From: Candidatus Peregrinibacteria bacterium
GTDB taxonomy: Bacteria > Patescibacteriota > Gracilibacteria > UBA1369
Reading direction: 5' to 3'
NCBI GenBank assembly: GCA_003153355.1
Contig: PLYH01000005.1
Coordinates: 1-47,210 of the forward strand
DNA length: 47,210 nucleotides
The first letter of the stretch is position 1, and each line of letters starts with the position of its first letter. Positions 1 through 47,210 of this stretch are shown in pieces. Under the pieces are notes generated by a model, which searched no databases, had not been told where the DNA came from, and saw nothing but the letters and a program-made list of their open reading frames with translations. The translations under genes and the position numbers were made by a program.

Positions 1-140
1 CGACTCCAACTCCGAGCTCGAACATTAACATAACGACACCTACTCCTAGTCCTACGCCGACGCCTAACCCAACGCCAACACCGACACCTACCCCGAGTCC
101 TACAGCCTCTTCGGGCGGTCCTATAGGCATGAGGTACTAA
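1..140 (+). CDS. C-terminal end of a Thr-Pro-rich surface protein (partial)
   Basis: The open frame runs in from the left edge and stops at TAA 138-140. Its 45 visible residues are mostly alternating Thr-Pro with a few Ser and Asn, ending in a short Gly-containing tail (..GGPIGMRY). Such Thr-Pro stretches are typical of cell-wall-spanning linkers or stalks of exported proteins; a comparable Pro/Thr linker is seen in the FMN-binding protein at 10464-11183. The start and any catalytic or adhesive domain lie outside the window, so the function cannot be stated. The DNA repeat could also expand or contract by slippage. Confidence 0.7.
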   Translation, partial: TPTPSSNINITTPTPSPTPTPNPTPTPTPTPSPTASSGGPIGMRY

Positions 141-194
141 AGCGTGTAGACTAAAAATCATATAATTGATTTATTTTTTATCTTAACTAGACAT

Positions 195-647
195 ATGGAT
201 ACTCATCACTCTTCAAATCAAAAAGGGAAAGGTCCATTATCAGCAGGATTGGGATTTGCCATTGCCATGGCGTTAGGAGCAACTTTAGGGGTACTTTTTG
301 CGCCTAAAGAGGGAGTTGAAACTCAAAAAGACATCATGGAAAAAGCTCAGCAATTAGCGAAAAAAATTAACAAAAGCCGTGAAGATGTCCAAACAACCGT
401 TAAAAATATTTTTGGCGAAGTTAGTGATGATTTAGAAAAAAATTATCTTGAATTACAAGGAAATATTTTAGCTCAAATGGATGATATGGAAGATCAAGCT
501 GAGCTTACTCAAAAAAAATATGATGAAATCGTGAGTGAAACAGTGAAAGAATTTTCGAAAGATAAAAAATGGTCTCAAAAAATAGTGAAAAATCTTAAAG
601 AAAATTTTTCTGAAGCTTGGAAAGAACTTAAAAAATCAATACAATAA
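195..647 (+). CDS. YtxH-domain membrane-associated protein
   Basis: The 150-residue protein has one membrane segment at about residues 17-36 with the YtxH hallmark G-x-x-L-G-V-L-F-A-P-K followed by a charged, Lys/Glu-rich helical region (about 45-150) that is likely a coiled coil. YtxH proteins are small stress-associated envelope proteins of unknown biochemical role. A TATAAT at 161-166 lies 28 bases before the ATG and may be its -10 box; no convincing -35 or Shine-Dalgarno sequence is seen. A second YtxH protein is encoded at 44143-44700. Family assignment is firm, role unknown. Confidence 0.8.
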   Translation: MDTHHSSNQKGKGPLSAGLGFAIAMALGATLGVLFAPKEGVETQKDIMEKAQQLAKKINKSREDVQTTVKNIFGEVSDDLEKNYLELQGNILAQMDDMEDQAELTQKKYDEIVSETVKEFSKDKKWSQKIVKNLKENFSEAWKELKKSIQ

Positions 648-686
648 ACTGTAAAATAATTTAATACTTCTTTACTCCAATATTCT

Positions 687-836
687 ATGGGTATTCTTGA
701 TATCATCATTATTATTTTAGTCATTTCCTGGATTGGCGGTTTTGCCCTTAATGTTGGGGGAGGTTTGATTCATTTGCTGCTTGTTATTGCGGTTGTTGTC
801 TTGGTAATAAGGTTGATTCAAGGACGCAACGTTTAA
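687..836 (+). CDS. Small hydrophobic protein, lmo0937/DUF5670-like
   Basis: A 49-residue frame starts at ATG 687 and ends at TAA 834-836. It begins MGILDIIIIILV, has two hydrophobic stretches (about residues 4-21 and 28-42) separated by a Gly-rich turn (NVGGG), and ends in the basic tail RLIQGRNV. This two-helix pattern with G-G-x-I-H-L-L-L-V and a terminal R-L-I-Q-G-R is that of the lmo0937 family of tiny membrane proteins, whose function is unknown. It sits 39 bases after the YtxH gene, another stress-type envelope protein, so the two may be cotranscribed. Confidence 0.75.
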   Translation: MGILDIIIIILVISWIGGFALNVGGGLIHLLLVIAVVVLVIRLIQGRNV

Positions 837-933
837 TTTGAACCTTCTTCAGAATGCTCAAGTAAGAAAAAATTTAGGGAACGTGATCTCTTTTAGTCTT
901 TATCCGGCTGCTACTTTAGTTTGAACATCATGG

Positions 934-2334
934 ATGAAGGGTTCTACGCTGGAGACTTCAATCATAAGTATGAATCATAAAAAAGATTTTATCGAAAAAA
1001 CAGCGGAAGTTCCTGCAAAAGCATTGGAAGGGGTTATCGAAATTTCTGCCAAAGCAAGTGGTGCATTACCTGGGGTGGAGAGGGCCCGAAAATATTGGCA
1101 TCTCCTCGGTCCAGGCCTTATAACTGGTGCAGCTGATGATGATCCTTCCGGTATTACTACGTACTCGCAAACAGGCGCACACTATGGATTTCAACTTTTA
1201 TGGCTTGCCGGATTCACTTTTCCGTTAATGGCTATTGTCCAGGAGATGTGTGCCCGTATCGGTCTGATAACCGGTCGTGGACTGGCGGGAAATATCCGTC
1301 ACCATTTCCCTAAGCCGATACTTTATTTGTGTGCAGTACTTCTACTTATTGCCAATACTTTCAATATTGGAGCTGATCTGGGAGCTATGGCGCAGGGATT
1401 GCAGCTCTTATTCCCGCATACCTCATTTGCTCTTCTTCTCGTAGGTTTTACCACCCTGAGCCTTGGACTCCAAATCTTTACATCCTATGCAAAATATACA
1501 AAATATCTGAAATGGTTGGCGATGATACTATTTGCATATATCTTTTCGGCGCTTTTAGCGAATCTGAATTGGAAAGAGGTTGCAATCCACGCACTATTGC
1601 CATCGATCACTTTCTCTAAAGATCAAATACTTCTTATTTGTGCAATTCTTGGAACAACCATCTCTCCCTACCTTTTCTTTTGGCAAACCTCACAAGAATT
1701 GGAAGAAGAAATCCTTCTCGGAAGGAAGACCCTGAAGCTACGTGAAGGAGCTACTCATAAAGAAATAAAACATATGCGCATTGATGTTTGGTCAGGGATG
1801 TTCTTTTCTAATATAGTGATGTTCTTTATTATTGCTGCCTGCGCAGGCGTCCTTTTTACCCATGGTATTACGAATATTGAAACCTCGGCCCAAGCCGCAG
1901 AAGCCCTAAGACCATTGGCAGGTAATATAACATACTTCCTTTTTGCCATTGGTATCGTGGGAACTGGCCTTTTAGCTCTTCCCGTATTGGCTGGTGCAAG
2001 CTCCTATGCGCTGGCTGAAAGTTTTGGCTGGAAGAAAATGGGACTCTACCGCAAACTTAAAAGCGCGTATGGGTTTTATGGCGTCATTATAATCTCAATG
2101 CTGGTAGGGCTTGCAATGAATTTTTTTGGCATAGATCCAATAAAAGCTCTCATCTGGTCAGCAGTATTGAATGGACTCATTGCCCCCGTCATTCTTGTAC
2201 TCATTGTGTTGCTCAGCAGTAATAAAAAAATAATGGGTAAATGGGTGAATGGTCGTTTCACTCAATGGATGGGCTGGTTGGTAGTAGCGATTATGACGAT
2301 AGCCGGTGTAGCCGCGGTTATTTCACTATTTTAA
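934..2334 (+). CDS. Nramp-family divalent metal transporter (non-canonical motifs)
   Basis: This 466-residue polytopic protein has about 11 hydrophobic segments of the Nramp/LeuT fold. Helix 1 carries G-P-G-L-I-T-G-A-A-D-D-D-P-S-G, where classical Mn/Fe transporters have D-P-G-N; the region equivalent to the helix-6 metal motif (M-P-H) reads T-T-I-S-P-Y-L-F-F, so the metal-coordinating Met and His are absent. It therefore belongs to a divergent Nramp-related branch and its substrate (Mn, Fe, Mg or other) is uncertain. About 55 residues precede helix 1. An in-frame ATG at 970 (MNHKK) is an alternative start; neither start has a Shine-Dalgarno sequence. It stands alone and converges on the MscS gene. 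Confidence 0.85.
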   Translation: MKGSTLETSIISMNHKKDFIEKTAEVPAKALEGVIEISAKASGALPGVERARKYWHLLGPGLITGAADDDPSGITTYSQTGAHYGFQLLWLAGFTFPLMAIVQEMCARIGLITGRGLAGNIRHHFPKPILYLCAVLLLIANTFNIGADLGAMAQGLQLLFPHTSFALLLVGFTTLSLGLQIFTSYAKYTKYLKWLAMILFAYIFSALLANLNWKEVAIHALLPSITFSKDQILLICAILGTTISPYLFFWQTSQELEEEILLGRKTLKLREGATHKEIKHMRIDVWSGMFFSNIVMFFIIAACAGVLFTHGITNIETSAQAAEALRPLAGNITYFLFAIGIVGTGLLALPVLAGASSYALAESFGWKKMGLYRKLKSAYGFYGVIIISMLVGLAMNFFGIDPIKALIWSAVLNGLIAPVILVLIVLLSSNKKIMGKWVNGRFTQWMGWLVVAIMTIAGVAAVISLF

Positions 2335-2470
2335 GACTGTGCCTGAATTGGTACTAGACCCGACTGGTCAACCAACAGGTACACACCAATAAGGCCAAAT
2401 TCTCGCGTCTCTGTAGCGAAGGATGCCTAAGAATTTGAGCTTTTTCTTGTGGAAATCCTTGCGCCTTCTT

Positions 2471-3376
2471 CTAAATAGAGATTCTGATATCTTTCGTGGC
2501 CATGATCATGTTTAAGATGATCTTGGTCAGCTTATCATTTAAAAGACGGCGTTCTCTGACATCCGTGATGTATCTGATGCGGAGCATGATGGATTTGTCC
2601 GTCATCACAACGAATACCTTCGGCTGGATGTCTCGTTTTGAAATGAAATATTTTTCCTGAAGATGGGTGATTTCGCTTTCTGCGATTTTTGTTATTTCAG
2701 CCGTCTCTTTGTTAATAATTTCCTGGACATTTTTGACTGCTTTTTTCCAGTTGCTTTTGTACGTTAAGGGCATGGAAATTTCATCCCAAATAAAGCGGTG
2801 GTCTTTGGTGTAATTACGAACCGGATAGGAAAGGGCGTATCCGTTGGGAATGATCAAAATTCTTCCGGTTGCCTGATCCCCGTTGACCCATTCCCCTATT
2901 TCGAGCAGCGTAGTGTAAAAGAGGCCGATATCAATGACATCACCCCGGATGTTATTGACTTCAATTCTGTGATCAATATGGTAAATGCGGGTGATAAAAA
3001 TAATTAAACCGCCGGCAAAGTTTTTTACGACATCCTGCAACGCGAAGGCTATACCGGCGGTTAAGATACCGTAGGTAACCAATAACGTTGACGGGTCGAT
3101 GACCCAAATGCGCAAAAGAATAAAAATCGAAAGCACTATAAAAAGGATTGAAGTGGTTTTCCGGAAGGAATACCTGGTTTTTAGTTCATGTATTCTCTTC
3201 CAAACACCTTCTTCAAGCACGATCTTAAAAAGAAAGTAACCGATTGCAACGGCAATAAAACTATAAATAATTTTATTGATATTGTCGGAGTGGTAACTCG
3301 TATTGAAGAACCATGCGACTCCGGCCAGTGCCAGAAGAGCAAAGAAATTCAGTAATTTTCTGGATAAGGTTTTCAT
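2471..3376 (-). CDS. MscS-family small-conductance mechanosensitive channel
   Basis: The 301-residue protein has membrane segments at about residues 8-26, 33-53, 72-92 and 96-128. The last contains the pore-helix signature of MscS (G-I-A-F-A-L-Q-D-V-V-K-N-F-A-G-G), followed by the beta domain and a C-terminal alpha/beta domain. Such channels open under membrane tension and release solutes during osmotic down-shock. The length fits a standard four-helix MscS. The gene is divergent from the DUF5652 gene at 3464, and a good promoter lies at 3406-3434. The region 2335-2470 between it and the Nramp gene shows nothing I can identify. Confidence 0.9.
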   Translation of the reverse strand: MKTLSRKLLNFFALLALAGVAWFFNTSYHSDNINKIIYSFIAVAIGYFLFKIVLEEGVWKRIHELKTRYSFRKTTSILFIVLSIFILLRIWVIDPSTLLVTYGILTAGIAFALQDVVKNFAGGLIIFITRIYHIDHRIEVNNIRGDVIDIGLFYTTLLEIGEWVNGDQATGRILIIPNGYALSYPVRNYTKDHRFIWDEISMPLTYKSNWKKAVKNVQEIINKETAEITKIAESEITHLQEKYFISKRDIQPKVFVVMTDKSIMLRIRYITDVRERRLLNDKLTKIILNMIMATKDIRISI

Positions 3377-3405
3377 GCTTTCCTCTCGTAAAATCTAATC
3401 TTTTC

Positions 3406-3434
3406 ATTATACCATAAATTAGCCGTACTATCCA
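3406..3434 (-). promoter_or_regulatory. Promoter of the MscS-like gene
   Basis: On the minus strand a TGGATA -35 (3434-3429) is followed after 17 bases by TATAAT (3411-3406), preceded by TGG to give an extended -10. Transcription would begin near 3399, about 23 bases before the ATG at 3376. Confidence 0.65.
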
Positions 3435-3463
3435 TATATTTTCTGGAGGAGTATAATCAGGGT

Positions 3464-3712
3464 ATGAATAATTTTGACCCAAATTTTGGCACGGGAGCAA
3501 CGGCCTGGATTCATACATTTTTGCCTGAATTAATTCTGCTGGCGGCCTGGAGTATTTTCTGGAAAGGACTCGCCCTGTGGCATTCTGCAAAACGGGGACA
3601 ACCATGGTGGTTTGTGATATTTCTCATCATTAATACCGCAGGAATTCTTGAGATTATCTACCTCTTCTGGGTCTTGAAACTGAAATTCTCAGATCTCTTC
3701 AATAAAAAATAA
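3464..3712 (+). CDS. DUF5652-like small membrane protein
   Basis: The 82-residue protein has two hydrophobic helices (about residues 17-37 and 49-72) flanked by the conserved-looking stretch W-K-G-L-A-L-W-H-S-A-K-R-G-Q-P-W-W-F, then N-T-x-G-I-L-E-I-I-Y-L. This is the pattern of DUF5652, a family seen mainly in candidate-phyla-radiation bacteria and of unknown function. GGAGGA at 3445-3450 is one of the few Shine-Dalgarno-like sequences in the window, but at 13 bases it is far from the ATG. A TATAAT at 3452-3457 ends only 6 bases before the ATG, so a leaderless transcript is possible. Confidence 0.8.
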   Translation: MNNFDPNFGTGATAWIHTFLPELILLAAWSIFWKGLALWHSAKRGQPWWFVIFLIINTAGILEIIYLFWVLKLKFSDLFNKK

Positions 3713-3727
3713 GCACGTATTTCCGCT

Positions 3728-4540
3728 ATGGATAGAGGTTCAAAACCTATCGTTTCTGTTCAAAATCTCACCAAACGCTTTGGTAATTTTACGGCTGTCG
3801 ACGATATTTCTTTTTCAGTTCATGCAAAAGAGATTTTCGCTTTGCTGGGACCGAACGGTGCAGGTAAAACCACCACGATTAAGATGCTCATCACTTTACT
3901 CGGGCCCACGACGGGCGACGGGAAAATTTCTGAATTTAATTTCGTAAAACAGCCGGCGGATGTGAGAAGAGTCATCGGTTATGTTCCCCAATCAATTTCG
4001 GTCGACGGGACGCTGACTGCTTATGAGAACCTAATGTTGATGGCCCAGCTTTATGATATTCCTCGAAAAGAAAGAGCCGGCCGCATCAAAGAAATTCTTT
4101 CTTTTCTCAATCTTGAAGATTACGCCAAAGTTTTGGTGCGGAAATTTTCCGGAGGCATGATCCGCAAACTGGAAATCGGACAGGCCATGATTCATCACCC
4201 CAAAGTTCTTTTCCTGGATGAACCGACTTCGGGGCTCGACCCAATCGCCAGACAGAATGTCTGGAAACATCTCCGCGAGCTGCGCGATCAGTTTGGTACC
4301 ACGATCATTTTTACGACGCATCAGATGGATGAAGCCGAAGACATGTGCAACCGCGTGGCGATCATGAATAACGGGAAAATTTCCGCGATCGGATCGGTTC
4401 AGGAACTCAAGGAAAAAACAAAAAACAAGAATGCGTCCCTTGATGACGTCTTTATATTTTTTACCGGCTCGCAACTTGAGCAAACCGGAAATTTTCGCGA
4501 GATTCGCAGGACCCGTCAAATTGAAAAACGTTTAGGCTAA
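3728..4540 (+). CDS. ABC transporter ATP-binding protein (DrrA/CcmA type)
   Basis: The 270-residue ATPase has the Walker A G-P-N-G-A-G-K-T-T, Q-loop at about residue 88 (YVPQS), signature F-S-G-G-M-I-R-K-L-E, Walker B V-L-F-L-D-E-P-T-S-G-L-D-P and H-loop T-T-H-Q-M-D-E. The arrangement matches the DrrA/NatA/CcmA group that powers ABC-2 exporters of drugs, lipids or polysaccharides. Its permease starts 4 bases downstream, so the two form one exporter. The C-terminal tail after residue 235 is short and basic. The transported molecule cannot be told from sequence. Confidence 0.9.
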   Translation: MDRGSKPIVSVQNLTKRFGNFTAVDDISFSVHAKEIFALLGPNGAGKTTTIKMLITLLGPTTGDGKISEFNFVKQPADVRRVIGYVPQSISVDGTLTAYENLMLMAQLYDIPRKERAGRIKEILSFLNLEDYAKVLVRKFSGGMIRKLEIGQAMIHHPKVLFLDEPTSGLDPIARQNVWKHLRELRDQFGTTIIFTTHQMDEAEDMCNRVAIMNNGKISAIGSVQELKEKTKNKNASLDDVFIFFTGSQLEQTGNFREIRRTRQIEKRLG

Positions 4541-4544
4541 TACT

Positions 4545-5321
4545 ATGAACAACTATATTGCTCAAGTTTTCAGAAAGACCTATGTGATGGCCGAAATGGA
4601 GATCAGGAAGCTGCTCCATGACCCGACGGAACTTATCACACGCGCCATCCAGCCGATTTTGTGGCTGGGGATTTTCGGCGAAGCATTAAGCAATGTTCAT
4701 GCCATTCCCACCCAGGGAGAAACGTATCTCCAGTTCATAACTCCGGGAATTCTTACCCAGTCCGTGGTTTTCATCGCGATATTTTATGGCCTTTCCATTA
4801 TCTGGGAGCGCGACCTGGGGCTTCTACAGAAATTTCTGGTCACTCCGACCCCGCGTCTGGCTTTGGTATGGGGGAAAATGATTTCCGCAGGCGTGCGCGG
4901 ACTTTCCCAGGCCATCATCATTTTTATTTTCGCTTATATTTTAAATATTCCGCTGATCCTTACCTTGTGGTCGATCATCGGCGTTATTTTGATCGTGATG
5001 CTGGGCGCGGGATTTTTTACCGGCCTTTCGATGATCATCGCTTCGATCGTAAAAACCCGCGAACGTTTTATGGGCATCGGCCAGGTGATTACGCTGCCAT
5101 TGTTTTTTGCTTCGAACGCGATTTATCCCATCAGCATCATGCCGCAATGGCTGCAGGTGGTTGCGACGATCAATCCGTTAAGCTATATGGTGGACGGCCT
5201 GCGCGCGCTTTTAGTGAGCGGCGACATGACTCAGATTCCGATGGATATCGCTGTGCTTGGGATCGCGACGCTTTTGATTTCATTTCTGAGCGCGTATTTG
5301 TATCCAAACGTGGTTCTTTAA
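4545..5321 (+). CDS. ABC-2 type exporter permease (DrrB type)
   Basis: The 258-residue protein has about six membrane segments and an N-terminal cytoplasmic helix (MAEMEIRKLLHDPTEL) typical of ABC-2 permeases. It has the family pattern I-P-x-x-x-x-Y-L-Q-F-I-T-P-G-I in the first external loop and N-A-I-Y-P-I-S-I-M-P-x-W-L-Q and N-P-L-S-Y-M-V-D-G-L-R near the C-terminus, as in DrrB/NodJ. It starts 4 bases after the ATPase gene and probably forms a homodimer in the membrane driven by that ATPase. GC-rich third positions are higher than in the first genes of the window but like those of later housekeeping genes. Confidence 0.9.
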   Translation: MNNYIAQVFRKTYVMAEMEIRKLLHDPTELITRAIQPILWLGIFGEALSNVHAIPTQGETYLQFITPGILTQSVVFIAIFYGLSIIWERDLGLLQKFLVTPTPRLALVWGKMISAGVRGLSQAIIIFIFAYILNIPLILTLWSIIGVILIVMLGAGFFTGLSMIIASIVKTRERFMGIGQVITLPLFFASNAIYPISIMPQWLQVVATINPLSYMVDGLRALLVSGDMTQIPMDIAVLGIATLLISFLSAYLYPNVVL

Positions 5322-5333
5322 TCTCATCTATTT

Positions 5334-6077
5334 ATGACTTCAGACGTTTCTCTTTCTTTTGGTGATAAAACATTTCCGGGATTTTATGCCTGTCCTGATG
5401 GAGCTGGAAAATTTCCAGGCGTGATCGTTATTCACGAAGTCTGGGGTTTGAATGATCATACCAAAGATGTCGCGAACAGGCTTAAAGATGAGGGTTATTG
5501 CGTTCTGGCTCCGGATCTTATTTCTCACACCGGGGTTCATGAAAAAATCGACAATAATCTTTTAAAAGAAGCTCAGGATCCCGCAACGCGCGACGAAGCC
5601 CAAAAGAAATTGCGGGCGGCCATGGCTCCGATCCAATCCAAAGAGTTCGGTGAAGAGACGGTCGCAAAACTCAAGATTTGCTTTGATTTTTTAATGGCAC
5701 AGAGTAACTGCGACGGCAACATCGCCGTGATGGGCTTTTGTTTCGGGGGAACGTACAGTTTTGCATTGGCCGCAGCTGAAAAAGATTTAAAAGCCGCTGC
5801 CGTTTTTTATGGACATGCTCCGGACCCGCTCGATAAAGTTCAGACCATCCATTGTCCGGTCATGGGGTTTTACGGAGAACAGGATGCGAATCTTGTGAAC
5901 GGTTTGCCTGATCTTGATAAAGCCATGAAACAGTACGGCATAAATTTTGAATACAAAGTTTACCCGAATACCGGTCACGCTTTTTTCAACGACACCAACC
6001 CAGCAAGGTATAACAAAGAGGCGGAGGAAGATTCATGGCAGAAGGTTCTGGCTTTTTTTGCGAAGAACCTGGTGTAA
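5334..6077 (+). CDS. Dienelactone hydrolase family protein
   Basis: This 247-residue alpha/beta hydrolase has the family's nucleophile elbow G-F-C-F-G-G with Cys136, an Asp184 in YGEQDANL and His215 in PNTGHAFFND. With Glu35 in HEVWGL this gives the Cys-Asp-His-Glu set of dienelactone hydrolases. There is no signal peptide, so it is cytoplasmic. In most bacteria such proteins are not part of an aromatic-degradation route, and no such genes are near, so the substrate is open. It begins 12 bases after the ABC permease and is probably cotranscribed with the exporter. Confidence 0.88.
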   Translation: MTSDVSLSFGDKTFPGFYACPDGAGKFPGVIVIHEVWGLNDHTKDVANRLKDEGYCVLAPDLISHTGVHEKIDNNLLKEAQDPATRDEAQKKLRAAMAPIQSKEFGEETVAKLKICFDFLMAQSNCDGNIAVMGFCFGGTYSFALAAAEKDLKAAAVFYGHAPDPLDKVQTIHCPVMGFYGEQDANLVNGLPDLDKAMKQYGINFEYKVYPNTGHAFFNDTNPARYNKEAEEDSWQKVLAFFAKNLV

Positions 6078-6159
6078 ATTTTCCCGTTGTTCAATTCGAC
6101 TGAAATTTTTTCCTCTCGGCGGTGTAATAGAGGGTAGTACTTCTTAACTTCATATTCGT

Positions 6160-6564
6160 ATGAAAAAAATTATAGCTTTTATTTCCGCCTTAGGTTTTCT
6201 TGGCCTTCAGGTTGCAACGGTATCTGCTGCTACCATCAGCACGAATACTTCTACAAGCGGTATGCCAAGCTCAATCAGCTCCAGCATAAAAGAGGAAAAA
6301 TCTGAGACAACATCGACAGAAACTACAGAAAGAACAGAAATGAAATCTGGTAAAAGCGTGACAGCCACCGCTCCACAGACGACAGGAGTTATGACTGTTA
6401 AGACAAAACACCTCAACCTTAGAGCAAGTGCCGGCATGAAAGCAAAGATTGTTCAGAAACTTAACAAGGGCGATCAGGTCAATGTTCAAAGCTGGTCCGG
6501 TCAATGGGCAAATGTGAATTTCAATGGTGTTCAAGGGTTTGTATGGGGTGCTTATCTCAAATAA
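6160..6564 (+). CDS. Exported SH3b-domain protein
   Basis: The 134-residue protein starts with a Sec signal peptide (about residues 1-23, cleavage after VSA), followed by a Ser/Thr-rich spacer (24-75) and a bacterial SH3 domain (about 76-134) with the typical LNLRASAGMKAKIVQKLNKG start and a WAKV-like W-A-N-V-N-F-N-G end. Bacterial SH3 domains bind cell-wall peptides. No hydrolase domain is attached, so it may be a wall-binding adaptor. A strong terminator follows directly, so this is a single-gene or end-of-operon unit. Confidence 0.8.
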   Translation: MKKIIAFISALGFLGLQVATVSAATISTNTSTSGMPSSISSSIKEEKSETTSTETTERTEMKSGKSVTATAPQTTGVMTVKTKHLNLRASAGMKAKIVQKLNKGDQVNVQSWSGQWANVNFNGVQGFVWGAYLK

Positions 6565-6581
6565 TCGTTGTTAATGCAGCG

Positions 6582-6620
6582 AAATCCCCTGTTCCAAAGG
6601 AGCAGGGGGTTTTATTTTTT
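6582..6620 (+). terminator. Rho-independent terminator after the SH3b gene
   Basis: CCCCTGTTCC (6586-6595) pairs with GGAGCAGGGG (6599-6608) around an AAA loop, with extra A-T pairs at the base and a T-rich run to 6620. The hairpin ends 10 bases before the next ATG (6630). Confidence 0.85.
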
Positions 6621-6629
6621 TAGAAAAAT

Positions 6630-7727
6630 ATGAAAATTCGTCCAACTCTCATTACAGCCATTGCGACTCTGGGTATATTCAGTTTTTTAACTTTTGCGAT
6701 CCTCGCGGAAAATCCGAATCCAGGCACTGTGCAACAAACACAAAATGCTGAAAATTCCGGCATTAACTCCCCTGCATCTTCAGAGGATGAATTTGTTCCT
6801 CAATCCGTCGCGATAAATCCTCAAGATTTAGCAAACCAACCCGGTGACGCTTCTGCTTTGGGAGGCTATAATGTTTTGATTGCAGATCGAGGAAATAATC
6901 GCTTGATTGAGGTGACTCCTGAGAAACAAATCGTCTGGGAATACGATTTTAACCTGCCAAAAGCAGGTTTAGGAGCCGATGATTCCTTTTTTGCGGACAA
7001 CGGAAAAAGTGTGATCGTAAATCTTGAGGAGTATCACGTCATTGAGCTGATCGATTATCAGACGAAAAAAGTTTTATGGAGCTACGGCGTGCCAAACGTT
7101 CCCGGAAGTAAGCCCGGTTTTTTGAATACTCCCGACGATGCCTATAAATTGCCGAATGGGGATATTATCGTCACCGATATTAAAAACTGCAGAATTCTCG
7201 AAATCGCTCCCGACAAACATATTGTGCGTCAATATGGTCAGACGAAAAAATGCAGCAATCAAACGGGTTTTTTGGACAAACCGAACGGCGATACTCCTTT
7301 AGCGAACGGGCATGTGTTTATCAGCAATATTGTGGGGAAAAGCCTTCTTGAGCTTGATGAAAAATGGAAGCCGGTCTTTACGATGTCTTTACCTGTTTCA
7401 TATCCGTCAGATCCTCAGCTCACAAAAGCAGGTAATATTCTTATTGCCGATTACAGCAATCCCGGCAAAATTGTAGAGGTTTCTAAAAAAGGCCAAGTCG
7501 TTTGGCAATATGACGGCAACAGTTCAATAAAACTCAATAAACCGTCGCTTGCGATTGAACTACCGAACGGCAATATTCTTACGAACGATGATTATAACCA
7601 CCGAGTGATTGTGATTGATAAGACGAGCAAACAAATTCTGTGGCAGTATGGAATAACAGGGAAACCCGGCTCGGGCGAAGGACAGCTGAACATTCCCGAC
7701 GGTTTGGACATTATTAAACATTCCTGA
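6630..7727 (+). CDS. Exported beta-propeller protein (NHL/PQQ-like repeats)
   Basis: The 365-residue protein has an N-terminal signal peptide (about 1-26), a 30-residue linker, and then about six repeats (about 75-360) with the pattern N-G-[DN]-I-[LI]-[IV]-x-D ... R-[IV]-[IV]-E-[IV] ... I-V-W-[EQ]-Y, as in NHL or PQQ-type propellers. It may bind a ligand or partner outside the cell; no catalytic residues are recognisable, and an arylsulfotransferase-like role is possible but not supported. Its stop (TGA 7725-7727) lies 2 bases before the next ATG, so it is translated together with the lipoprotein that follows. Confidence 0.75.
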   Translation: MKIRPTLITAIATLGIFSFLTFAILAENPNPGTVQQTQNAENSGINSPASSEDEFVPQSVAINPQDLANQPGDASALGGYNVLIADRGNNRLIEVTPEKQIVWEYDFNLPKAGLGADDSFFADNGKSVIVNLEEYHVIELIDYQTKKVLWSYGVPNVPGSKPGFLNTPDDAYKLPNGDIIVTDIKNCRILEIAPDKHIVRQYGQTKKCSNQTGFLDKPNGDTPLANGHVFISNIVGKSLLELDEKWKPVFTMSLPVSYPSDPQLTKAGNILIADYSNPGKIVEVSKKGQVVWQYDGNSSIKLNKPSLAIELPNGNILTNDDYNHRVIVIDKTSKQILWQYGITGKPGSGEGQLNIPDGLDIIKHS

Positions 7728-7729
7728 AC

Positions 7730-8197
7730 ATGTTGAAAAAAAAGTTTTTTATTTTTGCCGGGCTTTTGGCGGCAGGTTGTGCCGTCACACAGACGCCAAA
7801 TATGACACTCACTCAACAACAAAAGACACCGCCTTCGACGACATCGGCAAATGCAACGATGCAGGCTGTGACTCAGTCAGTTGTTCAAAACCTCAATTTG
7901 CCCGTTTCCACCGTAGGTCATGTGAGCAGACACGCGCAGAACTTCGTCGGGCAGCTTGTTCGTATCCAAGGATTTGTTCTTCAAAAAGAACCCGGCTATG
8001 TCATTATTTCCGACGAAGCTTCCGGAAGTTTAGGTTTCTATGACTTACCCGTTACGGGACTGGACACGAGTAAGTTGCAACTTAAGGGAGAATATATTTT
8101 CTACGGTACATTGGTATATCAGGGATTAACTGCCATCAACAAAAATCCGTACCATCTGGAATTACTGCAGGCACCTGAGTCGTTCCATCAAACTTAA
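7730..8197 (+). CDS. Lipoprotein with an OB-fold-like domain
   Basis: The 155-residue protein starts with a lipoprotein signal ending in L-A-A-G-C (Cys17). After a Thr/Gln-rich spacer, residues 60-150 look like a beta-barrel of the nucleic-acid/OB type (VGQLVRIQGFVLQKEPGYVIISD..), as in small exported OB-fold proteins. It is coupled to the beta-propeller gene upstream. Its TAA (8195-8197) overlaps the stop codon of the oxidoreductase on the other strand through a shared TTAA. Function unknown; a role as partner of the propeller is inference. Confidence 0.7.
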   Translation: MLKKKFFIFAGLLAAGCAVTQTPNMTLTQQQKTPPSTTSANATMQAVTQSVVQNLNLPVSTVGHVSRHAQNFVGQLVRIQGFVLQKEPGYVIISDEASGSLGFYDLPVTGLDTSKLQLKGEYIFYGTLVYQGLTAINKNPYHLELLQAPESFHQT

Positions 8198-9711
8198 AAC
8201 CCCGGGAAGAAATCCACGCGGATGTTGTGGCGGGCCACTCCCATTTCCTTGAGAGTTTTTTTGAATGTCACCACCATGGCGTTCGAACCTGAAATATAAA
8301 ACGTTCTTTCTTTATAATCCGGGACTTCCTGAGCGATCATGTTGGCGTCGATATAACCTCTGCAGCCTTTCCAATCGACCGGGCAGGCGTTTGCATCGGT
8401 TAAGGTATAAATCGTCTTCATGCCGAATTTCTGCTCGGCCTGGTCGAAGACATCTTTGTAGGCAATTTCCGACAATGCTCTGTTTGAATAGAAAAGGACG
8501 ATCGATCGTGCTTCGTTGGTGTCCAGGAGATTTTTGATCATGCTTCGGTAAGGGGTGATGCCGATGCCTCCGGCAATGAAAACGAGTTTTTGATTTTTAT
8601 TTCTTGGAAGGACAAAATCACCCGCCAGCTGTGAAGCCAGAATCCGGTCGCCTTTTTTCATTTTGAGCAACGTTTGTTTGAACGTGCTCGGTTCGGGATA
8701 AAATTTTACTCCCAAATGGATCTCTTTTTCCGTTGGAGCAGAAGCGATCGTGAAATATCTTCTGTTGCCGCGGCTGTCCGGATCTTTATGGCCCAGCGTC
8801 CATTCGAGATATTGTCCCGCCTGAAATTTTATGCCGGGTGACGGGGTAAAAATAAAATCGCAAATATCTTTCCCGTAAACAATTTTTTCTTTCAATTTGA
8901 GAACGAGACGTTCCTTGGGACTGACCAGATAAGCAAAAATATTGCCGGCGAGCAGAGCGAGTTCAGGAGTGGAATAGACCGATCCGATATGGATAAACGG
9001 CGAAAACAAGAATCCGACCAAGGCTCCGTACATGATTCGCAACGAACGGGTGGGCGGAGTTGTGAGCGGCTCGGTCAGCATCACGAAAGCCAAAAACAGC
9101 ATCGGAGACTGGATAACGGTTTTTCCGAGCACGGACATCAGATTATTCTGGTTTGCGCCGAACAGAATCGTAACGGTCGCCACTGCCAAGAAACTCAATA
9201 CAAGATCGAAACGGTGAATTTTTCTCGTGATCAAAATTCCTCCGACTAAAACAAACGGCAGCATGACCATGGTTGCAACCCACCAGCTTGCGGCCTGATT
9301 GATGGTTACCGCCATCAGTGCAACCGCCAGCGCCGCAGGATTAAAAATATGCTTCCTGTTCACAGCAAAAATATATTTTGATGCCATCGCCCAGACCGAA
9401 ACCCAGATCAAAAACCATAAGCCGGTGCGATCAAATAAAACCGGAGGGCTGATAATAAGAGCCAAAATAAGGGCCGTAATATATGCAGACTCCACATTGA
9501 CCGGCACCTTAAACACTTTTGCAAAAATGGTGTTCGTTATCCAGCATACGACCGTTATCACAAACACCGACATGATCAATGCCGGAAAACTGAAAGGCAG
9601 AAGCCCGAAAGCGCTAAGAATCGCTCCGACCAGGAGCAGCGCGATCATGTAGTACAGAACAAGTCTGTACATCGTAATGCCGTTCAAAAATTTGTCGATC
9701 AGATTCAGCAT
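8194..9711 (-). CDS. NqrB/RnfD-like membrane subunit fused to an FNR-type flavin reductase
   Basis: The first 265 of 505 residues form about eight membrane helices of the NqrB/RnfD family, with the H-x-F-N-P-A-A motif at 121-127 and M-L-T-E-P-L-T-T-P-P at 211-220. Residues 270-505 are a ferredoxin-NADP-reductase-like module: FAD motif R-R-Y-F-T-I-A-S (317-324), NAD(P) motif G-G-I-G-I-T-P (381-387) and a C-terminal Y-I-S-G-S-N-A-M and D-F-F-P-G-F. It would take electrons from NAD(P)H in the cytosol and pass them across the membrane. The S/T-G-A-T flavinylation motif usual in NqrB/RnfD is not visible (the region reads VLGKTVIQSP). It is the last gene of the flavin operon, 4 bases after apbE. 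Confidence 0.87.
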   Translation of the reverse strand: MLNLIDKFLNGITMYRLVLYYMIALLLVGAILSAFGLLPFSFPALIMSVFVITVVCWITNTIFAKVFKVPVNVESAYITALILALIISPPVLFDRTGLWFLIWVSVWAMASKYIFAVNRKHIFNPAALAVALMAVTINQAASWWVATMVMLPFVLVGGILITRKIHRFDLVLSFLAVATVTILFGANQNNLMSVLGKTVIQSPMLFLAFVMLTEPLTTPPTRSLRIMYGALVGFLFSPFIHIGSVYSTPELALLAGNIFAYLVSPKERLVLKLKEKIVYGKDICDFIFTPSPGIKFQAGQYLEWTLGHKDPDSRGNRRYFTIASAPTEKEIHLGVKFYPEPSTFKQTLLKMKKGDRILASQLAGDFVLPRNKNQKLVFIAGGIGITPYRSMIKNLLDTNEARSIVLFYSNRALSEIAYKDVFDQAEQKFGMKTIYTLTDANACPVDWKGCRGYIDANMIAQEVPDYKERTFYISGSNAMVVTFKKTLKEMGVARHNIRVDFFPGF

Positions 9712-9715
9712 AGAT

Positions 9716-10459
9716 TTAAGGCAGTGTATATTTGTTAAAATTTTGCGTCATAGTGGCAACTCCGTCTTTGTCGATCATATAAGCTTCAAAACCGTTCAGC
9801 TGTGCAATAAAATCGATCCCCTTTTTGCCCATGGCGAATGCGGCTGTGGCAAAACGGTCGGCTTCGTAGATATTCGGCCCCACAACCGAGAGACTTACCA
9901 CGTCGGTAAGATTTGAATTTTTATCGAAAGGGTTGTAGATGTGCTGTCCGCGGATATAAGTTCCGGAAGTTGCAACGCCTTCTTCCGAAACATGGAGAAC
10001 TTTTATGATTTCATTACGGTTGAAAGGATTGCGGATTCCCACCTTCCATTTCTCCCCTTCTTTCCTTCCGTGCGGCTGGATATCTCCTGCGACATCAACG
10101 TAAAACGAGTTGAAGCCTTTTTCCTTGAGGATGTTTGCCGCATTATAAATCGACCATCCTTTGACCAGGCCCGAAGGGTCATACATGCCTTGCGGTGTAA
10201 CGATGTCGAAATATCCGTTCGTAAGTTTTTTGGTTTCTTCGCATAAAGCAAAAATTAATCTCATATCGTCGCTGTACATGGCATCGGGAAGTTCGCGCCT
10301 GTTGATTTTTGTGATTTCGCTGTTCTCTTTATAGGTGCTGAACTTTTCGTCAATGTATTGGAAATAGGAAAAAACTTCTTCAAAATCCTGCTGCTTTGCC
10401 GATGCATCGACAATTTCAACCGTAACCGGCATACCCATAATAAGGCGATTTTGCTTCAT
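9716..10459 (-). CDS. apbE: ApbE, FAD:protein FMN transferase
   Basis: The 247-residue enzyme attaches FMN from FAD to a Ser/Thr of partner proteins. Family features are M-G-M-P-V-T near the start, D-P-S-G-L-V-K-G-W, D-V-A-G-D-I (usually G-G-D-I), A-T-S-G-T-Y, the G-Q-H-I-Y-N-P-F segment that replaces the common H-x-I-D-P, and E-A-D-R-F-A-T-A-A-F. Most ApbE proteins are exported lipoproteins, but this one has no signal peptide; only 4 bases separate its ATG from the upstream gene, so a longer N-terminus is not available. The likely substrate is the FMN-binding protein encoded just upstream (Ser220). Confidence 0.88.
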   Translation of the reverse strand: MKQNRLIMGMPVTVEIVDASAKQQDFEEVFSYFQYIDEKFSTYKENSEITKINRRELPDAMYSDDMRLIFALCEETKKLTNGYFDIVTPQGMYDPSGLVKGWSIYNAANILKEKGFNSFYVDVAGDIQPHGRKEGEKWKVGIRNPFNRNEIIKVLHVSEEGVATSGTYIRGQHIYNPFDKNSNLTDVVSLSVVGPNIYEADRFATAAFAMGKKGIDFIAQLNGFEAYMIDKDGVATMTQNFNKYTLP

Positions 10460-10463
10460 AAAA

Positions 10464-11183
10464 TTAGTTTCTTGCTTGATCGAGTGCTGCTCCTAAAGAT
10501 TGCTGGAAAGCCATACTGGTGTCAGAAGCGCCGGAGACGATATCCACATTGGCATTCTGCGCCTGGATTGCTTCACTGGTGAGTATCGGCATCGCATACT
10601 GGTTGATCTCGATTGAATGGCTGCGATCACTCGGATAGCTCAAGAACTGGACATCGCTGATTTGGCCGCCTTTGATAATTGCTTTCACTTGGACATTCCC
10701 GTAAAAAGCATCGGCAACGCTTCCAACATATTGGCCATTTTTATACTGGCCCTGGTTAACGGGTGCCGGAGGAGGTGTAGGTGCCGGTGGCGGAACCACC
10801 GGGGTTGGTGCTGGAACCGGACTCGGTGGAGGTGCTGGAGTTGGTGCCGGCGCAGGATTGCGGGCTACCGGTATACGAATTGGCGTTGGCGCCGGGCTCG
10901 GTGTAGGTGTGACCACGGATGGTGGCGGTGGATTTGAATTTGAAGAACTCAAAGAAGACGCATTTAAACTCGTCTGATTTGCAGAGTTTGCATTTTGATT
11001 CAAAAGAAACTCAGACTGGTTTGCGGTCAGAAGAGTCTGATCCGCTGAAGGATTTTGGCTGTTGTCTTTATTGCCCTGGATCACAACCGGAGACTGACCG
11101 ACATTTGTGCCGCTCGTCATGGTGGCAAAGACATACCAGGCAAAAAGAACGATAACCGAAGCTGAGAAAAAGAATTTTTTCAT
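10464..11183 (-). CDS. Membrane-anchored FMN-binding-domain protein with Pro-rich stalk
   Basis: The 239-residue protein has a signal/anchor helix at about 3-22, a Ser/Asn/Gln-rich stretch (about 28-85), a Pro-Ala-Thr stalk (about 86-143) and an NqrC/RnfG-type FMN-binding domain (about 145-239) starting Y-K-N-G-Q-Y-V-G-S. The flavin attachment motif is D-I-V-S-G-A-S (214-220), with Ser220 as the expected acceptor where Thr is more usual. It would carry electrons outside the membrane. It lies between the putative sigma-partner gene and apbE, 4 bases before the latter, which fits a carrier and its modifying enzyme. Confidence 0.85.
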   Translation of the reverse strand: MKKFFFSASVIVLFAWYVFATMTSGTNVGQSPVVIQGNKDNSQNPSADQTLLTANQSEFLLNQNANSANQTSLNASSLSSSNSNPPPPSVVTPTPSPAPTPIRIPVARNPAPAPTPAPPPSPVPAPTPVVPPPAPTPPPAPVNQGQYKNGQYVGSVADAFYGNVQVKAIIKGGQISDVQFLSYPSDRSHSIEINQYAMPILTSEAIQAQNANVDIVSGASDTSMAFQQSLGAALDQARN

Positions 11184-11222
11184 ACGTATATTATTACACT
11201 TATCAGGTAAAATTATTTCATT

Positions 11223-11960
11223 TTAACTGCCGTCGCCGTCGTGCGGGCCGATTTGCTTTATTCCATAGGCATAAATCGTTCCGTTTTGTTCGTCGCCGGC
11301 GACAAAAACTTTATCTCCAACTTTCAAAGAAGATCCGATCTGATCATCGGGCGGAGCGACAACTTTTCTTATACCGTCATCCGCATCGTGATCATAATCA
11401 TTGGCCTGGATGGTAAAAACATTGCCATTGATAGAAGAAACAACTCCCTGGAATACATCCTTTTTTTCCGACGGCATCCTGACATGTTCATACAATGACC
11501 CGATCACGGGAATCGGATGTTCGTCATTCTGCTGGAGCAAGGCATCCTGAACGCCAAAGCCGTTAATGACAAAACCTGCAAGGAAGCTCAACAGAATACT
11601 TCCCAAGAACATATAGATGAGCGGACGGTGGTAGGCAAATCTGAACTGTTTCAACATCCATTCAAACAGGAAAAGTAAAAGTACGTCTATAACCGAAAAT
11701 CCCCACGGGAATAGAGCAAAAAATGTTACGATTCCGCGCCAGCCAAATCCCAACAAAAACAGTTTTCCGCTCACTCCGATGCTGAACATAATGAAACTCA
11801 TCAGCAGCGAGGAAACGACCAAAATGCAGACCGAAACAAAAACAACCAGGATGATCTTGAGAATAAAATATGCCTTCGGGCGCATTTTGACATCACCCTT
11901 GCGGATTTTTTCCAAGATGCTCTGTTTGGCCCCGGATGGTTGTGACTGATGATTATTCAT
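11223..11960 (-). CDS. Membrane protein with external DUF5666-like domain, possible anti-sigma partner
   Basis: I chose the ATG at 11960 (MNNHQSQ), which overlaps the end of the sigma gene by 8 bases; an upstream ATG at 11975 is possible. The 245-residue protein has a basic cytoplasmic N-terminus, three or four membrane helices (about 30-60, 68-105, 115-140) and an external C-terminal domain (about 165-240) with V-x-G-V-V-S-S-I-N-G-N-V-F-T-I, as in DUF5666-type small beta domains, plus an Asp/His-rich loop (DYDHDADDG). Its position directly behind an ECF sigma gene suggests it regulates that sigma factor. No zinc-finger or other known anti-sigma motif is visible, so this is inference. Confidence 0.6.
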   Translation of the reverse strand: MNNHQSQPSGAKQSILEKIRKGDVKMRPKAYFILKIILVVFVSVCILVVSSLLMSFIMFSIGVSGKLFLLGFGWRGIVTFFALFPWGFSVIDVLLLFLFEWMLKQFRFAYHRPLIYMFLGSILLSFLAGFVINGFGVQDALLQQNDEHPIPVIGSLYEHVRMPSEKKDVFQGVVSSINGNVFTIQANDYDHDADDGIRKVVAPPDDQIGSSLKVGDKVFVAGDEQNGTIYAYGIKQIGPHDGDGS

Positions 11961-12534
11961 AGTGCGAACGTGCATTGGTTGGTAAAACTTTTTTGAGTTG
12001 AGCTTTTGCGCGGCTTAAACGGATGCCCACTGTTCCCATGGGAATATGGAGAATGTCTCCGATTTCTTTATATTCCAGATCTTCAACATAGAAGAGGATG
12101 AGAATTTCACGGTAACTCGGTTTCAGTCTTTTCAATCCCTTATCTAAAATTTCACGCATCTCTTTGCGGTCTATTTCGTTTTTCGTTTGGTCCTCGTAAA
12201 CCGGATGGGAAATAAAGCTGTCAAAATCGAAAAAATAGAGCGGATTTCTTAATTTCTTTCTCAAAGCGTTCACAAAAGAGTTGTGGGCGATGCGGTAAAT
12301 CCACGATGAAAATTTCTGGTCAGTGTGGAAACTCAGAATATTCTGGTACGCCTTTAAAAAAACCTCCTGAACCATATCTTCAATATTATGCTCGTTAAAG
12401 AAGAATTTTTTACAATACCGGGTCAATTTTTGATCGTAACGATCAATCAGCTGACCGAATTTTTCTTTATCTCCTTTTTGTACAAGCATCGCCAATTGTT
12501 CATCCGTAAGATTTGTTTTTTCTCTTTCCATCAC
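11953..12534 (-). CDS. ECF-type RNA polymerase sigma-70 factor
   Basis: The 193-residue protein has a sigma region 2 (about 25-95) with D-M-V-Q-E-V-F-L-K-A-Y and F-S-S-W-I-Y-R-I-A-H-N, and a region 4 helix-turn-helix (about 130-185) with R-E-I-L-I-L-F-Y-V-E-D-L-x-Y-x-E-I-G-D-I-L-x-I-P-x-G-T-V and R-L-S-R-A-K. This is the two-domain ECF design. It heads the five-gene operon that continues with the membrane protein, FMN-binding protein, ApbE and NqrB-FNR, so it may control flavin electron transfer. A TATAAT on the minus strand at 12576-12571 lies about 37 bases before the ATG; its -35 is unclear. Confidence 0.9.
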   Translation of the reverse strand: MMEREKTNLTDEQLAMLVQKGDKEKFGQLIDRYDQKLTRYCKKFFFNEHNIEDMVQEVFLKAYQNILSFHTDQKFSSWIYRIAHNSFVNALRKKLRNPLYFFDFDSFISHPVYEDQTKNEIDRKEMREILDKGLKRLKPSYREILILFYVEDLEYKEIGDILHIPMGTVGIRLSRAKAQLKKVLPTNARSHYE

Positions 12535-12612
12535 AGAAAAAATTCAGATATCAACCTTCGCCTCTATAATATTATACACTTTATTCCGGAAAATATTTCA
12601 TATTCTGTACAA

Positions 12613-12642
12613 AAAAGCCCCCGGTTTGATGGCGGGGCTTTT
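12613..12642. terminator. Bidirectional terminator downstream of the SLH gene
   Basis: AAAAGCCCC (12613-12621) pairs with GGGGCTTTT (12634-12642), giving T-runs on both strands. It ends the SLH gene (stop at 12662, minus strand) and insulates it from the sigma-factor operon. Confidence 0.85.
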
Positions 12643-12661
12643 CCATTCTGTTTGGAATTTG

Positions 12662-14032
12662 TTAGTTCAATGTGCAACCTGCAGGGAACTGAACAACCAT
12701 GCTTGTTAATTCCGGGTGATCAATGGCAGTCGTGCCGTAAAGACCACGCGTAGTGTACCAGTTTGTGCCTGCGTTAAATCCTGTGAGCTGTTCATATTCA
12801 AGGTCGCTGGTTCCGCTGACGACAGCGATAATATCGCCTGATACCAAATTGGTATTATCAAGAACGGATACGGCTGTGTCACTTGAGAACTGCTCAGATC
12901 CGCTGCGGATATTTGTAACTGTTGCTCCTACCGTTGAGAGGCTGACTGTTGCTCCCATAGAATGAGTTGCCGCAGTTGTTTTCGCAAAACCACGAATAAC
13001 CGTCGCTGTATTGGAAGTTGCGTTATATGCAGTCACGAGCATGACTTCATTATCAATGCGTAACAGATTGCCGGCCGCAACTGCGCTGCCGCTGATCTGA
13101 TCATCTGTTCCGGCGGAGAAATTCAAAACTGCCGAATTTCCCGTTGAATCCGTCAATGCACTGTTCAAAGTTACCATTGAGCCTGCCGTCATGGCAGTTT
13201 TGTTGCACATCGTTGATGACTGCTGAGTCTGTTGTTGTGTCTGCTGCTGTGTTGTCTGTTGAGTCTGTTGCTGAGTTTGCTGTTGGGTTGTCTGCTGCGT
13301 CTGCTGCTGAGTTTGTTGCTGGGTCGTCTGTTGGGTCGGAGCAACATCTCCGTATTTAGCCAAACCGTTTGCGTTGATGTACATCAAACGGTAGATGGTT
13401 TCAGCAAGCGAGCCGCGGGTCATACCCTGGGCCGGGTAGACCATGTTGTTGCTGTCGGCATCAATAATATTCTTGTTTTTTGCGTACTGGGCGTAGGTTG
13501 TATACCATTGGCCCATCATTGCATCTGCGTATGGGTTTCCGGTCACCGTTGTCGTGCTCAGATCCACTTTCTGGGTGAGGAACAAAATTTTGAGATTTTC
13601 AACAAGATTTACGGTTTGAGCAGGTTTGAATGTACCGTCAGAGTAACCTCCAACAACCGCGAGATCTTTTGCTTTTTGGACATATACTGCAAACCAGGCT
13701 CCGCTTTCTACGTCGCTGAAAGGGCTGGTGCTTACTGAGCTTGCCACTTGTACTCCTGAACCCAAAAGAATAATTTTGAGTGCTTCAGCGCGGTTTACTG
13801 TCTGGTCAGGTTTGAAGCTTCCATCAGGATAGCCTCCGATGACACCATGGTCCTTGAGATATTTGATGGCCGTGTAGTGAGGATTTGATGCGGTCACATC
13901 AGTAAAAGCCTGTGCAGAAGTTGAGTCCGCCAAGCCTGTGTTTTGCGCAACGGTCAGTCCGATGGCAACCGGCAATGTCAGCATGAGCAGACTGCCGCTC
14001 AGTACTCCTGCGAGAGTTTTTTTAGTCTTCAT
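12662..14032 (-). CDS. SLH-domain surface protein with Gln/Thr repeat linker
   Basis: The 456-residue protein has a signal peptide (about 1-40), three SLH domains (about 43-95, 102-153, 164-218) with the repeated G-G-Y-x-D-G-[ST]-F-K-P-x-Q-T-V-N core, a linker of three 12-residue Gln/Thr units (about 228-270) and a C-terminal beta-rich domain of about 180 residues that I do not recognise (..NLLRIDNEVMLVTAYNATS). SLH domains hold proteins on the cell wall through secondary polymers. The C-terminal domain would be displayed outward. The third SLH copy is degenerate. It is a single gene with its own promoter and terminator. Confidence 0.88.
   Translation of the reverse strand: MKTKKTLAGVLSGSLLMLTLPVAIGLTVAQNTGLADSTSAQAFTDVTASNPHYTAIKYLKDHGVIGGYPDGSFKPDQTVNRAEALKIILLGSGVQVASSVSTSPFSDVESGAWFAVYVQKAKDLAVVGGYSDGTFKPAQTVNLVENLKILFLTQKVDLSTTTVTGNPYADAMMGQWYTTYAQYAKNKNIIDADSNNMVYPAQGMTRGSLAETIYRLMYINANGLAKYGDVAPTQQTTQQQTQQQTQQTTQQQTQQQTQQTTQQQTQQQTQQSSTMCNKTAMTAGSMVTLNSALTDSTGNSAVLNFSAGTDDQISGSAVAAGNLLRIDNEVMLVTAYNATSNTATVIRGFAKTTAATHSMGATVSLSTVGATVTNIRSGSEQFSSDTAVSVLDNTNLVSGDIIAVVSGTSDLEYEQLTGFNAGTNWYTTRGLYGTTAIDHPELTSMVVQFPAGCTLN
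13218..13341 (-). repeat. 36-bp tandem repeat encoding Gln/Thr units
   Basis: About three and a half copies of a 36-bp unit encode a 12-residue Gln/Thr block (T-Q-Q-T-T-Q-Q-Q-T-Q-Q-Q) between the SLH domains and the C-terminal domain. It is in frame and acts as a flexible linker; copy number may vary. Confidence 0.85.
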
Positions 14033-14067
14033 TATAAAAATAGAGGGTTAAAAAATATGACTTAAGT

Positions 14068-14096
14068 ATCCTATCATATTTTCTAAAAATTGCCAG
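14068..14096 (-). promoter_or_regulatory. Probable promoter of the SLH gene
   Basis: On the minus strand CTGGCA (14096-14091) is followed after 17 bases by TAGGAT (14073-14068), matching the -35/-10 consensus at 4 of 6 positions each. The start of transcription would be near 14061, about 28 bases before the ATG. Confidence 0.45.
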
Positions 14097-14109
14097 CCGG
14101 CGATCCTCT

Positions 14110-14745
14110 CTATTTTATAAATTCAATAACGTCATCAAAATTCCGGCGGACTTTGGGCCGATCAGCAGACGGATCTTCTCCCCTTCCGCCGATCGCGAGC
14201 ATGGATGAAGCTGCAAGATGCTTTTCTTTGAGTCCGAGTATTTTATCAATTTCGGCAGCATTGAAGCCTTCCATCGGACCGGCATCAATTCCCAGTAAAG
14301 CCGCGGTTTCAATCATCATGCCGAGTGGAATATATGTCTGGCCCTTTGCCCAGATATCCAACTGTTCGTCTGATTGTCTCGCAATACTCCCTTCAACCAT
14401 CTGTTTCAGCCCTTCAAACTCTTCATGATTTTTTTGATGAGCTTTGGATGTGCGTTCGAGCAGTTCCCGCGCAATATTTTCACGAACGTCGGTGCGGCGC
14501 GCGATAACGATAATATGGGCAGCGTCCGTAACCTTCGACTGATCATAGCTGGCAGCGCGCATTTTTGTTCTTAACTCCTTGTTTTCAACCACGATGAATT
14601 TCCAAGGCTCAATACCAATGGAACTTGGCGCTAGCCTGGCACTTTCCAGAATGGTCTTGAGTTCTTCCTTCGTTATTTTTTTGTCCGGATTGAAAGTCTT
14701 TACTGCATAACGCCAGTTTAGAGCTTTGAGAATTGCATCTTGCAT
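14110..14745 (-). CDS. NAD(P)H-dependent nitroreductase (NfsB-like)
   Basis: The 211-residue protein has the nitroreductase fold: an N-terminal helix with W-R-Y-A-V-K-x-F, the FMN-binding A-R-L-A-P-S-S-I-G-I-E-P-W-K-F segment at about 36-50, and the C-terminal A-x-G-G-R-G-E-D-P motif. Such enzymes reduce quinones, nitroaromatics or similar electrophiles with a bound FMN. The gene is divergent from an HxlR regulator across a large palindrome (14796-14835), an arrangement known for electrophile-induced nitroreductases. A minus-strand TATAAT (14763-14758) lies 12 bases before the ATG. Confidence 0.9.
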   Translation of the reverse strand: MQDAILKALNWRYAVKTFNPDKKITKEELKTILESARLAPSSIGIEPWKFIVVENKELRTKMRAASYDQSKVTDAAHIIVIARRTDVRENIARELLERTSKAHQKNHEEFEGLKQMVEGSIARQSDEQLDIWAKGQTYIPLGMMIETAALLGIDAGPMEGFNAAEIDKILGLKEKHLAASSMLAIGGRGEDPSADRPKVRRNFDDVIEFIK

Positions 14746-14795
14746 AATAGCGGTAATATTATATGATAAAAATGTCCTTCCTTTTCACCCAAATT

Positions 14796-14835
14796 TATAC
14801 TATAATTTCTATAGCACTATAGAAACTATAGTATA
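14796..14835. promoter_or_regulatory. 40-bp near-perfect palindrome, probable HxlR operator
   Basis: Two 19-base arms (14796-14814 and 14817-14835) are inverted repeats with a single mismatch, separated by CA. Each arm itself contains the half-palindromes ACTATA and CTATAG, so there may be two stacked operator sites. The right arm overlaps -10-like TATAGT sequences (14827-14832, 14832-14837) just before the HxlR start codon at 14843, so binding would block the regulator's own promoter; the left arm lies 51 bases from the nitroreductase ATG. Confidence 0.8.
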
Positions 14836-14842
14836 GTACCCT

Positions 14843-15193
14843 ATGAGTCAAGCAAAAAAAATGAAAAATCAGCAGTCCGAAATTTGTAAAATGCAAAAGT
14901 CCAAATGTTTTCATGACGGGCTGAAGATTTTTGGAGATACCTGGACGTTGTTTATCATCAGCTCGCTTGCGGACGGCGAAAAACGCTTTTGCGAACTGCA
15001 AAGACTGGTCGACAACGTGAATCCGGTAACGCTCACTTCACGTTTAAAAAAACTGGAGAAACTGAAATTCATCGAGCGCAAGGAAGAAACGATCGACAAA
15101 ATTTCCGTGACCTATTCGCTTACGAAAAAAGGAGCGGGGGTCGTGCCTGTTTTACGGAGCATCGAATCCTACGCCCAAAAATATCTGGGTTAA
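14843..15193 (+). CDS. HxlR-family transcriptional regulator, possibly redox-sensing
   Basis: The 116-residue winged-helix protein has the HxlR core: I-F-G-D-T-W-T-L-F-I-I-S-S-L, F-x-E-L-Q-R-L-V-D-x-V-N-P-x-T-L-T-S-R-L-K-x-L-E and Y-S-L-T-K-K-G. Cys15 and Cys22 lie just before helix 1, the region where redox-sensing members (YodB, CatR and HypR of Bacillus) carry their regulatory Cys. This protein may therefore repress the divergent nitroreductase until oxidised or alkylated. The -10-like box at 14832-14837 is only 5 bases from the ATG, so the mRNA may be leaderless. Its stop overlaps that of the convergent redoxin gene in a TTAA. Confidence 0.9.
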   Translation: MSQAKKMKNQQSEICKMQKSKCFHDGLKIFGDTWTLFIISSLADGEKRFCELQRLVDNVNPVTLTSRLKKLEKLKFIERKEETIDKISVTYSLTKKGAGVVPVLRSIESYAQKYLG

Positions 15194-15738
15194 CGGTATT
15201 TAATGGAACATCCCATCGCTGGATGCTGGAGTGCGTCCGGCTTTTGATCTTTCAATAATGCCGCTATAGCATCATCCAGTTCATGTCTGATGACTTTTTC
15301 CGGTTCTTTCCAGTTGTCGTCAACGCGCCCGTGGTAGGCTAATTCGCGTCCACGGTCATAGACATAAATATCCGGCGTGCACTGAGCATTATAAGCGTGC
15401 GCGATATCCTGCGACTCATCCTGAAGATAAGGGAAATTGATGCCCCATTTTTGTGAGTATTCTTTCATTTTTTCAAAGTTGTCCTCTGGATATTCAACAC
15501 TGTCATTTGCATTGATGCCGATGAATTGAACCGCCTTGTCTTGGTATTTTTTCTGAAGTTCAATAAGCCGCGGCCATACCGCCTGGGCGTATGGACAATG
15601 ATTACAGGTAAAAACCACGATCAAAACTTTCGCGTCTTTGTATTTGCCAAGATTATGCATCTGACCATCAATCCCCTTGAGATCAAAGTCGATGGCGGGA
15701 GTTCCGAGCGGAACTTTGAAAGATTCGAGCAGGGCCAT
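15190..15738 (-). CDS. Redoxin/thioredoxin-fold protein with CNHC motif
   Basis: The 182-residue protein has an AhpC/TlpA-like thioredoxin fold: P-A-I-D-F-D-L-K-G-I-D-G near the start, the active site T-C-N-H-C-P-Y-A with Cys45 and Cys48, and N-A-N-D-S-V-E-Y-P-E-D. It has no signal peptide, so it acts in the cytosol, probably as a thiol peroxidase or disulfide reductase. It converges on the HxlR gene, with overlapping stops. Together with the nitroreductase it makes this a small redox-defence block. The ATG at 15738 has no Shine-Dalgarno sequence. Confidence 0.85.
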   Translation of the reverse strand: MALLESFKVPLGTPAIDFDLKGIDGQMHNLGKYKDAKVLIVVFTCNHCPYAQAVWPRLIELQKKYQDKAVQFIGINANDSVEYPEDNFEKMKEYSQKWGINFPYLQDESQDIAHAYNAQCTPDIYVYDRGRELAYHGRVDDNWKEPEKVIRHELDDAIAALLKDQKPDALQHPAMGCSIKYR

Positions 15739-15751
15739 AAATTCTTCATAA

Positions 15752-15776
15752 AATTGTAGACAATTCTATGATAACA
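15752..15776 (-). promoter_or_regulatory. Extended -10 and short palindrome before the redoxin gene
   Basis: On the minus strand TGTTATCAT (15776-15768) fits the TGn extended -10 seen elsewhere here; the -35 is poor. The palindrome AATTGT-AG-ACAATT (15752-15765) covers the expected start of transcription and could be an operator. Confidence 0.4.
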
Positions 15777-15797
15777 CAAATATTTTTCGGGGATGAA

Positions 15798-17204
15798 TTA
15801 AGGAGAACCTTTCGGCCCGTTGAGCGAAGGAATGCTTGGTGCGGGCTTTGATGCACTTGGCGCTGGTGAAGGCGCTGGTGCGGATGCCGCCGGAACCCGT
15901 CTGACTTTTTTTGGAGCAGAAGTTTGCTGCGAAGGCGTCGATTGCTGAGTTAAGGAAGCATCTACCGGGCAATGGAGCATGTAGTAATTTTTGCTGAAGA
16001 GTTGATCAGGACTCAGAGAATTCAAATCAACCTGTGTGCCGTCCTGCTGCGTATATGTGGCGGCAAGCTGTTGAGATTGCTGGCTTGCTGCTTGTTGTGA
16101 TAATGAAGCGGAAGGACTTCCGGTATTTTCTCCCTGCAATAGCATGCTGGAAATGCCCTGTTGAGTAGAAGTCCCAGGGGTAGCGGTTTTCGCATACGCC
16201 GCTTTCAAATTTTCACAAAGATTTTGGATGGTATAGCAGGTGCTGTTGTTTCCTAAATCTTCTGAAATTGTAGACTGTTCGTCTTTCAGAGTCTGCATCA
16301 TCGCTGGCGTTGTTTGCGGGTCATTTCCTGCTTTAACTAAAAGATCATTAAGAAACAGCAGCTGCCATTTCATCGAATCGCAGGTCGGAAGCGAACGTCC
16401 GCAGGTTTTATCCTGGGATTTTTGAACGACCAGCTGGAAATATTGATCCCAAGTATGATTCTGCTGAGCCTGTGAGATTTGATCGTCAAACACCGAACAC
16501 GGCGTACAGTTGTTCTGCTGGGCGAGACCCTGGAGTTGTGTTTTCAGCGTAATATCTGCGGGGTCATTGCTTTCCCCAAGTTTTAAAATTTGAGCGCTTA
16601 ACTGCTCGCAGGTCGTACATTGAGCCTGGGCAAATCCTGCAACCGGCTGAGCATAAGCGCCAGGAATCGTCATTTCAAAATAGTTGTTGTCCAGATCACA
16701 TCCACAACGATTGCTCACCGGATCCATGACCTGACCAACCGGACAAGCATTCAGGGCCATTTGAGAGAAATTCGAAGTATCGATCTGTTGAGATGCATCA
16801 CTGGCGGTTTGAGAAGAGGCCTGCTCGCTGCTTTGAACAGTCGAAGCTTCGGTCGCTGCTCCATAGAGCGGCTGATTTTGCGGCTGGCCGTTGAAGACTC
16901 CGCTAAAATAGAGTCCGGCCGCTCCTCCGCCGATCACTAAAACACCGACGCCGGCCAAAATCCATTTCATCATTCCTGAACCGGTTTTTTTAGGTTTTTC
17001 GCCGCTGGGATAAGAGGGCATCACCGTTGGAGAAGCCTCCTGTTCGGTTTGAGGTTTTGTGAGCGGTTCAGTAACTGACGGCGGGGTTGGCATGGAAAAA
17101 CCCGGCTGAGTAATTATCGGTTCGGGCTTTACGTCCGGAGCAGCCATAGGCGGCTGTGCAGCAGGTTGAACCGGTTCTTGTTGAGGTTGCTGTTCGTTTT
17201 CCAT
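15798..17204 (-). CDS. Cys-rich membrane-anchored protein with Pro-rich ends
   Basis: I do not recognise a family. I start it at ATG 17204 (MENEQQP), because the longer frame from 17246 would begin upstream of the promoter. The 468-residue protein has a Pro/Gln-rich cytoplasmic N-terminus (1-75), one membrane helix (about 79-100) and a large external part with many Cys, including C-G-C, C-T-T-C and C-T-P-C (about 165-290), then a Gln/Ser-rich region and a Pro/Ala/Ser tail. The paired Cys suggest disulfides or a metal site. It follows the PKD cluster but is separated by a terminator and has its own promoter. Confidence 0.7.
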   Translation of the reverse strand: MENEQQPQQEPVQPAAQPPMAAPDVKPEPIITQPGFSMPTPPSVTEPLTKPQTEQEASPTVMPSYPSGEKPKKTGSGMMKWILAGVGVLVIGGGAAGLYFSGVFNGQPQNQPLYGAATEASTVQSSEQASSQTASDASQQIDTSNFSQMALNACPVGQVMDPVSNRCGCDLDNNYFEMTIPGAYAQPVAGFAQAQCTTCEQLSAQILKLGESNDPADITLKTQLQGLAQQNNCTPCSVFDDQISQAQQNHTWDQYFQLVVQKSQDKTCGRSLPTCDSMKWQLLFLNDLLVKAGNDPQTTPAMMQTLKDEQSTISEDLGNNSTCYTIQNLCENLKAAYAKTATPGTSTQQGISSMLLQGENTGSPSASLSQQAASQQSQQLAATYTQQDGTQVDLNSLSPDQLFSKNYYMLHCPVDASLTQQSTPSQQTSAPKKVRRVPAASAPAPSPAPSASKPAPSIPSLNGPKGSP

Positions 17205-17234
17205 GCTTTTTTGTTTAATTTTTATTATCCAGAA

Positions 17235-17263
17235 ATTATAGCACAAAATTTGCTTTTTATCAA
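17235..17263 (-). promoter_or_regulatory. Promoter of the Cys-rich protein gene
   Basis: On the minus strand TTGATA (17263-17258), 17 bases, then TATAAT (17240-17235) preceded by TGC as an extended -10. Transcription would begin near 17228, 24 bases before ATG 17204, which rules out the upstream ATG at 17246. Confidence 0.8.
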
Positions 17264-17266
17264 TTT

Positions 17267-17296
17267 AAAAGGCCCTGCAACTGCAGAGCCTTTTTT
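17267..17296. terminator. Terminator at the end of the PKD cluster
   Basis: AAAGGC (17268-17273) pairs with GCCTTT (17288-17293), and an inner CTGCA (17275-17279) with TGCAG (17282-17286), one mismatch between them. There is a T-run on each strand, stronger on plus. It lies just after the 36-residue gene. Confidence 0.75.
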
Positions 17297-17314
17297 GTTT
17301 ACTTGAAGCCATTT

Positions 17315-17425
17315 TTAGCTTTTTATCCCTAAGCTGAGATAAGGCAGGATAAAACCCATGAGAATCATGATGATCGAGACGACCCCGACCGCTTTAATAA
17401 TTTTTTTTTGACGTTTCGTTTTCAT
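17315..17425 (-). CDS. 36-residue single-helix membrane peptide
   Basis: A short frame begins at ATG 17425, 11 bases after the PKD gene stops, and ends at TAA 17317-17315, just before a terminator. The peptide has a basic start (MKTKRQKKIIKAV) followed by one hydrophobic helix (about 12-31) ending LPYLSLGIKS. The tight spacing, Lys-rich start and following terminator argue that it is a real gene at the end of the operon. I know no named family; it may be an accessory subunit of the envelope complex. Confidence 0.55.
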   Translation of the reverse strand: MKTKRQKKIIKAVGVVSIIMILMGFILPYLSLGIKS

Positions 17426-17436
17426 AATTTACGGCA

Positions 17437-19881
17437 TTAAGGGCTAACAGCACCCGTAGCTAAGATATTCATTGTGAAGTCGTCAACGACGTTTTGATTG
17501 TCAGCTACTTCCAATTTTACTACGTAATTGCCGGGATTGGTAAAGGTATGGGTCGGTTTGCGGGTTCTTGAGGTTTGACCGTCTCCAAAATCCCAACTGT
17601 ATTTCGCAATCGTTCCTGTAGAACAATGCGGATCGAAATCAACGGTGAGAGGAGCTGCACCTTGTGTTGTACTGGCTTCAAAGCAGGCTTTGAGTGGAAC
17701 CGGGCGAATATTAATCGGGATGCTTGCGGTTGAAGTTGAGCCATCTGAAGCCGTAGCTGTAACTTTGGCCGTAAAAGTACCGATCTGAGTATATTGGTAG
17801 GTCACTTGTGAAGCATCGATGCGTTTTGGCGTACCGTCTCCGAAATCCCATTGATAGCTTACGATCTGGCCGGTTGGATAGCTTGAACCTGAAGCATCAA
17901 AAGTTACAGTCAATGGAACGACCCCGTCAGCCGGCGTTGCTGTGATGCGGGACTGTAAACCTTGAGCGGCTACTTTTACCACCATTATTTGCGATCCGGT
18001 TTTATTCTGATCGTCGTAAACCGTCAACGTTGCGTTGTATGTTCCGGCCGTATTATAAACATATTGAACTTGTTTGCCTGCAGCGTCGATTTTACCGTCT
18101 CCGTCAAAATCCCACTTATAATCAACGATGGTGCCGTTCTGTTCCTTACTCGGAGAACCGTCAAAATTCACCGTGAACGGAACCGTTCCACTGATGAATC
18201 CGTCTCCGGCTTTTGCTTCCGGCGGAACCGTGGTGAAGGCCGCGATCGGAGCGCCGACAGGATTTTCTACAGTAATCTTCTGGGTAATGTTTCCCTGTCC
18301 GCCTTTATCATCGGTTACGGTCAAACTTACGACATAATCGCCGGCGGCTTTATAAGTATGTGTTGCCGTACGGGTACTTGCCTGAGGACTTTGATCGCCA
18401 AAATCCCATGAGTACGTGGTGATTTTTCCGACCGGACTTGTGGATTGATCGCCAGCGAAAGTGTATTGCGTGCCCGCCCAGTAATGACCGTCATCGGTAG
18501 GAATACTGATGACCGCTGTCGGAAGATTCGGACCCTGGACGGTAATTTGTTTTGATACAATGGCAAAATTACCGGTGTTATCAGTAACGCGGAGATTCAC
18601 CGTATAGTTTCCGACTTGATCAAAGGTGTGACTGATTTTTACTCCCGTACCGCCTTTAAAGAGATTGGTATTATCGAAATCCCATTCGTAGGATTGAATT
18701 TGTCCTGCAGGAGCTGTTGAATTCGAAGCATCAAAATTTACGGCGAGCGGAGCCGGTCCGGTATCGGGATTGGCCGTAAAGTCCGCATTGATTTTGACGT
18801 TTGAAATGGTCACGATATCCGCAAAGCTCTGGGTTGTTTCCTGACCAGAAGTGATGTCTTTTAAGTTTACGGTTACCTTTACGTCATAACGTCCGTTATT
18901 TTTTCCAAGACTGGTATAGGTATCCGAAGGCGATTGGACTGTTGAAGTATTGCCGTCTCCAAAATCCCATAAGAATGATAAAATTTCATATTTTTTAGTG
19001 TCGATCGGCAGCTTGGTTCCATCGAATTTAATCGTGACGGGTGCGGTTAAGTTCAGTGTTACCGCCGGATCGGTGACGATGCCAATCTGCTGCGTTGAGG
19101 TTGGAGCAATGACTTTTTTGGAACTGAGGAAAAGATAAATACCCACCCAGATGAAGACCAAAAAGACGAGCATCAAACCTGAAGCTCCGGCGAGGGTCAA
19201 TCCCCGCTTTCGTGAATCTTTATCATCCTTGCGCGCCATTGCTGCGCGGAAAATTCCGACGACTGCGATAATGAAAAGAATGATCGAGAAGAATCCAAAA
19301 ATCACATTCACCAGCGTGATGAGCGAATTGATGAAGCTGGCGGTATCAAGACCGAGTGATTGTGCTAAAGCGTTGCTGCCGTTCGCGGAAGTCTGACTGA
19401 CGAAGAGCAATACAAAAAGTACGAAAAGCAAAATTGAACAGCCGAAACATCCGAGCGTCCAATATAAAAGACGGCGCGGATTCGGCGGTTTGCGACCGGC
19501 TAACGGTTGCTGAGGTCCACGCATACCTGGCTGCATTTGCTGTCCCGGACGCATTTGTTGTCCCTGCATCGGCATCTGGCCCGGACGCATTTGCTGCTGA
19601 TACATTTGCTGCTGCGGCATCTGGGGCTGAACCTGCTGAACTGGACGCATGTTTCCCTGCTGCATCTGATTCGGCACTTGCGCCTGCTGTTGCTGTGGCA
19701 TTTGTTGCATTCCAGGCTGCACCTGTTGAACAGGTCTCTGCATTTGCCCAGGAGCCTGCTGAGGTTGCGCGGGTACACCAATGTTCACCTGCACTTGCGG
19801 CTGCTGCTGAGGCTGCATCCCCGGTTGTTGTGGAACCGGGCTGCCCGAATTATTCGGATTTTGCGGATTTGTTTCTGGCAT
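17437..19881 (-). CDS. Membrane-anchored protein with six PKD domains
   Basis: The 814-residue protein begins with a Gln/Pro/Met-rich cytoplasmic stretch (1-130), then three membrane helices (about 139-162, 185-212, 228-252) and six PKD domains (about 280-810), recognisable by the repeated Y-x-W-D-F-G-D-G and H-T-[FY] ... G-x-Y-x-V-x-L-x-V-x-D core. PKD domains are beta-sandwiches used in surface stalks and binding proteins. Helices 2 and 3 with the loop ARKDDKDSRKRG resemble a degenerate copy of the VirB2-like hairpin in the upstream genes. The fourth PKD has a Ca-type loop (DFDGDGKID). Its start overlaps the end of the giant PKD gene by 32 bases. Confidence 0.85.
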   Translation of the reverse strand: MPETNPQNPNNSGSPVPQQPGMQPQQQPQVQVNIGVPAQPQQAPGQMQRPVQQVQPGMQQMPQQQQAQVPNQMQQGNMRPVQQVQPQMPQQQMYQQQMRPGQMPMQGQQMRPGQQMQPGMRGPQQPLAGRKPPNPRRLLYWTLGCFGCSILLFVLFVLLFVSQTSANGSNALAQSLGLDTASFINSLITLVNVIFGFFSIILFIIAVVGIFRAAMARKDDKDSRKRGLTLAGASGLMLVFLVFIWVGIYLFLSSKKVIAPTSTQQIGIVTDPAVTLNLTAPVTIKFDGTKLPIDTKKYEILSFLWDFGDGNTSTVQSPSDTYTSLGKNNGRYDVKVTVNLKDITSGQETTQSFADIVTISNVKINADFTANPDTGPAPLAVNFDASNSTAPAGQIQSYEWDFDNTNLFKGGTGVKISHTFDQVGNYTVNLRVTDNTGNFAIVSKQITVQGPNLPTAVISIPTDDGHYWAGTQYTFAGDQSTSPVGKITTYSWDFGDQSPQASTRTATHTYKAAGDYVVSLTVTDDKGGQGNITQKITVENPVGAPIAAFTTVPPEAKAGDGFISGTVPFTVNFDGSPSKEQNGTIVDYKWDFDGDGKIDAAGKQVQYVYNTAGTYNATLTVYDDQNKTGSQIMVVKVAAQGLQSRITATPADGVVPLTVTFDASGSSYPTGQIVSYQWDFGDGTPKRIDASQVTYQYTQIGTFTAKVTATASDGSTSTASIPINIRPVPLKACFEASTTQGAAPLTVDFDPHCSTGTIAKYSWDFGDGQTSRTRKPTHTFTNPGNYVVKLEVADNQNVVDDFTMNILATGAVSP

Positions 19882-22800
19882 GTTTCTTTTTGTTTAAAGT
19901 ACTTATAATAAATATACCAAAACCCAGCATAGATACAAGCAGGAGCTGCCAATCTACCACTTCATAACCGGCGAGCACGAAAGCGCTCAACTGGTTGTTG
20001 GACGACCCTTTTGGGCTATTTGAAGCCAAAGGAATGCTTCCTGTTTTCGTTCCGCTGCCTGACGGAGGAGGAACCGGCGCCGGATCAAAAATAATGGCTT
20101 TATCAACCGTTGATGTTTTTCCGGCGGTATCCGTAACTGTGAGCCGAACCGTGTCGGTGCCGTAACTGCGGAAAAAGGTTGTTGTCCAAGTTCCGGCTTT
20201 GTTGGCTTTATAATCGGCGTCGTCAGACGTATTTCCGTCACCGTCGGAATCGTAATAAATATTTTTGTCGATCGCATATGTTGCTATGTTTCCGGTTGAA
20301 CCGGAGAAATCAAAAGTCACATTTTCGCTGTCTCCCTGGAGATGGATTTTATTATCGGAAACGCTTGTTGCCGGTGTACTGGTAAGTTTTGCCTGTAATG
20401 GAACGCCCGGTGTCTGCTGCTGAGTTTGCGGTGCAGCAACTGCAGGAGCTTTCACATTCACAAAATTGGTCACTGAATTGGTATTGCCCTGGTCATCGGT
20501 CACCGTGAGTTTTGCGCGGTAAATTCCGTAATCAGAATATTGGAATGTCGGGTTTTGCGATGTTGACTGAACATCATTGTCTTTAATGCCGTCTCCGTTT
20601 GCGTCGGTGTTCACATCAAAATCCCAGGCATAGGAAGCGAGGGTCGCTCCGTTTGCTGCATCAGCCGTTGAATTGCTCGTAAACTGAATATTTTTACTGT
20701 CGAGTTGAGTCGAAGTAAATGCAGCAGCCGGCGGACCGGATTTAGAATCAACGTAAACCGTCACCGGATCGGAAATGGATTCTGCGCCGTTGTTGTCGCG
20801 GACCTTTAAACGAACTTTGTAGCCGTCCTTATTCGCCTTAGTATAAGTGAAACTTGTGTTGGCTTTATCGTACGTTGTGTCTCCGGGATTGGTATAACCC
20901 GTGCCGTCAAAATTCCACATGAAACTTACAATTTTACCGTCTTTATCCGGATCCATTGAACTTGAACTGAAGTTCACGCTGTCTCCCACATTAATAGAGG
21001 TATGATCAACGCTGAATTTTGCAATCGGAGCTTTGTTCGGACCGTTCACAACGTCCAGACTTGGAATGACCGCATCGTTCAAACTTGATGTCGGATCCGT
21101 TGATGTCAATCCGGTTGAATCGAATTTATCTCCATCGTTATCCGTAGCAATGACGCCGAATTTATAGGTTTTTTTGTCGCCTTCCACTCCGTTTGTTCCA
21201 ACGGTTAACGTTGTGGTTGGATTTTGAGTAATCTGTACGCCAAGCTGGGTGTTCGGATCACTGATGTCGTAGTACCACCATTTATAGCTGACGATTTTTC
21301 CGTCGGGATCGGTTGCTCCAAGAGCGGACAAATTCACCTGGACCGGAGTCGTTAAATTGTTGCCGACAGGAATTGCGCTGATGCCGCTTATCACGGGAGG
21401 CAAGCGTTTAATTGTTATGGTTATCGGAGTCGATGCCGTTTTTGTCGCATCATCAGCACTGGTTACCGTGAGTTTCACCGTAAAGTCTTTTGATTTGGCG
21501 TCAGCGATATCTTTATAAGTGTGCGTGTCATTTTTCTTGGAACTCAACTGTCCGTCACCAAAATCCCAGCTATAGTTCAAGTTGCGGCCAGTGCCGTCGG
21601 TATTTAAAGATTTGCTGGCGTCAAAAGTGAATGTCGTCGTACGATTTCCCACGATCGGATTTGTCGTATCTCCAATGTTTTCGCCGTCTTCATTCACGGC
21701 AATTGCGGCAATCGGTTCACCGGCTGCGCCGATGAAAACCTGGCGATAGGTTGCGTTGCCGTTATCCTGCGCATCGTACACGGTGAGTTTGGCTTTGTAA
21801 GCACCTGCTTTTGTATAGGTATGCGTTGGGATGGTTGCGGTTGCACCACCTGAAGGCGCAGGAGTTGGCACTCCAGCGACAATGGTTCCGGTTTCTTTTC
21901 CGCCATCGCCTGTTTCAATCTGGTAACCAACGCCGTTTTCACTGTAGACTTTAAACTGAATGTCAGCACTGCCGGTGCTGCTGAGCTGTGCGGTAAGCGG
22001 AGACCCGTCATCGCTCCAGCCAACATCAAGATCGTTATCAACAGTGATGGCCTGTTCCTGTGAAATGCTGTTTCCAACATCAGCCGGATCATCCTGAACA
22101 TCCAACGTTACGGTGTATTTACCTTTCTTGAATTTGAATTTCAGACGGCTGTTGTCGGCGCTGAATCCTCCGGTTCCTTCACTGCCCAAACTTGTACAAT
22201 CGGTGCCGTTGTCGTTTTTACCGTTATCATCGGCAAAACCTGAACCAGTGGTGTTTGGTTTGAAATAGAAACATGTGCCCGGTGCAGAATTGACATCCCA
22301 TTTATACGTCATGGTTTGTCCCGCAGTCATGTCGGGATCGAAACTGCCGCTGCCATCGAGAACATAAACATTCGGATGAGTCGGATCACTGTTCGTGTAA
22401 GTAAAGTGACCGACTGGAGGTTTTGATTTGATCGTCACCCCGACGCTTGTATTTGCCGGCGTTGTGGAAGTGGCATTGGCTACGGCCAAGCCAACGTTGT
22501 AAGTTCCCGGAGCAGCAAACGTATATTTGAACGAATCCGAAGTTGAACTTGGTACCACGAAGTCTGCAGGGGCTTTCCCGGATTTATCTGTAAGTGTCCA
22601 ATCATAATTTGTGATCGGTCCAGCATCACTGGCCGAAAGCGAATCGAATTGAAGCTGGTCGCCAAGCTGCGCCACTTGTCCCGGTGTCGCCTGGACTCTT
22701 GCCGCGAGCGAACCGACGGAAACGTTGAAGATCTTATAATCAGTCACGCCGTGGTCATCGGTGATTTGCAGGGTTACTAAATAGGTTCCGTTTTGATTGT

Positions 22801-24760
22801 ATTTAACGTTCGGACTTAAAAGGTTTGTATCCGCTCCGGTTCCTTTAATAGTATTACTTGGATTGGTTTTATCACCAAAGTCCCATTGGATTTGGACCTT
22901 TTTGGCTATGGTTGAATCTGTGATTGCAGTATTGTCGGTTTGTCCCACCTGAGTTTTACTGATATCAAATCCGATTCCGGCTTTCGATTCCGTTAAGGTT
23001 ACGGGCAATTCGCTGCTGTTAAACACCAGTGCGCCGTTGCTGCTGTATTGCATCAAGTGAATCGCCGATGTTTGATCAATGATGGTTGCATCCATATTAA
23101 TGTGAGCAACTGCAGGGTGCACTATAATAGTCTGATATGCTGCTCCGTCGGCAGGTTGTACTTCACCATTTGCCGCATCAGCCTTCGGTGGTTTTACTAA
23201 AAGTTTTACAACGTAGGTTCCCGGTTGACTAAAGATATGTGTTGCCGTTGCTCCATTTGCAGACTTGTCTGTTGAACTTGCATCGCCAAAATCCCAAAGA
23301 TAACCTCCGCCAGGAGCTGAAGCGGGATCTGAGGTCGCCGTAACGACGGCACTCGGATCAATAGTGTGGTTGTTCGGATCAAGAGACTTGAGACCGTCCA
23401 AACTTACCGGCAACGGTGCGTTGCCTTCGGTTTTGTCAGCGGTAATAACAGTGTATTCAAACTGAAGATTTTTCACGAGGTCATACAGAGCGCTCATGTC
23501 GTTCACGATTTTAAGAACAGCGGCGTTATCGACGGAGGCCGGACTCGTGAGCTGATATGCTCCGTTTTGCGCAAAGGCCACGTCTGCAAAAAGTTTTTCA
23601 AGATGCAATGCCAGCGGAACTTCAGCAATCGGTGACTTCAAACTTGAGACTAAACCTCCGAAATCTGTGAATACTGTTTTAAATCCTGTTGTAACGTCCG
23701 GAGAAATTCCTCCGCCGCTTTGGATTTGTTTGTAAAGATTCGTAAGGTCGGTGTTTCCTTTGGCCACAGCCTGTGCAAAATCTTCTCCATTGGCTTTTGG
23801 AAGATCGCCACTTGCACCGAACTCGTTAGTGATCGTGGTATTGAAGTCGCTATAGGAAACACTCGGAATATGTGCCAGAAAACAGAAAGGAACAAAAACC
23901 GTACAATAAACATTGTCCTTGTTGACTCCGCCTGATGTTGACAGGTCGGTAATCGCTTGATCCGATGCGTTGATATATGTGGCAAAAACAGCATTGTCCT
24001 TCTGAGCTACTTCGGCAACCTGGCTCAATGCCCCCGCTTTTCCTATAATATCTTGAATCATCGTCTGCTTTTGTTGCAGAATATTTTTTAGATCTGTCGG
24101 GCTGGTGATGGTCTGAGCAAAATCCACGTTTACCAATGTTGCCAAATCCGTATTAATTTCTGAATAGTTTTGGTATGCCGTAACAAAATCACGAGCAATT
24201 GTTTGAACTACGGTCCCGGCGTAAGCAAAGAGTGCGGCACGGCGGGCGTTTTGATCCGCTGCAGTTGCACCCGGCGCTGAACCGTTGGTGGCGCTTTGGT
24301 CACTTCCTCCTCCGGCCAAAAGAATCGTGTTCACTAAAGCGAACGAAGACAAAATGATCAAAATACCGATAACGGCGTAAGTTAATGCTTTTTTACCTTT
24401 ACCGGCCTGTTCTTCGTTACCCGCAGCTGTTACATACAAAAACCCTCCGTAAATCACTACCACTACGGCAATAATCCCAAGGAAACCCAGGGCAAAATTG
24501 ACGACGTTTTTAATGTACTGACGGAGATCCTGGTTTGCCGCCAAGCCTGCGCCATATTGTCCAGCCTGCGGAGTAGAAAGAGTTCCGCTGAACTGCGTGA
24601 AGCTGGTGGTGGCTGTTCCGCAGGAAAAGAAGCCTCCCGTACTTTGGGCAATGCTGCCGCAAAGATCCGCGGATGCAAAACTTGGCAGACAGAGGGCCAA
24701 AAATGTTATGAGTCCAAGCGCAAGTGCTTGCGCTTTTTGTTTGAGGTTGGTGGTAACCAT
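19850..24760 (-). CDS. Giant surface protein: VirB2-like hairpin plus about ten PKD-like domains
   Basis: The 1636-residue protein has a signal peptide (about 1-31), a TrbC/VirB2-like membrane hairpin (about 83-149) with loop Y-V-T-A-A-G-N-E-E (GNEE at 114-117) and K-G-K-K, a mostly helical region (about 165-440), roughly ten PKD/Ig-like domains (about 445-1560), and a C-terminal membrane helix with a basic tail (KKKHARNKSAKSE). Asp-rich loops such as DSDGDGNTSDD and DANGDGIKDND near the C-terminus look like calcium sites. It would be fixed in the membrane at both ends, with a long external part looping out. The hairpin links it to the two upstream genes. No enzyme domain is visible. Confidence 0.85.
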   Translation of the reverse strand: MVTTNLKQKAQALALGLITFLALCLPSFASADLCGSIAQSTGGFFSCGTATTSFTQFSGTLSTPQAGQYGAGLAANQDLRQYIKNVVNFALGFLGIIAVVVVIYGGFLYVTAAGNEEQAGKGKKALTYAVIGILIILSSFALVNTILLAGGGSDQSATNGSAPGATAADQNARRAALFAYAGTVVQTIARDFVTAYQNYSEINTDLATLVNVDFAQTITSPTDLKNILQQKQTMIQDIIGKAGALSQVAEVAQKDNAVFATYINASDQAITDLSTSGGVNKDNVYCTVFVPFCFLAHIPSVSYSDFNTTITNEFGASGDLPKANGEDFAQAVAKGNTDLTNLYKQIQSGGGISPDVTTGFKTVFTDFGGLVSSLKSPIAEVPLALHLEKLFADVAFAQNGAYQLTSPASVDNAAVLKIVNDMSALYDLVKNLQFEYTVITADKTEGNAPLPVSLDGLKSLDPNNHTIDPSAVVTATSDPASAPGGGYLWDFGDASSTDKSANGATATHIFSQPGTYVVKLLVKPPKADAANGEVQPADGAAYQTIIVHPAVAHINMDATIIDQTSAIHLMQYSSNGALVFNSSELPVTLTESKAGIGFDISKTQVGQTDNTAITDSTIAKKVQIQWDFGDKTNPSNTIKGTGADTNLLSPNVKYNQNGTYLVTLQITDDHGVTDYKIFNVSVGSLAARVQATPGQVAQLGDQLQFDSLSASDAGPITNYDWTLTDKSGKAPADFVVPSSTSDSFKYTFAAPGTYNVGLAVANATSTTPANTSVGVTIKSKPPVGHFTYTNSDPTHPNVYVLDGSGSFDPDMTAGQTMTYKWDVNSAPGTCFYFKPNTTGSGFADDNGKNDNGTDCTSLGSEGTGGFSADNSRLKFKFKKGKYTVTLDVQDDPADVGNSISQEQAITVDNDLDVGWSDDGSPLTAQLSSTGSADIQFKVYSENGVGYQIETGDGGKETGTIVAGVPTPAPSGGATATIPTHTYTKAGAYKAKLTVYDAQDNGNATYRQVFIGAAGEPIAAIAVNEDGENIGDTTNPIVGNRTTTFTFDASKSLNTDGTGRNLNYSWDFGDGQLSSKKNDTHTYKDIADAKSKDFTVKLTVTSADDATKTASTPITITIKRLPPVISGISAIPVGNNLTTPVQVNLSALGATDPDGKIVSYKWWYYDISDPNTQLGVQITQNPTTTLTVGTNGVEGDKKTYKFGVIATDNDGDKFDSTGLTSTDPTSSLNDAVIPSLDVVNGPNKAPIAKFSVDHTSINVGDSVNFSSSSMDPDKDGKIVSFMWNFDGTGYTNPGDTTYDKANTSFTYTKANKDGYKVRLKVRDNNGAESISDPVTVYVDSKSGPPAAAFTSTQLDSKNIQFTSNSTADAANGATLASYAWDFDVNTDANGDGIKDNDVQSTSQNPTFQYSDYGIYRAKLTVTDDQGNTNSVTNFVNVKAPAVAAPQTQQQTPGVPLQAKLTSTPATSVSDNKIHLQGDSENVTFDFSGSTGNIATYAIDKNIYYDSDGDGNTSDDADYKANKAGTWTTTFFRSYGTDTVRLTVTDTAGKTSTVDKAIIFDPAPVPPPSGSGTKTGSIPLASNSPKGSSNNQLSAFVLAGYEVVDWQLLLVSMLGFGIFIISTLNKKKHARNKSAKSE

Positions 24761-24797
24761 GGGGGTGAGTTTAAATTTTTATTTTTATTATCATAGT

Positions 24798-24826
24798 ATT
24801 TTAGCACAAAACGGCTTACGGGCCAA
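24798..24826 (-). promoter_or_regulatory. Internal promoter before the giant PKD gene
   Basis: On the minus strand TTGGCC (24826-24821), 17 bases, then TAAAAT (24803-24798) preceded by TGC. It overlaps the end of the upstream gene and would start transcription about 30 bases before ATG 24760, allowing the PKD genes to be expressed apart from the hairpin genes. Confidence 0.5.
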
Positions 24827-25877
24827 CTTTACCGCTTGTGGCAAGTCCTGAAGGAGCAGCTGAACCCGGAGTTACCGTGGTTCCTCCTGTTGTACCCAGC
24901 TGATTTTCCAGTTTAACTGTTGTGTTGACGATCGCAAAAGCTCCCATGGCCAACAGTAAGCCGATGGTTGCTCCGATGATGACTTTTTTTGATTTCCCCG
25001 TTGATTCTTCGTTTCCAAATGAGGTCACATAAAGATATCCGGCATAGATGTACATACACCCGGCAATCGTCGTGATGAAGCCTGCAATAAAATTCGTGAT
25101 GTTCACAATGAGTAATTTTATTTTTTCGGCATCGGGGAGCTGAGTTCCCTGGTTCGGAAAAAGAACATCCTTTACTCCGTATTCAGCAACACCCACGAGC
25201 AATAACCCGATCACGGCATAGGTGATCTGGCGTTTGGCTTTTTCCATGGTTTCTTCATTTCCGCCGCTGGTGATGTAACGGAAACCGGCGATAACGATCA
25301 TTAAAATTGCAACCGCACCGGCAAAATATGCCATCATTTCATAAATACCCTTAATTTCCTGCGATCCGGTCTGGGCGGCCTGCTGGAGAGTTGACTGACT
25401 GCTGTAAATTTCGCCCTGTTGGCCGAAAAACACCAGCTGCACGAACTCAGTTGATGAGATAATAAGCACCAATCCGATGATGGCAAACGTGAGGTGCTGC
25501 TTTTGTTTGGTGGCTTCCTCTTCGCTTCCTTTTCCCGCCGTAATCAGGCGGATTCCGGAAATAATAATGGTTATGACCGCAACGGTTCCCATAATATATT
25601 TGATGTAGTCGATAGCATAATAGATGGCGCTGGTGATGGTTTTGGCGCCGGGTTCAATCGAAGAGTTGGCGTTGCCCTGGGTTTCGTAACTCGGGAGGCC
25701 TGAAGGATTGCCGGTGCAACGGATAATATCGCTGACACTCGTCGGGTTCTGCGGACAGGGTGTCGGAGCTTGAGCTTTCACCGCATCCGCAAACGTCAGC
25801 AATGAGCTTGCGATACAAATAAACAGCAAGAGCGGTGCAAGAAATTTTTTCCAGATTTTGATGAGTTGCTTTTTCAT
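24816..25877 (-). CDS. Triple TrbC/VirB2-like hairpin membrane protein (copy 2)
   Basis: The 353-residue protein has a signal peptide (about 1-35), a Cys-containing linker and three membrane hairpins (about 85-150, 177-240, 255-322). Each is helix, loop Y-[IV]-T-S-x-G-N-E-E with a following Lys-rich K-x-K-[KRQ], then helix starting A-x-I-G-L. The loop motif is GSEE at 117-120, GNEE at 206-209 and GNEE at 288-291. Single hairpins of this type occur in VirB2/TrbC pilins of type IV secretion; three in tandem in one chain is unusual. It lies 20 bases after the sister gene at 25898 and 55 bases before the giant PKD gene, so the three probably form one complex. Confidence 0.82.
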   Translation of the reverse strand: MKKQLIKIWKKFLAPLLLFICIASSLLTFADAVKAQAPTPCPQNPTSVSDIIRCTGNPSGLPSYETQGNANSSIEPGAKTITSAIYYAIDYIKYIMGTVAVITIIISGIRLITAGKGSEEEATKQKQHLTFAIIGLVLIISSTEFVQLVFFGQQGEIYSSQSTLQQAAQTGSQEIKGIYEMMAYFAGAVAILMIVIAGFRYITSGGNEETMEKAKRQITYAVIGLLLVGVAEYGVKDVLFPNQGTQLPDAEKIKLLIVNITNFIAGFITTIAGCMYIYAGYLYVTSFGNEESTGKSKKVIIGATIGLLLAMGAFAIVNTTVKLENQLGTTGGTTVTPGSAAPSGLATSGKVGP

Positions 25878-25897
25878 AATTTGATTTTTGTTTTCAT

Positions 25898-26944
25898 CTA
25901 TTGAGTGACTGTCTGGGTTCCGCTTCCTCCCGGCTGGAACTGTCCGGAAATAACCGTACTTACGATTGCGAATGCTCCGTACATGATTAAAATACCGACG
26001 ACAACCGCAAAAATAAGACGTTTTGCTTTCCCCTGCTTTTCTTCGTTTCCCGCTGAAGTGATGTACTGAAATGCGGCGTACAGGAGCATTAATATTGCGA
26101 CAGGAGTCGCGATGGTTACGACAAGATTCGTAAAGCCGGTGATTTCACTGACGCCTTGAGCTGCATTGATACTTGGAGCTGCTCCACCGACGCTTGGATA
26201 TTTACTCAAATCGATTTTATAGAAGACATTGGTTATGGCCGAATTTGCCATGATGATGAAAAGCAAACCAAGGATTCCGTAAAAAAGTGATTTTTTGTCT
26301 TCAGCAAGTTTTTCTTCGTTTCCGTTCGAAGTAATCAAACGTAAACCACTCCGGATCACCATGAACACCGCGATACTTCCGATAATGTACTGGATGAAAG
26401 TGATGATGAATTGCGTACGCTGATTAAAAAGCGTCGCGGAACGGATAATGGCATTTGGATTGTTTAAAAAGCCACCGGGCGTACATGGCATGTTGTTCAA
26501 ATCTTTTCCCGTAGACGGGCAGTACACGCTGAAAATTCTCACGACATCTCCTGAAAATCCAACGACAGCCAAACCGATGATGGCATAAATAATATTTCTT
26601 TTTTGAGTCGTATAGACCTCTTCGTTTCCCTGAGCGATGACCATTCTCACGCCGGAGTAGACCAGAAGTCCGACTGCAACCGCGCCGATGATGTAACGTA
26701 CGTTCAACACCACGGCCACGACCAAATTGTAAAAACGTTGGTCGGCGGTGGTGCCTGTCGTCGTAGGAAGACTGGCGTAAGGATTCGTGGTTCCCGTATC
26801 GCCCAGCGGCAAGAGGTTCGTAGTGCTTGTCGCATTCGGAGTCGGAGCAGGATCCGCATTGACGATCAAAACCGGTCCGGAAACACTCACGAGCACCGTC
26901 ATCATGAGGGCCAGGGCAACCAAAAATTGTTTGAGGGTTTTCAT
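25898..26944 (-). CDS. Triple TrbC/VirB2-like hairpin membrane protein (copy 1)
   Basis: The 348-residue protein has a signal peptide (about 1-30), a Thr/Pro-rich linker (31-68) and three membrane hairpins (about 72-138, 176-242, 268-334) with GNEE at 106-109, 208-211 and 299-302. Each loop continues with a basic K-[KR] and then the second helix. Two Cys (142 and 154) in the external segment between hairpins 1 and 2 may form a disulfide. It is the first gene of the minus-strand envelope cluster, with a strong promoter at 26976-27004. VirB2 pilins polymerise through such helices, so a pore or filament base is a possible role; no VirB4 or VirB6 gene is in the window. Confidence 0.82.
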   Translation of the reverse strand: MKTLKQFLVALALMMTVLVSVSGPVLIVNADPAPTPNATSTTNLLPLGDTGTTNPYASLPTTTGTTADQRFYNLVVAVVLNVRYIIGAVAVGLLVYSGVRMVIAQGNEEVYTTQKRNIIYAIIGLAVVGFSGDVVRIFSVYCPSTGKDLNNMPCTPGGFLNNPNAIIRSATLFNQRTQFIITFIQYIIGSIAVFMVIRSGLRLITSNGNEEKLAEDKKSLFYGILGLLFIIMANSAITNVFYKIDLSKYPSVGGAAPSINAAQGVSEITGFTNLVVTIATPVAILMLLYAAFQYITSAGNEEKQGKAKRLIFAVVVGILIMYGAFAIVSTVISGQFQPGGSGTQTVTQ

Positions 26945-26975
26945 AAGCGCAACCTAGAGCTAAAAATATCTTTTT

Positions 26976-27004
26976 ATTATAGCAGAAAAGGGCGTTTTTT
27001 GCAA
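26976..27004 (-). promoter_or_regulatory. Promoter of the hairpin/PKD envelope cluster
   Basis: On the minus strand TTGCAA (27004-26999), 17 bases, then TATAAT (26981-26976) preceded by TGC. This is among the best promoters in the window; transcription would start near 26969, 25 bases before the ATG at 26944. Confidence 0.8.
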
Positions 27005-27053
27005 AGGACCTTCATGTGTGCATGAGCAATGTGTTTTTTCCGCGAAAATTTTC

Positions 27054-27082
27054 TTGCTATAAACGCAGAAGCGAGGTATATT
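27054..27082 (+). promoter_or_regulatory. Promoter of the secE-nusG operon
   Basis: TTGCTA (27054-27059), 17 bases, TATATT (27077-27082). An overlapping extended -10, TGCTATAAA (27055-27063), is an alternative. Either gives a leader of about 45 to 65 bases before secE. Confidence 0.6.
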
Positions 27083-27133
27083 TCTTTTCGTTTCGGGGGC
27101 TTTTTAACTGCACACTTTTTTCTTTTTGTTCAC

Positions 27134-27508
27134 ATGTCAGAATTAAAACCAGCATCCAAGAAAAATCCGATTATCAACTACTTCCAGGAAAGTTACGAAG
27201 AGCTTAAGAAAGTAACCTGGCCGACCAGAAATCAGGCGATCAGGCTCACGTTCATCGTGATCGGTTTTTGTATCGTTTTCTCTATCCTTGTTGGAGCTTT
27301 GGATCTGGCTTTCAATACAGGCTACGTTTATCTCGTTGATCTTTCAGGAAAAATCGCGCCTGTATCAACTACCACTCCTGTCGCAGGTCAGGTTGCCACC
27401 GGCGAGCCGACTTCAAAAGTTGATCTTTCCAAATTGAAAATTCCAGCAGAAACGACGGTCACAGATTCGAGCACTTCGACTCCAAACGGATCAACCCAAC
27501 AAAAATAA
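27134..27508 (+). CDS. secE: SecE, preprotein translocase subunit, with long external tail
   Basis: I start it at ATG 27134 (MSELKPAS); the open frame extends upstream to 27029 but that part overlaps the promoter and does not look like SecE. Residues 15-65 hold the SecE core: an amphipathic helix Y-F-Q-E-S-Y-E-E-L-K-K-V-T-W-P-T and one membrane helix. SecE is an essential subunit of the SecYEG channel. After the helix comes an unusual tail of about 55 residues rich in Thr, Ser and Pro, predicted to be outside; bacterial SecE proteins normally end soon after the helix. nusG follows 22 bases later, as in most bacteria. Confidence 0.92.
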   Translation: MSELKPASKKNPIINYFQESYEELKKVTWPTRNQAIRLTFIVIGFCIVFSILVGALDLAFNTGYVYLVDLSGKIAPVSTTTPVAGQVATGEPTSKVDLSKLKIPAETTVTDSSTSTPNGSTQQK

Positions 27509-27530
27509 TCTTTCTTAATTTTATTGTTTT

Positions 27531-28076
27531 ATGCCAAAACAAGCACCCGGTACAGGCCGCCATTGGTATGTTGTCCACACCTATTCTGGGTATGAGGATG
27601 CGGTTCGGGAAGCTCTGCTTCAACGTGTAGAATCCCTGGGAATGCAGGATCTGATTTTTGACGTGGTTGTTCCGAAAGAGACACAGATCGTGATTAAAAA
27701 AGGCGAACCGAAAACCGAGAAAAAACGTATTTTCCCCGGCTATGTTTTGGTTGATATGATCGTTACCGATGACTCCTGGTATGTTGTGCGCAACACGCCG
27801 AATGTGACGGGATTCGTCGGAGCAGGAACGACTCCGGTTCCGGTTTCCCCTGAAGAGTTCATGCTCGTCAAAAAACATATGGGCGAATCCGAACCGAAAT
27901 TCAAGATCGATTTTGCTGTCGGCGACCATGTGGTGATTTTGGACGGTCCATTCGTGAATTACGACGGTGTCGTCAACAAAGTTGATGAAGAGAAAGGTAA
28001 AATCAAAGTTCTCATTACGATTTTCGGCCGTGAAACCCCGGTTGAACTCGACTTTACCCAGGTGAAAAAGAAATAG
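27531..28076 (+). CDS. nusG: NusG transcription elongation factor
   Basis: The 181-residue protein has the NGN domain (about 8-115) with W-Y-V-V-H-T-Y-S-G-Y-E, P-G-Y-V-L-V-D-M and N-T-P-N-V-T-G-F-V-G, followed by the KOW domain (about 127-181) with V-G-D-H-V-V-I-L-D-G-P-F. NusG binds RNA polymerase and couples it to the ribosome or Rho. Length and domain order are standard. It follows secE and would normally be followed directly by rplK, but an unrelated membrane-protein gene lies between. Confidence 0.96.
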   Translation: MPKQAPGTGRHWYVVHTYSGYEDAVREALLQRVESLGMQDLIFDVVVPKETQIVIKKGEPKTEKKRIFPGYVLVDMIVTDDSWYVVRNTPNVTGFVGAGTTPVPVSPEEFMLVKKHMGESEPKFKIDFAVGDHVVILDGPFVNYDGVVNKVDEEKGKIKVLITIFGRETPVELDFTQVKKK

Positions 28077-28140
28077 CGGTAAGCAGTTTTATGTTTTGCG
28101 GTGATTTTTTGTTCATTTGTTAGCACTTTTGGTTTAGGGC

Positions 28141-28755
28141 ATGAACAAATTTACTTTATTCACACTTTTTGTCTCAGCGATTATCGTGGTGATCGTGGCA
28201 GAAATTATGGTGAATGAATATTTGCGAACGCCTTACAGCATTGAAGGTGCTGCGAATGTTTTTCAGGCGCAGCAAGCACCGGCGTCTTCACAACAGGCAC
28301 CGGCAACTTCTTCGCAGAATCAGCAGGTTTCGTCCGGTTCTCTTTCAACATCTCTTTTACAAAAAGCGGGATTTCAGGACTATACGCTTCAGGCAGCTTC
28401 TTATAATGGAAAACTTTTCGGGACGATTGCTTTTGCGGATTTAAATTTTATTCCGACGTTTGAATCGCATCTGATGAAAAGCGGCGTTGCAAAAGTCGCA
28501 AGTTTTTATGAGTTTGATCCAAGTTCAGCTCAATCGGCTCAGGAAGTTTACGACCTGATCAAACAAAAAAGTTCGGCCGAAGTCGGCGTTATTTTGAATG
28601 AAACCAACAGCACCGGAGACGGTTCATTCTATGTAAACTATTTTGAATATCCCGAGAAGGTGTTTCTGGTCTTCAAAAAGGGATCAAAGGTGTTTGCTTT
28701 CAACTACGACAAAGCACTTCAGGGTGCCATGACGAGACTCATCGGTCTTTTATAG
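28141..28755 (+). CDS. Unrecognised membrane-anchored protein between nusG and rplK
   Basis: The 204-residue protein has one N-terminal membrane helix (about 5-24), a Gln/Ala/Ser-rich linker (about 43-75) and an external alpha/beta domain (about 76-204) with no motif I know (..QDYTLQAASYNGKLFGTIAF..). It lies 64 bases after nusG and 101 bases before rplK, on the same strand. Such a gene is not part of the usual secE-nusG-rplK-rplA group. A weak extended -10 (TGTTAGCAC, 28118-28126) before it could be its own promoter. Confidence 0.7.
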   Translation: MNKFTLFTLFVSAIIVVIVAEIMVNEYLRTPYSIEGAANVFQAQQAPASSQQAPATSSQNQQVSSGSLSTSLLQKAGFQDYTLQAASYNGKLFGTIAFADLNFIPTFESHLMKSGVAKVASFYEFDPSSAQSAQEVYDLIKQKSSAEVGVILNETNSTGDGSFYVNYFEYPEKVFLVFKKGSKVFAFNYDKALQGAMTRLIGLL

Positions 28756-28856
28756 CTTCCAAAAGGCAAATTCTCTTGCGCTTAAGCTGAAAAATTAGTA
28801 GAGTTGCTTGGCGAAATCTGTTACGCAGCTTCACATTTACATTTTATTTTTAGGTT

Positions 28857-29282
28857 ATGGCAAAAGAACTCCTTACAGTCATCAAACTTCAAATCCCTGC
28901 GGGAAAAGCCAATCCAGCACCTCCAATCGGTCCGGCGCTCGGTCAGCATGGTTTGAATATTCCTGACTTCTGCAACAAATTCAACACTGCGACCAAGCCG
29001 ATGGGCGACACGATCGTTCCTGTGGAAATTTCCGTCTACAAGGACAAGAGTTTCACTTTCATCATGAAGACGCCTCCGGCTTCGATTCTTATTTTGAAGG
29101 CTCTTGGACAGACAAAAGGCTCCGGCGAACCAAACAAGAACAAAATCGGTACTCTCACAAAAGCTCAGCTCCGTGAAATTGCCGAAAAGAAAATGCCTGA
29201 TCTGAACTGTCATGATGTTGAAGCTGCCATGCGTACGATTGCCGGCACTGCACGCAACATGGGTGTTAAAGTTGAAGAATAA
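28857..29282 (+). CDS. rplK: Ribosomal protein L11 (uL11)
   Basis: The 141-residue protein matches L11 along its whole length: [19 protein letters not shown] near the start, the flexible N-terminal domain, and the rRNA-binding C-terminal domain with [11 protein letters not shown]. It is part of the GTPase-associated centre of the 50S subunit. Normal length, no Shine-Dalgarno sequence. rplA follows only after an inserted membrane-protein gene. Confidence 0.97.
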
Positions 29283-29312
29283 TCCGATTATTTTCCTTAC
29301 AACAACAACTCA

Positions 29313-29765
29313 ATGCCAGACCAAAAACCTCACTCAAAAAGTAAAGGCGGAGCCATGCGTGTTATCCGTAACGTCTATCTTTATCTGGTGGCGCTCATTG
29401 GTTTGATAACGTTTATTATCGGTTCGGTCGGTATTATTAACGGGGTGCTTCAACATTATGTCTTCAACGTTGATTCATCGGGTTATTCCCAGCCTGTTTA
29501 TCCCGGCTATCAGGATCAATGTTCACAAACTTATCCCGACAAAAATGATCCTACCGGAAAAAACTTGATTTATCCTACGACTCAGCAAATAGCTGACTGC
29601 AGGGTGGTACAGGCTGAACAGGATAAAAAAATGAATGATTCCAATTTTTTCAGGGATCTTTCTACAGCAATCGCACAAATTGTCATAGGTCTTCCAATCT
29701 GGCTCTTTCACTGGGGTATTATCCAAAAAGATTACAGGAGACGCGAAGACGAACACGAAGCTTAA
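29313..29765 (+). CDS. DUF5671-like membrane protein between rplK and rplA
   Basis: The 150-residue protein has two membrane helices (about 24-46 and 114-136) enclosing an external segment with two Cys (about 70 and 95) and ends in a charged tail (KDYRRREDEHEA). The pattern V-x-L-Y-L-V-A-L-I-G-L-I-T-F ... I-V-I-G-L-P-I-W-L-F-H-W resembles DUF5671, a small membrane family common in candidate-phyla bacteria. The assignment is from memory of the pattern. It sits inside a ribosomal operon and is followed by the L1 site, so its mRNA level may be tied to ribosomal genes. Confidence 0.65.
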   Translation: MPDQKPHSKSKGGAMRVIRNVYLYLVALIGLITFIIGSVGIINGVLQHYVFNVDSSGYSQPVYPGYQDQCSQTYPDKNDPTGKNLIYPTTQQIADCRVVQAEQDKKMNDSNFFRDLSTAIAQIVIGLPIWLFHWGIIQKDYRRREDEHEA

Positions 29766-29781
29766 TTCTATTTTTATCATA

Positions 29782-29811
29782 GTGGGAGGCCCCGAAGGCC
29801 GTTATCACCAC
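29782..29811 (+). promoter_or_regulatory. Probable ribosomal protein L1-binding mRNA element
   Basis: GTGG (29782-29785) pairs with CCAC (29808-29811), and GGCC (29788-29791) with GGCC (29797-29800) around a CCGAA loop; between the stems lie GA on one side and GTTATCA on the other. Two short helices with this asymmetric internal loop mimic the L1 site of 23S rRNA, as in known L1 leaders. It ends 14 bases before the rplA ATG, so bound L1 would block its own translation. Confidence 0.72.
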
Positions 29812-29825
29812 GCAAAACAATTTTT

Positions 29826-30527
29826 ATGTCACACGGCAAAAAATATACGGCAGCTGCAAAGCTGACTGAAGGCAAAACTGCTTATACTCTTGACGAAGCG
29901 GTTGCTCTTTTAAAGAAAACTTCGACGACGAAGTTTGACCCAAGCTGCGAAGTGCATATGCGCCTTGGAGTTGATCCGACGCACGCGGAACAGATGGTCC
30001 GTTCAACGGTTCCACTTCCTCACGGCACAGGCAAAAACGTTCGCGTGATCGCGTTCGTGAATGAAGACAAAGCCAAAGAAGCAAAGACAGCCGGCGCGGA
30101 AAAAGCCGGCATGGAAGATTTGATCGATGAAATCGCCAAAGGTTATATGGATTTTGATGTGGCAGTAGCAAGTCCGGATGCCATGAAAAATCTCGGAAAG
30201 ATTGCCAAGATTCTGGGTACCAAAGGTCTTATGCCAAACCCTAAAGCCGGCACGGTAACAGCTGAAATCGGCAAAACCATCGGTGAAATCAAGAAAGGTA
30301 AAGTTGAATACCGCACCGACAAACAAGGCCAGATTCACCAAATTTTCGGAAAAGCTTCGTTTAGCGAACAAAATCTTAAAGAAAACCTGATCGCGTTTGT
30401 AAAAGCCGTCAGCGACAATAAACCTGCAGGAGTTAAAGGGACTTATATTAAAAATATCAGCGTTGCGAACTCGATGGGCCCGGGCATTACTCTGGACTTG
30501 GCCGATACTATGGCTGCGTTGAAATAA
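29826..30527 (+). CDS. rplA: Ribosomal protein L1 (uL1)
   Basis: The 233-residue protein has the L1 features: M-S-H-G-K-K-Y near the start, F-D-x-S-x-E-V-H-M-R-L-G-V-D-P, L-P-H-G-T-G-K, the signature G-x-K-G-L-M-P-N-P-K-A-G-T-V, and a C-terminal K-G-T-Y-I-K-N-I-S-V-A-N-S-M-G-P-G. It forms the L1 stalk at the ribosomal E site and represses its own mRNA; a matching element lies just upstream. A terminator follows, so rplJ and rplL are not part of this operon. Confidence 0.97.
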   Translation: MSHGKKYTAAAKLTEGKTAYTLDEAVALLKKTSTTKFDPSCEVHMRLGVDPTHAEQMVRSTVPLPHGTGKNVRVIAFVNEDKAKEAKTAGAEKAGMEDLIDEIAKGYMDFDVAVASPDAMKNLGKIAKILGTKGLMPNPKAGTVTAEIGKTIGEIKKGKVEYRTDKQGQIHQIFGKASFSEQNLKENLIAFVKAVSDNKPAGVKGTYIKNISVANSMGPGITLDLADTMAALK

Positions 30528-30544
30528 TTTAGTAAAACAATTTT

Positions 30545-30577
30545 AAAAGAGCCCCAAATAATAAGGGCTCTTTTTTT
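30545..30577. terminator. Bidirectional terminator after rplA
   Basis: AAAAGAGCCC (30545-30554) pairs with GGGCTCTTTT (30565-30574), followed by more T to 30577. It serves rplA on the plus strand and the convergent small gene on the minus strand. Confidence 0.9.
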
Positions 30578-30580
30578 GTA

Positions 30581-30883
30581 TTATTGAACCTGTTGAGAGG
30601 CCGTGATCTCCCCTTCCTGTCCGCATTTGTCATAAACCAGGTTCTGATAGTCATTCTGACCCGGCTGATAAACAATTTCGTAACTTTCTCCGTTCTTACA
30701 GTTTACCAGGATTGTGTTGTCGCCGGCTGTCTGGACCTTTTCAACCGTCGATGATTTCTCAAGTTCCCTGATGTTATTATCCAGACTGCTGTGTCCGCTG
30801 GCTAAATAATAAATGGCAGCCGCCAATGCGATGCCTCCTGCTATAAATAACGGCAGATATTTTTGAAGAACTTTTTTATTCAT
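30581..30883 (-). CDS. Small anchored protein of unknown function
   Basis: I start it at ATG 30883 (MNKKVLQKYL); the longer frame from 30937 would begin before its promoter. The 100-residue protein has one membrane helix (about 9-28) and a short external domain with two Cys (about 61 and 86) that may form a disulfide (..NTILVNCKNGESYEIVYQPG..). I know no family. It converges on rplA and shares its terminator. Confidence 0.65.
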   Translation of the reverse strand: MNKKVLQKYLPLFIAGGIALAAAIYYLASGHSSLDNNIRELEKSSTVEKVQTAGDNTILVNCKNGESYEIVYQPGQNDYQNLVYDKCGQEGEITASQQVQ

Positions 30884-30908
30884 GAATTGAAAGAAGTAAC
30901 TGCAATGA

Positions 30909-30937
30909 ATTTTATCATGAGAGCGCCGAGTCACCAA
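30909..30937 (-). promoter_or_regulatory. Probable promoter of the small anchored protein
   Basis: On the minus strand TTGGTG (30937-30932), 17 bases, then TAAAAT (30914-30909) preceded by TGA as an extended -10. It supports the start at 30883. Confidence 0.5.
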
Positions 30938-30998
30938 TAAAATCGCGTGGAAAATTTATGGATTGTACGCTAAGGTGATGAAGATTTTTTGCAAGCCT

Positions 30999-31439
30999 AT
31001 GAAGGTTCACATCAAACGCATTGATAAGGATTTGCCGCTTCCGGTCTATGAAACGGCTGGGTCGGTGGGTTTTGATATTTTGGCGCGTGAAGATGTCACG
31101 ATCGCTTCCAAATCCATCGGGCTGATTCCAGGAAATATTATCGTAGAGGTTCCTGCAAACTATATGCTGGTAGTAGCTTCACGGAGCTCCACTCCGAAAA
31201 AGAAAGGGCTTCTGACTCCGCACGGCATCGGCATTATTGATCATGATTATTGCGGCCCTACAGATGAGATTAAAATTCAGGTTTACAATTTTTTAGATGA
31301 AGAAGTGGTGATCCAGCGCGGAGAAAAAATTGCCCAGGGAGTTTTTGTTCATATCGATAAATTTGAATGGGAAGAAACGGAAACCATGAACAAACCCAGC
31401 CGGGGGGGATTCGGCAGTACAGGCGGTCACGCGAATTAA
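30999..31439 (+). CDS. dut: dUTP diphosphatase (dUTPase)
   Basis: I start at ATG 30999 (MKVHIKRID), the usual beginning of the family; ATGs at 30963 and 30978 are in frame but add unrelated residues. The 146-residue protein has all five trimeric dUTPase motifs: A-G-S-V-G-F-D-I, S-R-S-S-T, G-I-I-D-H-D-Y-C-G, R-G-E-K-I-A-Q-G and the C-terminal R-G-G-F-G-S-T-G. It hydrolyses dUTP to dUMP, keeping uracil out of DNA and providing the dTMP precursor. A thymidylate-kinase-like gene follows 37 bases later, which fits thymidine nucleotide supply. Confidence 0.92.
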   Translation: MKVHIKRIDKDLPLPVYETAGSVGFDILAREDVTIASKSIGLIPGNIIVEVPANYMLVVASRSSTPKKKGLLTPHGIGIIDHDYCGPTDEIKIQVYNFLDEEVVIQRGEKIAQGVFVHIDKFEWEETETMNKPSRGGFGSTGGHAN

Positions 31440-31476
31440 AGAATAAAATTATTATTCTTGTATAAAATTCTTATAC

Positions 31477-32073
31477 ATGAAAAAGGGCTTATTTATAACC
31501 ATTTACGGCGTAAATAATATTGGAAAATCTACTCATCGAAGAATTCTTTGCGAGCGAATTCAGAGGGAGGGATTCGAAGTGGTAAGTTTGAAGTATCCCA
31601 TTTACGATCTTGAGCCAACAGGCACAAAACTGAATTCCATCGTGAGAGGAGAAGGAGGACAGCATGTTTCAGAAGAAGATCTTCAGACGCTTTTTACCCA
31701 AAACCGTAAAGATTTTGAGTTGCAGCTTAAAAAATATCTTGAAGAGGGCAAAATTGTCGTAGCTGAAGATTACACCGGGACCGGCATTGCCTGGGGCATG
31801 GCGAAAGGGCTTACTTTAGAGTTTATGGAAAACCTCAACAAGGATTTATTAAAGGAGGATTTCTCAATGCTTATGACAGGTCACCGCGATGCAAGAGCCA
31901 GTGAAAAAAAGCATATTCACGAGCAAAACCAAGATCTCCTTATTTCCGTGAGCAAAATTTTTATTCAACTAGCTGAGCGATATAAATGGCATCTTCTGGA
32001 AATTCAGCAAAATATTCCTGACACAGCGGATCTCCTTTGGCGTACCGTTAAAAAATTTCTTGATCAGCAGTGA
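31477..32073 (+). CDS. tmk: Divergent thymidylate kinase-like protein
   Basis: The 198-residue protein has the P-loop G-V-N-N-I-G-K-S-T near its start and the overall thymidylate-kinase layout. In place of the usual D-R-[YH] before the S-G-x-A stretch it reads A-E-D-Y-T-G-T-G-I-A-W-G, more like eukaryotic and viral enzymes in this loop but with the catalytic Arg missing. It likely phosphorylates dTMP, but a changed substrate is possible. It follows dut. A TATAAAAT at 31461-31468 lies 8 bases before the ATG, so a leaderless mRNA is possible. Confidence 0.75.
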   Translation: MKKGLFITIYGVNNIGKSTHRRILCERIQREGFEVVSLKYPIYDLEPTGTKLNSIVRGEGGQHVSEEDLQTLFTQNRKDFELQLKKYLEEGKIVVAEDYTGTGIAWGMAKGLTLEFMENLNKDLLKEDFSMLMTGHRDARASEKKHIHEQNQDLLISVSKIFIQLAERYKWHLLEIQQNIPDTADLLWRTVKKFLDQQ

Positions 32074-32079
32074 GTTTTC

Positions 32080-32108
32080 TTGAAATTCGTTGAAGGTAAT
32101 GCTAGCAT
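32080..32108 (+). promoter_or_regulatory. Promoter of folD-purF
   Basis: TTGAAA (32080-32085), 17 bases, TAGCAT (32103-32108) preceded by TGC as an extended -10. Transcription would begin near 32115, about 42 bases before folD. Confidence 0.6.
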
Positions 32109-32156
32109 GTCACCGCTTTCAGAAATTATTGGGAGCTTTTCACTTTTTATTTCTCC

Positions 32157-33023
32157 ATGCAGCTTCTGGATGGGAAAAAGGTCGCTTCGGAACTTTACCA
32201 AAAACTCCAAGGGAAAGTTGCGGCCTTAAAAGAGAAGGGTATTTCTCCTAAACTTGTCATTGTTTTAGTGGGAGAAGACCCCGCTTCTTTGTCTTACATT
32301 AAACAAAAACGCAAAGCTTCCGAACAGACTGGCATTGTTTCCGAAATCATCCATCTTCAACCGGGCGATGTAGATACCGACAGCATGGTTGAACTTGTCC
32401 AAAAATTAAATAATGATCCGAAAGTTCATGGATTTATCGTACAACTGCCTCTGCCAAAGCATGTGGAAACCCCAAAAGTTTTGAAGGCCGTGGATCCGAA
32501 AAAGGATGTCGATGGATTTACCGCTTATAATCTTGGAAAAATGTTTTTGAGCACCGAGTTTGAAGATCTTGCGCCGTGCACGCCGCTGGGTGTTATCCGT
32601 TTACTTGAGCACTATGAAATCGGTGTTCGAGGTATTGAAGTGACGCTTGTGGGTGCCAGCAATACGGTCGGTAAGCCTCTGGCCATCATGCTCCAAAACC
32701 GCGGCGCTACAGTAACCATTTGCAACAGCAAAACGAAGGATCTTGCTTTTCATACAAAAAGAGCGGATTTGTTAATTGTAGCTGTGGGAAAGGCAAAACT
32801 CATCACCAAAGAAATGGTAAAAGAAGGCGCAATTGTCGTTGATGTCGGCATCAACCGCAATGAAGCAGGAAAAATTGTGGGCGATGTTGATTTTGATGAC
32901 GTTGCTCCAAAAACGAAGTTCATTACTCCTGTTCCGGGCGGATGCGGCCCCATGACAGTGGCTTGCCTGATGGAAAATCTTGTTCATGCCGTCCTGAAGC
33001 AAAACCCGAATTTTGATTCTTAA
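32157..33023 (+). CDS. folD: FolD, methylene-THF dehydrogenase/cyclohydrolase
   Basis: The 288-residue protein interconverts methylene-, methenyl- and 10-formyl-tetrahydrofolate with NADP. It has the catalytic S-Y-I-K-Q-K motif, the V-Q-L-P-L-P and D-P-K-K-D-V-D-G-F segments and the Rossmann loop G-A-S-N-T-V-G-K-P. The C-terminal signature reads P-G-G-C-G-P-M-T where Val is usual. 10-Formyl-THF is the one-carbon donor of purine synthesis, and purF follows 10 bases later in the same operon. Confidence 0.95.
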   Translation: MQLLDGKKVASELYQKLQGKVAALKEKGISPKLVIVLVGEDPASLSYIKQKRKASEQTGIVSEIIHLQPGDVDTDSMVELVQKLNNDPKVHGFIVQLPLPKHVETPKVLKAVDPKKDVDGFTAYNLGKMFLSTEFEDLAPCTPLGVIRLLEHYEIGVRGIEVTLVGASNTVGKPLAIMLQNRGATVTICNSKTKDLAFHTKRADLLIVAVGKAKLITKEMVKEGAIVVDVGINRNEAGKIVGDVDFDDVAPKTKFITPVPGGCGPMTVACLMENLVHAVLKQNPNFDS

Positions 33024-33033
33024 TTTTTAGATT

Positions 33034-34554
33034 ATGTGCGGAATTTTAGGCATTATGGGTAACAAACAGGTTTCTCAGGAAATCTTTGACGGGTTGACCG
33101 TACTCCAGCACCGCGGACAGGATTCAGCGGGTATCATGACTTATGAAGATCATTTCCATCTGAAGAAAGGTAACGGCCTGGCTCGTGATGTTTTTCATAC
33201 CAAAAATATGGTGCGCTTGCGCGGAAATATGGGCATCGGCCATGTGCGTTATCCGACTGCAGGAAGTTACGATGCAGCCGAAGCCCAGCCGTTTTTCGTA
33301 AACTCCCCTTTCGGCATCGCGCTCATTCACAATGGCAATCTTACCAATTATGAACAATTGAAATCCGAAGTTTTGAAAATTGATCTGCGCTATCTGAACA
33401 CGAAATCGGACTCTGAACTTTTATTAAATGTTGTTGCCCAAGCCATTCGCGACACGCTTCGAAGTAAGCAGGTTAAAACTTTTTCGATTACTCCAGAAGT
33501 TATTTTTGAAGCAATGGATACGGTTTTCAAACGCCTGAAAGGAAGTTATTCGGTCATTGCGATCATTGCTGGATACGGACTGATGGCTTTCCGCGATCCT
33601 TACGGGATTCGTCCCCTCTCTTTCGGGATGCGCAAGACGGAGATTCTTCCTGAATATATTTTTGCTTCAGAAAGCGTGACTTTGGATACACTCGGATATG
33701 ATCTGGTTTCTGACGTTCAGCCGGGCGAAGTGGTTTTTATTGATACGAAGCGCGAGGTTCACCGGAAGCAGGTGACTAAGAAACACTGGGCTCCTTGTAT
33801 TTTTGAACATGTTTATATCGCCCGTCCCGATTCGATGCAGGATGGAGTGAGTGTCTATAAAACCAGACTTCGTATGGGGGTAAAACTCGCGCAAAAAATC
33901 AAAGATGCCAAACTGAAAATCGACGTCGTGGTTCCGGTGCCGGATTCGGCGCGCAGTTCTGCTCTTGCTTTAGCCCAGGAACTCGGCATCAAATACCGTG
34001 AAGGTCTTGTGAAAAACCGCTATATCGGCCGGACGTTTATTATGCCCGGGCAGGCCATCCGCCAAAAATCCATTCACTACAAACTGAACCCGATTAAGCT
34101 TGAGATTGAAGGAAGAAATATTCTCCTGGTTGATGATTCGATTGTCCGCGGCAACACCTCCAAAAAAATTATCGAAATGATCAGGGAAGCAGGAGCCAAT
34201 AAAGTTTATTTTGCTTCGGCCGCTCCCCCGATTATCAGTCCGTGTGTTTATGGCGTCGACATGCCGTCAAAAAAGGAGTTTGTCGCCCATGAATTAAATG
34301 TCGATGAGATCTGCAAAGTTATCGGCGCCGATAAACTTTTTTATCAGGAAATCGATGATCTGATCGATTCGGCAAAAGAAGGAAATCCTAAAATCACCAA
34401 TTTCTGTTACGCTTGCATGAGCGGGAAATATCCGACTCCAGAGGTGACCAAGGAGCTTTTGGCTAAAGCCGAAGCTTCAAGAGGAACCGTTCATGAGATT
34501 GATTCTGAATTTGGAGCCGACGGCATCAAAGATGACCAACTTACGCTGATTTAG
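33034..34554 (+). CDS. purF: PurF, amidophosphoribosyltransferase
   Basis: The 506-residue enzyme makes phosphoribosylamine from PRPP and glutamine, the first step of purine synthesis. It starts MCGILGIMG, so Cys2 becomes the N-terminal nucleophile of the glutaminase domain (about 2-240). The phosphoribosyltransferase domain has V-P-V-P-D-S-A-R-S-S and the PRPP loop L-L-V-D-D-S-I-V-R-G-N-T-S. The C-terminal F-C-Y-A-C-M-S-G-K-Y-P-T holds Cys typical of iron-sulfur PurF. It is coupled to folD. Many candidate-phyla bacteria lack this pathway; purD is also present at 42815. Confidence 0.96.
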   Translation: MCGILGIMGNKQVSQEIFDGLTVLQHRGQDSAGIMTYEDHFHLKKGNGLARDVFHTKNMVRLRGNMGIGHVRYPTAGSYDAAEAQPFFVNSPFGIALIHNGNLTNYEQLKSEVLKIDLRYLNTKSDSELLLNVVAQAIRDTLRSKQVKTFSITPEVIFEAMDTVFKRLKGSYSVIAIIAGYGLMAFRDPYGIRPLSFGMRKTEILPEYIFASESVTLDTLGYDLVSDVQPGEVVFIDTKREVHRKQVTKKHWAPCIFEHVYIARPDSMQDGVSVYKTRLRMGVKLAQKIKDAKLKIDVVVPVPDSARSSALALAQELGIKYREGLVKNRYIGRTFIMPGQAIRQKSIHYKLNPIKLEIEGRNILLVDDSIVRGNTSKKIIEMIREAGANKVYFASAAPPIISPCVYGVDMPSKKEFVAHELNVDEICKVIGADKLFYQEIDDLIDSAKEGNPKITNFCYACMSGKYPTPEVTKELLAKAEASRGTVHEIDSEFGADGIKDDQLTLI

Positions 34555-34576
34555 GCTTATTTGATTCATGCCTTTT

Positions 34577-34603
34577 ACACCCGCTGATCGGTGGGTGTTT
34601 TTT
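34577..34603 (+). terminator. Terminator after purF
   Basis: ACACCCGC (34577-34584) pairs with GTGGGTGT (34591-34598) around TGATCG, followed by a T-run to 34603. Confidence 0.85.
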
Positions 34604-34657
34604 CTGTGTGTAATATTTTATGGTTTGCAGAGTTTTAATCTTATGCAAAACATATAT

Positions 34658-34686
34658 TTGCTAATCTGTAAGTTTTTTGTTATAAT
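34658..34686 (+). promoter_or_regulatory. Promoter of the PP2C-like gene
   Basis: TTGCTA (34658-34663), 17 bases, TATAAT (34681-34686) preceded by TGT as an extended -10. Transcription would begin near 34693, 20 bases before ATG 34713. Confidence 0.8.
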
Positions 34687-34712
34687 AATAAGAATTATTT
34701 ATTTTGGATTCT

Positions 34713-36356
34713 ATGAACACAGCACCAAAATTACAACCAGGCCCAGACGATGATTTGGAGCGTAAAAAACAAGAACAACAGCCTGAAGCTGAATATAAAA
34801 TAGGTAAGGAGGAAGAAACAGGCGTATACACTTCAATTCCTTACGTTCAAAAAGCTAATGAAGCCCGGAAAGCTTTTTTTGACAGAATCCGCAAAGGGAA
34901 CGGTTATTTTGATCGAAAAAAGGGGGCATCAGCATATGCAAAAAAACTTGCAGAGGAAAAGGGAGAAGCAGCAGCAAAAAAATATCTTAAAGATTTTGAA
35001 GAAAAAGAAGACGAAACCGTAAGGGAGATTGCAAAACGGAATACTCAAATTGAACGGACGAAAACTCAAGTCAAAAAAATTCCTGAAGGCATTGAGAGAA
35101 CTCATGTCACTGAAACTGATGAAGAAGGGTTTACCTATGAACATGGTGCTGCTCCGCGTTCCAGAGAAGAGGCTGAAGCAAAAGGAAAAAGAATCGGGAA
35201 TTTTCTCGATGAATCGCTTGAATCCACAAAGGCACGTGTTATGGAAATCATGAGGCCGCTTGAACTTGATGCCGGTGATCTTCTGACGAAACCCGGAAAA
35301 GATATTCTTGATGAACAACTTGAAAAACCTTCTCTGGTTATTGTTGAAAGCGGCGGCAAAAAACCTGTGGGTATGAAAACACATTTTAAAGGTCAGGACG
35401 TTTATGGGTTTACCTCACCGGGTCTTCAGAAAAAAAACGGTGAATTTCCTGAAAACCGCGACGGTTTCGTGATTGCAAAAACGAAAGACGGGGAGGGACT
35501 CCATGTTATTATGACGCATGGCGTCAGCGAAGGTCCTGAATCAGCGGCGCTTGCCAATACTGCGAGTGTTTCTGCAGGGTATGATCTTAACAGCATGGAT
35601 CAGATCCATCTTCCCGAGGTTTTTGAACGGGCCAATGATATGGTCAATTCCGTAAAAAAGGAACTGGATATTCCTAAGCAGCGCTTGGCGATGTTGGGAG
35701 CTACGATTCATAAGGGCGATCCTGGAAGCCCGCTTTACAGTGTTGAAGTCCTCAGCGCGGGTGATGTTCACTGTTTTGTGGTTGATACTGGAACTGAAAA
35801 AGTTGAGCAAACTACACCGTCTACCGTAACCGGCGAATTGCAGAACGCAAAACTTCCCATGAAAACAAGAAACGAACTTCTTGAGAAGTGGTCAAAAAAC
35901 AGCGGAGCTCCAGTTGAAGAGATAAAAAAAATCCTGACAATGTCGGCAGGATTGAGTTCCGAATATTTTAAGCCTCTTTTGACTGGTCTCACCGCGGCGC
36001 CTGGTGAAATTGTTGTGGTAGCGACTTCGGATTTCATGAAATCTTTCGGCGGAGAAGAATATTTCCAGGACGGCACGGTGGGAAAAATGATCGCGGAACG
36101 GCTTAAAAAAGGTCAAAAACTCGGTGATATTTTGGCTGATCTTACGAAAATGGTCATGAAACGCCAGAAAGACGATAAGCTTGAAGATTATCCGGTTTCG
36201 ATCGTGGCTTTTGAGGTTCCAGGCAAGGCTAAAAAGGCTCCATTGAAGCCTGAACAGAGCGTTGATGAGATTATGAACAACGCCGGAGAGCTTATGGACG
36301 ATAAAGTCCCTTTAGTATTGGATTTTAAAGACCTTGAAGACACTAAAATAGGCTAA
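34713..36356 (+). CDS. PP2C-like protein with changed metal-site motifs
   Basis: I start at ATG 34713; a TTG at 34704 is less likely. The 547-residue protein has a charged, probably coiled N-terminal half (about 1-190) and a C-terminal part (about 210-505) with the order of PP2C phosphatase elements: E-N-R-D-G-F-V, a loop H-G-V-S-E-G-P-E-S-A-A where active enzymes have D-G-M-G-G, S-A-G-D-V-H-C-F-V-V-D (usually G-D-S-R), A-T-S-D-F-M (usually S-D-G) and E-D-Y-P-V-S-I-V-A (usually D-N). The main metal Asp residues seem partly lost, so it may be an inactive binding protein. The fold call is inference from pattern; no signal peptide is seen. Confidence 0.55.
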   Translation: MNTAPKLQPGPDDDLERKKQEQQPEAEYKIGKEEETGVYTSIPYVQKANEARKAFFDRIRKGNGYFDRKKGASAYAKKLAEEKGEAAAKKYLKDFEEKEDETVREIAKRNTQIERTKTQVKKIPEGIERTHVTETDEEGFTYEHGAAPRSREEAEAKGKRIGNFLDESLESTKARVMEIMRPLELDAGDLLTKPGKDILDEQLEKPSLVIVESGGKKPVGMKTHFKGQDVYGFTSPGLQKKNGEFPENRDGFVIAKTKDGEGLHVIMTHGVSEGPESAALANTASVSAGYDLNSMDQIHLPEVFERANDMVNSVKKELDIPKQRLAMLGATIHKGDPGSPLYSVEVLSAGDVHCFVVDTGTEKVEQTTPSTVTGELQNAKLPMKTRNELLEKWSKNSGAPVEEIKKILTMSAGLSSEYFKPLLTGLTAAPGEIVVVATSDFMKSFGGEEYFQDGTVGKMIAERLKKGQKLGDILADLTKMVMKRQKDDKLEDYPVSIVAFEVPGKAKKAPLKPEQSVDEIMNNAGELMDDKVPLVLDFKDLEDTKIG

Positions 36357-36391
36357 ATTTAGCTGCTTTTAGGTGTTTTAGCTCATTGCAT

Positions 36392-36420
36392 TTGACGGTT
36401 TCATGGTTTTATGCTATTTT
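36392..36420 (+). promoter_or_regulatory. Promoter of the 189-residue orphan
   Basis: TTGACG (36392-36397), 17 bases, TATTTT (36415-36420) preceded by TGC. The start of transcription near 36427 supports the CDS start at 36451. Confidence 0.6.
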
Positions 36421-36450
36421 TCTATACCATTCTTAAAAAGGTGGTCTCTT

Positions 36451-37020
36451 ATGGCTAATCCTGAATCCGAATTTCCGAGGGAAAATGGTGACATAACAAC
36501 TGAAGAAGGTTCAGAGGTCAAAAGCGGAACTGTTCTTAAAAAAGAAGAACCGACTGTCGTCGGCTCACCAGGAATATGGAGTCCGACCGTTGACCGGATT
36601 TTAGGAAAGCATAATGAAAATGCTTCTTCTGTTCAGAGTATCGCTGACGGGAAAGATGAGTTTTGCGATACCACTTTCCTGAACCTGATCCTTGAAGATG
36701 CAAGGGTCATTGAATTCAGTGACCGGGCAATTCTTTGTTCCATTCCTGTTGATTCCATCAAAGAAAAATTCCGGCCCAAAACGGTATTTGAATACTATAC
36801 GCTTTTGTGCCAAATGATTGATCTTATTTTATATAATATTGAAGTTCTGGAAGGTAAAAAATCCGGGGCACCTCCTTTTGTATTTATCAGTAAAGATCTT
36901 AATCATGCAGCATTGGCAAGCGCCCGGGATATTTTCGAAACGCCATGGATTATTGAAGAGCTCAAAATATTGGCTGCAGGAATCAAAGATCATAACGAAG
37001 AACTCTCAAAGAAAGTTTGA
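36451..37020 (+). CDS. Orphan soluble protein, family unknown
   Basis: The start at ATG 36451 is supported by AAGGTGG (36438-36444) 6 bases upstream, one of the few good Shine-Dalgarno sequences here, and by the promoter. The 189-residue protein has an acidic, probably disordered N-terminus (1-45) and a mainly helical C-terminal domain (about 65-185) with ..YYTLLCQMIDLILYNIEVLEG... I recognise no motif. It has no signal peptide or membrane helix. It is a single gene between its own promoter and terminator. The gene at 41782 has a similar layout (acidic disordered start, helical end), but I see no clear sequence relation. Confidence 0.65.
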   Translation: MANPESEFPRENGDITTEEGSEVKSGTVLKKEEPTVVGSPGIWSPTVDRILGKHNENASSVQSIADGKDEFCDTTFLNLILEDARVIEFSDRAILCSIPVDSIKEKFRPKTVFEYYTLLCQMIDLILYNIEVLEGKKSGAPPFVFISKDLNHAALASARDIFETPWIIEELKILAAGIKDHNEELSKKV

Positions 37021-37050
37021 CGGAAAGTCCTTTTATACTATATCTTTCCA

Positions 37051-37074
37051 AAGAAGTCTGATGACTTCTTTTTT
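37051..37074 (+). terminator. Terminator after the 189-residue orphan
   Basis: AAGAAGTC (37051-37058) pairs with GACTTCTT (37063-37070) around TGAT, followed by a T-run. Confidence 0.8.
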
Positions 37075-37098
37075 GTTATCTCCTTATCCTTATTTTAT

Positions 37099-38298
37099 AT
37101 GGTTAAGAAATTTACCAAAGGTCTTGGGATCGCCGCCCTCGGTCTTATTTTGGCTGCATCTTTGAGTGCATGCGCAGATGATCAAAGCTCTGATTCCGGA
37201 ACCCAGCAAACCAGTTCAGGCACCCAGGCCATGACTCAGATGAGCGATGATAATTCAATCAAAGTGGGCGCGATTCTTCCGCTGACCGGAGACGGCGCGG
37301 CGTACGGTGAACCGATGCAAAAAGTTGCCCAGATCGCTTTGGATGAAATTAATGCGGCAGGCGGAGTAAACGGCAAGAAACTGGAATTCATCTGGGAGGA
37401 CGGCAAATGTAACGGTAACGATGCCGCCGATGCCGCAAACAAACTGATCAATGTTGATAAAGTTCAAATTATTTACGGCGGATTCTGCAGCAGCGAGACG
37501 CTCGCAATCGCTCCGATTGCCGAAGCTGCACATGTGGTCGTTCTCTCTCCTGCTTCTTCGAGTCCTGACATTACGAATGCCGGCGACTATATTTTCCGCA
37601 ACTATCCTTCAGATGCGACTCAGGGCAAAGTATTGGCTCAGGGAGCTCAAAAACAAGGATTCAAAAAAATAGGCATTCTTGCTGAACAGAACGACTATAC
37701 CCTCGGCATTCAAAAAGTTTTCCAGGATCAGTTCCAGCAGCTTGGTGGAACCGTCGTGGTTGAAACTTATCTTCCGGACGATACGGATTTCCGGACTTCA
37801 CTGCTCAAACTCAAATCCGACAGCGTCGACGCTTTAATGGTTGATCCGCAAACTCCGGCAAAAGCCGATCTTATTTTCAAACAACTCCAGGAGATGGACT
37901 GGAATGTAAAACTGATGGGCAATGACGTTGTTGCAGGGTATCAGGATCTGATCAGCAAATATTCCAAACTGGTTGAAGGCATGGTTGTCGCTGAATTTAC
38001 TTATGATAAAACCAATCCTGCTTTCCAGAAACTGGTGGCTCAATTTAAGAAAGAGACGGGAAAAGATCTTCCATATGGTACTTACGCCAGCACCTGCTAT
38101 GACGCTGTGTATATTATTAAAGAGGCGTTGGCTAAAGTGGGCAACAATGCCGATGCTCTTAAAGGCTATCTTGCAGCCATTAACGGACGCAAAGGTCTTG
38201 CCGGGACTTTGACCTTTGACGAGAACGGCGACCCGAAAGCCGGCCATTCTCTTGAAATCGTAAAGAACGGTAAAGTTGTAGCTTACCCAACGAAATAA
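37099..38298 (+). CDS. livK: Branched-chain amino-acid-binding lipoprotein (LivK/LivJ type)
   Basis: The 399-residue protein has a lipoprotein signal ending L-S-A-C (Cys25), a Ser/Gln/Thr-rich spacer and a type-I periplasmic-binding fold (about 52-399): I-K-V-G-A-I-L-P-L-T-G-D-G-A-A-Y-G, Q-I-A-L-D-E-I-N-A-A-G-G-V-N-G, and P-A-S-S-S-P-D-I. It catches an amino acid (Leu/Ile/Val-type or related) outside the membrane for the LivHMGF transporter encoded next. A terminator between this gene and livH would give more binding protein than permease. Confidence 0.93.
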   Translation: MVKKFTKGLGIAALGLILAASLSACADDQSSDSGTQQTSSGTQAMTQMSDDNSIKVGAILPLTGDGAAYGEPMQKVAQIALDEINAAGGVNGKKLEFIWEDGKCNGNDAADAANKLINVDKVQIIYGGFCSSETLAIAPIAEAAHVVVLSPASSSPDITNAGDYIFRNYPSDATQGKVLAQGAQKQGFKKIGILAEQNDYTLGIQKVFQDQFQQLGGTVVVETYLPDDTDFRTSLLKLKSDSVDALMVDPQTPAKADLIFKQLQEMDWNVKLMGNDVVAGYQDLISKYSKLVEGMVVAEFTYDKTNPAFQKLVAQFKKETGKDLPYGTYASTCYDAVYIIKEALAKVGNNADALKGYLAAINGRKGLAGTLTFDENGDPKAGHSLEIVKNGKVVAYPTK

Positions 38299-38345
38299 AT
38301 TGAATCCGGGCTGATGGTCCGCACACTGAAAAAGGCCTTTCCAAC

Positions 38346-38381
38346 AAAGACCTTCCTAAGCAATAATAGGAAGGTCTTTTT
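38346..38381 (+). terminator. Intra-operon terminator between livK and livH
   Basis: A perfect 13-base stem, AAAGACCTTCCTA (38346-38358) with TAGGAAGGTCTTT (38367-38379), loop of 8, followed by T. It lies 48 bases after the livK stop and 36 bases before livH, so it probably lets only part of the transcripts through. Confidence 0.88.
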
Positions 38382-38416
38382 GCTGATGAACATGACGACA
38401 TTTAGCCTGAACGCGT

Positions 38417-39319
38417 ATGCTTGAAATTCTTCCGCAAGTGATCTGGTATTCACTCATTGCGTCGGCTATTTATACGCTCATCGCGGTCGGGCTGACGCTG
38501 GTTTTTGGAATTCTGGAGTTCATCAATTTTGCTCACGGGGAAATGGCGATGGTCGGGGCGTATCTGCTTCTGGCCTTTTTGGTGAATTTTAAATTTCCTT
38601 TTTGGCTGGCGTTTATTCTCTCGTTTGTTGCGGTGGCGATACTGGGTATTGTTCTGGAAAAACTGATCTTCAAAAAAGTCCGGAAAAGTCATCCTTTTAA
38701 ACCGCTGGTCATTTCCATCGGAGTGAGTGCCTTGTTGCAGGCCGTGGTGATTTTGATTTTCGGCGGAGGCGTGACGTCGTATCTTCAGACTGGTGATCAA
38801 CCGGCGCAGACTTTTGAATTTTTTAACGGCAATCTTGTCATCACCGATCACCAAATTTTGCTTATTGCAGTGGCTTTTGTTTTGCTGATTGCTTTGGCAC
38901 TGTTCCTAAAATTCTCAAAAACCGGAAAATCTTTGAGGGCGGTTGCGGACAACAAAGAGGTCGCCGCAATTATGGGCATCAACGTTGACCGGACCATTTC
39001 CATTATTTTCGGGCTTGGGTCTGCATTGGCGGCGATCGGCGGCATGCTCATCGGCGGTGAACAAAATCTGACACCGACCATGGGACTGGCCCTGAACGTC
39101 CATGCTTTTGCCGCATTGATTTTGGGAGGTGTCGGCAATGTTTATGGAGCCCTTCTTGGTGCGCTGATCATCGGATTCAGCGAGAATTTCATTATTGCCT
39201 TTACGCCGATCCCGCCGAGTTTCCGTGAAGCCATCGTGTTCGCGATTTTAATTCTCATGCTCATCGTAAAACCGAACGGCCTGCTGGGTGCAAACGCAGA
39301 AGCCGAAGTCCGTAAATAA
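38417..39319 (+). CDS. livH: LivH, branched-chain amino-acid permease
   Basis: The 300-residue membrane protein has about eight helices and the LivH patterns Y-T-L-I-A-V-G-L-T-L-V-F-G-I-L-E-F-I-N-F-A-H-G-E near the start, A-V-A-D-N-K-E-V-A-A-I-M-G-I-N in the cytoplasmic coupling loop and A-F-A-A-L-I-L-G-G-V-G-N-V-Y-G near the C-terminus. With LivM it forms the transmembrane channel. livM starts 6 bases downstream. Confidence 0.95.
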   Translation: MLEILPQVIWYSLIASAIYTLIAVGLTLVFGILEFINFAHGEMAMVGAYLLLAFLVNFKFPFWLAFILSFVAVAILGIVLEKLIFKKVRKSHPFKPLVISIGVSALLQAVVILIFGGGVTSYLQTGDQPAQTFEFFNGNLVITDHQILLIAVAFVLLIALALFLKFSKTGKSLRAVADNKEVAAIMGINVDRTISIIFGLGSALAAIGGMLIGGEQNLTPTMGLALNVHAFAALILGGVGNVYGALLGALIIGFSENFIIAFTPIPPSFREAIVFAILILMLIVKPNGLLGANAEAEVRK

Positions 39320-39325
39320 TTTCTT

Positions 39326-40204
39326 ATGACCGATTACATTCTCAATCTCCTGACGCTGATCATTATTATGAGCATGATCACGCTCTGTTTGAATGTGATC
39401 ATCGGCTACATCGGATATTTGCATTTAGGCCTTGTGGGCATTTGGGCCGTTGGGTCGTACGCTTATGCCTTGATGGCGGTTCACGGTTTTCCTTTTTTTG
39501 TGGCTATGCTGGGCGGAGGAATATTCGCGGGGGCCGCGGGCTTGTTGCTGGGGCTGCCGACTTTGCGTTTAAAAAGCCATTATTTTGGGATCGCGTCACT
39601 GGGGCTGATGTACATCGTTTATTCGCTGCTCTTGAATTTAACGGATCTGACCCGCGGTCCTTTGGGCATTCCCGGCATCTTAAGGCCTACATTGTTCGGG
39701 ATCAGTTTCAGCGGCCCGGCGATGTACTTTGTGTTAACTCTTGCGGTCAGTCTGGTGGTGGGATTTTTGCTTTACCGCATTCTCAAGTCTCCTTTCGGAA
39801 AAATCCTGGAAACGATCCGCGAAGATGAAATTGCGGCCAAAGCATTAGGAAAAAACACTTATGCTTATAAATTGCAGGCTTTTGTTTTAAGTTCATTTTT
39901 TGTCGGTATCATCAGCGCACTGAGCGCTTCTTATTTTCAATACATCAGCCCGACCGGGTTCCAGGTTGAGCAGCTGATTTTCTTTTTGGCGGCACTGATG
40001 GTGGGAGGTGCCGGGTCGTTCTGGGGAGGCATAGTGGGTGCGTTTGTCCTTCTGACCATTCAGGAATTAACGCGCTTTATTCCTTTGACTCCCAATGCGG
40101 TCGGTCCGGTCCGCACCATGATTTACGCGCTTCTTCTGATTTTTGTGATGCTCTATAAACCCGACGGCCTGATGGGAAAAAAGATGAAAGTTTACCAACG
40201 CTAA
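39326..40204 (+). CDS. livM: LivM, branched-chain amino-acid permease
   Basis: The 292-residue membrane protein pairs with LivH. It has N-V-I-I-G-Y-I-G-Y-L-H-L-G near the start, L-R-L-K-S-H-Y-F-G-I-A-S-L-G, the coupling loop T-I-R-E-D-E-I-A-A-K-A-L-G-K-N and M-V-G-G-A-G-S-F-W-G-G-I-V-G-A. About eight to nine helices. It ends 3 bases before livG. Confidence 0.95.
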   Translation: MTDYILNLLTLIIIMSMITLCLNVIIGYIGYLHLGLVGIWAVGSYAYALMAVHGFPFFVAMLGGGIFAGAAGLLLGLPTLRLKSHYFGIASLGLMYIVYSLLLNLTDLTRGPLGIPGILRPTLFGISFSGPAMYFVLTLAVSLVVGFLLYRILKSPFGKILETIREDEIAAKALGKNTYAYKLQAFVLSSFFVGIISALSASYFQYISPTGFQVEQLIFFLAALMVGGAGSFWGGIVGAFVLLTIQELTRFIPLTPNAVGPVRTMIYALLLIFVMLYKPDGLMGKKMKVYQR

Positions 40205-40207
40205 CCT

Positions 40208-40963
40208 ATGAACGTTCTTCAAGTTCAAAATTTGCATAAATCTTTTGGAGGGATCCATGCGATCGACCATTGCAGCTTTAGTGTTGAAGAAAACAGCATC
40301 ACCGGGCTCATCGGTCCAAACGGCGCGGGAAAAACTACGATGTTCGATCTTATCAACGGATTGCTGACGCCTGATGAAGGCCATGTCCTCATCAAAAACC
40401 AGAATGTCACCGGCTGGCCGACGTACAAACGTGCACGGCTGGGGCTTTCGCGGACGTTCCAGGCAATCCGCGTTTTTCCTGAACTTACCGCTCTTGAAAA
40501 TATCGTTGTAGCATTCAAAGGCCATCCGTCAAAACTTTATCAGGCATTCGTGCCTCTCAAAAAGAAAAACCGCGATCTTGAAAAACGTGCCATGGAATAT
40601 ATGGAGACCGTCGGGATCGCTGACAAAGCTCATCTTCGGGCCGGCGACCTTTCGTACGGACAGCAAAAACTTCTGGAAATTGCACGGTGCATGGCCACTG
40701 ACGCGGATATTTTTCTGCTGGATGAACCCGCGGCCGGCGTGAATCCCACGCTTTTGAATACGATCAAACAGCTTATTTTAAAACTTCATCAGCAGGGGAA
40801 AACTTTGCTGATCGTTGAACACAATATGCCTTTCCTGATGTCGATCGCCCACAAAATTATTGTCATGAACTTCGGTAAAGAGCTGGCGATCGGCAGCCCC
40901 GAAGAGATTCAAAATAACCCACGCGTGCTGGAGGCTTACCTCGGAAAAAAACGCGAGGAATAA
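40208..40963 (+). CDS. livG: LivG, ATPase of the amino-acid importer
   Basis: The 251-residue ATPase has Walker A G-P-N-G-A-G-K-T-T, the LivG segment G-L-S-R-T-F-Q-A-I-R-V-F-P, signature L-S-Y-G-Q-Q-K-L-L-E, Walker B D-I-F-L-L-D-E-P-A-A-G-V-N-P and the H-loop V-E-H-N-M. L-S-Y-G-Q in place of L-S-G-G-Q is normal for LivG. It drives transport together with LivF, encoded 10 bases later. Confidence 0.95.
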   Translation: MNVLQVQNLHKSFGGIHAIDHCSFSVEENSITGLIGPNGAGKTTMFDLINGLLTPDEGHVLIKNQNVTGWPTYKRARLGLSRTFQAIRVFPELTALENIVVAFKGHPSKLYQAFVPLKKKNRDLEKRAMEYMETVGIADKAHLRAGDLSYGQQKLLEIARCMATDADIFLLDEPAAGVNPTLLNTIKQLILKLHQQGKTLLIVEHNMPFLMSIAHKIIVMNFGKELAIGSPEEIQNNPRVLEAYLGKKREE

Positions 40964-40973
40964 TTTTCAAACT

Positions 40974-41678
40974 ATGCTTACGATCAAAAATCTTACTGCA
41001 GGCTATGGCGGACCGAATATCCTCCACGATGTGAACGTTACCATCCGTGAAGGAGAAATCGTTACGATCATCGGACCGAACGGCGCGGGAAAATCCACCA
41101 TCCTAAAAAGCATTTTCGGCATGACGAAGATTGAGCATGGATCGATCCGCTATTTTGAAGAAAATCTGACCGCGCTTCCTACTTCAGAGATTATTGAACG
41201 CGGGATCTGTTTCGTTCCTCAGGGACGCAGCGTCTTCCCTTCCCTGACGGTTGAGGAAAATCTGGAAATGGGCGCATTCATCCGCAAAGACAAAAAAGTT
41301 GTGCGCAAAGATCTTCATGAAGTTTATGAAAAATTCCCCAAACTCTACGAACGGCGGCATCAGCTGAGCAAAACTCTTTCGGGAGGAGAACAGCAGATGG
41401 TTTCGCTAGGCCGGGCTTTGATGCTTCAGCCTCGCCTGCTGCTGCTGGATGAACCTTCCATCGGACTGGCACCGCAAATCGTGACGGAAGTTTTTGAAAA
41501 GTGCCGCCAAATCAAGGCTGCAGGAACGGCCATTTTAATGGTTGAACAAAATGCCACGCTTGCGCTGGAATATTCCGACCGGGGATATGTTTTGGAACTT
41601 GGCCGCAACCGTCTGGAAGGAGCCGGCAAGGATTTGCTGCAGAATAAGCAGGTCGGCGAGCTTTATTTAGGGAAATAA
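40974..41678 (+). CDS. livF: LivF, ATPase of the amino-acid importer
   Basis: The 234-residue ATPase has Walker A G-P-N-G-A-G-K-S-T, the LivF segment C-F-V-P-Q-G-R-S-V-F-P-S-L-T-V-E-E-N-L, signature L-S-G-G-E-Q-Q-M-V, Walker B L-L-L-L-D-E-P-S-I-G-L-A-P and V-E-Q-N. It is the last gene of the liv operon and completes the importer. Confidence 0.95.
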   Translation: MLTIKNLTAGYGGPNILHDVNVTIREGEIVTIIGPNGAGKSTILKSIFGMTKIEHGSIRYFEENLTALPTSEIIERGICFVPQGRSVFPSLTVEENLEMGAFIRKDKKVVRKDLHEVYEKFPKLYERRHQLSKTLSGGEQQMVSLGRALMLQPRLLLLDEPSIGLAPQIVTEVFEKCRQIKAAGTAILMVEQNATLALEYSDRGYVLELGRNRLEGAGKDLLQNKQVGELYLGK

Positions 41679-41731
41679 GCCGATTTCATCAAAAATGCGG
41701 CGCGAGCTGTAATTTTTAGCTGGAAGTGGGC

Positions 41732-41761
41732 TTTACAAGAGTGGGCAAAAAGCAGTATAGT
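41732..41761 (+). promoter_or_regulatory. Promoter of the 319-residue orphan
   Basis: TTTACA (41732-41737), 18 bases, TATAGT (41756-41761); transcription would start near 41768, about 14 bases before the ATG. Confidence 0.6.
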
Positions 41762-41781
41762 AACCACCTTTATTTGAGTTT

Positions 41782-42741
41782 ATGGCAGCCGAAAAATCCC
41801 CAGGGAATTCCGAAGGAAAACCGAGCATTGAAGATCTGGTTGAGGCGCGTTTTGATGACCTCCTGGATCCGGAGCATGCCGATTCGGACCGGCCCACTCC
41901 GGTGATGGCTGAACCGCCTCCTCAAAGGAAGGCTTCTTCAGATTCCCAAAAGGCGACCAAGCCGGCTGAAGGAGTTGATATTCCAGGGCTTTTTCGATTG
42001 AACAATCTTTCTTCTCTGCCGCCCGAAGGCGGGGTGGCGGTTTCGGAAGTTGCTGCTGTTATTACCGGCGCACATCAGAGTTTAAAACCTTCGCCGATTC
42101 CCAGAGTCTATACAGGCGGAGAATCGCTGCCTCCCGGTTCAGCTATGCATTCAGAAAAAGAAAGCGTGTCAGGGCAAAGCATGGGTTTTTCTGAAATCAG
42201 GGTCATAGGAGAACCTGATCCAGGACCAGAAATTGAAGTTACTGAAACGGAAATGGATATCGATGAGAATGGCGACCCATTGCCGGTCATTGAAAAATTA
42301 TCGCTGGAAAAATTCCAGGAGATCGTTAATCAATGCCTAAGTATTTTCAAGGAAATGGATCTGGATTTTTCCAGCATTTATGAGCATGCGGTCAATTTTG
42401 AATGGAAGGAAAAACATCTTGATGTGGAACAAATCAATTCTGCAGTAATGGCTTTTTTAAAACAAATAACTCATCACCTTGCCACTTATCTCCTTGAAGA
42501 TAAAACGAATATTATCCAAACGCGCATCGGCATATTAAGCGAAAAACTTTTGATGAGGATTGCCCAAATTGACGATAAAGCAAAAGAAGGGGGGAAAGTT
42601 GTTTGCGACGGGAACACACTAAAACGGTTTCAAATTGTAAAAGAACTTATTGATGGTGTTCCGGTTTTGCCGTGCGATAAAGACATGACCGAAACATTTG
42701 TGTCAAAAGTTTCTTTTGTGGGAATTTTGATGAAAGCCTGA
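41782..42741 (+). CDS. Orphan soluble protein with disordered N-terminal half
   Basis: The 319-residue protein has a Pro/Ser/Glu-rich, probably disordered first half (1-155) and a helical second half (about 170-319) with ..EKFQEIVNQCLSIFKEMDLDF.. I recognise no family. There is no signal peptide or membrane helix. It lies between the liv operon and purD and has its own promoter. The closing hairpin near 42779-42793 may terminate it. Confidence 0.65.
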   Translation: MAAEKSPGNSEGKPSIEDLVEARFDDLLDPEHADSDRPTPVMAEPPPQRKASSDSQKATKPAEGVDIPGLFRLNNLSSLPPEGGVAVSEVAAVITGAHQSLKPSPIPRVYTGGESLPPGSAMHSEKESVSGQSMGFSEIRVIGEPDPGPEIEVTETEMDIDENGDPLPVIEKLSLEKFQEIVNQCLSIFKEMDLDFSSIYEHAVNFEWKEKHLDVEQINSAVMAFLKQITHHLATYLLEDKTNIIQTRIGILSEKLLMRIAQIDDKAKEGGKVVCDGNTLKRFQIVKELIDGVPVLPCDKDMTETFVSKVSFVGILMKA

Positions 42742-42750
42742 GTACGCGCT

Positions 42751-42799
42751 TTGACTTGTTTCATTCGGCCCGTTTCCTTACACTATCGGTGTATTTTTT
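42751..42799 (+). other. Mixed signal before purD: short hairpin with T-run, and a -10-like box
   Basis: TACAC (42779-42783) pairs with GTGTA (42789-42793), followed by six T: a weak terminator for the upstream gene. The same TACACT (42779-42784) sits 17 bases after TTGTTT (42756-42761) and could be a purD promoter. The sequence alone does not decide. Confidence 0.35.
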
Positions 42800-42814
42800 A
42801 AACGACGGCCGGTT

Positions 42815-44137
42815 ATGAAAAAAGTTTTATTGATCGGGAACGGTGCGAGGGAACATGTTATCGGCGAGACATTGAAACGAAGCGGGGCTCAGCTTTTTTG
42901 TTACGGGAAAGCCAAAAATCCCGGCATTCTTGAGCTTGCGGAAGATTATCATACCGGTTCTTTGGAAAATTCCGATGAGATCCGTGAGTACGCTTTAAAG
43001 GTAAAGCCCGATTTTGCTTTTATCGGCCCGGATGATCCGATCGGCGGCGGGCTTGCGGACGTGCTTCTGGAGGTCGGCATTCATTCCGTTGCCCCGCTGA
43101 AAACCGTTGCAAGGCTGGAATCTTCCAAAGGTTTCACCCGCGAGCTGGTTCATAAATATAAAATCCAGGGAAATCCCAACTATAAAGTTTTTTTGAATGA
43201 AGAAGGCATGAAAGAGTTTTTCGCGGAGTTGGGCGAACACTTTGTGGTCAAAGCCGACGGACTGATGGGCGGCAAAGGCGTCAAAGTTTCCGGTGATCAT
43301 CTGGCCGGACATAAAGAGGGTCTTGCCTACGCGCGCGAATGCCTGCATGCGGCCGGGCGTGTGGTGATTGAAGAAAAACTGGTGGGCCAGGAGTTCAGCC
43401 TGATGAGTTTTGTCGACGGCAAACACACCGTGGAAATGCCGGTGGTCCAGGACCACAAACGGGCTTTTGAAGGTGATAAAGGCCCGAACACCGGCGGCAT
43501 GGGATCATATTCTGATGCCAATCACCTGCTCCCGTTTTTAAAACCTTCTGATCTTGATGAGGCCAGGACCATTACCCACCGCGTTGCGCAGGCTTTGCTC
43601 AAAGAAACAGGCTGTGAATTTAAAGGCATCATGTACGGAGGGTTCATCGCTACGGCAAGCGGCGTCCGTTTGATTGAATATAACGCCCGGTTCGGCGATC
43701 CCGAGGCCATGAACGTTTTACCGCTGCTCAACAGCAATTTTGCTGAGGTTTGCGAAGCTATTATTCACGGTGATCTTGACCGGCTGAAGGTTGAATTTGC
43801 TCAAAAAGCCACCGTCTGCAAATATCTTGTGCCGGATGGTTATCCTGATAAAGCCGTCAAAGGACAAAAAATTGAGATCGGTAAAGTGCCACCGGGCGTA
43901 AAAATGTATTACTCTTCCGTTGATCAAACCGATGAAGGATTGATCTTAAGTTCTTCCAGGGCTGTGGCATTCGTTGGCATCGCCGATTCGATCGTGGAAG
44001 CTGAGCAGCTGGCTGAAAGCACGTGCGGAAGCGTCAAAGGCCCGGTCTTTCACCGCAAAGACATCGGCACTGCCGAACTCATCGCCAAACGAGTCGCGAT
44101 GATGCACGAGCTGCGGCGACTGCGCCCACTGAAATAA
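42815..44137 (+). CDS. purD: PurD, phosphoribosylamine-glycine ligase
   Basis: The 440-residue ATP-grasp enzyme makes GAR from phosphoribosylamine, glycine and ATP, the step after PurF. It has the N-terminal L-L-I-G-N-G-A-R-E-H, the ATP-grasp segments V-V-K-A-D-G-L-M-G-G-K-G-V and V-I-E-E-K-L-V-G-Q-E-F-S, K-G-P-N-T-G-G-M-G-S-Y, and E-Y-N-A-R-F-G-D-P-E. It is apart from folD-purF by about 8 kb. Its stop is 5 bases from that of the convergent YtxH gene. Confidence 0.95.
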   Translation: MKKVLLIGNGAREHVIGETLKRSGAQLFCYGKAKNPGILELAEDYHTGSLENSDEIREYALKVKPDFAFIGPDDPIGGGLADVLLEVGIHSVAPLKTVARLESSKGFTRELVHKYKIQGNPNYKVFLNEEGMKEFFAELGEHFVVKADGLMGGKGVKVSGDHLAGHKEGLAYARECLHAAGRVVIEEKLVGQEFSLMSFVDGKHTVEMPVVQDHKRAFEGDKGPNTGGMGSYSDANHLLPFLKPSDLDEARTITHRVAQALLKETGCEFKGIMYGGFIATASGVRLIEYNARFGDPEAMNVLPLLNSNFAEVCEAIIHGDLDRLKVEFAQKATVCKYLVPDGYPDKAVKGQKIEIGKVPPGVKMYYSSVDQTDEGLILSSSRAVAFVGIADSIVEAEQLAESTCGSVKGPVFHRKDIGTAELIAKRVAMMHELRRLRPLK

Positions 44138-44142
44138 ATCCA

Positions 44143-44700
44143 TTAATCGCGGTGCTTTTTGATATTGATCTTCTTCGTTCTCCGTTTGGTCGAAGGAGCA
44201 GTTTTACTTTTGGAATTTTTCGCAGATTTTTTTGAAGGCTGAGAGATAGGTTTTTTAGTAAAGCCCACATCGCCCATGAATTTCTGGCGCATCGTTTGAA
44301 TTTTCTGACGGATCTTTTTTGAAGCGTGGTGAATTTTTCCGGAAACTTTCTGAACTTTTTCATCGCCCATATCCAGATATTTTTCGCCGAGATCTTTTAC
44401 TTTCTGTTCAGCATTGTTCATGTGCGTTTCGGCTTCGCGCATAAATTTATCAACGTGCTTTTTTCCTTTTGTCACATGTTTCTGGACTTCAGGTGTGTTG
44501 TAAACTTCTTCAGCCGTTGAAGCCATGTCATGCCCCATTTCGGAAAAATTTTTCTTGAGCGTTTCTGTTCCCATTCCGCCTTTTTGGACCTCTTCTTTTA
44601 ATTGCTTTCTCAGTTCTTTGCCCTTTCTAGGTGCAAATAAAACTCCTAGCAAAGTTCCCATGATGACTCCGAAAATAAGTCCTCCGCGTTTATTGCCCAT
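44143..44700 (-). CDS. YtxH-domain protein with long basic tail
   Basis: The 185-residue protein begins with a membrane helix (about 6-22) and the YtxH hallmark G-V-I-M-G-T-L-L-G-V-L-F-A-P-R-K-G, then a charged helical stretch with coiled-coil character (about 25-140) and a Lys/Ser-rich tail (about 150-185) of very high positive charge. The tail could bind nucleic acid or wall polymers; this is inference. A similar gene lies at 195-647 without the basic tail. Upstream on the minus strand is the sequence AAATATGATAGAAT, much like that before the SLH gene at 14032. Confidence 0.8.
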   Translation of the reverse strand: MGNKRGGLIFGVIMGTLLGVLFAPRKGKELRKQLKEEVQKGGMGTETLKKNFSEMGHDMASTAEEVYNTPEVQKHVTKGKKHVDKFMREAETHMNNAEQKVKDLGEKYLDMGDEKVQKVSGKIHHASKKIRQKIQTMRQKFMGDVGFTKKPISQPSKKSAKNSKSKTAPSTKRRTKKINIKKHRD

Positions 44701-44779
44701 ATTGATTTTTGTTAAAATAGTATTATTATTCTATCATATTTCTTGAGCAAAACAAAATTCCCTCATCGGGATATAAAGA

Positions 44780-44805
44780 AAAACCCCACCTTTCGACGGG
44801 GTTTT
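44780..44805 (-). terminator. Terminator of the SLH/FlgD-Ig gene
   Basis: AAAACCCC (44780-44787) pairs with GGGGTTTT (44798-44805); the minus strand ends in a T-run (44783-44777). It lies 31 bases beyond the stop at 44836. Confidence 0.8.
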
Positions 44806-44835
44806 CCATGATGAAGAAGATATCTGAATTGTTTT

Positions 44836-47210
44836 TTAGTAGAGAATTACAGAACCGGTATTTGATCCCGTTCCGTAACTGTTGGTAGCCGTTACTCTGA
44901 TCGTGTAGGTACCGCCAGGGATGATGTTGTTGAAGTCGTCGCGGCCGTTCCATGAAACACTGTTGTTTCCTGATGAAGTTCCAGTGTTATAGAAGGTGCG
45001 GCGGACAGTATTGTTGTAATCCATAATCTGGACCTGCGCATTGGTCGCACTTTGGCCCAATGAATAATAGATGGTGGTTGACTGACCACTCGCAGGACTG
45101 AAGGTTGATGGATTTGAAACTACAGAGTTCACAACCGGGTTTCCATAACTTGAACCGGTGCTGCTGTTCACATAAACCGTGGCCTGTCCCTGACCGAGAC
45201 CGTAGCTGTTGGTGGCAAGTACTTTTACGGTATAGGTTCCGGTAGGAAGAATGTTGCTGTTGTCGTCGCGGCCGTTCCAGATAACGCTGCTGTTCGCACC
45301 GTTCAAAGTTCCGGCATTGTAGATGTTGCGGCGGATGGTGTTGTTGCTGTCCATGATTTCCACCTGAACCGAATTTACCGTCTGACTCAATGAGTAGTAG
45401 ATGGTCGTTGATTGCCCGGAATTTGGATTGAAACTTGAAGGACTGACACTGACTGAACTTACCACTGGGTAACCTGTGGAGTTGTTATTGTTGCAGTTGT
45501 AGCTGTTAATGATGCAGTTACCGCAGTTTGAGTTGTAGGTGTTGTATGTGCAGTTATTGTTGCAGTTCGTTGTGTTGTATGCGCAGTTATTATTGCAATT
45601 TGTCGTGCTGTACGCGCAATTATTGTTGCAGTTCACTGTGCCGTATGTGCAGTTGCTGTTACAGTTTACTGTGTTGTACGCGCAGTTGTTGTTGCAGTTC
45701 GTGGTGTTGTACGTGCAGTTGTTGTTGCAGTTCGTTGTGCCGTACGTACAGTTGTTGTTGTTTCCGTTGTAATACGGATTGTTGGCCTTGTTATAAAGAC
45801 CGCTGTTATCAAATTGGTAGAACAGATCAGCAACGTCACCGCGGGTCATTGGAGCTGCCGGGCTGAAGCGTCCTGCTCCATCGTCGTGCATCAGACCATT
45901 GGTCTTGGCGTAGCAAACATAATCAACATACCAACGTGTATCAGCGTTGACCGGTGTGTCGCTGTATGGAGCATAGTTACAGTACGGAATGTTAACGCCA
46001 GAAGATTCAAGGAATACTTTAAGAAGCTCAACACGGTTAACGGTTTGGTCCGGGCGGAATGTGCCATCCGGATAACCTCTGATGATACCGAGCATTTTTG
46101 CAGTGCTCAAATATGTTGCATACCATGAGCTGCTATTTGTATCGTTGAAGAGCGTAGTAAAATTGTTGCTGATAGGAATGCTCAAAGCAAGCAGGATAAC
46201 TTTTACGGTTTCTGCGCGGTTGATCGGCTGGTCAGGACGGAACGTTCCGTCACTGTAGCCGGTGAATACGCCCAAACCTTTCAAGTATTCGATCGCTTTA
46301 CAGTACTGGCTGTTCGACGTTACATCGATGTAGCCGCCGCAAGTGCTTCCGCTTGGGAAACCGATGATGTTACCGTTGGTGCTTACTTGTACATATGCGG
46401 TACGCGTGTCGTTGAGTCCGTTTGTACCCATAGCCGTTACGCGAAATTGGTAGTTGCCGTCCGGAACAATGTTGCTGTTCACGTCGCGGCCGTTCCAAAG
46501 ATCAGCGTAGTTATATGAACCGTACTGAGTAGTGTAAGCGTAGTTGTTGGAATAACGTGAAATGTGGTCAACAAGCGTACGGATGACAATGCTATTCTGG
46601 TCGAGAACCTGGGTAGTTACTGTAGCGGTCTGGTTCAAATTGTAATAAACGGTTGAAGTTTCTCCATTCGCCGGATTGAAAATTTCAGGATTAACATAGA
46701 GATTCTGGATGATTGAACCGTTGTTGTTGCAATTGCTGGAATTGTTGTTGCAGTTGTTGGAACCGTTGCTGTTCACATTAACGTAGGTGTATTGAGTGGT
46801 GGAACCTGTGCCGTTGTTGGCAATCACACGAACAGTATAACCGCCGTCAGGAGCGATATTTCCGTTCACATCGCGGCCATCCCAGTTGTATGAACCGGAT
46901 GTGCCGTTTGTCTGGCAAATATTGTCGGCAAGAGTTCTGATTAAAGAACTGCTGTTGGTGCCGAGGACCTGTACGGTGATGGTTGCAGCACGATCAACGC
47001 TGAAAGAAACAGTTGTCGTCTGGTTGTTAGGATTGAATGTTGCAGGAGATGCATAAACGTTTGAGAGCGTCGGTGTGCCGTTGCTTGAGCTGCAGTTACC
47101 GACTGTATTGTTGGTGATTGAAACAGATGCTGTGTTCGTGCCGGTTCCGAAAGAGTTTGTTGCGCTTACTTTTACCGTATAGCTTGCAACCGGAAGAATG
47201 TTGTTTGAAT
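44836..47210 (-). CDS. Surface protein with SLH domains and FlgD-like Ig repeats (5' end outside window)
   Basis: The frame stays open to the right edge, so the start is missing; the GTG at 46869 is an internal Val. In the 790 visible residues I see at least five FlgD-type Ig repeats with the core W-[ND]-G-R-D-x-x-x-N-I-x-P-x-G-x-Y-x-x-[RK]-V, three SLH domains in the middle (about 285-460; G-Y-x-D-G-T-F-R-P-D-Q) and an Asn/Cys repeat (about 480-565) before the last two Ig units. SLH domains in the middle of a chain mean that both ends may project from the wall. It is likely a major S-layer-associated or adhesive protein. A terminator follows. Confidence 0.87.
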   Translation of the reverse strand, partial: SNNILPVASYTVKVSATNSFGTGTNTASVSITNNTVGNCSSSNGTPTLSNVYASPATFNPNNQTTTVSFSVDRAATITVQVLGTNSSSLIRTLADNICQTNGTSGSYNWDGRDVNGNIAPDGGYTVRVIANNGTGSTTQYTYVNVNSNGSNNCNNNSSNCNNNGSIIQNLYVNPEIFNPANGETSTVYYNLNQTATVTTQVLDQNSIVIRTLVDHISRYSNNYAYTTQYGSYNYADLWNGRDVNSNIVPDGNYQFRVTAMGTNGLNDTRTAYVQVSTNGNIIGFPSGSTCGGYIDVTSNSQYCKAIEYLKGLGVFTGYSDGTFRPDQPINRAETVKVILLALSIPISNNFTTLFNDTNSSSWYATYLSTAKMLGIIRGYPDGTFRPDQTVNRVELLKVFLESSGVNIPYCNYAPYSDTPVNADTRWYVDYVCYAKTNGLMHDDGAGRFSPAAPMTRGDVADLFYQFDNSGLYNKANNPYYNGNNNNCTYGTTNCNNNCTYNTTNCNNNCAYNTVNCNSNCTYGTVNCNNNCAYSTTNCNNNCAYNTTNCNNNCTYNTYNSNCGNCIINSYNCNNNNSTGYPVVSSVSVSPSSFNPNSGQSTTIYYSLSQTVNSVQVEIMDSNNTIRRNIYNAGTLNGANSSVIWNGRDDNSNILPTGTYTVKVLATNSYGLGQGQATVYVNSSTGSSYGNPVVNSVVSNPSTFSPASGQSTTIYYSLGQSATNAQVQIMDYNNTVRRTFYNTGTSSGNNSVSWNGRDDFNNIIPGGTYTIRVTATNSYGTGSNTGSVILY
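45520..45765 (-). repeat. 33-bp tandem repeat encoding an Asn/Cys 11-residue unit
   Basis: Seven copies of a 33-bp unit encode C-[TA]-Y-x-T-[TV]-N-C-N-x-N, followed by irregular Asn/Cys sequence to about 45480. Two Cys in each unit (positions 1 and 8) keep a fixed spacing. It is coding and in frame within the SLH/FlgD-Ig gene. Confidence 0.85.

Follow-up and report, generated by a model that had tools for sequence, protein, structure and literature searches.

Genes A and B, adjacent in a Candidatus Peregrinibacteria genome (G000; 1.46 Mb, 7 contigs), each encode a chain of three VirB2/TrbC-like pilin hairpins, and the six hairpins are fixed, specialised units across relatives. We put at about one half the probability that, in the order to which this genome belongs (UBA1369, class Gracilibacteria), the two proteins form an inner-membrane platform of fixed composition, made of concatenated pilin-fold units, to which the PKD proteins encoded by neighbouring genes C and D dock. 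The window analysed, the whole stretch of 47,210 nt, lies on contig C6; its relevant features are collected in Table 1.

The original prediction of two adjacent genes with three TrbC/VirB2-like hairpins apiece was borne out. Both ORFs are present on the minus strand, and in a Pfam scan both products exceed the curated cut-offs for PF18895 (T4SS_pilin; 91.3 bits for B and 77.5 bits for A, cut-off 26.6) and PF04956 (TrbC/VIRB2; 50.3 for B and 29.7 for A, cut-off 27.9). The kinship with TrbC/VirB2, on which the prediction hinged, is thus upheld by profile comparison. All pilin matches were lost when the B sequence was reversed, so the match does not arise from composition alone. By hydropathy, A and B each have a signal peptide and six TM segments. 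The K/R density of the hairpin loops (0.167 and 0.177) is about twice that of the linkers (0.075 and 0.088), and the loops should therefore face the cytoplasm and the linkers the outside. Within the order, the linkers count as some of the less conserved regions; in family f1 certain linker residues are well conserved.

The loop pattern read at the outset, [YL]-[IV]-T-[SA]-x-G-N-E-E, is exact in A2, A3, B2 and B3, but A1 reads MVIAQGNEE and B1 reads LITAGKGSEE, one residue longer. The letters GNEE are not kept in the orthologous first and second hairpins, and we therefore rejected the motif as a defining feature; the conserved unit is the hairpin, not the tetrapeptide.

Table 1. Features of the A–D gene block and its flanks, in window coordinates.
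Feature	Position	Strand	Description	Match or remark
Promoter-like site	26976..27005	-	TTGCAA-17-TATAAT, 5' of A	in gap to divergent secE; consensus match only
Gene A	25898..26944	-	348 aa, signal peptide and three VirB2-like hairpins	PF18895 in three stretches, E 8e-22
Hairpin A1	26534..26719	-	residues 76-137, loop GNEE	custom hairpin HMM 66 bits
Hairpin A2	26222..26410	-	residues 179-241, loop GNEE	custom hairpin HMM 72 bits
Hairpin A3	25949..26143	-	residues 268-332, loop GNEE	custom hairpin HMM 70 bits
Gene B	24816..25877	-	353 aa, signal peptide and three VirB2-like hairpins	PF18895 in three stretches, E 4e-26; PF04956 E 3e-13
Hairpin B1	25428..25625	-	residues 85-150, loop GSEE	custom hairpin HMM 74 bits
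Hairpin B2	25164..25355	-	residues 175-238, loop GNEE	custom hairpin HMM 84 bits
Hairpin B3	24921..25109	-	residues 257-319, loop GNEE	custom hairpin HMM 74 bits
Gene C	19850..24760	-	1636 aa, signal peptide and single hairpin, some eight PKD domains, TM segment at the C terminus	next gene after B
Seventh hairpin (C1)	24320..24514	-	in C, residues 83-147, loop YVTAAGNEE	PF18895 E 3.3e-10; custom hairpin HMM 80 bits
Gene D	17437..19881	-	814 aa, six PKD domains, TM anchor and TM pair with charged loop	overlaps end of C
Divergent hairpin-like TM pair	19126..19305	-	in D, residues 193-252	layout shared by D orthologs
Gene E	15798..17246	-	482 aa, Cys-containing, own promoter-like site, downstream of D	no Pfam family over cut-off

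The hairpin count is strict. Across 45 A–B loci (14 named families plus L044), 43 carry exactly 3+3 hairpins and two carry 4+4. The paired genes are adjacent and on the same strand, with spacings of -110 to +65 nt in the 43 3+3 pairs. The nearest neighbour of a hairpin from a different family occupied the same position in 31/43 (A1), 36/43 (A2), 39/43 (A3), 35/43 (B1), 41/43 (B2) and 36/43 (B3) cases, and in 17/17 for C1, the hairpin of gene C. When hairpins of the order were compared with those of the remaining class, the position matched in 54 of 84 cases, against a mean of 14.0 and a maximum of 30 in 10,000 permutations. Because such same-position matches lie far above chance, the six hairpins are distinct units with fixed places. 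A3, B3 and C1 are alike and resemble the single pilin L022:6343, A3 being the hairpin of A nearest to single pilins; A1, A2, B1 and B2 are the ones that have drifted far from these. The similarity of A3 and B3 would fit duplication of an ancestral triple gene, without proving it.

The genes are closely spaced, with gaps of 20 bp between A and B and 55 bp between B and C and a C/D overlap of 32 bp. The number of promoter-like sites found was close to the shuffle mean. Both the seventh hairpin, in C, and the divergent hairpin-like TM pair in D had been overlooked in the first reading. The custom hairpin HMM picks up the D pair in some orthologs only; the TM anchor and the charged-loop TM pair are retained in D orthologs. 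The C-terminal TM segment of C is absent from some orthologs. Gene E was considered as a further member of the unit and rejected, as no homologue was found adjoining D in relatives.

Our survey of gene order found that the hairpin-hairpin-PKD arrangement recurs in relatives, as the original prediction required. The A-B-C-D block beside secE-nusG-rplK-rplA is kept in the family of this genome wherever contigs are long enough, in Candidatus Gracilibacteria (L044) and Candidatus Peregrinibacteria HGW-1 (L045), and in the eight further loci read from the order. Additional ORFs lie between A and secE at L088, L089 and L093. Family f15 has the block with extra genes (D was seen in L097 only, L096 ending in C), and in family f17 the A–B pair lies near D, with C apparently split. 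In families f13, f14, f16 and f19 the pair sits in other neighbourhoods, away from PKD genes. An FtsK gene lies downstream at the f16 loci L095 and L100, and the f16 genome G031 encodes a C-like hairpin-PKD protein on a separate contig. The suggestion that A and B serve as a base for PKD proteins is made plausible by the synteny, and in this order they probably do so. However, since the pair occurs without adjacent PKD genes in f13, f14, f16 and f19, this role is not the whole story. We also observed, directly ahead of C-like giant proteins, a protein of 307-340 aa with a C-terminal hairpin (L096:6065-7087, L097:8409-9425 and L165:8381-9304).

The pair is widespread in the class. A match was called strong at E < 1e-29 with the broad profile A5, a line that was set after viewing the table and that does not count hairpins. 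By hand count over 241 class genomes, strong matches occur in 183 of the 196 outside family f20 and in none of the 45 f20 genomes (best E 2.2e-26). In a second set of 380 genomes all 37 members of the class match, and 3 of the 343 others pass 1e-29 (G309, G311 and G393). The G309 match is a four-hairpin chain and that of G311 a two-hairpin chain, each within an array of single-hairpin genes. No 3+3 pair was seen outside the class among the 343 genomes searched with A5, the loci of G309 and G311 having been read. Family f20 is the sole sampled family with many genomes yet no strong triple-hairpin match; many of its VirB4 matches read through TGA. In family f38, four-hairpin chains lie in single-hairpin gene arrays near a gyrA-like gene (L129:1292-2536 and L130:3786-4880), apparently a separate case of hairpin concatenation.

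VirB2 pilins are identical single hairpins that polymerise, and they are processed after export. A and B share with VirB2/TrbC pilins (PF04956, PF18895) the hairpin fold as judged by sequence, the signal peptide and the charged inside loop. They differ in carrying three hairpins per chain, in two chains per locus with specialised positions, whereas the pilins have a single hairpin per short chain; the pilins sit in a T4SS cluster with virB4, to which A–B is not linked. Passages from published work describe Patescibacteria VirB2 arrays of 2-11 pilin genes (PMC12102498) and an essential pilin array in the Saccharibacterium Ca. S. epibionticum (PMC10633639). In these arrays too, several VirB2-like hairpins are encoded together, but the passages mention no multi-hairpin chain, fixed 3+3 pair or PKD partner. 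A literature search covering titles, the starts of abstracts and passages found no publication on Patescibacteria pilin chains with more than one hairpin. Like the T4SS base protein VirB6/TrbL, A and B are predicted to be multi-TM components of the inner membrane; VirB6/TrbL belongs to PF04610, whereas A and B are made of pilin hairpins. No PF04610 match was found in the whole G000 genome, A and B included, nor when the two proteins were scanned with Pfam. TrbL_2 (PF19478) had no match in the genome, and none in controls either.

In the platform reading, A and B would each be a covalent trimer of the VirB2/TrbC pilin hairpin, the two co-assembling in the cytoplasmic membrane at fixed composition. 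Concatenation would set the neighbours of each hairpin, with each of the six positions specialised; a closed platform is then expected, not an open-ended filament, and the fixed number and position argue for a complex of set stoichiometry. C and D, the operon partners in this order, may dock into the platform through their own hairpin or hairpin-like segments, which is the simplest reading of why they carry them. Once docked, they would raise their PKD domains on the cell surface as long stalks for contact with cells. The fixed-size ring or pore originally proposed is supported in part: the fixed size agrees with the strict count of 3+3 and with the way each of the six hairpins keeps its position, but a ring, pore or base is conjectural, the AlphaFold models being of low confidence (mean pLDDT 47.7 for B, from a three-sequence alignment, and 36.2 for C residues 1-500). 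Searching PDB sequences with the alignment of B gave nothing useful (best E 0.13, FliL).

The absence of VirB4 from the window was confirmed. A VirB4 of the CD1110 family is encoded elsewhere in the genome, on a different contig from A–B (NF045971 match at G000:C2:24556-26220), the T4CP profile PF10412 (VirD4-like ATPases) passes its cut-off at three sites (C1:2650, C1:27154 and C7:40031), and the genome has nine genes for single-hairpin pilins, of which five form an array on C2. The view that the locus need not belong to a secretion system is weakened by the VirB4 and VirD4-like ATPases, though these are unlinked to it. The array of five single-hairpin pilin genes (L020:6025-8612; G000:C2, about 190.0-192.6 kb) lies near a T2SSE-family (PilT-like) ATPase gene and pseudopilin-like genes.

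These components make it conceivable, though unlikely, that A–B is the inner-membrane base (a VirB6-like role) or the pilus-initiation complex of the T4SS of Patescibacteria, acting together with the single-hairpin pilins and with VirB4 and VirD4-like ATPases encoded at unlinked sites; the PKD proteins would then be an add-on of particular lineages. The inventory of such genes in G000 speaks for this, as do the failure of PF04610 to detect a VirB6 in the genome and the near-universal presence of A–B in the class outside one family, independent of PKD neighbours. Passages of PMC12102498 report that VirB6 homologues are scarce in Microgenomatia and missing from Gracilibacteria. On the other hand, VirB4 is found in 229 of the 241 class genomes and hence also in most f20 genomes, which lack A–B. 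Where A–B and VirB4 share a contig they lie about 45 kb (G174), 49 kb (G132) and 215 kb (G115, a single-contig genome) apart, and A–B has no detected similarity to VirB6. A bolder proposal, which we rank lower still, combines the two functions: in this class the VirB6-type base of the T4SS would have been replaced by a closed ring of two covalent triple-pilin chains in fixed order, with hairpin-headed PKD host-contact stalks docked on it.

The drift of A1, A2, B1 and B2 away from single pilins, to which A3, B3 and C1 remain near, would also suit hairpins that act as membrane anchors only, A and B being ordinary six-TM proteins (channel, scaffold or insertase-like) of pilin descent that have lost pilin-type packing. 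We regard this as improbable. Against it, the custom hairpin HMM still gives each of the six hairpins 66-84 bits, and they retain charged inside loops. Least probable of all, in our estimate, is that A and B are pilin polyproteins, cleaved in their linkers once exported, and that the three different single-hairpin pilins set free polymerise as VirB2 does. The known processing of VirB2 is in keeping with such cleavage, as are the single-hairpin arrays in the same genome and the two- or four-hairpin proteins mixed with single ones elsewhere (L121, L122, L129, L130 and L166). Yet the linkers fall in narrow length ranges (medians 25-36 residues), some with a Cys pair and some with residues kept in f1, and a polyprotein would require neither a strict 3+3 count nor fixed positions.

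Under the platform reading, a class-wide pair with three specialised hairpins at fixed positions in each chain would amount to a naturally occurring concatemer, by which both the order and the number of subunits are set. It would also be a candidate for a membrane component that is missing in bacteria presumed to live on other cells, and the pair offers a clear marker in searches of uncultured Patescibacteria for surface or secretion machinery.

Hairpins also head surface proteins elsewhere, which speaks for the platform reading. Outside this class, pairs of neighbouring genes in Patescibacteria (L161:5221-17414, L162:2028-14370, L163:3817-14255, which runs to the contig end, and L164:2259-10578) encode a smaller protein of 667-853 aa and a larger one of 1916-3395 aa, both carrying a T4SS_pilin-like hairpin at the N terminus. 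Scans of two of these pairs showed Ig-like repeats after the hairpin, Big_5 and also TIG, rather than PKD, and no triple-hairpin pair was seen beside the genes in the stretches read. Given that such hairpin-headed, Ig-like giants are found in other classes, a hairpin at the head of a surface protein is a design that recurs.
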